Positions 1 through 64,000 of a DNA stretch of 64,000 nucleotides are shown here, piece after piece. The DNA is from Geosiphon pyriformis. Its lineage: Eukaryota > Glomeromycota > Glomeromycetes > Archaeosporales > Geosiphonaceae. Location: NCBI GenBank assembly GCA_016748015.1, contig JAAOMT010000561.1:132026-196025 (forward strand). Reading direction: 5' to 3'. The notes under the pieces are model-generated. The model did not search any database. It saw only the letters and a list, made by a program, of their open reading frames with translations, and was not told the DNA's origin. Position 1 is the stretch's first letter. Every line of letters starts with the position of its first letter. The position numbers were made by a program, and so were the translations under genes.

Positions 1-1243
1 CCTCAGTACAGCTCAATAATATATGATCCAGCTTCCTACACTTGGTGCATTTGACAGACATAAGATTAGACCAATGCAAATTAATGCCTCTAAGCACTAG
101 TATGGTTCCCATGACAGCATTCAATGATTTAGTAAAATCAAAACAAACAACAGCACATCTGACCTGAGCATATATAACAGGATGGCGATTGATAATACAT
201 GTCTTTCCACTTACAGATCTAACAAAGTCCTAGATATTATAAGCATTAGTCTCTATTGGCAGTGTGTAGAGCAGTGCCTTATGATAATCTTTTGCATCTT
301 ATGATTCTTTGTCTGAATCAGCTCTGGCAACATGCATAGCATTCTTCCTAATTAAGATAGACCACTCAGCTGCAACCAAATCAGCATAATCTAACTGCTC
401 AAATTTTACCACTGTTTTCTGCCACAGCTTTACCAATTGCATCTTGATTGACTTAATTATTCCAAACTCAGATAGCACAGCATGCACAGTTTCAGTCGAT
501 ATTCCAACTGAAATTTCCTTAACCATCACAGTCCGATCTGAATGACTAGATAATTTTTTAAGATCAGTGTTTACCAAAATATTTGCTGCTCTTGCTTTTT
601 CTGTAGTCTGCACCAAACTAAATTCAGAAGTAAAAGAAGCATAGATGATTCCTAAGAATTTTGAGAGAGTAAAGACCCCCCCAAAACTATTAACTTTTGA
701 AAATAGTTTTCTGACCACCACCAGCTTTTTTTAAGAAGATTTCTCAGCCACTTTATTCAGCTTAATATTCATAGCAAAAGATTTTCAGACAGAAACATTG
801 ACCAAATTCTTCAAAGGAGAAGTATTCAAAAAAATGTTATTATCATCAACATCATCCAAAAAATTGATTTTTCCCAATAATGTATTCAGAGCTTTTTTAG
901 TCACCAATCTCAGACCTTTTGGTGTTTGATTAGAATTGCTTTTTATAAAAAAACTCCTCTTACTATAATCCACACTGGTTTTCTCTACTAGACACTTCTC
1001 TTCTATGTCAACATTATCAAATTCAATGGTATCACTAGCTTTAGACCCCCAAGAACCACTAATAGCTTTTTTAAACAGGACCAGTTCACCAGCAGCACTA
1101 TCTTTTAAAACACCATCTTTTCTTTTTTTCCTAGAAGCAACATCTACTTTAACATCCTCTTCACTATTTATATGGCCAAAGCTTTTAACAAACTTCTTCA
1201 TTACAGCAATACTATAGCCAACAGTGGCTTCATAATCAAGCAA
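1..1243 (-). pseudogene. LINE ORF1 (gag-like) fragment with CCHC knuckle, decayed
   Basis: This is the RNA-binding ORF1 protein of a non-LTR retrotransposon, read leftwards and cut by the window edge. One reading frame runs from about 1243 to 1, broken by in-frame stops near 299, 229, 739 and 785. At positions 49 to 8 the frame encodes C-T-K-C-R-K-L-D-H-I-L-L-S-C, an intact C-X2-C-X4-H-X4-C zinc knuckle. The middle part (299-721) aligns by eye with ORF1 of the LINE at 28.5 kb: both have VIRKLF or VVRKLF, then a PSKF or LSKF motif, then FTSE. The stops sit where the other copy or the family has Trp or Gln/Arg, as expected from C-to-T and G-to-A changes. The N-terminal half (785-1243) is a diverged, Lys/Ser/Asp-rich region. 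ORF2 would lie outside the window. Identification as LINE ORF1 is solid; the family subtype is not determined. Confidence 0.8.
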
Positions 1244-1260
1244 AAATAATTTAGATTTAT

Positions 1261-3060
1261 TATACTGAATTGTAAAAAAACTTCTTTCAGAAAAAACTTT
1301 ATTGACTTTTTTTTGGGAATTTTGAATGAAGAAAAGAAAGAAATTTTTTTTATTTTTAATAAATTTATTTAATTATTAAGTATTTAATAAAATATGTTGA
1401 ATTAAATTTATTTTTTACAACTTATTAGTCTAGTATATTAAGTAGACTTAATAATTATTATTTTTTTAATTTTTTACAAGTTTTTTATTAATAGTATTAG
1501 TTTATATAAATAATTTATTAAAAAATTTTGGTTGTTTTAATATAATTAATAAAACTATTATATTTTTTAAGTTGAATTTAAATATTAAAGTTGGTATATT
1601 ATTGTTAATTTTAACAAAATTTTATATTATTGTTTTGGTTTGAATTATATATTTAAATTTAATATTATAAATATCTAAATTTTTTTTTAACTTTTAAACA
1701 AATATTAAATTAAATATATAATTAATATTATTAAAAAAAATATTAATAAATTAGTTTAAAATTAAAAAAATTTTAATATTAATTATTTTTAATAAAATCT
1801 TTTTTGTTAATTTAAATATATAAATATAAATTTAATTAAATTTGCAATTGTATAATACTTCTATAAAAGTTTTAAGTTTAATTTTATTAGTTAAAAAACA
1901 ATTAATTTGCATATATATTTAATAAAATCTTTGTACAAAAAACTGCTAATTACTATTAAAAAAAATTGTATAATTTTAATTATTTAAATATTAAGTTACA
2001 AAAAATATAATAGCAAAAACAAAAAATATTAATGTAATAATTTTAATTTTGGTAACAATATTTAAAAAACTTAAATGTAAATTTTATACAAAAAATTTAA
2101 TATTATTTTTAATAAAATCAATTTTAAATTAATAAATATAATTAAAAATTAAAATACATTAATAATAATTTTAAACATAAAAATAAAAGCTATTTATTTA
2201 ATAATTAATTGCTTTTTAAATATTTTTAAAATTAATAGTATTCTTAAAAAACAAAGTATTTTAGTTTTTAACTTATTAATATAATTTTTGTAATTAAATA
2301 ATATAATAAAATTATTAAATAAAATTATACATAGTAATATAATTTGCTTAGTTTTTAAAACCAATAAAAATCAATTAAAATTTATTAAATTAGATAATAT
2401 AACCAAATACAAATTTATATTAGCTTTAATAAATATATTATTGCTGTTATTGTTTAGAATAAAAAAGAAATTATTATTTATAACCAAAAAAAATTAGGTA
2501 TTATAAATAATAGCTATAATATAAAGTTGGAAAAAATATTAAAAAAGACAAAAAAAAACCAGATTTCAAGATATTAAAAAATATCTTAAAAAATACCAAG
2601 AAAAACCAATAGCAATAATATTAATATTAAGGCTACAATTAATAAGTTACTTTAAAAAAACTTTTAATCAAAGACAAAAAAATGTTTTTTAGCAGTTAAA
2701 ACTCCAATTTTGTGTTTTTAATATTTAAGAAAAACACTTTAAAAGAATGCTGTTTAGTTATTTTATTATTAAAAAACATTTTGAAGAGTATTAATAATAA
2801 AAACCAAAGAAAATATGAGAATTGCTTTTATATTGTTAATTAATTAATAAAGTTATAATTTTACAATTTATTTTAATTTAAGAATAATTATATATTTTTT
2901 AAGATTTTCAAATAAATTGTTAAAATTTATTAATTTATAATGTTTTTAAATATAAAATTCTTTATTTAAAAGCTATTATTTAATTTGATTTAAAAATAAA
3001 ACAATTATATATAATATTTAATTGAAAATTAAATTTGTTTATTTGTATTTTAAGAACTTG
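1261..3060. other. AT-rich island, no gene recognised
   Basis: About 1.8 kb made almost wholly of A and T, with poly-A/poly-T runs and no open frame of note. The composition matches the decayed transposons at 10-38 kb. The stretch around 2640-2800 loosely resembles 46.8-47.1 kb, sharing a string like CTTTTAAYCAAARACAAAAA and TATTTAAGAAAAA. It is probably an old, heavily mutated mobile element, but I cannot name the family. Confidence 0.5.
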
Positions 3061-4172
3061 ATAATAATTAAACGAGTCAATTTTTTTTCTTTTATGCAAG
3101 GTAAAAAGGAGAAGTTCACAAGTTGTATAAAAAATGTCATTTGTTAAAGTGAGAAAATGGCTTTATATCCTCGCATGTGAGTTTATTTTGCTAAATTTGC
3201 CACAATATTCTATTCGCAAAATACCCACTTTTACTTTTGTTCAATAAAAAATTTATTCAATTATAAATTTTACTAAAATGGCGCAGCAAATGCAATTTTC
3301 TGGAGAATTTCAATGGGCGTTCTGATATTTAATTTTTTTGCCAATACAAAATTTCAGGTTATTAACAAGTGGATCGCCATTATTTGTTTACGCCCACAGA
3401 GGCGTTGGTCAAGATTTAAACAAGATACAAAAGTTAAAAAAGTTATTTTTCACAACAATGAAATATTTCAGGGACTAAAAAACAGAAACATAATCTTTGA
3501 AAGGGTATCCTGCATAAATTGTGTAGCAGTTTTCGGGTATTATAGTGAAATTTTTCTTAAGTGTATTTCACCATTGTTGTATTTTGTTGGAGGGATTATC
3601 TCACAATCTGAAAATTTTCAATCGAAAAATAAAAATTAAATTTTTTGAAAATTCGATTTGATTTTTCTTCAGAAATAAAGTTTTCAATCAAACTTTACAT
3701 GTCATGAACTGTTTCCAAAGGAAAAAACTGCATAGGGCACTGACATCGAAAATTGAAAACGTGCAAATGCAACGCTTAGACGTTGTAAAGGAAGTCTACA
3801 CATGTCAAATATCTACATCCTTATGGGACCAAATTTTAAAAAAGATCTTACAAAAGAAGCAATAATACGCCGAATTAATGCAGTAGAAAAAATTACTTTG
3901 CAGCTTTGGCAAAAGTTCCCACGAAATTTCATTATCTGTCCTTCCTACCTTAAATCGCTTCCCTAACTTCCCTAGCTTCGGAACTTATTAATAAGACGTA
4001 ATCGTGAGAATTACGAAAAAAAGGTTCAAACCATAAATTTATCACTTGCAGTAAAATGTTTTATTGCTTTCGGAAAATCAAACTAACTCTACATGATTCA
4101 GAATAGTTATAAATTCCCCCAAATTTTTCTCTCGCACTTTACCCTCTAAATTTCTTAAAACGAAAAAAAAAA
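3061..4172. other. Upstream region of the VIP1-like gene, no gene supported
   Basis: Base composition shifts here from nearly pure AT to ordinary intergenic composition. It is the 5' flank of the kinase gene starting at 4173. A 108-codon open frame at 3313-3639 has no recognisable motif, is Lys/Ile/Phe-rich like chance frames in AT-rich DNA, and is not called. No clear TATA box or other element could be fixed. Confidence 0.45.
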
Positions 4173-7100
4173 ATGACACAAAAGGCTTGTAATGAACTCT
4201 TCTTCAATAGTACACCTTCTTCCCCTATATTGGGAGCGGGAAGGTCAAAGTGTGAGTTAAAAAGCAACGTTCTTTTTCTGACTTCTGTTTAGACTTTTCT
4301 CGATAAAATTTTCCCGAGTTTACTTCCTAATTGTGCTCTTTTATGCTTTTGGCCTCTCCTTCCTTAGACGTTATTGGAGTCTGCGCCATGGATAACAAGG
4401 CTCGTTCAAAACCAATGAGGAACATTTTGAACCGCTTATTTTCTTTTGGAGAATTCGAAACGATAATTTTCGGTGACAAAGTTCTTCTTGATGAAGGTAA
4501 AGCCTCAATTTAAGCCTTCCTTTTTTCTCGCTTTTCCTTAATCTTTAATATTCTTTTTGATTACTCTGGAATCTTTACTTATCAAACTTTTCCTTCGTTT
4601 TCCCCTCCTTGAATAGACGTAGAAAACTGGCCCGGTTGTGATTTCTTCATTTCCTTTTTCTCGTCAGGTTTCCCATTAGATAAAGCAATTAAATATGTTA
4701 AATTGAGAAAGCCATTTTGCGTCAATGATTTGCCCATGCAGAAAATTTTATGGGACCGACGTCTAGTACTGTCCATACTAGATTCAATCAACGTACCCAC
4801 TCCACAACGGCTAATCGCCAGTCGAGATGGTGGTCCATCAATAGACCTGGAGGTTTTAGAAAAATTACGAAAGAATACTGGTTTAATAAAACTTAAACTA
4901 TGCGGCCAAGCTCAGCTGAAATTAATAGATTATGATACCATCAATGTTGATGGCCAATTGTTAAAAAAACCATTTGTGGAAAAACCAATAAGTGGTGAAG
5001 ATCACAATATTCACATTTATTTTTCGAAAGAAATGGGAGGTGGTGGCCGTAGATTATTTCGAAAGGTTTATACTTTCATTCATATTTTAGCTTGGCTTTT
5101 GAAATCCTTTATAGATACTAATTCCATTTGATTCAACACTTAGGTAGCGAACAAATCAAGTGAATATGATCCAGACCTCTTCGAACCTCGAACTGATGGA
5201 TCCTATGTTTATGAACAGTTTATGTATACTGACAATGCTGAAGACGTCAAGATCTACACCATTGGACCTTCCTTTGCTCATGCTGAAACACGTAAATCAC
5301 CTGTGGTTGACGGAATGGTACGGCGAAACACGGATGGGAAAGAGGTTCGATATGTGACAAAGCTTACCCCCGAAGAAAAGAAGATGGCCCGAGATATAAG
5401 CCTAGCTTTTGGTCAAACCGTTTGTGGCTTTGATCTGTTACGTGTCAATGGCAAATCTTATGTGATTGACGTCAACGGTTGGTCTTTTGTCAAGGGTAAT
5501 GACGATTATTATAGTAATTGTGCTCGGATTCTTCGCACAATATTTTTGAACGCTGTTCGAAAACGCAAAGTTAGCATCGATTCTATTCCAAAAGAGCTTC
5601 GATACGAGAATTCGTGGCGTCTCAAATCTTTCATCTCAGTATTCCGTCATGCTGATCGGACACCAAAACAAAAAATGAAATTCTCCTTTCGTAGTCAACC
5701 TTTCATTAATTTGCTCAATGATGGCACAGAAGAAGTCATTCTACGAACCCAAAATGAACTGTTTCAGGTTTTGGATGCAACACAAAAAGCGATTGAACAA
5801 TCGTTCGAAGATCGTGTCAAACTAGATCAACTTAAACTGATATTAGATATGAAACGTGAGCTACCTGGTACAAAGGTTCAAATTAAACCATCTTACAAAA
5901 AGGAAAGCGGTGAATTTGAAAAACTTCAACTAATAGTCAAATGGGGTGGCGAGGTTGGTTATTATAATGGTTCGATTTTTTTTTGGAATCATATTTAAGA
6001 GTCTCATGAACAATTCTTTTATATCACTTAGCCAACACATTCAGCTCGTCATCAATCACGTGATTTAGGAGAAAACCTCCGGAAAGATTTGTTAATAATG
6101 AACCGAGGTGTCTTTGACGATGTCAAAATATATACTAGTTCAGAACGACGCGTCAGCACAACAGGTATTGTAAATATAATAAAGGCGACATTTCATAGCT
6201 GTTTTCGAAAAGTCTGCCCCGCTTAGAATGATATAATATGTATAAAATTAAATATTTTTTTAATAAAAGTCATCTAATCTTCGTCCCGGAGTATTCTATA
6301 AGTGACCATACATGTTTCATTTTATTACTTTATCGGGTCTACTTTTCAGAAAACAGCCATGAAATACCCAGCCTTCTCTTGTCTATCCCATAAAATTGAT
6401 CAATCAACTTTTAATATGATGGATAAAACTTTGTCCTACAGCGGAAATTTTTGCAAGAAACTTTCTTGATATGGAAGACATTTCGGAAGAAATAATTCAA
6501 ATTCGAAAAGATATGCTCGATGATAGTAACGCGGCTAAAGAACAAATAGATACCGTGAAAAGTCACCTGTCCATACTTTTGAAACCTGGGGAATCATCTC
6601 AGATAGAATTTGGATGGCCAAAGGATATGCCAGAACCACGGATAGTGGTTCAGGAAATCATCGAATCGTTGAAGAATTTTCGTGACATCATGCGTCAGAA
6701 CTTTGCTTCGATGGATGTTGAAAAGATTCAACCTCGTTGGTGCTGCTCCGAAAATCCAATCCTCTTTAAGGAACGGTGGGAAAAACTCTTCAAAGATATT
6801 TGTGATGTTGATCGCCATAAATTTGATCCTAGCAAATTATCCGAGCTTTATGATTCCTTAAAGTATGACGCGTTACACAACCGACAGTTCCTCGAAAAAA
6901 TATTCACCGATCAATCAGATACCAAGAACGCTCGTAAAATAAAAAACCTATATCAACGAGGAAAAATTTTGTTCGATTTTGTGGCTCCGCAAGAATATGG
7001 TATTGAAGATAGTGAAAAACTGCAGATTGGGTTGTTGACATCACTGCCTTTGTTTAAGCAGATAATAGAGGATTTGGAAGTGGCTAAAGTAAGCCCCGGA

Positions 7101-7863
7101 CCATGTACTAGACTCTATTTTACCAAAGGTGAAGCATCACCTGTGAAAAATCGGCCAATATGTTTCATGGTCAATTGATTTCATTTCTGATACCATTAAC
7201 AAATATTTCCCAACTAACCTTCCGATCAGAGTCCCATGTACATACCCTATTAAATGTTGTGTTCTTGTCTGGTCTTCCAACCAGAATTCACAAGAATGAT
7301 ATACCGGAACTTGATTGTAAATATTTCCAACCAATAAAGCTTCATTATTTCTGAAATCACGTCTCCCTTAAAGTGGGTCATATTTGCTAATTTTGTCAAT
7401 ATAATGATTATTATTGTATAATCACACGTGAAAAGATCTTACTCAGATTACGTTTGAACTCTACGAGCGTAATCACAACGTATCTGGCAGCGACAAGGAA
7501 TATTCTTTACGCGTGGCGTTCAGTCCTGGAGCGCATGATCCAAATATTCTGGATATGCGATTGGATGCGCGACATTGCCTCAATGTGGCGCCAAGAAAGT
7601 AAGTGTTGCTTGTCTGATATGATGGTATTGATTATCTGTCCAATCACCACTTAATATATTCACCTTTCTTGTCTCTTGAAAATTCGAGAAATCTGACGGA
7701 CCACTTGCCACTCGATGAAGCTTTATCATATTATAAGCGGAAACTGGACAATCCACGGATGGCTGCGGTTGAAGAACAGTTGTTGTTGATGCACCATAAT
7801 AATCATCATAATCCAACCCCACAGATGCAATACGATACTTTGCGTCTTAGCAAATCATTTTGA
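4173..7863 (+). CDS. VIP1: VIP1/Asp1-type inositol hexakisphosphate and diphosphoinositol-pentakisphosphate kinase
   Basis: A bifunctional inositol pyrophosphate enzyme: an N-terminal ATP-grasp kinase adds a beta-phosphate to InsP6/InsP7 and a C-terminal histidine acid phosphatase-like domain removes it. Nine exons: 4173-4251, 4368-4496, 4617-5065, 5144-5953, 6032-6164, 6442-7128, 7230-7316, 7436-7598, 7689-7863. All introns are GT-AG, phases close, and the product is 903 aa, close to the usual size of about 900. Start: the ATG at 4173 opens a small exon that splices in phase to the family hallmark [15 protein letters not shown]. Other signatures are DEDVENWP across exons 2/3, [14 protein letters not shown], the ATP-grasp catalytic stretch [18 protein letters not shown], and the phosphatase motif [10 protein letters not shown] at about residue 387. 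The phosphatase Arg-His is intact. It is convergent with the cyclin gene downstream. The family call is very firm; the first exon is inferred. Confidence 0.93.
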
Positions 7864-8833
7864 AGATTATCAACTAGTCTAAATCTAATGAATGGTGGCC
7901 ATTTCCATGTGCTTTTCGGATCTTTTAATGTAGGCGAAGTAAACCCGTAGAGTATCCCAATCCCTTGAACACGATTTTTGATTTTTCTAGATATATATTT
8001 AAAGTGTGTATTAGTAGGAATACATAAAACTTTCATGTTAAATCAATTTAATTAAAGGAAGAACATTTAAATCCTGGCTGACATGATAGTTCAAATAATT
8101 TAGGGTAACCTGAGTTGATGATTGTAATCTAATTAAGTTTTAAGTTATTCAGGTAAATCAAGTCTTTAGCAATTTGAAACAGAGGATATTAAAACATAAA
8201 AGTATAGAAGTAACAGGGTTGATGTGATAACGATTTTAACCCAACCGCTTCATATTTATCGAATTTGAGATCTGTGAATTTGCTAGTTTTGAATGTCTGT
8301 TCATCAGTACTCACGGATTTGATGATCAAAAACCATTCTTTATTAAGGTGATTGAACAAGTAAATAGCCATACCATGATGTATGATCCCCATATAAACTT
8401 TTCAGATTTGTTCCTTTTGCCTAAAACTTTTAAACAAGCATCAGCATTTTGATACCTTGAAAAAAAATAGTTCTTGAAAAGTATATTACTAAATATTTGA
8501 TTATCTGTTTCAGGTGAGCGGATTTTTCGCAGTCAATTTTGAAAGTTTATTCAGTGGCCAATGGTAACTAGGATTTTTTGGTATAGTGAGATAATGGAGG
8601 ATTAAAAATATTATCAAAGGATCCATCTACCGTTAGAATAATGAAAGAAATTAAGCTTATACGCACAGCACGAGAATAATATCACCAAACTCGGAGTCTC
8701 CGAAGGATAAATTTCAAATCTAGTTAAGTTTATCCATAAAGGTGTCAATCGATTGGAGATAAGTCAAAGTGGAAGGCAAGGACTTTTACAAAAATTTTTA
8801 ATCTTTGGTATTGACATATGTTAACGTGTCCTT
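7864..8833. other. Intergenic region between convergent genes
   Basis: Nearly 1 kb of non-coding DNA holding the 3' ends of the VIP1-like gene and the cyclin gene, which point at each other. Short open frames here (for example 8189-8392 minus) show no conserved motif. No RNA gene or repeat was recognised. Confidence 0.5.
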
Positions 8834-10032
8834 TTAGGCGGACTTTGATGGGGTCTTGGAGGCTTGGTCGACTTCCATATAGAGCTTCAATTCATCTAGG
8901 GTTAACGGCAGATTAGGGGGTAATTCAAGATAGTAGAATCGCATGATATGGCCAGCTATATTTTCGATATGTATTAACAATGTCAAGAAAAATATCGAAT
9001 TAAGAAAGTGGTAAATATTTAAGATCATTGAAAAAATGTCGTTCAAAGGATATCTTCCAATCGAGCCTCAAATAATTCCCACCAAGCTGGTTCTGTAGGT
9101 AATTTGACCTGACACATCCGTGCAGCAAGCCAAATCACTGCACAGGCAATGGTCGGCGGTTGATAGCATACATAGATGTTGGTTCGTAGGCTTATCCGGA
9201 ATAAAATTACTCGTAAATAATCAATATTCATAAATATTATGACACAATACTATACATACGAGTCATTTAAATACCCCCAAGCTTTCTGCGGAATTTCTTC
9301 ATGCTCGGTGAGTTCAAGAACCTTCAAATAATTGACCATTAACCCATATGGCAACTGCACGTGAACATTAAAGCCAAGTCGTTTGAGTATTTGCATTTCT
9401 GCGATTACTATAGCATCTTTCATCTCAAAAAAGGTCTGTATATAAAATTTTCAAAATGAAATGATCATAAAAATTAAAAATTAAAAAGTATAATAAGATT
9501 TATTCACTTGACCAAAATATTCCAGCGGTTCATGAGGCGTATTTTGATACCGTATTATTAAATAATGATAGACGTTGATAAGATCTCTAATTTTAGATGG
9601 AGATTCTTGCACCTTTGAGGCGAGGAAAAGGGCACCCATGCCTATATCCTGAGAAATTGTATATTGGCATGAGGGAGATTTCATTAGTTAAAAATTATGG
9701 ATAGTCTACCTCTTACCAAAGCCGAAAATTTTTTCAGCGAAGCCACATAAAAGAAACGTTGGAACAAGACTTGAGCAGTGGCCATGGCTACTTGTGGCCT
9801 AAATTCCATGAAATTCAAAACAATGAGGCCAAAAGTAAAAGGTTGCATAAGCAAGAAGAAACAGTAAAAGAAACAAATACAGCTTCATCAAAATTCCTGC
9901 CGACTGAATAAACTCGCAACCGAGCTGACGTAACGCGTCTTCAAGTTCTTCCGAAATACCATCTTTTCGAGAAGGTGTTGTCTCGAGCTGATCAAAGGTT
10001 AATATAGCGTTTTGGAGGGAAAGTTTTGACAT
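8834..10032 (-). CDS. Cyclin L-like transcriptional cyclin
   Basis: A cyclin of the transcription/splicing-associated type, expected to activate a CDK in the nucleus. Six exons on the minus strand: 10032-9881, 9798-9717, 9648-9508, 9435-9260, 9190-9054, 8970-8834. Total 825 nt, 274 aa, all phases consistent. The start at 10032 gives MSKLSLQNAILTFDQLETTP followed by SRKDGI, the N-terminal hallmark of cyclin L. Cyclin box 1 includes LGCEFIQSAGILMKLPQVAM and GALFLASKVQESPSKIRD. Cyclin box 2 includes SLRTNIYVCYQPPTIAC and WWELFEARLED then IENIAGHIMRFYY. The first four introns are GT-AG, 68-82 nt. The fifth (8971-9053) begins AT and ends AC (separate entry). Unlike animal cyclin L, there is no long Arg/Ser-rich tail. 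A cyclin K/T-like or Pch1/Ctk2-like role remains possible, but the N-terminus favours cyclin L. Confidence 0.88.
8971..9053 (-). other. U12-type AT-AC intron in the cyclin gene
   Basis: Seen in sequence, minus strand: exon 5 ends TTGGAAG, the intron starts ATATCCTTT and ends TTGTTAATAC, and exon 6 starts ATATCGAAAAT. The 5' site matches the eight-base U12 AT-AC consensus (ATATCCTT) fully. TTCTTGAC places a branch adenosine at position 8983, 12 nt from the 3' end, close to the usual U12 distance and near the TTCCTTRAC consensus. Splicing here joins LED to IENIAGHIMRFYY in frame, with 45 codons to the stop. Without it the frame stops two codons after LED. No GT donor exists in the right place. 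ATATC occurs at both borders, so the cut could formally slide, but only the AT-AC choice fits a known splice class. Confidence 0.82.
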
Positions 10033-10139
10033 TTTATCATTATTGATTTCTGTTTGATAAAATTTACAATGAAAATTGCAGGCATGAAATTTTGGTCTGT
10101 GGTTTTTATTTACCAAGAAAAAACTTAATTATCATGAAA

Positions 10140-10440
10140 ACCAAATATTTATTTATTTATAGATTCTCCGATCATTACTTTAGTTGTAGCTAATTTGCCT
10201 TTAATAGCTAAAAGATTAATATTCAAAGCATAGAACTTTTTAATATTATTCCAAAAAATAAAGGAAAAATTTCTTTTCATTATTCATATCAAAATCACAA
10301 AAACCCAAAAATAAATCATTCATTTTATCAAAATTGAATCTTTTTATTTTGGACATATTTGTTTTGAAGTTAAGATAAGTTCAATTTTTATTATCTGTTT
10401 TGTAATTATTATTTTTCAAAAAAGTTAAACTTGCTCTATT
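10140..10440 (-). pseudogene. Degenerate LINE ORF1 remnant
   Basis: Read on the minus strand, this stretch gives KKFYALNINLLAIKGKLATT, which lines up with the SFTLDINLSAMKRKSATVK segment of ORF1 in the LINE at 28.5 kb and with the remnant at 37.1 kb. Stops interrupt the frame elsewhere. No ORF2 follows on the left, where the cyclin gene begins within about 110 bp, so only a piece of the element is present. Boundaries are approximate. Confidence 0.65.
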
Positions 10441-13300
10441 ATTCAAGTTAGTTTTTATGTTTGAAAATTTATTAGTATTAACCAAAAGTCTGTTTAATAA
10501 TATGTTTTTCTTATTATTTAAATGTTTTATATTACTAATTAAAACTTTTTGTTTTTAAAAAAAAAAGTTTTATTAATAAAATTATAAATAGATCTTTTTA
10601 ATTATATTACTATTAAAAACAGTTACCAAATTTACAATAAAAAGAATTGTGTTTTGAAAAATCATGAAAAATATATCAAAAAAAAGTTAAAAACAAAAAA
10701 CTTTTTTTTAAAATATTTGTTTTAAAAAATTTAAGATATTATTATAGTTTAGAATTTAAAAAAAAATCATAAAATAATATAAATTATTTAATTATAATAT
10801 AATATAATAATAATCTTAAAAAAATAATAATTAAATAATATTAATAACAAGTATTATTTTATAATAACAATAAATATTATCTTATAATAGTAATAAATAT
10901 TATATTAAAATATTAAAAAAAAAGTATTATAATATGTTTTTTTATAGAACTACAAACATATATATATATATAATAGTTTTAATATTAAAAAAAACAAAAA
11001 TTTTAATCTTTAAGCTTCTAATTTTATATTAATTATTTTTTAGTCTTTATTTTTAAAGAAATTTTTAATCAAAAAAAATAAGAAATAAGTTTAAAAATTG
11101 AATTATTATAGTAAAAAGTATTAAAAAATTTATTAGTACTAATTATTAAATAAAATTATTATTTATTAGCTAAATTTTTTAAAAAAATAATTTATAATTA
11201 AAAATTATTTATGTTATTATTAATTGATAAAAGCTTTATTATTAAAATTAAAAAAATTATTAAAAATTATTGATATTTTATGTTTTTTGTTTTTTTATTA
11301 TTAAATTTATTAATAAGTATAGTTTAATTACTATCTGGTATATAAAAACAAACTAAGTAATTTTAACTAAATATAACTTATATATTTATTATATATAACT
11401 GGTTATTTAAATTAATTAAGACAATATTATATTTTTATATAAACTTTTATATCATTTTTTATACTTAAAAAAAATAAACAAGCTTTACACAAACCAAAAC
11501 CAACAATAAATAATTCAATAATACTAAGTAAATAAATAATTTCAACAAAAAATCAAACAAATTATAAAAAATATTAAATATTATTTCTGTATTATTAATT
11601 AAACTATACTTTTTTATATTTGCTTTAAACTTGAATCTAATAAATCACAACTTACTATAATGTCTTTTAGTCAAATAATAAATAAAATTAATTATTACTA
11701 AAACAGTCTTTTTTATTATTATTAAAAATCAATACTGTCTTATTAATTCAATTTTTATAACCAAATTTTTTATACAAAATTGTATAAATATTAATATTTA
11801 ATATTTTTAATAAAAAAATATATAATTTTGAAAATATTAATAAAAAGTAAACTTTTATCAAAAACTTTTACAATTTAACATATTTAAACAAAATTCCAAA
11901 GTACACAAAAGCATTTTTTAAACAAGTAAAAACATAATTAAGCAGCTTAATATTATTATATTAAGTACAAAACATCTAGATAATTTTTATTATAAAGCTT
12001 TTTTTTAACTATTATTAATAATCTTTTATAAACTAGTTTTATTAAATATGTATAAATAATAACTAAAGTTCTATTGATAAACCAAAAAGCATATAAAATC
12101 AGAATAATAAATTAAAATAATACAAGTCTAATCTATATTTTAAATAAATAAGCCATCTATAATTCTGCATTCAAATCTGTTTTTTATTAAATTTAACAAA
12201 CTATTTAATAAATATTATAAACAAAATGATGAATATTATTTAATATAACCAAATTATCAATTATAATAAATTTTTTATAAATATTAATAAAAAATACTAA
12301 ACTAAAATATACTATATTATATACAAAAGTATTTGCTTAATTATTATTAGCTATTTTTAAATGACTTTTAACTTTTATTTACTTAATAACAATATTTTTT
12401 GATCTAATTAAATTAACTATATAATATTTTTTTACTCAAAACTTATTTTAGATATTAAATAGATAAAACTTGAATTTTAAAATACATATATCTATTATAA
12501 TATAACTGTTTATATACAAAATTATTAAACAAGAAAAAAAATACATTTTAATATTAAAGTAATTATTTGTAATTTAAATAATATTAAAGATAACAATTTA
12601 TAAATTTTAACATTTATATTTATCTTAATATCAAAAAAATAAGTCACTATTCTACTAGTCACTTTTAAAATATTCAAACTTTTTAATAAATTATTAGTAT
12701 ATATGTAAATTATCTTTGCTTATAACTTATGTAAATACTTATAAACATTTGTAAATTTTTTTAAACATAAAAAATTTGAACAACTAAAAATTAAAATAAA
12801 GTTTTTTAGAATTAATAAAAAGTTTATTTATATAAATTAATGCTATTTTAAATTACAGTAATATTAAATCTTAAAAACTTGGCTTTTTTTAATAATAAAA
12901 AGTTTTTTAATCCATAATTAATTCATGTTTGTTTAATAACCTGTTATTAAAAGCAATATTTAATTACTTTAAAAAATGAATTACATCAAAATAATAAAAA
13001 TCTTTCAAAATTTTGAATACAAAAAAATGACCAGAAAAATAAAAAATATTAAACAAATTGTTTGCCAAAAAAATCTTATTATTTAAAAAAATTTTTATAA
13101 TATCTGTTAAATAATTATTAACAAAATTAATTTTCAACTTATAAATCTAAAAAATAGTGCTCAAACAAATAGCCAAAAATTTTTATAATATTAAAAAAAC
13201 TAATTATTGAAACTATTTTGTTTTTTGTCTGTATTTGTTTAAAAAACTTTAATTCATAAAAAAATAAATGATACAAAGTTTTATTAGGAAAGTTATTTAA
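10441..13300. other. AT-rich repeat-derived island
   Basis: Almost pure AT sequence without open frames. The minus-strand LINE ORF2 remnant just to the right (13.3-14.3 kb) would have its RNase H part and 3' tail here, but the sequence is too mutated to show them. It is very probably transposon-derived from its composition and context. Confidence 0.45.
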
Positions 13301-14300
13301 CAAATTGGTCATAAATTTAAGTTTTTTTTTATTATAATATTTTATTTTTGATATATATACTTAAACATAAAACTAAATTATATTTGGTAACCAATTATAA
13401 GCTATAAAACTACCAAAACTAAATAAAAAAACTGTTTATTTAATAGTGCTTTTCTAAGAACTATATTTAAAAAAAACCAAACATTTAAGTTTATTTTAAC
13501 AAGACTTGATTTAAATATTTTCTTAGTCAATAGAAAAATTCCTAAATATTTATAAGTTTAACAATAGAAATTGGCTAACTATTAATATACAAAAAAGCAT
13601 TTACTATTTTTTGATTAATAGAAATTATAACTGTTTTATTATTGTTAATAGAAATATTATTAATCTTAAAAAACTTATTAATAATATCTAAAATAAATTG
13701 TGTTAATACTTAACTATTCTTTATTCAAATTATATTATTAATAAAAATACCAGTCACAAAAAAAAAAGTTTTCTTACTACTAACTTTATCTTGTTTGTCT
13801 TTATTACAAAATTAAAGTTAATTTAATATTTACATAAATGTTTCTGTCTTTTAATCTTATACAATAAAAAATCATAAAAAATTCTTTAAAAAAATAGAAA
13901 GAAAATTTTATTTTGATTCAGTTTATTATGTACTTTATAATTATCAAAAAAACTAAAATAAGATATTATTTTATTGAATTTATTTATATAAATATTTCTA
14001 AAAAAATCAATAAATTTAATATATATTTTAATGTATTTTAAACTAATTTTCAAATAATACTATTTAACTAAATTATTTATTTTGCATATATCTTGTAGCA
14101 CTAATTAAAGCTTTTGGCTTTTTTTTAAACCATTTTTTATTATCAAGCTAACTGCAAATACAAATAATTAAATTAAAGTTTTCTTTAAAACTAAGAAAAT
14201 ATTATCACAAAAAATGTCAAACTTACTATAAACAAACAAAATTTAATCTAACAAAATCTTAGACAAAATTTTTTTAGCAGTTTTAATCAATAAAATAAAC
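13300..14300 (-). pseudogene. Heavily mutated LINE ORF2 (reverse transcriptase region)
   Basis: On the minus strand, 13745-13612 reads FINNII, stop, IKNS, stop, VLTQFILDIINKFFKIN, NISINNNKTVIISIN. This parallels the LINE at 32.8 kb, which reads FVNDTI, stop, then VTQHILDMASEFY and INDISINNDKTMAIPIN. The FADD catalytic box has become FINN (Asp to Asn). About 340 nt upstream (near 14.08 kb) a weaker match to the QDM-KAYDSV segment is visible. This is a related LINE in the opposite orientation to the 28.5-kb copy. The limits are only rough, and further ORF2 sequence may extend to about 15 kb. Confidence 0.6.
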
Positions 14301-15839
14301 TATGTATTTATTAGAATATTATCTCATTTATAAGATTTTGGGATTATTGAGACTTATGTTTTTTTTTATAAAACTAAAATATTGTTAACAATTAAATAAG
14401 AATTCAGTAAATCTAAAAAACAGTCTAATATTATATTATTATAATGCTCTAAAGTTTTTTGAATATGTCAAATAAATTTACAATTTTGCTTTTAAGCAGA
14501 TTACTAAATATCAAAACCAATTTTTTTATATTGAATTTTCTTATTATATTACAAAAAACATTGTTTTTTATATAATTTAAAAAAACATATTAACAAAACT
14601 ACAAATTAAATAATATTAAAAGCACTTTATATTTTCTGGTTTAATTTACTATAATTTTATTAATTCTAAGCTTTACTTTTTTTGGTTTTAAAATTAATTT
14701 GTTTTTAACTACTAAGTAATTCAGTATTTTTTTGTAAAAAAATTATTTTAAAACATTTTTTATATATTTTTTTTATTAAAATTAAAATTTTCTATTTATT
14801 TTTTAATCATTTTTTTAATAGACATATTTTTGGTCATTTTTGTTTTATAATACTTGGATTTATAATAACTTTTTTTGATTTTTAATAAATGACCAATTAC
14901 ATATATAAATTTTATACCATTATAAAACATATTACTGATCTTAAAAGCTTTAACAACATTTATAATTAATCAAATTTCAACAAAACAATTTAATTCAGAT
15001 TTATTGCTTAAGTTTAATTTCTTTATTATTTTAGCTATTAGCAATTTTAGCTTAAAAAACTTTGAAAACTGTTTGTTTTTTGAATAATTAATTTTATTAT
15101 ACTAATATTTAGAAAAAATTTCATTAGCTGAATCTGTTATTATCTTTTTCAAAAATTTTTATATTATATTCAAATCTTTAAGATTTTTTGTATCTATAAA
15201 TTTACTTAATAATATTAAAAATAATACAGAAAATTGCTTTCTAAAATATACTTATTTAATATTATTTGTATCTTTTATCTTAAACTTTTAATAATCTCTA
15301 TTAGTCTGTTTGTAAACATTATTCAGATAGATATTTAATAAACTTTTTATACTAATTAAAATTATAATGGCTTTGTAATTAGTATTAAAAAAATCAGACA
15401 CAAAACTAATTACACAATATATAATAGCTAATACCAAACTTTTACTTATAAAAATATAATTAATAACTTTATTAACTCCTTTAAAATTGCTTTAAATAAA
15501 AATTTTGGCCAAAAAATATTCATAAAAAAAATTTATTAACTCTAAATCCGAGTATTTCTAAAATTTACACATCTTTTAGAATTATTTTTATTGAAATTAT
15601 CATTTAAAATTATAAAAAAACTAAAATTAGTCATGTTAAAAATGAAAAAATTAATGTTAAAAATCTAATTAAACCTAATTCTAGCAAATATACCAGCATA
15701 TAAATCTAAAATTATGACCAAAAATTTATTTTTAAACAAAAACAAACTGAAATAATTTTGTTCAGAATCTTTTTTATCTTTAAAATATATTAAACCAAAA
15801 AATTATTTATAATAATAATTATACTAGTATTAAAAAGTT
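14301..15839. other. AT-rich repeat-derived sequence
   Basis: Continuation of the AT-rich island between the LINE ORF2 remnant and the direct repeat starting near 15.84 kb. A minus-strand endonuclease region would be expected here if the LINE were full length, but I could not recognise it. Confidence 0.4.
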
Positions 15840-18460
15840 TTTATTCAAACCAAATATAAAAATTTAATGTTATTTAAGTAAAAAAACCAATCTAAAATTA
15901 TTAAAAAAACATAATTAACATATAATAATATAAAAAAACATGATAATATAAGATAATACAGAATAATACAAAATAATACAAAATATTACAAAATAACTCA
16001 AAATAATACAAAATAATATAAAATAATATAAAATAACACAAAATAACTAATAATAACATAAAATAACTAATTATAATATAAAAAAACAAAACAATAGTTA
16101 AAATAATAAGTAATAATTAATAATAATAAACAATTAAAAACAATCTTATAAAATTAAAAAATATGTATAAAAGCAAATAATTTAACAAATAGAAAAAAGC
16201 AGTAAAAAAAGAACAAAAAAAAAAATTTTTTTTTTTAATATCTTATTTTTAGCTTAATTAATTTTATTTTATATATATATGTAGACTAATTTAATAAAAT
16301 ATTATTAAATCAATTGTTTTTTTTATTTTTGCTTTAAGCCAAATACTATTAACATAAAAATAATTTAAAATTATAATAATTTGGACTAATTATTCTTAAT
16401 TACAATGATAGATAATACTAAATTATTATTTTTTTTCTTTTATTTTTTATTTTTTATTTTTTTTATTTATTTTTTTTCTTGTAAAATAGCAACATTAAAA
16501 ATTAACTGTTTGAAAATAAACTTTATAATAGTCTAGTAAAAAAAAAAGTTTTTTTTAAATTTAAGTATTAACTTTATTTTATTAATTTACCAGAAAAACA
16601 AAAAAACTATGTTAAACTTTAGTGATTGTACTTACTAACTTAAAAAAAATACAACAAGAATAATACAATTGAAGAAATTATATCTTTGTGTTTTATAACT
16701 AAGGAATTTAATAAATAAAATATTAAACAGAAAAATTTTTTAAAGATTAATAACTTGTAATATAATTTAAAACAACTTTATTTGATATACAAATTGCTCT
16801 TAACAGTAAATTATAAATGTCAAATATTACAAATATACTTTATCAAGTTTACTTACAATATTTAATGCTTTTTGTAAAATTATAAAATCCACAAAAACAA
16901 AAAACTTACAAAAGTAGTAACTATTAAAATAGTTGAAAAGAATACTTATTTTTTAGAAAAGCATTATATTAGTATTTTTAAGAAGATCTAAAAATCCTTA
17001 AAGAAATATTTATAGTCAAAAGTAATTTTTTCTACTATATATATATCAAGATCAATTATTATTTAAACAGAACAATAAATACTAGAAAACTTGAAGAGTA
17101 AATTCATTAAAACTTGCTATTATAATTAATTTTAACTACTAAAAAAGCAATTGCAGAAACTTTTCTCTTTATTGACAAAAAAATTGAGATATATATGCAA
17201 ATTTATTATCTATAACTTAAAAAAAATTATAGCACAAAAGTTTTATTTAAAGAATTTAAGTTAAATATAAAAAACAATACTCAGTAGCAACTTATACAAA
17301 AAAACTCCAATTTATAGCAAACAAAAAATCAAATTTTATTATTATTAATACTATTTTACTATTAGACTTCAGAAAATAAAATCTTATTAAATTAATCAAA
17401 TAGTTTATAGCCAAAAACTTTAAGAACTCTTAAAAATTTTTATCTTTAAGATTTTAACAGAAATTTCTAAACTAAATTATTAAGAAAATATAAACCATTG
17501 TTTGAAAACTTTATTTTAGCAATAAATACTATTTTTCAGAATATTGTTACTTAGAAACAACAAATATTATAATTATTGACTAAATTAACAACTATTTTTT
17601 TAAAAAAAACATTACTATTTTAATTTATTATAAAAATTAACAAAAAAAACAACTAGTCTTAAGTTTAATTAAACAAACAAATTTATTTTTCCCAATCTCT
17701 TTTTTATTAACAAATAAATAATTCTTTATTATTTCAATTATAATATACAAAAACATTATTAGATTAAAAAAATTTTTTAATAAAAAAAAACACATATACA
17801 TAAATTGTAAAAGTTAAGAAAACAATTATAGTTAACAATTAAAATAAGACCAAAACAATTTAAGTTTTACTTTTTTTTTTAATTAAAACTATAGACTTAT
17901 AATATTAAAGTTTTGATAAAAAACCAACTGATTTTATTAACTTCAAACTTGCTTTTTATAGTATTTTTGCAACTTTAATATCTTAATTTAAGTATAAAAT
18001 TAATTTAATATTATAAAACAAAAAGATTATAAAACAGTTATTACATATTTTAGCCAATTTAATCAAATTTTTTATTAAATTTAAGCTATTAATAAGATTA
18101 TTATACACTTAGCTAAATTTTAAATTAGTTTATTAAAAAATTAAAAAGTAGTATTTTCTAATCTATTAGATTCTAACATCCAAAAATTTTACAAAATACA
18201 ATAATATTTATTTATAATTTTAAATTAATAAAACAAGAAACAAATTACATTTAAGCTATTAATTTAATCATAAATAAAACCTCTAATATTGATAAAAAAC
18301 TTATCTAATTAAATAAAATATTAACTCAAAAAATTCAAAAAAATATTAGTTTCTATAATGTTAAGAAAATAATAATATTACAAAGTATTAATAACAGCAA
18401 TCTTGAAAACAAAATTTTTGTAACTGTTATTATAGTTAAAAACTTAATATTACTAATAAA
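15840..18460. repeat. Direct repeat A, copy 1
   Basis: This tract recurs in the same orientation at 27720-28542 plus 35346-36770, where the 28.5-kb LINE splits it. Matching blocks include an AATAATACAAA-like tandem array, the stretch TTAATATCTTATTTTTARCTTA (16236 against 28077), TTATTCTTAATTACARTRAT, and the segment around 16701-16850 that equals the sequence flanking the LINE insertion. The copies differ mainly by transitions and small indels. It is probably part of an unidentified mobile element; no protein motif was recognised. The right boundary is set by the start of the LTR at 18.46 kb. Confidence 0.65.
15940..16110. repeat. Short-period tandem array (AATAATACAAA-like)
   Basis: Repeats of about 10-11 bp built from ATAATACAAA and ATAATATAAA variants. 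The equivalent array lies at 27780-27960 in copy 2 of repeat A. The minus-strand open frame over it is an artefact of the repeat (Tyr/Ile/Phe periodic). Confidence 0.7.
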
Positions 18461-18464
18461 AAAT

Positions 18465-19315
18465 TAAGATATTATTAGCATAAAATTATTTTTATAATTT
18501 TTATTATTAAATAATATATATTATTGTTTTAATTTATTATTTATTATTTTATTAAATTATCTGAATTACTATTCAATTAATAACTTAATTTGTATAAAAC
18601 ATAAAAATAACTAAATTATAATAATCAGATTATGTAATATATTGAACTATGTAATATTTAAAATTTGCCAAAATATTTAGTAATTTAATAAAATATTTAA
18701 CAATTTATCAAAATAATCTATAATTTATACAAATAACTTATAATTTAACAAATATATTTTTAATTTATTAAAATATTAGAAAAAAAAGTTTTAAATTAGA
18801 AAATAATACTATAATAAGTTGTATAAAAAAAAAGTTTTTCTTTATAAAAAAATATATTTTAGTTAGAACTTATTTTAATTAATTAACTACTAATTTTAGT
18901 AATTTATTAGTAATATTAGACCTAAACAGAAAATGATTTTTTTAAACAAAGTTTTTTTTCTTTTATATTTTTTATATTTATATTTTTTTTTTAAAATACA
19001 TATTAAAGTAGTCTATAAACAAAATTTTTATAGAAAAGTTAACTTTTATAATAAAATAATTACATATTTTTAGTAAGTTTCTAAACAAGCATTTTTTGGA
19101 AAAAAATTAACTTTTATTGTAAAGTAACTATACAAATAATTAATACAGAGTTGGTTATTTTACTTATAAGTCTAGTAGTTTAAATTATAAAAGATAATTT
19201 AAAAATAAATTCAATTATTAAAGTTTAATAACTTCTAATAATAAAAAATTAATAGCAAAACAATATTAATAACATTCAAAAAAAGAGACCAAAAACCTTT
19301 GGTAATATCAATTAT
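18465..19315 (+). repeat. 5' LTR of a Ty3/Gypsy element
   Basis: A sequence of about 0.85 kb repeated directly at 26325-27265. The two copies share the opening ATAAAATTA-TTTTATAATTTTTATT, a central AATAATACTATAATAARTTGTATAAAAAAA block, GTAAAATAACTATACAAGTAATTAA, and the end AGAGACCAAAAAC. They enclose a region with Gypsy reverse transcriptase, RNase H and integrase motifs on the plus strand, which identifies them as LTRs. Exact terminal dinucleotides and the primer-binding site could not be fixed because of heavy mutation. Confidence 0.68.
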
Positions 19316-20502
19316 ATTGTAAAGAATTGTTACAAAAAAATATTAAATCAGAATTGTAGAAATTAATATTAATAAACAACTAAAATATTTACAATTTACA
19401 GAATTTTAATACTTTTTATCTTAATATTAACAATTATAATACTTATCTCAATTATCATAAAATTATTATTAACATTATAAATAATAGTATAAACATTATT
19501 TTAGTACCAAACTCTATAATATAGTAACTCAAAACTCTAAGTTATTAATTATAATTAAAAATAGTAAAGCAATAATAAAAATTAAACTCAACCTATTACA
19601 ATACTATTTTAAAATATAAATTATAACAATCTATTACTTTAAGCAATACCAACAAAATATTCAAACCAGATTTCATATTTTGGTTTTACTAAAACTTTGA
19701 ATTTTAGTAATATTGTATTTTTAAAAAAAAACTGTAATTAAAATTATCAATTTTTTCTTTTTTAATAATAAATAAACTACTTTTAAGATAATTTTTTTAA
19801 TTACAATTACTGAAAATAAAATATTACAGTCATATTTCTATTCAATATTAACAGTTTAAATATTTCTGATTTTTTTAATAGAGCTGTTCTTAATCAAAAT
19901 AAGCTAATTATAACAATATATATTAATACTACAGTAAAATAAATGAGTATTAAATTAATATTTAACTGTAAATTAACTGGCAACATAATTATAAAACAAC
20001 TTATAAATCAATTAGTTTACTGAATTAATTAGATTATTATTGTTAGAATTGTTATGATTAACAAAAATACCAAAATATTAATTAGAAAAATTAACTACTT
20101 TTTTTTCAATATTAATAGAATTATAATCTCTACTAAAGTTTTAATGATGAAAATAATTTAATACTAAGCTTTAGTTAATAATAATTAGTTGGTTAAGATT
20201 TAAAACATCTTTTTATTTCTTATAAAAATTTTTGAATTGACTTTAATAACAATATAAAAAAAATTAGGTCTTATCACTTAAAAAATTTATGAATTTAGAT
20301 TTAGTAAAAAAGAAAATATACAAGTTAATTATGTAAAAAACATTAATAACAAAGTAAAACTTATTTATACTTATATAATAATTTTAATCTTATTATATTA
20401 ATAGTATATAATAAAAGTAAAATAAAATATTTAAGATTAAGCTTTGTTATTTGAAACTACTTCAAAAATTTGTTATATAGTAAATATCACAAATTTTTAT
20501 AT
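19316..20502 (+). mobile_element. Gypsy internal region, 5' part (gag expected)
   Basis: Position between the 5' LTR and the Tc1 insertion implies the gag region. The sequence is AT-rich and stop-filled, and no zinc knuckle was found. Confidence 0.4.
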
Positions 20503-21686
20503 ACAGGAGAGTATAAAAAATATTGAACACTTTTATAATATGTTATATAAAAGAACTAACTTATGAATCGTTAATTTTTTATTATTATATTAAAATACAT
20601 GTTAATATTTTGTTTAACCCCCATTTGCTTCAAGAATAGCTTGAACTTGATGTGGCTAGACTTGATCAAATTATGATAATAATTTACAGGTATCGCATCC
20701 CATTTTTCTTTAATCTACTGTTCCAATTGTACAATATTTGAGGATTGTGAATTACGTTAATGAATTTTAACTTTAATATATAACCAAAAATTTTCTATTA
20801 AAGTAATATCAGGACTTTGTGGTGGTCAAGGAAGTAATTCAACATTTGAAAAGATAAGAAAAGAATATGCGACTTTTGATGTATGAATTAGTGCATTGTT
20901 TTCCTAAAAAAAAAAACTTTTTTTTAGTTTTTTTTGCATGAAGTTTTACTATAGGAATTGCATAATTAGCCAAGATTTTGTGGTGTATAACTCCAGTAAT
21001 ATGACCAACTAAAGGAACTAAAGAACCCAAACCAATCCATAAAAAACATCCCCAAAACATGTGACTAAAGTTTTTTCTAATTGTGGCTGCAATACAATCC
21101 TTATGAAACTTTTTGGAAGGTTTATGTCATACACATCTAAATTCTGTAGTCCTAAATTATATATGTGTAGATTTATTTGACCAAACAACTTGTTTAAAAT
21201 CTTCTACTGTCTAATTTTCATAAGTACAAGTCCATTGTAAATGTTTTTCTTTATTTGATTTGAAAATTAATGACTTAAGATGAGGAATGCATAAGTAAAA
21301 TCTTTCTTGAGCTAATCCATTTCAAATAGTTTGTATAGAAATAGATTTGTTGGTATCTTTAATAAAATTCAATCATATTTGAAAAAGAGTTTGGTGGTGG
21401 GTTTTTTTATTCTCCATTATTGAATATTTGAATTGTTCACATGCACATTTGTCAAGAATTTGTGGTTGGCCTGTTTGTTTTAAGAAGTTTTTTTAGCTTG
21501 TATAACTTCCATACACATATTACAGAAGAACATGAACATTCAATAATTGTAGAAATTTTACTGTTTGTATGTCCTAACTTTATTACTGAAATAATCTCTT
21601 CTTTTTGGTATTCAGAAAGTTTTTTTCCAAAACACATTTGATGCAGTAAATTTTTTCATGACAAGAATATTTAATATTTTATATAT
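20503..21686 (-). mobile_element. Tc1/mariner element, left copy, transposase broken
   Basis: A DNA transposon of about 1.18 kb read on the minus strand. The N-terminal helix-turn-helix part (21637-21452) begins MCFGKKLSEYQKEEIISVIK. The catalytic part includes MFWGCFLWIGLGSLVPLVGH (from 21060) and, further on, PWPPQSPDITLIENFW with the last acidic residue of the DDE triad. Several stops and a frame break interrupt it. The outer end (20503) has CAGGAGAGTATAAAAAATAT; the inner end (21668-21686) is the partly matching 5' inverted repeat. It is a near mirror image of 21856-23040. It inserted inside the Gypsy element and is visibly less AT-rich than that host, so it is younger. Confidence 0.8.
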
Positions 21687-21855
21687 AAGGGGGTATAAAA
21701 AGTATTAGACACTTAATATAATATATAAAAAAGGCTATATATTGTAATACTATTACCAATTTAAGCCATAATTTTTTTTATAATTACTTATAGTTATAAT
21801 CTACAAATTAACATAAATTGTGTTCTTGTAAAACACAACAGTGGATTATACGCAT
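21687..21855 (+). repeat. Inverted repeat arm S of a MITE-like element
   Basis: A segment of about 170 bp starting AAGGGGGTATAAAAAGTATT whose reverse complement, near 90% identical by eye, is at 23041-23212. Its outer end resembles the ends of the adjacent Tc1 elements (GGTATAAAAARTATT). The two arms appear to be halves of a foldback element split by the right Tc1 copy. Confidence 0.75.
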
Positions 21856-23040
21856 ATATATAAAATATCAAACATTTTTGTTATGAAAAAATTTACCACA
21901 TCAAATGTGTCTTGGAAAAGAACTTTCTGAATACCAAAAAGGAGAGATTATTTCAGCAAAAAAGTTAAGACATACAAACAGTAAGATTTCCATGACTATT
22001 AGATGTTTACATTCTTCTATAATATGTGTATGGAAGTCATACAAACTAAAAAAACTTCCTAAAAAATGAACAGACCAATCACAAATTCTTGACAAATGTG
22101 CATGTGAACAATTCAAATATTCAATAATAGAGAATAAAAAAACCTGTCACCAAACTCTTTCTTAAATATGATTGAATTTTATTAAAGATACCAACAAATC
22201 TATTTCTATACAAACTATTCAAAATGGATTAGCTTAAGAAGGACTTTACTTGTGTATTCCTTGTCTTAAGCTATTAATTTCCAAATCAAATAAAAAAAAA
22301 CATTTACAATGAATTCGTACTTATAAAAATTAGACAGTAGAAGATTTTAACCAAGTTGTTTGGTCAGATAAATCTACATATACACAATTTAGAAGTACAA
22401 AATTTGGACATGTATAGTGTAAATCTTTCCAAGAGTTTTATAAGGATTGTATTGCAGCCACAGTTAGAAAAAGCTTTGGTCACATGTCTTAGTAATGTTT
22501 TTTATGAGTTGATTTGAGTTCTTTAGTTCCTTTGATTGGTCATATTACTTAAGTTATACACCATAAAACCTTGGCTAATTATGTAATTTCTATGGTAAAA
22601 CTTCATGCAAAAAAAACTAAAAAAAAGTTTTTTTTTTAGAAAGACAATACACTAATCCACACATTAAAAGTTGCACATTTTTTTCTTATCTTTTCAAATG
22701 TTGAATTACTTCCTTGACCACCACAAAGTCTTGATATTACTCCAATAGAAAATTTTTGGTTATATATTAAAGTTAAAATTTATTAATGTAATTCACAATC
22801 CTCAAATATTGTACAATTGGAACAGTGGATTAAGGAAGAATGGGATGCAATATTTGTAAATTATTATCATAATTTGATCAAGTCTAGCCACATCAAGTTC
22901 AAGCTATTCTTGAAGCAAATGGGGGTTAAACAAACTATTAATATATATTTTAATATAATAATAAAAAATTAACGATTCATAAGTTAGTTCTTTTATATAA
23001 CATATTATAAAAGTGTTCAATATTTTTTATACCTCCCTGT
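21856..23040 (+). mobile_element. Tc1/mariner element, right copy, transposase broken
   Basis: Plus-strand partner of the left copy. The frame starts at 21905 (MCLGKELSEYQKGEIISAKK), and many stops follow. Remnants of the catalytic triad are still readable: VVWSDKSTY (first Asp), KDNTLIHT (second Asp), LDITPIENFW (Glu). The 3' end is TGTTCAATATTTTTTATACC then TCCCTGT at 23040. The two Tc1 copies face each other with their 5' ends, separated by arm S. Stops at former Trp and Gln codons fit the same transition bias as the other repeats. Confidence 0.8.
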
Positions 23041-23212
23041 ATATACATATGATCCACTGTTGTGTTTTACAAGGACATGATTTATATTGATTTGTAGATT
23101 ATAATTATAAGTAATTATAAAAAAAATTATGGCTTAAATTGGTAATGGTATTATTATATATTGCTTTTTTTATATATTATATTAAGTATCTAATACTTTT
23201 TATACCCCTTTG
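23041..23212 (-). repeat. Inverted repeat arm S' of the MITE-like element
   Basis: Reverse complement of 21687-21855, beginning ATATACATATGATCCACTGT and ending AATACTTTTTATACCCCTT. Together with arm S it would form a palindromic element of about 340 bp once the Tc1 copy between them is removed. Confidence 0.75.
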
Positions 23213-26200
23213 TATCTGCCAAAGCTTATAAATACTTTAAAATTTTTATCTATAATTTTACAGAAAATATTATTGAGATTTTTAAAAAAATTCTTATTTG
23301 TTTATTATTTTAGACATTTAAAATTCCAAAAAACCTCAATTTATTTCTAATTTTATATAATTGTTTTTATTGTGTAATATTACTTCTTAAATATAAAACA
23401 TGTTAAAAAAAAGCTATCTATTTACTATAAAAAAAATTAATAAACTTAATTTGGTAAATTTAAGTACTTTTTAACAAATACAATTCAAAATTCTATTAAA
23501 CCAATATTTTAATATCTTTGCCAATGAAAATAAATTTAGATATACTAATATTATAAAATATAAAATTAATACTAGAAATACTAAACTTATTAAATAATAA
23601 ATATATTAAGTTATTTTAGATAAAAACAATCTAATTAAACAGAAAATACAGTAAATATTAAACAATAACCCAATAAAAAAATTATTAAGTTTATGATTAT
23701 TATTTATTATTTTAATCACAAAAAAAATGGAAAAATTTATTTTTGTATTAATTATTAAAAACTTAATAATATTATTTAAAAAAATAGCTATTAACTCTTC
23801 TAATTCAAAAATTTTTTGACAATTTAGAGGACAAAAAATAGTTCTCTTTATTAAACTTAGTCTACAAATATTAACAAATTAAAATAAATACAATTGACAA
23901 AAAAACTTGCTTTTATTATGCAAAATAAAGTTTAATATAATGTTTTTTGAATTTTTTAATACTTTTGTTATTTTTTAATGCTTAATAAATATTATGTATA
24001 AAAAAATTCTTTAAAAATTAATTGTTATTTATTTAGATAATACCAATGTGTTTTTAGAAATATTTAATAATTATTTACTTTATTTTTAATAAGTTTTTGA
24101 CTGTTTTTAAATCATTAAACTAAAACTTAATTTTAAAAAATACTTTTTTGAAAAAATTGAGCTTAAATTTTTAGAATATATTATTAAAAAAAATAAAATA
24201 AAGCCAAATTTAAACAAAGTTCAGAAAATTAAAATTTTTTTTGTTTCAGCCAATTTTTGTAAACTACAAAATTTTTTAAAACTTACCAAATATTATTATT
24301 ACTTTATTAAAAAAATTTTTAATATTATCAAATCTCTTTACTATTTGTTTTCAAAATATATACTGTATATATAGAAAACTAAACAACAAAAAACCTTTAA
24401 TTATTTAAGTACTAATTTATCAAAATCTTAATCTTAATATATTTAAATTTCAATAAATAGTTTATTATAGCCACTAATATATTAAAAAATGCTTTTAGAA
24501 CAGTATTATCTTAAATTGGGCCAAATAATAAGAAACATCCAACTATTTATGTTAGCAAAAACATTAGTACAGCTAAAAAAATATACAATATTACAAATTT
24601 AGAATGTTTTGCTATTTATTAAACTATATAAAACTTAAGATATTATTTAATTTAATTTATATACTAATTATAAAAGACTTATTTAATTATTTAGCAAATT
24701 ACAACTTAAAAGAAATATACAAGATAAAATACTTATTTACAACAATTTTTATATAAAGTATATTATAAAAAAATAGTTAAAAACATTAATACTAACAGCT
24801 TATTAAAAATAACTTAAATCTAATTTTGTGTTTATAGATATTATTATTTATCAATGATCATATTAATATTTTTTAACACTTTATTTCAAAAAAAAATTAT
24901 CTTAACAAAAACAAAATGTTATATAAAAAAAAGCTTAAAATTATCTTATTCACAATAAATAATTATATTAATAAAAATACTATATTATAATAAATTATAA
25001 AAGATATTAAAAAAAAATCATTCTGTTTAACATGTACTTTAATTTAACAGCAAAACATTTTAACAAAAATATTATCTTAGCAAAAACAATTAATATATAT
25101 TATTGGTCAACAATATATAAAAATATTTTTGAATATATTTGTAATTGTAATTTTTGTCAAAAAAAAAGAACTATAGTAATAAAACTATTTTAATTTATTC
25201 TAGTTAGAAATTTATTTGATAAAATTAGAATTAATTTAATTAGATCTTTTTCAATTACTATAAAAAAAAATTGATATATTGTAATAGTTGTAAACTATCT
25301 TATAAAATAGCCAAAAATCTGAATTATTTTAGTTATAAATGCCAAAACAGTAGCTAAATTCATATATTAAAACTTGATCTATTAACATAAATGCTCAAAA
25401 AAATTATTATCTAATCAAAAAACTTACTTTGTCAATAATACTTTGGTGAAATTAAGCTAATAATTTAGAATAAAACAATTTTTATTATCTTTATATTATT
25501 TTTAAACAAATAAATTAGTAAAAAAATTTAATTAAATATTGTGCAAAGTACTAACAAAAAAGTTATAAAAATATACAAAAATAAGACTTATTTATACTTT
25601 TAGTATTATTTGTATATTAAACATTAAAGCAAATACTATTTAATTTATATTATTCAAATTAATATATATAAAAAAAATCATATTGTTTATTAAATTAAAA
25701 AAATTTTTTTTTAACAAAAACAATTATTAAAGAGAACTTTAAAGTTACCTTACATTAAAAAACATATTAATTTATAGAAATACTAGAAAACAATTATAGA
25801 ATAGCAGTTAACAATATTAATAACTTTTAAAAATAATAATAAAAAAACATAATAATTGTTTACTAAACTAATTAATTGAATTTAAAATTAGAAACCAAAT
25901 GTTATTATATTATATTAAAGCTAAAAAATAATAGAATGAAAATTTTAATCCAAAATAAAATAAACTATTTTATATACACAAAGTTCTTGGTAATAAAGCT
26001 TATAAATTATAATTATAAGACAGAATTTTAAAAAAAATCATATATAAAAATTGCTTAAAACTTTATTATATAAATATTTGAATTATATGAATTAGATATA
26101 TAAATATTAAAAAACAAGAAAAAAAGCTTAAATATTCTTAGCATAGACCTATTAAATAAAATTCTGAAACTTTTACAATAATTATTTAAAGCAATTTAAC

Positions 26201-26324
26201 AATTCACAATACTAATAAAAATCACAATTAATTGAAAAAAAATATAATACAAAAATATAAACAAAGAAAAAATAAACAAAAATTTTACTAAAACTAAATA
26301 TTTTTATTTTTATAATATTATTAA
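23213..26324 (+). pseudogene. Ty3/Gypsy pol (reverse transcriptase, RNase H, integrase), heavily mutated
   Basis: Plus-strand pol remnants in the expected order. Reverse transcriptase at 23958-24062: NTFVIF, stop, CLINIMYKKIL, then VIYLDNTNVFLE, where the family has NAPATFQ and YLDD. RNase H at 24461-24619: FIIATNILKNAFRTVLS, stop, IGPNNKKHPTIYVSKN, TNLECFAIY. Integrase zinc finger near 25089-25175 (YYWSTIYKNIFEYICNCNFC). Integrase core near 25197-25400 (LVRNLFDKIRINLI, IVVNYLIK, NAKTVAKFIY). C-terminal part at 25983-26080 (VLGNKAYKL, DRILKKIIYKNCLKLYYINI). Most differences from the family are C-to-T or G-to-A, including YLDD to YLDN. The element cannot be functional. Order RT, RNase H, integrase supports Ty3/Gypsy. 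Confidence 0.8.
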
Positions 26325-27265
26325 TAGATTTTAATCATTAATTAACATAAAATTACTCTTATAATTTTTATTCTTAATTAGTATATATTACTTTAATATC
26401 ACTTATTATTTTAATTAAATTATCAAATATTATTATCTAATTAATAATCTGATTTGTATAATACATAATTATAATAATTAAATTATACAATATAATAAAT
26501 TCTATAATATTTAAAAATTTATTGAAATTTGTAGAATTTTGTAAAATAATTTAATAATTCATTAAAATAATTTATAGTTTATAGAAACAACTTATAGTTT
26601 ACTAAAATGTATCTTTAGTTTATTAAAATAATAGCAAAAAAAAAATACAAGTTCAAAAATTAGTACTATAATAAATTGTATAAAAAAAGAGTTTTTTTCT
26701 TTAAAAAAATATATTTATCTTAAAATTATCTTAGTTAAAATCAATTATCTTTTTTATATTCTTACAAAAAATAATAAAAATTAAATACTTTGAAAACCCA
26801 AAACTCTTCAAATTATTTACACTTAAAATTTTTTGTAATTTAACTAATATTTTAAAATTAATTAACTAATTTTAGTAATCCATTAGTGATTTCAAATCTA
26901 AATAAAAAATATTTTTCTTAATAAATTTTTATTTTTTTACATTTTTTTAATTTTTTTTTAATTTTTTATTATAATTATTAGAATAGTTTACAGACAAAAT
27001 TTTTGTAGAAAATTAATTTTTACAACACAATTTTAGTAAGCTTTTAGATAAGCATTTTTTGGAAAAGAGTTAACTTTTACTGTAAAATAACTATACAAGT
27101 AATTAACATAGAATTGGTTATTTTACTTATAAGCTTAACAGTTTAAAATATAAGAGATAATTTGAAAATAAATTCAATTATTAAAGATTTACTGGCTTTC
27201 AATAATTAAGAATTAAAAGTAAAGCAACAACAACAAACAGTTAAAAAAAGAGACCAAAAACTTTT
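26325..27265 (+). repeat. 3' LTR of the Ty3/Gypsy element
   Basis: Second copy of the sequence at 18465-19315, about 0.9 kb, directly after the integrase C-terminal region. It carries the matching AATTAGTACTATAATAAATT block and ends AGAGACCAAAAAC. The boundaries are approximate. Confidence 0.68.
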
Positions 27266-27719
27266 AATAACAACAAATAATTAAAAAAAAAGATATATAA
27301 TTTTGAATAATAATTAATTATAAAACTAAACACTAAAAAATAAATTTCTGAAAATTCTAAAACATAGAAAGAAAAATTTTTATTAACATATTGGTTTTTT
27401 AAAATTGATAAAAAACTAGATTTACAGATATTATATATAAATAACAACAAACAAATATTCAATAAAAAAGCTCTTAAATAAGTATTATACTATAAAATAA
27501 TATATTGACTATATATGACATTCAAATACTGTTTTGTTATATTATTAGACAAATTATTAAAGACTATTATAGTTAATAACATAGAATAAATAACAAATTT
27601 TTATTTTAAAGAATTACAAAAAGCAATATTTAATATAATAATTGAATACTATACTAAAAAACAATTTTAAAAAATACATATAATTTTATAAAAGCTCAAT
27701 TCTAAAATAAAAAAATATT
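27266..27719. other. AT-rich spacer between the Gypsy LTR and repeat A
   Basis: About 450 bp with no recognisable feature. It has no obvious counterpart between repeat A and the LTR on the left side, where the two abut. Confidence 0.4.
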
Positions 27720-28542
27720 ATTATTTAAATAAAAACCAATTTAAAACTATTAAAAAATGTAATTAATATATAATAATATAAAAACATAATAACACAAAAT
27801 AATACAGAATAATATAAAATAATACAGAATAATATAAAATAACTTAAAATAATACAAGATTATACAATAATATGAAATAGCACAAAATAATTAATAATAA
27901 TATAAAATAACTAGTTATAACATAAAAAAATAAAAAAATAGTTAAAATAATAAATAATAACTAGTAATAACAAACAATTAAAAGCAATCTTATAAAACTA
28001 AAAAATATATATAAAAGTGAATAGTTTTAACAGATAGAAAAGAACAGTAAAAAAAAACAAGAATTATTTCTTTTTTAATATCTTATTTTTAACTTAATTA
28101 ACTTTATTTTATATATATATAGATTAATTTAATAAAATCTTATTATTTAATTTATATATAAATATTTTTAATATTTTAATTGTCAAAATTGAAATAATTG
28201 TCTCTTTTATTTTTATTTTAGACCAAATATTATTAACATAAAAATGCTTTAAAATCATAATAATTTAGATTAATTATTCTTAATTACAGTAATTAATAAT
28301 ACTAAATTATTATTATTTATTTATTTTTTTTATTTTTATTTTATTTTTATTTTTTTTATTTGAGTATCAATTTTATCTTATTAGTTTACTAAAAAAACAA
28401 AAAAACAATATTAAACTCTAGTAATTATGTTTATTAATTCAGAAAAAAATATAATAAGAATAATATAATTAAAAAAACCATATTTCTGTACTTTATAACC
28501 AAAAAACTTAATAAATAGAATATTAAACAACAAAAATTTTCA
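27720..28542. repeat. Direct repeat A, copy 2, left part
   Basis: Matches 15840-16735 in the same orientation, up to the LINE insertion. It ends with AATATTAAACAACAAAAATTTT, the counterpart of AATATTAAACAGAAAAATTTTT in copy 1 (16720-16741). Confidence 0.68.
28532..28542 (+). repeat. Target-site duplication, left (AAAAATTTTCA)
   Basis: The 11-mer AAAAATTTTCA immediately before the LINE recurs at 35346-35356 immediately after its poly-A tail. Repeat A copy 1 at 16731 has the sequence only once, as an empty site. Because the tail is poly-A, the duplication could be slightly shorter. Confidence 0.72.
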
Positions 28543-28681
28543 AATATTGTGGACTTCTTTCTCTCTTACCTCCAAAAAACCTCAAAAAGCATATTTCAAA
28601 AGAAGTTTTTTTTGTTATTTTATACTGTTTTTCATTACTTTACAAGAAACAAATCCTTTTGTTGTTGACCTGGCTGCTCCC

Positions 28682-30525
28682 ATGAGTGGTACTGGTGCTA
28701 AAAAAAGGTCGATCAGAGTTCCAACATCTGGTTCAGTTAGTAGTGGTTCAAGTCATAAGATCAAGAAACCTTCTAGTGGTGCTAAGCTATCAAATAATGG
28801 TGCGACTCTCAAAGGTAGTGGATCTGGTCAAGTGGTTGGGCAGTTTAATAGCATAGATACTGATAAGAAGGCTTCCGAAGGTAAAGGAGTATCTGATTCC
28901 AAGATAAATACACTTCAAGCCAAGCACTTCAATAATAGTGTGATTATTGGCTCCCTTTTTGGCTCTATTAATTATGACATGGAGGAGAAAAAAGAGATTT
29001 CTCTTCCCTTCCATAAGTCTTTTTCTTTGGATAAGGCATGGATTGATCCTAAAGTCATTAAAACTCAGGTGGAAGTAGCTGTAAAAAAATCTTTCACTTT
29101 GGACATCAATCTTTCGGCTATGAAAAGAAAATCAGCAACAGTCAAAATTCATGTTATAAGAAAATTATTTTTAGTAATCAATGGTTTTGGGAGAGCCATT
29201 ACCCCCTCAAAATTTGAAGAGATCATCAGATCTACCTTTACCTCTGAAGCAAGCATGGAAAAGGCCACCTCTTTGGCCAGAGAAAATAACATTATAGTAA
29301 ACAGCAATCTTAAGAGACAAGGAATTTGCTCAGATTAGGCCATAGCAATCAAAAAAATTTCCATAGATACGCCAAAAGAAATGATCATCACTGCAGTATC
29401 CAAGTTTGGACAAATTAAGTTGATCAAAATCCAACTTATTGGTTTATGGCAGAAGGCTGTGGTAGAATTTGCTGAATTGAAACAGGCTGTGTCTTTGGCT
29501 GCTAAGTAGTCTTTCCTAATTGGTAAAGACTCAGTTTGTGTGGCTATGGTGGTGGGTGATCATAATACTTGGGCTTCTAGAGATCAATTCAAGACACTTT
29601 TGTTTACTTTGCCTGTGGGAACAACTGTTTATAATCTCGGTAATCTATTGGATGGGGCTAGTAGAAAAAGTTGCATAATCAACCATTCCTTGGAGACTGG
29701 AAATAGGTTTCGTTGTGCTGTGGTTGGCTTTGAGTTTAATGAAATGCTGGAGTCTGCTTTTCACACGGAACCAATCCTTGGTGGTATGAAGCTTTCTTGG
29801 GTTAGATTGGATCTGGTTCAGTGTGAACAGTATAGAAAATTTGGTCATTCTACTTTGGAGTGTGATGTTGAGGTCACTTCTACTTTTAGATCTCCCAAGT
29901 CTTTTAAAAGGGTTGTTTCTGATGGGAATCGCCTCCAGTTGGCCGATTGTATGCAAAAAAAGATGTGCCTATTGCTCGACTGGTTGCTTTTGGTAGCAAA
30001 TTGTGGGTCCAAGTAGTCTCCCTTATACTTTCGTCTAATAATTCTCACTTTGGTTTTGATCCTGGTTTTGGCTCTCTTTCTTCTGGTGCCTCAGATGTGA
30101 TTGGTCTCTCTCCTCATATGATTCTTGCTAGTACATCCTTGGAGGCTTGTCTTGCTTCTTTGGAGCATTCTGTGGAGTTTCTTGTGGATAAGATATCTGG
30201 TATTGTGAGTAAACTTGATAATTTGGTCTTGGTGCCTTCCACTCTTACCTTTTCTTCTCAAAATTTGGTGGTTTCAGTCATGGCAAATGTGGGGTTTGAT
30301 TCGGACATGGCTTTGGATGATCCTAAGCCAGTACTTTTTCTCTCCCCTTTGGTTTTATTTAGTACTTCAGATTTAGGTTCGAGTAGTTCAAGAATTTTGA
30401 CCTCAAAAGTGGACTGTTTGAAGTCTAAGTTGATGGCTCTCGAGGCTTCAGTTTGTTCAGTTTTGGAGAAGTTAGATCAAATGTGTACTGGCTTGGGTTT
30501 TGCAGTTTCTTCTGTATCTCAATGA
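28682..30525 (+). pseudogene. LINE ORF1, broken
   Basis: Gag-like RNA-binding protein of the LINE. It starts MSGTGAKKRSIRVPTSGSVS at 28682. Stops occur at 29336-29338 and 29507-29509 (AK-stop-SFLIGKDS, where relatives have Trp). A frameshift near 29943 separates the 29540-30016 frame from the 29947-30525 frame. The zinc knuckle near 29822-29863 reads C-E-Q-Y-R-K-F-G-H-S-T-L-E-C: the second Cys is Tyr (TGT to TAT), so the CCHC site is lost. The N-terminal 45 codons before 28682 are an open leader, not necessarily translated. The ORF ends with a TGA that overlaps the ORF2 start. Confidence 0.82.
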
Positions 30526-33500
30526 GTAGTTTCATGTGGAAAATTGCGACATGCAATATCAGAAGAATGAACAATCCTGCTAAGCAAGCCGACATTATTC
30601 ATTGGCACAAAGATATAAACAATATGATTTCTATAGTTACTGAGACAAAGTTAAGGTGTAAGGTTTGCCCTTAGATTGTTAATAAGTTTTCTGGTGTGCG
30701 TGTGTTCATCTCTGGCTTGAATTTGGGTTATCTCGGTTCTGGTGTAGCTATCATTATGGATGTTGCTTTAGCCAAACATATGTATAGGATTTCTGAAGTT
30801 CCTGGTTGTCTTCTTGCTTTCAAGCTGTTTTTCAAGAACAAACTTTCTGTTTCTGTTTTAGGTCTGTATGCTGGTACATCTATGTCAATGTGTTTCTCAC
30901 AAGCTGATGAAATAAATGCTTTGATTGCTGATGCTGTGAATGAGTCTTCCTTTGTAATTTTGGGCAGTAACTTCAATGAGGATGGTTTTCGTAAGAGTGC
31001 CAGCTTCAAGAAGTGTGGTACATTAGGCCTGGTTAACTCCCTCGTCAATAGTGTATTTCTAAAAGTTCTAACATGGAGTAATTCTTGGAGTGTGATAAAA
31101 ACAATTGACTATCTGTTTGTATCTTCCAATTTGGTCAATGCTATAGTGGATCGCAGTGTCCTGGAGGTTAGTGGATTCTTTGATACTGACCACCAGTCTG
31201 TTTTGATGTCAGTCGGTTTGGGTGGATTGTTAGACATGCATCTGTGCTTGCTTCGCAAGCAGGCCAATAGGGATCACTGGAAGTATAATTTCAAAAATGC
31301 TGATGCCACTTTATAGTCAAAGTTCAAGGAAGCTATAGTGGCAAATTCTGCCTTGTTCACTGGTGGTTTCTTAGAAGCCAAAGAGTGTTTAGACTTAAAT
31401 GCTATGTGGGATGCTATTCATAGAACAATGTGTTTTTTGGCTAATGAGGTGTTTAAAAAAATATGGTTCAAAGAATATGATAGAGTTTTCACCAAATGTT
31501 CATCTAGATTTCATAGGTTGGAGCTTCTGGTTTTTAAATTGGTTAAAGCTTCTCGTTTGGTTGATTATAGTAAGTTTGTTTTACTGCTTGATATCTGGGA
31601 TTCTTTTGATTCCATTAATGCATTTGTGGTGAGGTCTCTTTTTCTCTCAGGGTTTCCTTTTAACAGCATTCGTTCAATTTTGTCCAAAGTCAGGAAATCC
31701 TATCATGCATCAAAATTGTTGGAATCAAAATGCACTGAGAATTTTCAGATCAGATCAGCTATTAATAAAAAGATAGAAAGTTTCGAATCAAACAAAGATT
31801 ATACTATTAGAAGTGTTCTGGAAAGACCTTTTTGCAAGGTGGTGTTAAATCATCTGGTTGTTGGGGATGAGATGATTTTGGAATCTGATCCTGTCAAATC
31901 TAAGATGGATGAGATCATAGAGGGTTGAACATGGAGACATAGTGTAGTTCTGGATGTTAATAATGAATGGTCTCATCAATATCAACCATTAGAATATGTT
32001 TTTGATGATGCTTTTGCTGACACTATGGGCTGTGTAAACTTCGATGTTTTGTTTAGTGTGGTTTCAGACCTGCTTGATGGTAAAACCACTGAACTCTTGG
32101 GCATCTCTAATAAACTGTGGAAAAATTGTGACAAATCTGTTCTTGATATGCTTTTAGTGCTTATTAATTTCTGTTTCTCAAGTGAATTAGTGCCTAGTGC
32201 TTGAAAAGAGGCATGAGTCTCAATGATTCCTAAACCACATAAATGGGAGGGAGTCCTTATGAATACTCATCCTATTGTCTTGATTGAGACGGCCCATAAA
32301 ATTTTCTCTAAAATTCTCTCCAATAGGATCTCATTAGTGTGCAGCAAGTTTGATGTTCTCTGTGGGGACAATTTTTTCATTCTCAAGGGTACTATGACAC
32401 AGTCTCTTATCTTTGCTATAGATTTGGTAGTCAAAGATGCTCTAAAAAAGAACCGAAAGCTCTGGCTAGTTTTGTAAGACATGAGAAAGGCATACGATTC
32501 TGTTGGTTGGGAGCACCTTGAAAAGAGTCTGGTTAGAATCAAAATGTGTGGCAGCTTCATCCGCTTCTTTAAGTGTATTCACGTGGGTTGTACCAATCAG
32601 ATCATGACTGATTTTGGTTTAACTGATGGCTACCATGTCTATAATAGTTTGGATTAGGATGAAGTTTTCTTCCCTCTTTTGTGGCATATTTTTTATAATC
32701 CTCTTTTATGCAAAATCAAAAGACAGGAGAGTGTGTATGGATACAGATTAGTGTCCCATTATATATTGAAAAATGGTTGTGCTGAATCTCAGGCTGGCCT
32801 TTCTTTGTTTCTTGCCACCAGTGCCTTTGTTAATGATACAATCTGAGTTGGGAGCAATCAAACTGTTACTCAACATATTCTAGATATGGCTAGTGAGTTT
32901 TACTGAATCAATGACATCTCTATTAACAATGATAAAACTATGGCAATTCCAATCAACTGCCACATTGATAGACCTTTTCTTTTCATCAGTGGGGTGCTGA
33001 TTACCATTGCCAGAAAAAGGAAGTCCCATCATTATCTGGGTATCTTTTTTTTGACTGAAGATCTCTCAAAGTCCAGTCTGGTAAAAGCTCATTTGGACAT
33101 TCGTTTCTTTTCCAATATGGTGCTCAAAAAGGCTGTCTCTGATAAACAATTTTTGTATTTGGTGTCTGCTGTTCTGTATCTTATTGTCAGCTTTAGAACA
33201 CAGTTTAGTTTTATACTGGTTAGTGTGTGTCACAAGTGAGATGCTCTAATCAGAAAGAGCTTGAAGTTGAAATCAGGTTTACTGTCTGACTTCCCTAGTA
33301 ATACAATACACCACCCGTTTTTTTATGGTTTGAAATTCTTCATCCAAATTCAGTTAGAGGGCAAGGTGACGTCCCTTATTTGTTTTGCAAACTCTGGTGG
33401 TGTTTTGGGTCATTTATTTTCTCACAGGTTCTATGACTTGTAAGTTTTATGTTGGCATCCTGTCCATCCTTTGTGTCTTCCTGTCTACATTTATGTTAGT

Positions 33501-35210
33501 CCTTCCAACAATTTCCTTACAGACTTGGTTTGCATTCTTCTTAAAAACAGTTTATCTTTGGGTGGTTATTTGGGCAACTCTTTTCTGTTACGTGGTGGGG
33601 TACCAATATCTACTGTTCTCAGTGAATCAAAATTTTTCCAGTTCCTTCCTTCTCTCTAATGACATGACATTGCCTTCATGAACCAAATCCATAATCACTG
33701 TGGTCTCGTTTTTGATTGGCTTACCTTCAAGCAGTAGAAGAGACTGGACCCATGTGGTCTTGTTCCTAAGTGGTTTCAGCTTTCAACTATGTTTCTCAGT
33801 GAAGTGGTATCTATTCCTTCATGTCCTTCTGCTTTGGATGCTGTTGGCCTTCCTAGTATTGTCTCTTCTCAAAGTCTCAATTTTATTCATTGTTAACTCT
33901 CTCTTGTTGTTGCTGATGCTATTTCAGTGTACACAGATGGGTCTCTTAAAGGCTTAGGCACGTCTGGCTGTAGAACTGGTGCTGGAGTTTTTTTTAAGGA
34001 CATTGGTTTGGGGTTAGGTGTTAGTGTTTTGGGTTCGATGTCGTCAACTTTGGCTGAAATGCAGGCCATTGCTTTGGCTCTGGAATGTGTCCCTCCTTCC
34101 AGTTTCATTTGTTTGTTTTTTGACAGTTAATCTGCTTTGGATGCATGTAAATCAGAACTTGGTCTGATATGTCCAGATTTTCGCAATCAGTGTTGGATTA
34201 AACGTCAGCACATTGTGAACATTATTTGGAATAATAATTTAAGGGTGGATTGATACAAGGTGAAGAGTCACTCCAGAATTTTGGGAAATGACCGAGCTAA
34301 TATGATTGCTGATGCTGTCTCTTTTTCTGCCTGGTGCCTTTTTCCATACTTAAATAAACGTTTCTTGATAGCTAATAGTGGTGTGGTCTCTGCCAACTCT
34401 AGACACTTTGTTTGAGATATTTTTTGTTCCATTAATTGTGTTCACTGGGAAGTTGGGTCAGGTTCAAAGTTCTTGCCTGATAGTTTACTTTCTGATGTTG
34501 ATTGACATTGCTCCTCATTTGTATGGCATTCTGACTCGCATATGGCCTCTGGGTTTATTAGCAAGTTTTCGATGGATCTTCACACTTATTTTATGAAAGC
34601 TTTGCACCACTGGCTACCAGTGGCTGTTCGCAAGCGTCTCTATGACAGGCGTTATCCCAGTGTGTTGTGTTTACATTGTGGTGAAGTGGAGGTGTCGGAT
34701 CATGTTTTTGTCTGTGAATTTGATTGTGGTGCTTGTTGTTGAATTTTAGACTCCTACGTAAGCTCTTGGAGTGCGCTTTCTGGTTTATCTGTTTCTTCTT
34801 CTGGTGTTTTGCAGTTGTTGTTTACTTGTGTCTCAGATGTTTCTGTGTCTATGGCCCTGTTTAAGGATTTTGTTTTTGATGGGTGGTATCATGAAGCCGT
34901 TTTTTTTAGTTCTGACCCCAAGCTTGCTCATTTGAGGATTGTTGAGTTTGTTTGGTCTCTTGGTGCTGCTTTCAGAACCAAAGTTTGGTTGGTTTGTGTT
35001 AAATATTATGTATTCATGGAGAAGAATGACCATATCTTATCGGACGGGTCAGTTCCTGTCCTGATTTCTGGTTTGGGTTCTAAATTCTCAGTGGAAGTAG
35101 TCAGGTTGCTGGGTGTTGCTGAAGCTATAGGTGTTCATTTTGGATATTATAAACAGTGTGTGTTTTTTTCTGGTGTTGATAATTCTGTTGTAGTTCATAT
35201 AAATGTATAG
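30522..35210 (+). pseudogene. LINE ORF2: endonuclease, reverse transcriptase, RNase H, broken by stops
   Basis: A single frame of 1,563 codons, with no frameshift but many stops (for example 30672, 31314, 31926, 32202, 32214, 32475, 32844). APE-type endonuclease at 30522 to about 31230: CNIRRMN, TETKLR, and FVILGSNFNEDG, where the family Asp is Asn, then TDHQSV. Reverse transcriptase about 32200-33000: MIPKPHKWEG, then DMRKAYDSVGWEHL. The catalytic box reads FVNDTI at 32826 instead of FADD. RNase H about 33920-34330: VYTDGSLKG, TLAEMQAIALAL, FFDS and GNDRAN, with the acidic residues present. A C-terminal zinc motif near 34670 reads CLHCGEVEVSDHVFVC. Stops replace Trp (TGG to TGA/TAG) or Gln (CAA/CAG to TAA/TAG). 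Not able to move itself. Confidence 0.85.
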
Positions 35211-35345
35211 TATTGTCCTGATTAGTTTGAGTGACTGGTCACATGTGGAAATACATATGATTTATATCTAGTTTAGATTATTTCTTTGATGTATTATTTT
35301 AGGCAGTATTTGGGCCTTATTCGTAAAACATTAATAAAAAAAAAA

Positions 35346-36770
35346 AAAAATTTTCAGAAACTAATAATTTATAATATAATCTAAAGCAATTTTATTTAAT
35401 TTATATACTGTTTTTAATAGTAAATTATAAGCATCAAATATTATAAATATATCTTACTAAGTTTATTTATAATATTAAATATTATTAAACTTATTTATAA
35501 TTTATAGGTTAATATTAAACTTTAAATTAGTTTTTATGATAATAAAAATTATATTATTAGATTCTATATGCTAATAAAAACATTTTTTTGCTTAGCTAGA
35601 TTGTTTATATTTTTGATATTATATATAGTTACTTTTTAAATAAACTTACTTATTAAAAAATATAAAGTACTAAAAAACTTGAAACAGCATATATTAGATC
35701 TAATTTTATTAAAATTTAATCAATTAAAACTTTTAAAACAACTATTTTTGATTTTAGACTTCTTATTTTAGAGGTTAGAACTTTTAAATTACTTGAACTT
35801 ATAATTAAAAATTCTAACACATTTATTGTAAAGAAAGAAAAAACACAAATAGAATATTAATAATTATTCTTAAATCTAACTTTAAATCAAAAATTGGTAT
35901 TTTAGCTTAAAGAAAAAAAAACAATAAAAACACAAAAAACTCACTTTATATTATTTAATTTATAAAAAATACTTAATATTTAATCTGTTAAAGACTACAA
36001 AAAGCATTTTAGTAATGCCAAAAAAACATTAATAAATAAAATTAACAAACTAGTATTTAAGAAAAAAGCACTAGAAAAGATATTAACATAAAATTATAAA
36101 AAATAACAAAAAAAACAGCTGTTAAAAAAATTATTTGTGTTTAGAACTTGTTTTCAAAAACTGCAAATCATATAATAAAAACATTTTTTTTAACATAAAG
36201 TTAAGTCAGTTAAAGATAATTCTTATTTAAAATAGATTTTTTATAAAATTTTTTTACAACAAAAACAAATAAGCCTGCAAAATTACATTTAAAAAAAAAG
36301 TGCTTAAAATATTCATATTTTTTACAACAAATCAAACTTAATTTAGTTCAAGAAAAATTTATATTACCAAAAATTAGCTCTATATAAAAAGCCAACTCTA
36401 AGTTATTATTTAACTTAAACCAACTACAATATAATAAATTTTATTGTTAATCTTAATTATATATGTTTTTTTATTAGCTTTTTTTAACAAAAAACCAAGA
36501 TTATAAACAATTATTTTTATAGGCAGAGTAAACAAAAGCACTTTAAATTAATTTTTAAACATAAAAACGTCACAATTTTTTATAGTTTTGGTCACATATA
36601 CTGAATTTTTTTTAATTAAAAATAATTACTTAGATGTCAAAAAATTAGCTTAATTTGATTTAAAAAATTTTATTATAGTTTTCTGTTATAATCTAATTAA
36701 TTGTAATTGAATTAATACTATTTAACTATACTTAATTATTATAGTAATAATTATATCTTTTAATATATTT
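35346..36770. repeat. Direct repeat A, copy 2, right part (with right target-site duplication)
   Basis: Begins with the second AAAAATTTTCA (35346-35356) and continues repeat A: CTAATAATTTATAATATAAT pairs with TTAATAACTTGTAATATAAT at 16750, and TAGTAAATTATAAGCATCAA pairs with CAGTAAATTATAAATGTCAA at 16805. Similarity becomes patchy after about 35900. No protein motif was recognised. Confidence 0.62.
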
Positions 36771-36893
36771 ATACTGATTGGCCTGAATGACTGGTCATGT
36801 GTAGAAAAAGCATGATTCACTCCTAGTTTAAATTATTTATATGATGTATAATTCTAGGTCGCGTTTGGACTTTACTTGTTAAATATAATAAAA
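36771..36893 (+). repeat. 5'-truncated LINE 3' tail
   Basis: About 120 bp matching the 3' untranslated end of the LINE at 35217-35335. Shared landmarks are GACTGGTCA-TGTGGAAA or GTAGAAA, TAGTTTA or TAGTTTAGATTATTT, TGATGTATTATT or TGATGTATAATT, and TTTGGGCCTTATTCGT or TTTGGACTTTACTTGT, followed by A-rich sequence. It is either an insertion truncated at its 5' end, as is common for LINEs, or the last readable part of a more decayed copy. Confidence 0.7.
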
Positions 36894-36925
36894 AATATAT
36901 ATATTTATAGAAATTTTTTTAATAA

Positions 36926-37750
36926 TTACAGTCTAATTTGATTATTGTTTACAATAATATCATTTTTTTTAGTTAATAATGTGATTTTTTCTAATATAAA
37001 CATAAATTTAATGATTTTTTTAAATTTTAAGAAAGTAGTAATTTTCTCAAAACCACTTATTTTTGAAAAAATTTTCTTAATAATTTGTACTTTTATTATA
37101 GATAATTTTTTTTTAATAGCTAAAAAATTAATATTCAAAGTAAAAAATTTTTTAATAAAAATTTTTATCTAAGTTTTTATAATCTTAAAATTAATTTATT
37201 TTTTGTTCAAAAAATATTAAAAAAAAATAAGAGAAATTTATTATTGTCTTTTATTTTGAAATTAAGAGAACCAAAAAAAAATCATAATTTAAATTAATAT
37301 TTACTTTCTTGGCTTTAAGAATAATAGTAGTTAAATTTAAAAGAAATCTATTATTAATATTAATCAAAAAACTATTGCTTTTACTATTATTAGATTTACT
37401 GTTTATATTCAAATAAATACTACTATTAGAACTAAACTTAATTAAAAAACATTATTTTTATTATCAGAATATTTAATATTACTAAAAATAACTCTTTTCT
37501 TTTAAAAAAAAGTCATTAATAAGATTATAAAAAGTTTTTTTAAACATTTTTTTTTAGATATATTATTACTAAAAGCAGTTTTCAAGTCTATTACAAATGA
37601 ATTATTTACTTAAAAAATATTGAATAATAAATTACAAAAAAAATTAAAAACTTTTTTTTTACAAATATGCTTTTTAAGAATTTTTAGACATAAAAAAAAA
37701 GAAATTTTTGGATTTTTATGGTTTTAAATTAAAAAAACATTTTAAACAAT
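36926..37750 (-). pseudogene. Degenerate LINE ORF1 remnant
   Basis: The minus-strand frame 37138-36926 reads MNINFLAIKKKLSIIKVQII then KKIFSKISGFEKI and NDIIVNNN. This matches LDINLSAMKRKSATVKIHVI, RKLFLVINGFGRA and NNIIVNSN in the LINE at 28.5 kb. Codons to the right (up to about 37750) continue an AT-saturated ORF1 N-terminus with stops. It faces the plus-strand LINE tail at 36771-36893 and is a separate, oppositely oriented insertion. Gly, Ala and Asp of the family have been replaced by Lys, Ile, Thr and Asn through G-to-A and C-to-T changes. Confidence 0.72.
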
Positions 37751-38280
37751 TGTAAAAATAGTTTTTAAAAAATCTTATTAATAATAAATAAATTTTAAAT
37801 TAATCTTTAAAAAATATATATATATATATATTACAATTAAAATTTAAAAAATAATTTATATTATAATATTAATAAAATTTTTTTTTAATATAATATTAAT
37901 ATTATCACACAAATAAAATTAAGAAACTTATAAAAAATTAATTATAATTAAAACAATTTATTATATACATATTTTTTAATATATATTATAAATTAATATG
38001 TAAAATTTTTTAATAATCTAAAAAAAATAACAAATTAAAATTTTTAAAATATAATATATTTTAATATTGATAATCTCTGTTATTAAATTCTAAAAATAAA
38101 ATATTTTTTATTAACAAATACAGAATATTAAACATTCAATTCATTTTTTAAATAACACATCATGTGACAAAGTAACAATTATCTAAAATAGTTACCAGAT
38201 CAATTTCTAATAATTGTTTTTTCCCACAATAAAAGCCACTTGTAAAAAAAAATATAATAACACTGGACTCTACTAAAATC
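37751..38280. other. End of the AT-rich transposon island
   Basis: Nearly pure AT sequence with a TATATATATATA run near 37813, giving way to ordinary sequence at about 38150. The aminopeptidase gene starts 130 bp further on. No gene seen. Confidence 0.45.
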
Positions 38281-38409
38281 AAATCAGTGACTCTTTCTTC
38301 GGCTTCCCCAGCAACTGAAAGAAATTTTCGTTCACGTTATTTTGCTCTTTTTCCTTTGTTCTGTCTCTTGGTTGCCGTGTTCGTGGGAAATTATTACAAT
38401 TTTCTCAAA

Positions 38410-41400
38410 ATGCCTCATACATCGACACGACAAGTATTGCCTACCGATGTTAAGCCAACTCATTATAATTTGACACTGTCTCCCGATTTGGAGACTTTTA
38501 CCTTTAAAGGGACTGAGGCCATTAAGTGAGTCGGTACATGTTGAAGTTCCTTTCTTATATAGTGCGAATTTCAGTGGAGCAATAGTACCATTGTTACCTA
38601 ACCCCATGACTGCGGTTATTGGGGAATGCTACGGGCTGGTCTGGACACATGCTAACCCCATGACTGCGGGTTATTGGGGAAAGGCTGCGGGCTGCATGTG
38701 TCCCTTTGGTACATCTTGTCAGCGCCCTACAGTTTTCTGGCCTGGGGTAGAATTTAGGAAGAAAGGCCAGGAAACAATGGTTGAATTCTTAATAAATCTT
38801 TAAAAATGTAATTCAATAGCCTCACTGTTAAACACGAAACCAGCCAAATTACACTTAATGCTTACCAAATTGAAATCCAAGCTGCAAGATTGGACGTTAG
38901 TTCAAATTTATCCGAAAGGTATTATAAAATCAAAAGAATCTTGGATGTTGTAATTATGTCGCTTCACGTTTTTCTTCGTTCCATACTCTAAATAGCTAAT
39001 TTTTATATAGCCTTAATTCAACAGATATATCTTATGATTACCAAAAACAGACTGTAACTTTTACTTTTCCAAGTAAACTTGCAGCCGGGACTAATGTCCT
39101 TCTCAATGTTGAATTTACTGGAATTTTGAATGACAAAATGGCCGGATTCTACCGTAGTTCTTATACTGATCACACTGGCCAAAAGAAGTGTGTTTTTTGC
39201 ATTCATTCGTGAAAAAGCTTTGGATGACTCGAAATTTCATTCATCAGAAAATGATCACTAAATTATTTCAATTTGATCGAATTAGGTATCTAGCCACAAC
39301 TCAGTTTGAAGCGACTGATGCCCGTCGAGCTTTTCCTTGCTGGGATGAGCCGGCCATCAAAGCTACTTTTGATATTACTTTGGTAGTCCCTTCTGATCTA
39401 GTTGCTTTGAGCAATATGAATGTAGTATCTGAATCTCCAATCCCCAACGGCAAGAAAGAAGTGAAATTCGCCACAACCCCGATTATGAGTACATACGTAC
39501 GAACAATATTTTGAATGCATCTCCGCCTTTTATGTATTCAAATGGTTATCTTATTACTTATAATGCAACAGCTTGTTGCATTTATTGCAGGGGATTTAGC
39601 ATACGTTGAGAAAACTACTACTGGGGTTAATAACGGTGGTCAATCTGTTCTCATTCGTGTCTATGCAACCAAGGGATTAGAGCAACAAGGGCAGTTCGCT
39701 TTGGGTGTTGCTACTGATACATTGGAATATTTTGCTCAAGGTACCAATTTCAACATTCTAACGGCTACTCTTTAATTTGAACAAATATTAAAAAGATATT
39801 ATCATTATAAAGTTTTCGGCATACCCTATCCCTTGCCAAAACTAGACATGATAGCTATTCCAGATTTCGAAGCAGGTAAGATCTTTCTTAAAATCATCCC
39901 CAGATTGATAAACTGGCTTGAAAATAGTTTCCGACAAAATTAGGTGCCATGGAAAATTGGGGTCTCGTTACATACCGTACTGCTGCAATTTTATTTGATC
40001 CCAAGGCTTCTGATGCAAAAAACAAGCAGCGCATTGCATATACTGTGGCTCATGAGTTGGCCCACCAATGGTTCGGAAATCTTGTCACTATGGAATGGTT
40101 CGTCATAATTTAAATATTGAAAATTACCTTCTCCCTGAATGTGAAGTATTGATTTGGCTCTTTCTCAGGTGGGACCACCTTTGGCTCAATGAAGGATTTG
40201 CAACCTGGGTTGGTTATCTTGCCATCGATAAACTTTTTCCATCATGGGATATTTGGACCCAGTAAGCTTAAATTATTTCCAGGATGTATATTCTGAACAA
40301 TATCTTCTAATTAATTCGAAATGTGATAAGATTCGTGACTGAAGGTTTTCAAAGAGGTCTTCACCTTGATGCTTTAAGATCATCTCATCCTATAGAAGTT
40401 CCTGTGAATGATCCAAGGTATATTCGAAGTTTTTTTTATCAATGTTAGCCAATTTATATTCATAAGCATTTATATTTTTTGAAACAGTGAAATCAATCAA
40501 ATTTTTGACGCAATCAGTTACTACAAAGGAGCCTCAGTAATTAGAATGTTGAGCTCCTATTTAGGAGAAGACGTATTTTTAGCCGGAATCAGAAGATATT
40601 TAAAAGCCCACGTATATGGTAATGCGAGTACTGATGATCTATGGAGAAGTTTGGAAGAGGAAAGTGGCGTTGATGTTGGGAAATTTATGACAGTATGGAC
40701 TAGAAAAATTGGGGTGAGTAAGTGCGATGTTTCTATTCAGTTCAAATGGTAATTAATAAGGTCATTTGATAAAATTTAGTATCCGGTATTGAATGTTACT
40801 GAGTCCGCTCCGAATAAATTGCACATTCGGCAATCTCGATATTTATCTGCCGGCGATGTCCAACCAGAAGAGGATGAAAACATTTGGTGGGTGCCTCTGG
40901 GAATTCAAAAGAGCATTTCCAGCCCTCTCAGTGATAAGGCAGAAGTTCTCGCAGAAAAAGAAGCCGAGTTTACATTGCCGGGAACAGGGCCAGATTTTTA
41001 TAAGCTTAATGCACGAGAAGTAGGCGTTTTCCGTGTAAATTACCCACCTGAGCGATTGGCTAAACTAGGAAAAGCTGTTAAGAACAATGAGATTACAAAC
41101 ACTAGCGATCGTGTTGGTGTGATTGCTGATGCTGCGGCGTTGGCTGTTAGTGGATATGGAAAGACCAGTGGTTTCCTGACCTTGGTGAAAGAATTTGAAA
41201 ACGAGGATAAATTCATGTAAGTTATGGAAAAAATGTTGAGCAAATATTAATATTTAATAAAATAAATTTTCTTATTCGTCAGTGTTTGGTCAGAAATCAA
41301 TTCTCGTATCACCGCTCTTACCTCGGTTTGGTTCGAACAACCTGAGAACGTTTACCAAGGGCTTTTGTCTTTTGAACGAAAACTAGTTTCAAAACTGGTT

Positions 41401-42352
41401 CACCAATTGGGTTGGGAGTACTCGGATACTGAAGAGTATTTAACTACTATGCTAAGGACTCTAGTTATCAAAATTGCAGGTAGAGCTGGAGATCCAGAGT
41501 AAGAAAAATATGTTACAGCCATATTATGAGATTCTATTTTCCCTACTTAACACTTTTTTGGTGATTCAAGGGTGGTAAAGGAAGCCCATCGCCGATTCAA
41601 ACTTCTGACAGAAGAGAATGATCAATCTGCTGTTCATCCCAATATTCGAGGAACTGTTTATCAAATTGTCCTTGCACATGGTGGTGGCGCAAAAGAGTTT
41701 GATAGTATTTTGGAAATATTCAGAAATAGTCCAACTGCCGATCAACAAATTTTAGCGTTAACTGGGCTAGGTTTCGCCCAACAACCAGAATTGATTCAAC
41801 GTGGTTTGGAATTTAGCATATCATCTGAAGTTAGAAGTCAAGATATCATTTATCCATTTGCAAGGTTACCAGTTTAAATTTACTGAGTCATGATCTCTTC
41901 AAAGTTTGTCCCCTCAAAATCACTTAATGTTCCATTAATTTTAAAATATTTAATAGCTTTCAATCGAATCGCAAGTCCAGAAAACTTTTATGGGAATTCG
42001 TCAAAACCAATTGGGAACCGGTATGGTTATTTTTAAATCTTTAACTTTTGACAAAGGCACACCAAATTTCTTTAAATTAAAATTTTTGTATCCGCATATT
42101 CAGTTACAGGAACGATATTCCAAATCGCTAAATTTGTTTGGAAATGTTATCAAATGTAGTGTTGATTCTTTTGCTTCTCATGAATTAGCCGACGATGTGG
42201 AAGCCTTTTTCTCTGACAAAGATTCTAAAGATTTCGCACGACCACTTCATCAGAGTTTAGAGACTATTCGAGCAAATACTGCGTGGTTGAAGCGTGATGA
42301 GAAGGATGTAGAAGATTGGCTGAAAAGAAATGGCTATATTCAAGATGTATAA
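38410..42352 (+). CDS. M1-family zinc aminopeptidase (APE2/puromycin-sensitive type)
   Basis: Removes N-terminal amino acids from peptides. Fifteen exons: 38410-38525, 38820-38918, 39011-39187, 39286-39496, 39572-39740, 39813-39875, 39944-40097, 40169-40261, 40331-40417, 40488-40713, 40780-41216, 41283-41498, 41571-41864, 41957-42020, 42104-42352. The 2,655 nt close in phase to 884 aa, the family's usual size. Visible signatures are the N-terminal [29 protein letters not shown], the substrate-binding GAMENWG (residue 279), the zinc site [10 protein letters not shown] (His315, His319), and the distal Glu338 in WLNEGF. The ATG at 38410 is the first in frame. The open stretch upstream of it encodes a hydrophobic segment but has no ATG (see findings). 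Intron 1 is unusually long (294 nt) and GC-rich. Convergent with the GDPase gene. Cytosolic by family; very firm call. Confidence 0.93.
38598..38703. repeat. GC-rich tandem duplication within aminopeptidase intron 1
   Basis: Two adjacent imperfect copies of about 52 bp, each starting CTAACCCCATGACTGCGG and continuing TTATTGGGGAA and CGGGCTG, at 38598-38649 and 38652-38703. The G+C content is far above any other non-coding DNA in the window. It lies wholly inside the first intron and probably explains that intron's length. Confidence 0.8.
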
Positions 42353-42651
42353 GCAGCCAAAAAAGTTGCTGTTTCACTTGTCTCATCAGACGAGTTTTAT
42401 TCAAAGAAAATGTTAGAAGTCATGATTTTTTAGTGTCTGGAATTTTAAAGAGAAAATTGATCATCAAGTTAAGAGTAGTAAGATCTATAAAATTAAGGTA
42501 TAATTGCCCAATAACTATAAAGTGTTTCTCACGAGGGGGCACTGTTCAGAAGGTATGTGTGGAAAATGTCTCCTGATATTACTTTCACATTCTGGTGATC
42601 CAATATCATCCGCAACAGTCTCATTTTTTTAAACGGAGGATTGGGTGATTA
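42353..42651. other. Short intergenic region between convergent stops
   Basis: 299 bp holding the 3' ends of the aminopeptidase and GDPase transcripts. Nothing else recognised. Confidence 0.5.
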
Positions 42652-44596
42652 TTATTTGCACCACAATTTTTGATCCAAAATAGCTATGGCAGCCCCTAGG
42701 CACCATCCTGTTTCAATTCCTTTGATTTTTTTGGCGATCTTCAACTCCCGTTCCAATGGAATTTCATAGCCAATATGTAAAAGTTCATATATAAAAGTTA
42801 AATCCATGCAATAATGCGGATTCTTATTAAGCTCCTTTATCGCGTCAGGCAAATGAGCAAAGTTATTTAAATTGCTTGCGCATACTTTATCTGCAAGATC
42901 ACGTAGTTCCCTTAGCGAGAATTCCGAGGGCATTCCCAAAGGACTGGCACGATCATAAAAATATGAAAACGCGTAAATATCGTGAAAGGAGAAAGTTTGG
43001 TGCAGCGGTGGCTGATAAACGCCATTGAATGAACATGGGGACAAAGTGCATTCTTTTTCTTTGTTTAGTACTTGTTCAGTTATAGCACGGCATTGTGCAT
43101 GACCGGCGCCAGTACCGACTAATGTAGTGGTTCCAATAATATCAGAGGAAAAGGATGGATCTAAGGGCCAAACCTCAGTATAGTTCTTTGGGAGACATGG
43201 ATGTGGTACTTGATTACCTTCAATAGGTAATTCGATATTATCAGTACCAATGGCAATCTTACTATTGATTTTTTTGGTTTCCTTGTACCATATTTTCGTC
43301 ATGAAATTTTTTATTGCCTTTCGAGCTTCCATAAGTCCATAACCTAAATAGGAATGCTGATAGAGAACATACTTATGTTCTCCGTATTCTAGTTCATACC
43401 TGTGATCACCAGGCGCAACATCAAATCCATCTACAGTATCAGGTTCAAACACTATTTGTGTCGACCCTCCACCGAGATCGAAAATGGCGGCAGTAGGTTG
43501 CTTTTTTGTCGATCCTATTCTCTCCAAAAGATAATTAACTGTGATCCATGCATAAACACCTGAGATTTCCAAAAATAATATTTACAATTGGCTGTAGTGA
43601 ACTTTGATCAATAAAATTGTTTCAAATTCGTTACCTTCATCTCTTCCATCCATAATAGCGACGCCTTCTTTTTCAATGATGGGAAAGGGGTAATTAAGTT
43701 CCAAGTGTTCCCTTATTGCTCTCAATATATCTTGACTTTTATCCTGTCCTAATAGCCGCAAGCCAGCTGTTGCTTTCACTGCTATTGGGGTGCAATTTTG
43801 TAACTCAACAGGGACACGTTCAAGTGCCACATCCAAGAGTGTATTCAAACTTTTGGCAGCAGATTCAGGATCCGGGTATTTAGACAAGCCAGGTTCCGTA
43901 TGTGCAAATATTTCATCTTCTAATTCAGGTGATGATTTACAATAATTAAAGCGATATACATGAATACGTGAACCAGTGGATCCAGCGTCAATCATGAGTG
44001 CGTACTGAATCAATTGACGTCCAGGATGTGGAATTGTACAGTGAATTGATGTAAGAGAAGGAGCCAAATCTAAATTAGGACTCGTTACGAAATATTTTTC
44101 GTCAGATAAGAGTTTTCCATCATCATTATTAATTGATTCGCTAAATTCATAGGATGAGTCCCCTTGGGAAATATAATGAAACCATTTTCGTTAGATTAGT
44201 TGATTTGGGGACTATTCAAGGAAAATAAATTATATATTAGGAATACAGACAAATGCCTGGAATTGCATTCAGAGATGTCTCATCTCGAAAATCAGAATAT
44301 TCTGGTACCCTCACGCTTTCTTCCGCTATAAAAAACCAGGTCAAGCCAAGGCCGAATACACCCAAGATTAATGCGCGGATCCATATTCTTCGCCGAGTAC
44401 TGTTTTTGACCATTTTTTCAGTCTTCGTATCCAGGTAAACTATATTAACCCTACTTTCAGCTTTTTCAAGATTAGAACTCTTTCGGCGGGAGTGAACTTT
44501 ATAATCAACGGACTGTGGAACTCCCTCACCCACATTTTTATCTTGGGGGGAAATGGTATCAGGAATGATGGTAGATGGAGTTTGCGAAGAAAGCAT
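42652..44596 (-). CDS. GDA1: Golgi GDPase / nucleoside diphosphatase (GDA1/CD39 apyrase family)
   Basis: Hydrolyses GDP/UDP released in the Golgi lumen by glycosyltransferases, allowing nucleotide-sugar exchange. Three exons on the minus strand: 44596-44251, 44162-43635, 43559-42652; 593 aa, phases consistent. The start is the ATG at 44596. Type II layout: a basic cytoplasmic tail (about residues 1-70), one membrane helix (about 71-91, IWIRALILGVFGLGLTWFFI), then the lumenal catalytic domain. Apyrase conserved regions are all present: MIDAGSTGSRIHVYRF (Asp174), VKATAGLRLLG, the Glu/Asp-rich AIMDGRDEGVYAWITVNYLL formed across intron 2, and FDLGGGSTQIVFEP. Several lumenal Cys residues are present. 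The gene's 5' end lies within about 60 bp of a strongly AT-rich island. A Ynd1-like apyrase is less likely given the single N-terminal anchor. Confidence 0.92.
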
Positions 44597-44659
44597 CAAG
44601 GTCAGGAAATATTATTACTAGAACCGTTAATCAGGAATAAGGGTTATAAGATTTTATTT

Positions 44660-47470
44660 ATTCTTTTACTTAGTTAAATTAAAATTAATATAACTTAGTA
44701 TATTTGTAAATATTAATTTTACGATTTTTACACAAACTAAGAAATTATGAATTTCTATTTGTAATAAAAATAATGAATTATATTTATTTTAAGATTTATT
44801 ATTTTTGTTTTAATATAATATATTAATATAAACGAAACAATATTACAGTATTTTATTATATATATAACAAAATAATTTAAATTTTATAAAGAATTAAATA
44901 TTAAATATTATTTTTAAAAGTTTATAATTGTTAATTTTATTTTAACAAATTTTTTGTTAATTTTATTTTGCAAAATTTTTCTTTTTAATTATAAAAAATA
45001 TTTTAATATTGTAATTGGTATTATAAAATTTTCAAATTTATAACAAAAAACAGAATTTAAATAAGCAAATTTGTTCAAAGAAGTATTTTTTAAATTGTAT
45101 TATAATTAAAATAAATATAAAAAGTTTTTTTTAATATTTAATATAATATAGTTTTAATGTAAATTTAAATAACTGGTTATGTATTATTTTTAATATAATT
45201 ACATTAAATATGTAATAATTAAATTGTATAAATAGTTGGTAATTGAACTCTTTTATATTAAAACATAATAAAAATAAATATTATATTTAAAAAATTTAAG
45301 TTTAATAATTAAATATTACATATAAATTTTAATTTAATTAATAAAATAACATATTTTTTATGATTAATTGAATTTTAATTTTTAAATAATATAATAAATA
45401 ATATATTTTTATTAATTTAATTTAATTTAATTTAATTAATTATTATTTACTTATTTATAATATATATTTTAAAATAAATATAATTTATGTATTTTATATA
45501 TAAATATATATATTTTTATTATAATAATAAATATAAATTAGTTAATATTTAAAATTATATAGTTTTATTAAATAAAATATAAAAACTCCAAAATAATTAT
45601 AATTTATATACTTGTTATATGTAATTAATTACTTAAATTAATTAAAACTATATTATACAAACAATTTAAAAAAATATATACAAATAATATCAATGTTTTT
45701 TCAGTTTTAAAAAATAAATTAGTAAATTAAAAAACTTTTTTTTATTATATTAAAACAACATAATTAACTTATATATTTATATTATATATAGATCATATTT
45801 ATAAAACGTAATAAAAAAAAAATTTATACTTATATTAAAATAATTTTTATAGTTTACTAAAATAAAATAAACAAAATTAATAATTTTTAAAAATATAATT
45901 TTGACATTTTATTTAAAAAAACAAATTTTTTTAGTTTAAACTTTAAAAAGCCAAATTTTTGATTATATTTATATATATTAAGATATTTGCAATTATATAA
46001 TTGTTTTTTAATAATAATAAGTAATTTTTTATAAAAAGTTTTTATATAGTAGATCTTAAAACTAAAAATTATTTAATTAATAAATCTAAAATAAATATAT
46101 TTATTAAAATACCAAATCAAAATTATTTTAATTTAGTTTATATTTTGAATTATATTTATATTAATATATTTTACAATATATTTTAATTTCTATTTAATAA
46201 ATTTTATTAAATTATATAAATTTTTAACAAAATATTATGTATTATTTAAAAAAATTATCAAAAAAGAAAATCAAAAAAAATCAAGCTTTTAGGATTAAGT
46301 TTTTTATAATAATAATAATAATAATAATAATTTTAATTATAGATTAATTATTATTAAAATCAATATTATTAGAAAACAAAAAATAATAATTTTTATTTAA
46401 TTAATCTAATTTTTGAAATTAAATAATTTAATAAATTGATTAAATAAAATTATATATAAAAATATAACTTGTTTTATTTTTAAAACCAATAATAATTAGT
46501 TAAAAATTAATAATAATTAGTTAAGAACCAATATTTTAAATAAAACAGTCAATAATTAATTTAAATTAAAATTGACTAATGTATTTTTATTGTTATTGTC
46601 TAAAATATATTTTTTTTTAATTAATAGTTATAATAAAACTAAATATTATAATTAATACAGATAATATAAAACTGGCAAGAGTTAAAAAAACAAAAAACCA
46701 AAGCTCTATTTTTCATAAAAAAAAGTTAGCTTTAAAATAATAAAGCTAATACCAAAAGAAAAATCTTTTAAAATTTTAAAAAAATTGCTATTAATTATAA
46801 TAAAAAGTTAAAAAGATTGTTTCTTAGCTGTTTTGACTTTTTTAGTTATTTAAGCAACAGTAAAAAAAATAATAAAAGAAAAAGATAATTGAGTTATTAA
46901 TTTTTTATAAAAAAATTTAAGTTCTTGAAAAGAGAAATTACACTAAGATTACTTTAAATAAGTTTTTTTTGAAAAAACATTAAAGAAAAAAACTTTTAAC
47001 CAAAAACAAAAATGATTATCTATTTAAGAAAAATGTTTTTACAAAGTACTATCAAGCAGTTTTAATAATCACAAGTGTTTTATTGATAAAAATAAATTAT
47101 TTTGGTTTTAAAGTATTTTTTTTTATAAAATTAATTAATAAATTAAAACCAATATATATATATATATATTTAAACATAATAATATTTTTAAGCAAATTTA
47201 AAAATAAAATATTTGTTATTAAAAAAAATAAAAGTTAATAATTAACACTGTTTATTTCTAATTTAATATATTAATAAAAAAGAATAATATTATATAATTT
47301 AAAAATTATTATATTTAATTATAAAAATTTAATATTTTAAATTATTAATTTAAGGATATATTAAACGTTGAACATTCATAATAAACAGTAAAATTAAGAT
47401 TTTATAAAATACTTGGTTATTTTTATTTTTATTAATTAAAAAATTATTGAATAAGTTTTAAAAGAGTAAT
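44660..47470. other. AT-rich island with microsatellite, no gene
   Basis: About 2.8 kb of almost pure AT starting just after the GDPase start. It contains an (ATA)n microsatellite at 46305-46331 and poly-T and poly-A runs. The part at 46.6-47.1 kb loosely resembles 2.45-2.8 kb. Likely decayed transposon sequence; no domain was recognised. Confidence 0.5.
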
Positions 47471-47874
47471 TTATCTTTTCGAAAAGGCTAAGAATTTATT
47501 TTAGCAATTTAGAACATATGAGTTATGAAGGATAAGTTATTTGATATGCGGGTTGTGGCAAATCATTGTATAATTACCAAAGAGGAGATAGATTGATTTG
47601 AATTTATTTATAGAAATGGTTGACTTTCACAATCAAAAACTTGGCATACCAGGAAAGATAATATATCATTTTACAAAACCTGTTGTACAACCATTTTCTA
47701 TTTTTTTTTACACCCGCTTCTGTTTATCCAAACATAATCTCTTTATTTTGCCAAGCAGTGTGTTAAACGATTCTCTGGTTTTGACACCGCTTATAATTAT
47801 TTTATGTCAAGGTTTTTTACCGCCTAGAGTTTTTGGAACACCAAGCTATATTAGCTCTTTGGTTTTGCACAGTA

Positions 47875-47907
<33 letters not shown>

Positions 47908-48186
47908 GAGATCATGTCACAAAGCCCTGAATTACAATAGAATACTGCAGAAAAAGGAGGTAATCTTGGCTGTTGTTGATCGTGTAACAGTTCATTAACC
48001 TATTCGAAAATTCCTATAAATTGTCGTGAACAGCGGAACTACAATTATCTGTTATTCCTTAAAGATCTTAAACTTGAGTTTTCATTTAAAAGACTTTTAA
48101 TTTTTTCAAAAAAACTTCCTTTTCAAACTCATAATTCCGCCATCTTCAATTAGATATATTTTTTTTTAAATAGCCTATTAGAAATT
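47471..48186. other. Upstream region of the C-CAP gene
   Basis: Ordinary intergenic sequence. A 103-codon open frame (47598-47909) runs into an (ATT)n microsatellite at 47874-47908, which gives it a poly-Tyr end. It has no recognisable motif and is not called. Confidence 0.45.
47874..47908. repeat. (ATT)n microsatellite
   Basis: About eleven uninterrupted ATT units. Confidence 0.9.
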
Positions 48187-49245
48187 ATGAGTGAATTACA
48201 AGTATCAAATATTAACCAAATGTTTCGAAAAAGGAAATTCATTGTAAGTATTTTTACTTAATTAAACTAAAATTCAGAAATTTGATGTTCCAATTTTTTT
48301 TTTTATGATCTTTATGGTAGAATAGATCTCACGCTTTGAGTTACTAATTAACAAAAATATTGTACTTGATATCTGGTATAGTCAAATGAAAGTGGACAAG
48401 TTAAGACTCTCGACAATGAGACTATTCCTTCCGACTCTACGATATATTTGAGAAATTGTGTTGATAGCCAGTATGTATTGAATGGTCTTTTTACCAAGGT
48501 CATGATTGGTAATTATCTTGAGGGTTTTTGAGAATTGAAGGAAATGGTAATTCTGATAAGATAATTGGAAATTTAATGAAACTTTTAAACAAAGTATTGC
48601 CTTTTTAATTAGAAAGTTGCAAAAACCTCGTTTTGATTGTAAATGAGAGAATCAGAACCTCCATCATTGAAATTTGGGCATCGCAGAATGTTAAACTGGA
48701 GGTAATTTTAAAATTTTTAAAATTTAAATAATATCAAAACAAATTTCTCCAAGGATATTTTTTAATTCGAGACCAAAAAATGAATATTTTTACTTTTAAT
48801 TTAACAGGTGAATAAACAGATTCAAACAATTCAAGTAGACGATTGTCACGATATAGATGTTAAATATTCGGATCCACAATATTTTTATTCAGTTGTATGG
48901 ACTGGCACTGAGAGATTGGGTTTGAGAGTTGTTGAAAATGGCGAGGGTAAGATGTTTTATCATAGAATTTTGTATTTAATTAAAGGAACTTTCTATTCCC
49001 AATATATTTCCCAAAATTCATTAACAAAACGTTATTTGCTTTTTCAAGTCAAATACTCGACCACGATTGGGAAAATTGAGTCTGAATCTGAGAGTGAAAC
49101 AGCAGAAGCTCTTTATAAGGCTCAATTCATTACTCGATTGATTGATGATAAGCTTACAAGCGAGGAATTGATTCGTGCCGAAAAAGGATTTCCCATAACA
49201 CAACGTGAATTGCAAGAATGGAAAGAAAGAAACGGTGTAGCCTAA
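48187..49245 (+). CDS. C-CAP/cofactor C-like domain protein (stand-alone)
   Basis: A small protein built almost wholly of the beta-helix domain found at the C-terminus of cyclase-associated protein and in tubulin cofactor C. Five exons: 48187-48243, 48382-48508, 48613-48701, 48808-48946, 49049-49245; 202 aa, phases consistent. The start MSELQVSNINQMFRKRKFI fits a short linker-like N-terminus. Beta-helix rungs with the CAP pattern are visible: IYLRNCVDSQYVLNGLFTKV, MIESCKNLVLIVN, IIEIWASQNVKLEV, IQTIQVDDCHDIDVKYSD. The last exon is acidic then Lys/Glu-rich helical (EELIRAEKGFPITQRELQEW). No N-terminal adenylate-cyclase-binding or proline-rich part of a full CAP is present upstream, so this is not a classical CAP. 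The last intron (102 nt) is in frame with no stop, so retention would still give a protein. The specific function is unknown; actin or tubulin handling is an inference from the fold. Confidence 0.8.
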
Positions 49246-49976
49246 TATATTGTAGAGAATAACTTTAAATATTTAAGAGAAACAAAAATATATTTTCAAG
49301 TTTAGAGTTATTATTATTATTATTTTGAATAATAATATAAAAGATATTTGATAAAGATCGATTTTTATTATTATACAAAGTATAAAAACTTTTTATAAAA
49401 ATAAAAAGATTAAGAAAAAGCTTGTTGATAATCTCATTAGGGGTAGGAGGGGGTATTTATTCAATAGACACCAACAGTTTTCAAAATCTAATAAAAGCTA
49501 TCGTTTTTGGCAAATAAGATAAGATTACATAAGAAAAGACAAATTTGGAAAAAAGATATTTTAGAATAATTCAAAGATTTTCGATATATATATCAATAAA
49601 AACCATAATTCATGCTAAAAACAAAACAATGATTTTTTTAAAAAAGTTTGACTAAATATTATGAATGATGCAATTTAAAGAGTCACAAAAAAGGAAATTC
49701 TGAACAGATGATTTAAAAGGACGTCTTGTTCATCTTGTTCGACAATTTAAGTGAGTAAACTGTGATCATAGTGAAATATTAGTTTGTTTGTCTTTTCAGG
49801 TTGTATCCAGCATTGTGACGCTTGGTTGAGGTGACGCGATTTAGAGAATTATGGGTTCAACCTAGTAGCGTAATGAAAATATTGGCTCGGTTTATTTAAA
49901 ATTTTGATATTTATTAAAATTCAATTAATACTAAATTTGAGATTGCAGGTCTGGTTTAATTTAGCAACAAAGTGTT

Positions 49977-50064
49977 TCTTCCTTCCTTCCTTCCTTCCTT
50001 CCTTCCTTCCTTCTTTCCTTCCTTCCTTCCTTCCTTCCTCCCTTCCTTCTTTCCTTCCTTCTTT
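49977..50064. repeat. (CCTT)n microsatellite
   Basis: About 88 bp of CCTT units with a few single-base interruptions. Confidence 0.92.
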
Positions 50065-51582
50065 CAATTTTCAAAATATTTTAATTGACAACAATGATGA
50101 AATCTAGAAAACCAAAAACTCTCGTGAGGATTAAACCTTTATTTCATTTTGATCCAAAGAATTCTCAGCTTATTTATTATTATTTTACAATTTAAAAAGC
50201 AATTATCAAGATATTTCACCTAAATTCACTTATTTTAAAGATATTTCACCTAATAACTTTGCCTCGAAAAAAAAAAAGCTATTTACTACAAGATTTAACG
50301 ATTAGTTGATGAAGTCAGCATTCGAGATAATTTTTTGTTATTGGTTATTTTTATTTTTTCTTTCAAGAGAAAGATTCTAATAGAGAATCTGAAATAGTTT
50401 TCCTTATATTAAAAATTTTTATTTCTTTTCATAAATGAACATGTATCAACTATCGGCAATGGAAAAGAATAAAGGAAATGAGAGAAAAAGAAAGAGAAAA
50501 AAAGGAAAGTGTTAGTCGTAACTATACAGAATTACCTTTTGTTTTGTTTTAAGCCATGAGATCAGAAAAAAATATATACAAGAAAGTCTAGAACATAGGG
50601 AAAAAAAATCATTTTCAAAAAAAAAATAATCTCCGGATATTTTTAATTCTTGATTACCCCTTCTCAAGTTTAGCTAGTTGCTGATCAATACCGAACCCAA
50701 CTTACTGAACATTCTACACAAATCGGGCTTTTTTCAAAATCTCCAAAATTGGAAAAAGCTCATATCATAATATTGATAATTTCAAAAAAAATAATTTATT
50801 ATTATTTTAATTAGAAACAGGGTAAATGATACTTAATGAAATCATAATGAAGTCATTGATTAACATAATGGTTATTTTTTCGCGCATTTTAAATGAGAAA
50901 ATGATGATGATAATGATGAAAATCACTATACTATTATCATCTTGAGAGAAAAATATTATTAAATGATATGATATTTATATGATAATATATGATGTTATAC
51001 GATATATGATATTACCTGAAACTTTATTTCATAGAAATTCCATGGAAATCTGTATCAAATATTCGGAATTCATAAAAAATATGGAAAATTCCTCATACAT
51101 TTCTCTGCAGAAATAAACTTTTTTATCTTTCTATTCGAAAGAATTCTGTAAAACAGGGTAAATTTTTTGTAAAATTGATAATAATAAAACAAGTTTTTAT
51201 TTGAATATGGAATAATGATCACAGAGATTATAAAGAGAAAATATTATTATATATATATAAATGTACTAAAAAATTTAAAAACAATAACACAGCCTACCTT
51301 CTATAATTATCCATAGATTTTCGTTTAATTAAAAAAGGAGAATTTTTTGCGAATTTAATTATTATTTTGGTTTCATATAAAATTCTAAAATTAAAATTTT
51401 CCCACTTGAGAATTGATTGGTAATGTATTTTATAGTTTGAAAATTACTTTAAAATAGTTGTAATTTAAATGAAAACCAAAAAAAATCTTTGGTGATACTT
51501 ATTACAACATTATATATTTAATGGATTGTTTACATAAAACAAAGATTTTTAACCTGTGCTCCTTATTCTTTCATGCGTAATA

Positions 51583-51584
<2 letters not shown>

Positions 51585-51663
<79 letters not shown>
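51585..51663. repeat. 79-base poly-T tract
   Basis: Uninterrupted run of T. Its true length may be unreliable, since such runs are hard to assemble. Confidence 0.9.
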
Positions 51664-51667
<4 letters not shown>

Positions 51668-51958
51668 ATCAATTTTAAGAAAAATTTTTTTTTATATAAC
51701 TTTGAAATTTAAAACCCTTTAGATCCAATTAAATTTAAAGACACTTTTGGAAAAAAATAATCTTTTTAATCATTTTCATTTTTAAGTTTAACTCTATTAA
51801 CCTTATTTTCACGTTTTTCTCTAACTCTATCACTAAAAAATCCCTAGTATGCAGGAAATTTTCTAATTTATTAATGATCAATTATCATTAACATTTTAAT
51901 ATGATTATGATTATAATTATATTAAGATTACAATTATTAAGATTATAATTATAATTAT

Positions 51959-51959
51959 A

Positions 51960-52011
<52 letters not shown>
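51959..52011. repeat. (ATT)n microsatellite
   Basis: About seventeen ATT units following a TAATTATAA-rich stretch. Confidence 0.9.
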
Positions 52012-52012
<1 letters not shown>

Positions 52013-53182
52013 GATTTTATTATTGATGTTTTGGGAAAATAAATCATATAACATATCATAAAATATAATGAAACTATTATGTTTCCTAATAATTTGTGAT
52101 TTTTAAAAAAGTGATTGGATTAAATCATTGCCAATCACTCATAAAAGTAGCAACAACAACAACTCCGAAACAAAAATGACAAAAAATTTTTTTTAACAAA
52201 CTTCCTTGCCTACTTTCCTTGGCAAACTTCGATGACCTATTTTTTTATCCTTTTTCGTTAAAAGTTAATCCAGATAAACAATTGAATATTGAAATCGACT
52301 AATGTTAAATTATTTTGACCCTTTAAAGATAAGAATCCAAATATTATTTTACTGGTAATATTTGCATAAATAAAAAAAAGTTTCTTTTCAATACATAAAA
52401 AAAAAAGAAAAATTATTTTATGAAAGAAAACTTATATTTTGTCGTGATTAAACTACTCCCCATTTTTGGAAATTTCCATTTTTTTTTTTTTTTTTTGAAA
52501 TCTTTGATGTTACCCAATTAAAATTAAACTACCGTGTCGTACGACTTTATTTTAAACTTATAGTTGTTCCCCTGGTCCTCTTCATCTTTTTTTATTTTGC
52601 ATCTATCATCATCATTTTCTAACTATATTTTTTTGAAAATTACAATTTTCCTCATAGAAAAAAGATTTTTATTATGGGACCGTGAAACAACCGCAGCATC
52701 TTTTAATGTGTAGCACTCAAACGGTAACACTTTAATCATTATCATTTCCGATTTTAAGTCTAACCGGAAATTTGTTCGTTAATAAAGTAACAACACAGAG
52801 CAACGTTTAAACTCCAGCTACTTAAAAGGCCCCAAACAAGTTTCTTTTATTTACATAATCTTTGTTTTGTCTAATATATTTTCTAAATATATTTTTAATA
52901 ATCTACTATTACTTTTATTTTTAAATTTTTTTTTTGCTCCTTCCCAATACTCGAGAAAACAACTCGTTCTTTTCCTCTTCCCTCTCCTCTCGTTTTTCAT
53001 TTTTGTTCCTTTAAAAATTACCCTAAATAACCTTTTCTTTTCCTTTTTTTTCCTTCTACCAATTTCTTTCATTGTCTTTTTGTGCTTATAATTCTACTAT
53101 TTGAAAATTTTTTTAACTTCTCAAGTATATTACCCATTGACAATTCAAAAATCACCCCCTCCTCACAAAACAAAAACAGTCA

Positions 53183-56100
53183 ATGAACAAAACAATAAAA
53201 ATTTTCCCACATCGTACGGTGTGGCGAATATCACGAAATTTTACAACGAAAGGACTTTTAATTTTTCTCATAATTTTCCTATCATTAACAAATATAACAC
53301 CAACCTTAAAAGCTCAACAAACAAACTCAGGACTAGGTCCAAAGGTCACCTCAATACCATGGCGTGCGGCTCACTCTGCAGTCATGATACAAGACTCCAT
53401 GATAATTTTTGGTGGTGTTTCGAGTTCGAATATATTTGATGATCCCATGGGTTCGAATCAAGTTATGGTATGGAATGCGCAAACGTTTAGTTGGTATTTG
53501 CCACAAGTCAATGCACAAAATGAGGCCTCGGTATTACCACAAAAATTCGTACCAGCTGTACAGTTAACTTCGGGTGGTAAGGCTTTGATGTTGTTGTCGA
53601 ATGTTACTGGATCTAATCCCATTCAATCACAACTTGCGAGGTTGGATGTAAATTTTTGGAGTTGGGATTTACCAGCTTCAAGTCAAACTTGTAAGCTTTA
53701 TTATTTTGTCAATAATTCATTTCTTCAAAATTGATTTTATATCTCTAAAAAAAAAAAAAAAAAAATTTTTCATCCATTTCTATTAGTCAACCCGCCAGAT
53801 CTTGGCATTGGTGTCAGTTTTACCGCTATCAATGATAAAATTTATAGGTATGGCGGAATGTCTCTCAATTCGGGAAATTCAAAAGGTGGGGTGGTGAATT
53901 TATTGTGGACTGTGGTGAGTCTTTACGCAAGAAACTTTTTTAGACTGGATCCTTTGTTACTATTTTTCAGCTCTCTTTTTCTTGTTTCTTATTTCTAAAA
54001 TTCTATAACTTAATTTGAATTAGGATGCAAACACACTCATGTGGGGTCAGGGTCCCAATGGACCCACGCTTGCCTACCATTCTGCTTGTTACATGTCAGA
54101 TTTTATGATTATTGTAATGTTTGGTGGTCAAGACGCCGATTTCAGGATCCTCAATACACTCAATATTTATAATATACAAAGTAAATCTTGGAAGTTAGAT
54201 GTTCAAACTTCTGGAGGATCCCCTCCTAGGTAGGTGAAATTTTAATTTTTTACTTTCTCAAAACTTAAATTTTTATTTCTCTTCACTTGATTCATTTTGA
54301 TTCGACTTACTTTTTCATCACCTATCATTTTTAGTCCACGCCGAGCTCACACTGCTGTATGTACTTCTAATAAAATGATAATTTTCGGCGGGGGAACAAC
54401 TACCGCAGCTGATGATGCAGTATGGCTATTAACAGCATCATCAGACGAAGATTTTACCTGGTCTAACCCAAAATTGATCAATCAAAGCAAGGGTCCAGGA
54501 GGGAGATTTGGTATTTCTATTTCTATTTTTTCTATTTTTTTTTTCAGAATTTAAATTAATTTATCTTTTGAAAGCTTTTTTTTAATTTTAAATATTTCAT
54601 GCAAAGGTCATTCTGCTGTATTAAATGGTAGAAAAATGTTGGTTTATGGAGGAGCTGGAAGTCAAAATGGTGATACCAATGTTTATATGCTGGATACTGT
54701 TGCTTGGAATTGGACCGCTATCACATCAGATAGTAGAGATAATTCTTTAATTACTTCAAACATAAATGTAGCCATCGGCACAAGTAAAAATGGCGTCAAT
54801 AAGACAAACCGTATTGTAGCAATAGTCGCTGGCGTCATTGGAGGGCTCTTAATTCTCCTGATACTGATCACAATAATTATGATTGTTTATCGGCGATCTT
54901 ATAATCAAAGTAATGGAAGTTATTGTGGTCGACGAACTAGTAATATGAGACAATTTGGTAACCGTTTTAATATCGACGAGGAAGATCGAGCTCGTGATCT
55001 CAGTTATCATTCTACTGATGATCCTAGTGTTGATATAATGGCAAATCGTGTGAGCAGGGATCGAAGATCGACCGCAATGTCATCTGATTTATTGATTCCA
55101 ACTCCGGCCGCTGCTAGAGTTGCTAATAAAGATACAATATTAAATGCCGCGGCAATACCCGTTCTATTTAACAACAATGACAAATCTCAAATTTCATATT
55201 CAAGAAATGTCCTTAACCCTCTCGCTGGTCATCGATTATCAGCGATTTCTAGTAATAGTGATAATAACTTCGGTATTTCGTCACCAAAAAATCTCTACGA
55301 AGAAGAACAAGCAGATGGAAGTAGATGGACTTTTGTTTCTTCACCACAACAACAATCTGGTGTCACCCCTCCAATACGATACATGGCACCTAATCGGGAT
55401 GTACCTTCAGGCGCTGGTCGGCATGTGAATCATGGTTCACCGGCACTTTCACCTAATTCTTATGATTCTTCTTGGATACGTAAATATTATATTGAGGACG
55501 AAGATGATGACTCTGTAGGTTTGGGTGTTCACCTTGCTCGCCCGGTCACACCACCAGAAGTGATTGTAACTGCTCCTCGAGTTCCTCCAAATTCTGCACA
55601 TATGTCCCCTACTCTACCGCCAGAGTATACTAATGGTGCTGGGATTGTACATAGTGGGCACCAACGAATGAGCGCTCCAGTTTTAAATACTGACAATGAT
55701 AGAGTAATGGACAATTCTGTGTCAGGAATAGATGGTTCAACGATACCGAGTGGTGGTGTAATATATGATGGACTGAGTCCGTTAGATCGTATTGCAAGAT
55801 TATTTTCTGGTGATGATGTGGCTGGTTCTATATTAAGAAGTGAAAAAGAAAGTGTCAATTATCTCCCAAACCAGTCTAACTTTCAACGGCAACCTCAGCA
55901 GACTATGACATATTCAGGGTTATCTGAAGATCATTTACCTTTTCGAACAGGCGAGGATGAATTATACGGCAATGTACCAGAACATTCTTCAGCTGAAGAT
56001 GCCCATGACTTGAAACATAATCCAAATTCAAGAGAGACAATGTCGATGCAAAGCTCAGAGGAGGCTGTTAATACTGGCATTACAGACTCTAGAGATGAGC

Positions 56101-56228
56101 GTAATCAACGGATGTTCGCTAATGATATGGCAATTCAAAGTGATGAGGACGGTAACGGTGTCAAAAGTGGCAGGTCAAGTCACGACAGTGTGAACAAAAA
56201 TAATCGCACAAGTCAGGAACGGCGATAA
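53183..56228 (+). CDS. Kelch-repeat single-pass membrane protein with long cytoplasmic tail
   Basis: Five exons: 53183-53690, 53787-53914, 54024-54229, 54335-54510, 54607-56228; 879 aa, phases consistent. A hydrophobic N-terminal segment (about residues 22-43, KGLLIFLIIFLSLTNITPTL) looks like a signal peptide or anchor. Kelch beta-propeller repeats follow, with their Gly-Gly and Arg/His marks: WRAAHSAVMIQDSMIIFGGV, IYRYGGM, YHSACYM and MFGGQ, PRRAHTAVCTSNKMIIFGGG, GHSAVLNGRKMLVYGGAGS. A membrane helix (about 409-434, IVAIVAGVIGGLLILLILIT) precedes a basic YRRS stop-transfer and a 445-residue tail rich in Ser, Asn, Asp and Pro with low complexity. The layout is type I: propeller outside, tail in the cytosol. 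Role unknown; an adhesion, polarity or sensing role is possible, but no ligand or partner can be read from the sequence. Confidence 0.88.
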
Positions 56229-56855
56229 AAATTCAAATAGTGTGTACTTCCCAAAAAACATTCATTCCCGAAATAGAACTTCATGCTGAACTTTTCGATG
56301 TAGCAATTAAGTGATGGTGAGAGTCGTGGTGTTGAATTGAGAGAAAAAACAATGGTCGTTTAGGTTTCATTTTTATCAATATTTATATTGATATAGACAA
56401 GATCTGAAAGAATGAGCATCTTTTTTTGTTTAATGCCTAAAATTTTTAGATGTTGATCTCACACTTTCTTCTATTTTCCAATCTGTACTTTTGTATTATT
56501 CTTTTTTTTGTTTCATTTGTATTTTCTCACTTTCTCGATAACTCATGAGCAACACCTTTTTTATTTTGAATCTGCTCAAAAAAAAATTTTCATGCCATTT
56601 GTAAATTTCTGGAATATCGTTGATTAGTTGTTTTTGTTTCACCCTGAGCAAAGCTCCAGAGTATTGGAATAAAAACTTTTGTTACCAACGTCTGTCCCCT
56701 TTTTCTAAAGGAAAACGTTCTCAGGACCAATACAAATGTGAAAGAACTTTGACTTGGGTAAATAAGATGCGTGCTTTCAAAAATTAATATTAATATTTAA
56801 AGCTGAGTGGGATATTTAAATATAGATTTGACCGGTTAATATCAACAGATCGATC
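56229..56855. other. Intergenic region between convergent genes
   Basis: 3' flanks of the kelch gene and of the four-helix membrane protein gene. TTCTTTTTTTTGTTTC-type pyrimidine runs occur but nothing else was recognised. Confidence 0.45.
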
Positions 56856-57736
56856 TTATTCAATTCTCTGATACCGCCTGTTTTTCCACCAAAGCCATAA
56901 TCCGGTACCACCCAACATAGCAGCATTGACCCAATTCAAAATTGTTGAAGATGAGGCAAGGGCAAAGGCGACATCATATGATTCATATGCAAACATACCC
57001 GAATTATTTTTCAAGTAATCAATAGTATAGATTGCATTAGTTTGTAGAGCCGCTATAAAATGAATTTAGTTGTTCAACATGAGTTAATAAATTAAAGACA
57101 ATAGAGATGTTATGTCATAATTAAAGGCTCACCCGATAATGCAAACATCCCTGTAGCCCACATCCATGCATTAGTTCGATGACTCGAGTCAGGCATTAAG
57201 ACGAAAAAGAATAAATATAATAAAGCGATAGTAGAAATGAAGGCCGCAAGGATCAGATCATAAATAGCTGCACTCCAATTGTCGCAAAACCCTTCTTCGT
57301 TACAGTCACCATAATCTTCCAAGGGAAAATTGCGACAACCGCCAACCAGCGTGGAGCATTTCTTGAGAAAAGGAAAAAAAATTAAAAGATAATAATTACT
57401 TTTAACTGTGAAATTATTTTTTGCTTTACCTTGAAAAGGCCATAGCTCGTAACTGTTTTATTAGGTCTTGGAGTTTCGAAATATAACCTGATTAAATAAA
57501 ACAAAATTTCTAAATGGTGAGAGTCCGATACAAGGAAAGACGGGCACTAACTAATAATTCAATTTTTTTTAATCTCTACTAAATTATTGACAAAAACTAC
57601 TTTTTCAAAGTTTTAGTGAGAACTGTAGAATCCCATTAATTCCTTACCAACGAGGAATCAATAAAGAAATAACTGACACCACGAAAGAACAGGCAAAAAT
57701 TGAAAAGCTGACAATGTAAACTGCAACAGTCACCAT
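56856..57736 (-). CDS. Small four-helix membrane protein, uncharacterised
   Basis: Four exons on the minus strand: 57736-57648, 57487-57430, 57361-57133, 57052-56856; 190 aa, phases consistent, all GT-AG. The start MVTVAVYIVSFSIFACSFVV leads straight into helix 1, ending SLLIPRW. A loop follows with four Cys (KCSTLVGGCRNFPLEDYGDC and FCDNW). Helix 2 is IYDLILAAFISTIALLYLFF. Helix 3 is around MWATGMFALSGAL. Helix 4 is around STILNWVNAAMLGGTGLWLW, with a basic C-terminus (KNRRYQR). The order of helix, Trp/Cys-containing loop and three more helices resembles claudin/PMP22/SUR7-like tetraspan proteins, but no family signature is firm. I do not recognise a specific function. Confidence 0.75.
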
Positions 57737-58497
57737 TTTTGGTTTTTGGAGGTGCGTTCGGGAAGGTTGGGAACGTGTTATAACTGAATGCGTGTGATCA
57801 TTCAATGATGTCAAGATCTACATTTGCAGTCTGAGGTCATTACAATAGCGTGTGAAATTGTATGGAAAAAGTACGTGGGAATTAAGCTGCGTAACCCCAT
57901 AATTTCATGAAAACAGTTTTTATTAGAAGTTGCACCGTAAAAAAGACGTTAGCAAGTCGAAACTTTACCTTTAATATTAAAACCTTATTTAATGGGCGAT
58001 GGCGGAAAATTTATTTAGTTCGGACTTTGAAACCTCCAAGATTACCAAATAGAAAGGAATATTATGGTATCCAATTTTGGGTCATTTTATGCAGATATGA
58101 AATTCTTGTAATCTAGATCGGGAACTTTGGATAATAGAAACTGACGCCTTTCATATTTTCATGGACATTGATAATCGATTCTACTTCTGTTTGTGAATTA
58201 AAGACAAATTTACCCACCCACAAATTCGTTCCTTTTCTTTCATAGAGGCTGAAATAAAATTATGCCAAAACAATTGAGAAATTTAAAATTCAAACATTTT
58301 TATTACCGCTTTGGGGTAGAGTCAAAATAAAGTTATAACGCATATTCATGTTTCTAGAAACAAATACTTCGAGATCTAAGAGTATATTATTGTTGAAAAA
58401 CAGATCACATAATTATGCTGATCCAATTATTAAAAGCCTCGAATGAAAAATAAAAGTTTTTTTAAAAGGTGTGATAATATACTATATTCAGAGGTAC
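57737..58497. other. Intergenic region
   Basis: Promoter of the tetraspan gene and 3' flank of the MEF2-like gene. A 69-codon plus-strand open frame (57907-58116) has no motif or supporting context and is not called. Confidence 0.45.
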
Positions 58498-61289
58498 TTA
58501 ATATCCCCCTTGCATTTCGGCAATGACTGCCCTAGCTCGATCCTCACTCATTAAGCCGAAACGATACATTGTCATATTAAATGAGGCATCCCCTGCTGTC
58601 AAAGATCTCAAGGCTGATGCATAACCCAACATTGATGATAATGGGACATGCGCTTGGATAACTCTTTTGGCTTTGAAAATCCTATTTTTGCCTACATTTT
58701 CTTTATCATTATAGGTAGAATCCGGTGGGGCGTAAACCTCATTTTTCTGTTGATGTATGGGAACAGCAGACCCATATAAATGGACAGCTTTTTGGGCTGT
58801 TTCTAAAGAAATTATGTGTCCTCGACGAACTCCGCTAAGGTCGCTCAGCACAATACCCAAATATTCTTCTGAAACCTCAACAGTTACTTTCATCAACGGC
58901 TCCAGCAAGGAAGGTGATCCAACCTTAACGGCTTGCGAGAGTGCTTGTGAGGCACATGCGCTAATGGCTGTTTTCGTCGATTCAGCTCCGAAAAGTTTAA
59001 TCGAATTGACTCTAACATGAATTCCAGATAGCGGGAACCCAAGTATCGGACCACGGGAAAGAGCCGAAAGAATACCACTGTGTATAGCAGCCTTAATTTC
59101 CTTACTCTCTAACGTTGTATAGGCTTGATATTGAGGATTTGCAGAAGATTCAAGCGAGTTTACCGCCTCGTCCTCTAATTCAACCTCGATTTCAATTCTG
59201 TTACCACCATCAGACGCTATCCCATTATCATCCTCCGCAAGTGGTTGAATAAGTAGGGTGATCTGTGCTTTAGCTTGCTTACCCATAAGCTCTCGATCAT
59301 ATAAGTTTGTAAAATCAGAAACCTCTGCAGTAACCGTTTCCCGGTAAGATATTCGCATTTTGCCAATTTCTGCTTTCACCTTAAATTCATTCAACAAGCG
59401 ATCTTTTACAATTTCCAGATGCAACTCCCCCATTCCACTAATTAGATTTTGACCAGATTCTGGGTCAGTATTCAAATGAAGTGAAGGGTCTTCTCTTAAA
59501 ATATTTTTTAATGCATCCTCAAGCGGCTTCTCTTCCGAAGCTGAGATAGCTTCCACAGAGCAGAAAAATACAGGTGCAGGAATATCAATGGTCGGTAGGC
59601 GAAGAGTTTTACGAGTATCATTCATCTGTATTAATGTGTCTCCGGTGCGCGTTTCCTTTAAACCAATAACTACTCCAATATTTCCCGCTGTGATTGAAGA
59701 AATTTCTTCCGCTTCATTGGCGTACATTTGGAATATTTTGTTAACGCGTTCTTTTTGACGAATGTTCGTGTTGTATAGTGTCATGCGATTATCCAATTGA
59801 CCTGATGAAAAAAAACAATATATATATAAAAGTTAACAATGAAAGATATATTTTCTTGGTGCTTTACCTGAATAGGTCCGGATAAACACCATTGCCCCGC
59901 GTTTTTCATCATGAATAACTTTAAACGCAAGAGCACACAAATTATCTTTTTCCCGTAACGGAATTTCTACTAGCTTTCCATCTTCTAAACTAGCTAAAGG
60001 AGGTGGTCTCTCTAAAGGAGAAGGCAGATAATCTACAATAGCGTCCATCAATGGCTGCACACCAATATTTCGAAAAGCTGCACCACAAAACACAGGAATG
60101 GCTTTTCCACCAAGGGTCACTCTGCGCAATGCCTGGCGGATTTCATCGGCAGATACTTTGCCTTGTTCTTCAGAATTCAAATATGTATCCAAGATAATAT
60201 CGTCAATTTCGGATAAAGCTTCAATGAGGCTTGTTCGACCTTTCAGGGCTTCCGCGTATAATTGCGGCATAGCATGGTTTTCAGTTAATGGACTTCTTTG
60301 AATAACAGATCCATTTGGGTCTTTATTCCAGTCAAGTACATGCATATTAAGTAGGTCAACCACACCGATAAACGAACTGCTCCCTTTGTCATTAATTTCC
60401 ATTACAGGAATTTGGCAAACCAGCGGATTAACTTGCAATTTATATTGAATTTCTCTAACAGTCCTGCCAAACCCAGCACCTATACGGTCCATCTTATTTA
60501 CAAAGGCGATCCTCGGGATACCATATCGATCCGCCTGGGCCCAAACTTTCTGGGTTTGTGCTTCGACTCCCGAAACAGCATCTAAAATTGTAACAGAACC
60601 ATCGAGAACGCGTACACTTCTTTCAACCTCAATGGTGAAATCAACATGTCCAGGTGTATCGATTAGATTAATACGATGCTGCCTCCATCCAAAAGTAATT
60701 GCAGCTGAGGTGATGGTAATTCCACGTTCACGTTCTTGTTTCATGTAGTCCATTACCGTATCACCTTCATCCACATCTTTGTGGCATTTTCCGGTGTTAA
60801 ATCTCGGAAATAAGAATTGAATCAATAAATTGTACTGAAAAAAAACTTTTCGCATACAACTTGCCCCCTATTCTCCGTGTAAAGCCTGAATAATGCAGCA
60901 TGCGTTCGGTAGTCGTTGTCTTGCCTTTATTTCAAATATAATAGCTGAAAATCTGGTCCGAATGTGAAAATTTTTTTCGTATATAAGGGAAATAATGGAA
61001 ATACCCGCATCAATGTGTGCTATTATCCCAATATTTCTAGTATTTTTTATCGTATAGTCTAATAGGATAAATAATTATTCGAAACTCGTGGAGCTGTTAA
61101 TTTAAGAAAGAGGAAAGTGAAATAAAAACCTTCTGAGGCAGTTGAATAGAGAAGTTTTGAACATGAATTCTGGTAAGCAGTCCAGTTCTTGAAAGACCGA
61201 CAGAGGAATAAAAGGTTTCCCCAATACTCATTATTGTCAACGCTTTTTACCATAAATGCTTTTCGCATCATTTTCGAAAGTAAAAACAT
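58498..61289 (-). CDS. MEF2: Mitochondrial elongation factor G2 / ribosome-releasing factor 2
   Basis: A translational GTPase that works with ribosome recycling factor to split mitochondrial ribosomes after termination. Five exons on the minus strand: 61289-61130, 61058-61005, 60924-60861, 60802-59868, 59801-58498; 838 aa, phases consistent. The first exon (53 aa, Arg/Lys/Ser-rich with few acids) is a plausible mitochondrial targeting sequence. GTPase motifs: AHIDAGKTTTTE (G1, about residue 67), RGITITSA (G2), DTPGHVD (G3), NKMD (G4). The segment DVDEGDTVMDYMKQERERGI is typical of the EF-G2 branch rather than EF-G1. Domains II-V follow, with GMGELHLEIVKDRL and the C-terminal EMQGGY. The tiny exons 2 and 3 both interrupt the G1-G2 region. 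The start at 61289 is the most upstream in-frame ATG; Met7 is an alternative. Confidence 0.9.
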
Positions 61290-61960
61290 GAGTCAAAAAT
61301 TTAAAGATCTGAAAATTAAACCAAATTTAATTATTGAAAAAATTATTATATAATAACTTTAAACATTGTTGTTATTAATTGAACAAATCATTTATATTGT
61401 TATTGTTAAATTTTTTAGTTTTTAGTTTATTTAATTATCCAATCATATTTAGTCACATGTTTTAGCAACTTGTGATATGTTTGGTTATTAAAAAAGATCT
61501 GGTTAATTGGCTGGCTGCATTTGAAAGAAAGAATTAAAATATGGAAACAGTTTATTAAGTTTTTTAAATACATTTATCACAATTATAAAAATAAAATTAT
61601 AACAAATTTTAAGTTAATCAACAAATATTCAATGAAATATACTTGGTATAAGTTTTAAATACATTAATAATTTTTTAATTAAGAATATTAATTAGTTGTA
61701 TATAATTTTAATATAATATTTGAATTTTATTTTTATTTTTTATTTTATTAATAAAGTTATAACTAATATATATATATATATTATAAAATTTATTTATTAA
61801 AAATTGTTAATAATAATCAAAAAAAGCTATATAATTTGTTTTATTTTAATATATTATGTATTTAATATAATAAAATAATAATATTATTATGATTAAAACC
61901 TATACTTCTTATTAATTATTACATGTATTAGCCACTAATGTCATATAAATTAGCCACTCT
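61290..61960. other. AT-rich intergenic region
   Basis: Upstream flank of the MEF2-like gene passing into AT-rich sequence with a short (TA)n run near 61770. No gene seen. Confidence 0.45.
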
Positions 61961-61973
61961 ATTTTTAGAAAGT

Positions 61974-62083
61974 AATCATTAACCTAATCATTGACCTAAC
62001 TATTGATCTAATCATTGATCTGATTATTGATCTGATCATTGACTTGATTATTAACCTAGTCATTGACCTGATCATTAACCACT
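61974..62083 (+). repeat. 12-bp tandem array (ATCATTGACCTR)
   Basis: About nine head-to-tail units of a 12-mer with variants such as ATCATTAACCTA, ATCATTGACCTA, ATCATTGATCTG and ATTATTGATCTG. Differences are mostly C/T and G/A transitions. Confidence 0.88.
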
Positions 62084-62091
62084 TTTGATAG

Positions 62092-62100
62092 CTATATAAG
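62092..62100 (+). promoter_or_regulatory. TATA-like box (CTATATAAG)
   Basis: CTATATAAG lies just after the 12-bp array and upstream of the gag region, a typical place for an LTR core promoter. Function is inferred from position only. Confidence 0.5.
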
Positions 62101-62749
62101 TGATAAATCTTTTAGCTGTAGAAAAACATATCAAAAATCAAAGAAATAAAATAAATAAAATAACAATTTTCATCTTAATCATTCTCTTATTGCTAATTTC
62201 TTTTTTTCTACCTTTAAGTATCCAAACATCTTGGAATAAAAGATCATTTGTTGGTTATTCTTTACTCTTTTCCTAAAAAACGTGTAATTGTAGTATTTAA
62301 TGATTATTAAATAAAACATAACTAAAGAGCACATCTAATACCTGATATTGAATTTTAAGAGTGCTAACATGAGGCATAGAATTATACCAGGCATAATCAT
62401 TTGTTAACAGTATAGACTATCCCTTTATCTTCAGATTTCCTGGTTATTTTTGAAAAGTATAGTGACTGAAATATTTTATGAGACTGATCTTGCACATTGA
62501 ATCCATACTTATTCAATTCGCTCTTTGAAGTTGAATTCTCTTTGATTTCTTTTATTATCCTACAATTTTGTTCTCTCTTGCTATCCGTTAGCTTGTTACT
62601 CCAACTCATAACATAAAAATGGTGCTTTCTGTGAAGTTGTCAAAATCCACTCTGTTTCTTATTCTATGAATGATTATTCATATCTGCCATAACAATCAGA
62701 AAAAAACTTTGAAACACACAACAAAAATGATTTAAACTTTATTGAACTC

Positions 62750-64000
62750 AATCCTTTGCCCTTCTGCTTAATTTGCTTCTTCATTGAAGAACAATTCAGC
62801 AGACAATTCCAAAACTTTTGGAACTGATTCTTAAATGAGCATTCAGCTGAAACCTACACAGTCTATACAACTTATTACTTTGATTAAGCTTATTTTGAAA
62901 ACAACTTTAAAGAAAGAAACAACAGCATTAATCAGCTTTTATATTCCACAACCTTTAAACAACAGCCCTCTGATTTCGAATATCTGAATCATCAAATCTA
63001 TACTTGAATTGCTGCCCATCAATCAACTAAAACTCCTCTTGAAACAGAAGAAGAAAGCTATCAAACTGCTTCTGTTTTTGATCTCTTCTCAAGTAAATTA
63101 GATCATTCTACTCAAACAGTAACTCCTAAACCAATGATTAATTATCTTATACAACAGAACATTCTGATTGCTCTCCAAGGCATACAAACTGTTTTGGGAA
63201 GAAAAAACAACACTCTATTACCCTTGTTTAGAGATGATGCACAAGATCTAATTGAATGATTGGACAACTTTGAAAGAGCTGCCACAGCCAACCAATATGA
63301 TAATAAGTTTCAAATCATTGGTAGCTACCTTCAAGGCTCTTCTGTTACTTGGTTCTTACAAGAAACCAATACCAATGCTCAGCAAAAAATTATTAAATAG
63401 GCATCAGCAAATGCTGAAAAAGACAACACCTTTTTTACTACCCAGTTTGAAATAAAATTTAGAACTCCTATCTTGATATCTAAATGGTGCATAAAATTAG
63501 AAAAAAGAATCCAAGATCCTGGTGAAGTTGTAACTGAGTATGCCAAAGCAATCAGAAAATTAATCAAGCAAGTAGACTCTGGAAGAAACTAAACAGAAGA
63601 GCAAAAAATTCATTCCTTTACAAAAGGATTAAAAACTGATCTTTCCTATGCTTTTTGGCCTTTTCTGATACTGAAAGACAATTTTACAATGGATATGGCC
63701 ATTGAACTTGTTCAGAGAATAAAAGACAATCAAAGAATGCACCTAGGATTTACACTTCTAGTTTTTGCTTCTGCTCCTGTTATGACTTCTGCTTCCCAAA
63801 TGGCTGCTACTTCTTTTGCTGCCCAAACTCAAGACCCAAATAAGCAGTTAATAGATAAACTTACAGCCAATCTTGCCCAGTTACTGGAACCCTTAGCCCA
63901 AGCAATTAGAAAAAATTAACAACCCCAAAAACCCAGATTTGAACCCCATTTTAATTAACCTCAGCAATTTCCTTATCAAAGACAACAAAATTGTAGTCCA
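62750..64000 (+). pseudogene. Ty3/Gypsy gag, partial and interrupted by stops
   Basis: A single frame continues to the window edge with stops at 63257, 63398, about 63590, 63917 and 63953, among others. The core reads LIE-stop-LDNFERAATANQYDNKFQII then GSYLQGSSVTWFL, the retrotransposon gag domain. Later segments include KLEKRIQDPGEVVTEYAKAI and SFTKGLKTDLSYAFWPF. The stretch 63689-63919 is intact (MDMAIELVQRIKDNQRMHLG). The first Cys of a zinc knuckle may be at the window end. Stops sit at probable Trp and Gln codons. The N-terminal limit is uncertain, with a stop and low complexity before about 62890. It is less decayed than the Gypsy element at 18-27 kb. Confidence 0.8.

Follow-up and report, generated by a model that had tools for sequence, protein, structure and literature searches.

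The window examined here, meaning the whole 64-kb stretch of DNA that was analysed, corresponds to C224:132026-196025 of the Geosiphon assembly (124.7 Mb, 406 contigs). A gene of six exons runs from 10032 to 8834 on the minus strand, with a predicted spliced product of 274 aa. Its exons and the elements of its fifth intron are the following:

9881..10032, minus strand: exon 1, with the start codon at 10032
9717..9798, minus strand: exon 2, from the cyclin L gene model and homology
9508..9648, minus strand: exon 3, from the cyclin L gene model and homology
9260..9435, minus strand: exon 4, from the cyclin L gene model and homology
9054..9190, minus strand: exon 5, which ends in GAAG and is followed by the U12 donor
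8971..9053, minus strand: intron 5 of cyclin L, U12-type AT-AC, 83 nt, phase 1
9045..9053, minus strand: 5′ splice site ATATCCTTT, from motif score and snRNA pairing
8982..8989, minus strand: branch site TTCTTGAC, whose branch A lies 12 nt before the end of the intron
8834..8970, minus strand: exon 6, with the stop codon TAA at 8836-8834

Among solved structures, the product matches cyclin L1 over residues 4-258 (9vuh, E = 7.1e-68) and cyclin L2 (31zn, E = 1.8e-66), and more weakly cyclin K (9e-28) and cyclin T1 (7.9e-26). Pfam detects Cyclin_N (3e-11), with Cyclin_C_2 below its cut-off. The distance between the E values for L1/L2 (7e-68/2e-66) and for cyclin K (9e-28) bears out the cyclin L-like identity first proposed for this gene. 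With two cyclin folds and a cyclin L-specific similarity, the gene at 10032-8834 is, as judged by homology, cyclin L. No C-terminal RS domain was found in the predicted 274-aa product; such a tail defines the animal form of cyclin L and not the cyclin L family. When the genome was searched at the DNA level with a 351-nt query around intron 5, this copy was the only one found.

The gene's upstream neighbour (5144-7178, plus strand) combines RimK-type ATP-grasp and histidine phosphatase domains, and resembles a PPIP5K/VIP1 inositol pyrophosphate kinase. At 28499-31928 (plus strand), the open reading frames resemble a LINE-type retrotransposon, with an endonuclease-like stretch recognized by eye; a Pfam scan of the ORF at 30675-31316 in this region gave no match. 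Ordinary genes extend across 40780-60867: an ERAP1_C peptidase (40780-41217, plus strand), a GDA1/CD39 gene (42655-43581, minus strand), a kelch-like membrane protein (54555-56225, plus strand) and an elongation factor G type gene (58501-59832, minus strand). GC content, taken by 4-kb block of the window, ranges from 14 to 38%. Glomeromycota average 27% GC according to the part of PMC11134847 used here, and four of the six Glomeromycota assemblies given in the corresponding part of PMC9453076 measure 129-147 Mb, with Paraglomus at 44 and Gigaspora at 598. The GC content and the assembly size suggest that the genome is probably that of a glomeromycete, and its reading as fungal likewise comes from genome traits. 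Neither the AML2 primer site nor an SSU 3′ region, each searched for as an exact pattern, was found in the assembly; the rDNA may be missing from it or may differ from the patterns used.

Read along the minus strand from 9053 to 8971, intron 5 begins with ATATCCTTT and ends with AC. The donor and branch consensus used for scoring belong to the general background on U12-type introns, whose branch site resembles TTCCTTRAC and lies approximately 10-20 nt before the 3′ end. Intron 5 matches the donor consensus at 8/8 of positions +2 to +9 (9/9 over the full donor) and the branch consensus at 8/9. The gene's four other introns (82, 68, 72 and 69 nt, all GT-AG) match 5, 3, 1 and 4 of the eight donor positions. 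The predicted splicing is in phase 1, within codon 230, and the alignment of the product to cyclin L1 is gapless at the junction; left unspliced, the reading frame adds Ile and Leu and then stops (D-I-L-stop), giving a 232-aa product. The original prediction had described an AT-AC intron at 8971..9053 with a complete U12 donor match and a branch adenosine 12 nt from the 3′ end, here located in TTCTTGAC, the splicing of which restores the conserved cyclin sequence and the codon phase while read-through stops within two codons. Each of these points stands, and the observation of a U12-type AT-AC intron in cyclin L is confirmed; that it is actually spliced is what we infer from the sequence.

ATATC follows both splice junctions, forming a 5-nt direct repeat at 8970-9058 of the window, and the cut may therefore slide by up to five bases with the mRNA unchanged. 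Only the unslid version, however, has accepted intron ends. The repeat could be the trace of an insertion or could be due to chance, the latter because the donor itself starts with ATATC.

The strict composite signal (RTATCCTTT, TTCTTRAC, and AC or AG 9-13 nt after the branch A) occurs once in the 64-kb window and was absent from all 300 simulated windows; for the 9-nt donor alone, a mean of 2.06 is expected per simulated window. To look for alternatives, every possible intron of 40-199 nt with GT-AG, GC-AG or AT-AC ends was enumerated across 9190-8780. Within this set, no GT-AG or GC-AG pair keeps both conserved flanks (AWWEL and DELKLYM), as opposed to nine AT-AC pairs, two of which have a U12 donor, and the whole homologous stretch is kept by 9053-8971 only. 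Three GT-AG pairs stay in frame to the tail, but with conserved residues lost or replaced. The enumeration rules out a GT-AG alternative for the major spliceosome over 9190-8780. A 72-nt version of the intron using TTCTTAAT was also considered and is absent among the nine pairs keeping both flanks.

Rfam models of the four minor snRNAs each found one place in the assembly:

C312:327240-327389: U11 candidate, 80.9 bits (cut-off 39)
C150:172514-172682: U12 candidate, 55.1 bits, just above the cut-off of 53
C191:8149-8280: U4atac candidate, 43.7 bits, below the cut-off of 53
C365:129720-129859: U6atac candidate, 70.9 bits (cut-off 33)

The genome search for minor snRNAs, proposed earlier as a check, was thus rewarded with U11, U12 and U6atac above their cut-offs and U4atac below. 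None of the four models matched any of 14 control genomes, a weak control. The candidates pair as expected of their names: U4atac and U6atac may form a stem of 10 contiguous pairs (one G-U), the cyclin L donor can pair with the U11 5′ end over eight contiguous positions (G-U counted) and with U6atac over six, and U12 can pair with the cyclin L branch site over seven positions with one purine bulged, or six without the bulge. All four genes carry a TATA-like element in their 5′ flanks, between -37 and -26, and a PSE-like CCCAYAAT or ACCATAAT at -67 to -63; the PSE-like motif was chosen after viewing the flanks and has nine occurrences in the 64-kb window, both strands counted. These flanks suggest one common snRNA promoter in Geosiphon, and the four candidates are presumably expressed.

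Two proteins specific to the minor spliceosome were also detected. The U11-48K zinc finger profile scored 27.3 bits (E = 7.2e-4), above its cut-off, and also matched one of the 14 control genomes, a Sulfolobus; the exon adjoining the zinc finger matches human U11/U12-48K (8r7n_F, E = 4.5e-8). The PDCD7/59K profile scored 35.6 bits (cut-off 27), and the ORF at that locus matches 8r7n_D (E = 5.5e-5). Both 8r7n_F and 8r7n_D are chains of solved human minor-spliceosome structures. Of the U11/U12 protein set anticipated earlier, the two members sought, U11-48K and PDCD7/59K, are both recovered.

Further U12-type introns were sought genome-wide with two patterns. The first, RTATCCTTT-N(30-60)-TTCTTRAC-N(6-20)-AS, gave 40 rows versus 3 in the reversed control; 32 of these rows (26 places) were set aside as one repeat, leaving five places. 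The second, using the TCCTTRAC form, gave 14 rows at 10 places versus 5 reversed-control rows. Eleven of the 15 non-repeat places from both patterns splice into open, coherent frames: 10 of 14 in a first frame test, and an eleventh, on C362, after a distant AC was chosen. No coherent frame was found at the places on C108, C221, C241 and C250. Since the first frame test used a loose criterion and was restricted to AT-AC and GT-AG ends, homology across the junction matters, and it is clear in five of the eleven: cyclin L, Rad2/ERCC5 (XPG_N, 8.5e-31), Tfb4/GTF2H3 (Pfam, 9.1e-25), ATG9 (1.6e-28) and a zf-C3HC gene (3.3e-15). The human ERCC5 gene reportedly has a minor intron as well. A cation channel gene has Ion_trans in its upstream exon (6e-52), and its junction is weakly supported (calcium channel, 3.2e-5; best match an EF-hand protein). 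The ARID, NRDE2 and eIF2B-type genes were named from neighbouring exons only. The NRDE2 match (residues 90-141) comes essentially from the upstream exon; it identifies the gene but says nothing about the junction. Two other loci are presumably VAC14 and DET1, though neither gave a profile or structure match. Ten of the eleven coherent sites are AT-AC, in a small sample picked by a strict donor, and Tfb4/GTF2H3 is the sole GT-AG.

The eIF2B-type gene (C362:1164200-1168300, minus strand), which has IF-2B in its downstream exon, holds a 104-nt AT-AC candidate whose donor, ATATCCTTT, is at offset 1986. Its branch site is not the TTCTTGAC of the pattern, because the AC that restores the frame lies far from it.

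Four snRNA candidates, two specific proteins and further U12-type introns support the expectation that this lineage keeps the minor machinery; since snRNA candidates, U11-48K, PDCD7/59K and U12-type introns are present, the opposite case, a genome with no minor-spliceosome component, which would have counted against the original prediction, is not what we find.

A few AT-AC introns are removed by the major (U2-type) spliceosome, and intron 5 might be one of them: the terminal dinucleotides alone leave the class undecided, and the gene's remaining four introns have GT-AG ends. Against this, the intron has the full 9-nt U12 donor and a U12-like branch site whose A lies 12 nt before the 3′ end, in a genome where minor machinery is present, and we regard removal by the major spliceosome as very improbable. 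It is just as hard to credit that 9053-8971 is no intron at all, but a decayed or misassembled stretch, or part of a pseudogene. That the splicing of this segment is predicted leaves such a reading a little room; however, each of the five other exons that flank a junction has an open frame, the 274-aa product can be aligned with cyclin L over residues 4-258, the gene is single copy and the insert has every U12 element.

The repeat set aside above is a Ty3/gypsy-like retrotransposon, a coding stretch of which imitates a U12 AT-AC intron at 26 places. One copy carries an integrase ORF (Integrase_H2C2, 2.3e-17; rve, 1.6e-9), and the look-alike stretch lies downstream of it. Rarity of the motif alone is therefore no proof of an intron, and as a practical warning, U12 surveys based on motifs only would miscount this element. 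Its stretch has the same first 12 nt as the cyclin L intron and TTCTTGAC at the same offset of 64 nt; these likenesses, together with the ATATC after both junctions, which resembles a short insertion repeat, could speak for an origin of intron 5 from the element. Over the 52 nt between the motifs, nonetheless, the intron and 13 repeat copies share 13-19 matches (mean 15.9), versus 15.5 for shuffles compared with the first repeat copy. The local score of 16 between intron and repeat equals the best of 300 shuffles, and the flanks do no better than shuffled sequence. The stretch in the element is an open coding frame in 18 of the 19 copies examined, and no copies intermediate between the retrotransposon and the cyclin L intron were seen among the repeat copies. 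We rejected a retrotransposon origin, to which we give next to no credence, on the grounds of the shuffle-level inter-motif sequence and the coding frame of the element, and treat the apparent likeness as a coincidence.

We are left with a genuine U12-type AT-AC intron in a single-copy cyclin L gene of a fungus that keeps the minor spliceosome, at a probability of about 0.95. In such a reaction, U11 and then U6atac would pair with ATATCCTTT, U12 would pair around TTCTTGAC, and the U4atac/U6atac duplex would unwind. Excision of the intron, from AT to AC, would then complete codon 230 (Asp) in phase 1, and cyclin L would end at residue 232 if splicing failed.

Spliceosome activation in humans involves phosphorylation of SF3B1 by CDK11-cyclin L-SAP30BP, a complex in which SAP30BP surrounds the C-terminal cyclin fold, according to the part of PMC13324802 drawn on here. 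The part of the gene that encodes this fold is split by intron 5, and retention of the intron would therefore remove the end of the fold. It is tempting to hypothesize that the supply of cyclin L is gated by a scarce minor spliceosome, in a fungus where the set of minor introns is perhaps dominated by AT-AC; we hold this to be unlikely, and a regulatory role of intron 5 is speculation. If this is true, a retained intron 5 would cut short the second cyclin fold and in this way tie the activity of both spliceosomes to minor splicing. Since cyclin L is a spliceosome-activation factor, an intron in its gene makes it possible to test whether spliceosome activation depends on minor splicing. Apart from any such role, this work adds a well-supported gene with a minor intron, and a list of minor-spliceosome parts (four snRNA candidates and two specific proteins), from a fungus that does not belong to the groups in which the system was lost.

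U12-type introns in fungi are a known kind, of which the cyclin L intron is a solid new example. For Rhizophagus irregularis, the part of PMC10639083 available to us gives 205 minor introns together with the full set of four minor snRNAs, and for Basidiobolus meristosporus it gives 249 minor introns; that of PMC2846911 reports a few minor introns in Rhizopus oryzae and approximately 20 in Phycomyces blakesleeanus. The surprise implied by the original prediction is smaller than it seemed because minor introns in several fungi (Rhizophagus, Basidiobolus, Rhizopus and Phycomyces) are already in print. No link between cyclin L and a minor intron was found in the literature among the matches listed, supplements aside.

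As in Rhizophagus and Basidiobolus, the fungal minor introns found here have the donor and branch motifs of animals and plants and a phase bias away from 0, insofar as PMC10639083 describes these. The four minor snRNAs recall Rhizophagus irregularis in particular, for which the same source adds many specific proteins. It also gives GT-AG as the majority of minor introns in most species, unlike the AT-AC majority of our coherent sites (10/11, a small sample). AT-AC and GT-AG introns of U12 type together with minor snRNAs are likewise described in Rhizopus and Phycomyces in the part of PMC2846911 used here, and these represent a different lineage if the present genome is that of a glomeromycete. 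With respect to the protein, the fungal cyclin L belongs to the same cyclin family as human cyclin L1 and L2 (9vuh, 31zn) over residues 4-258, and differs from both in ending at 274 aa, without the RS tail.
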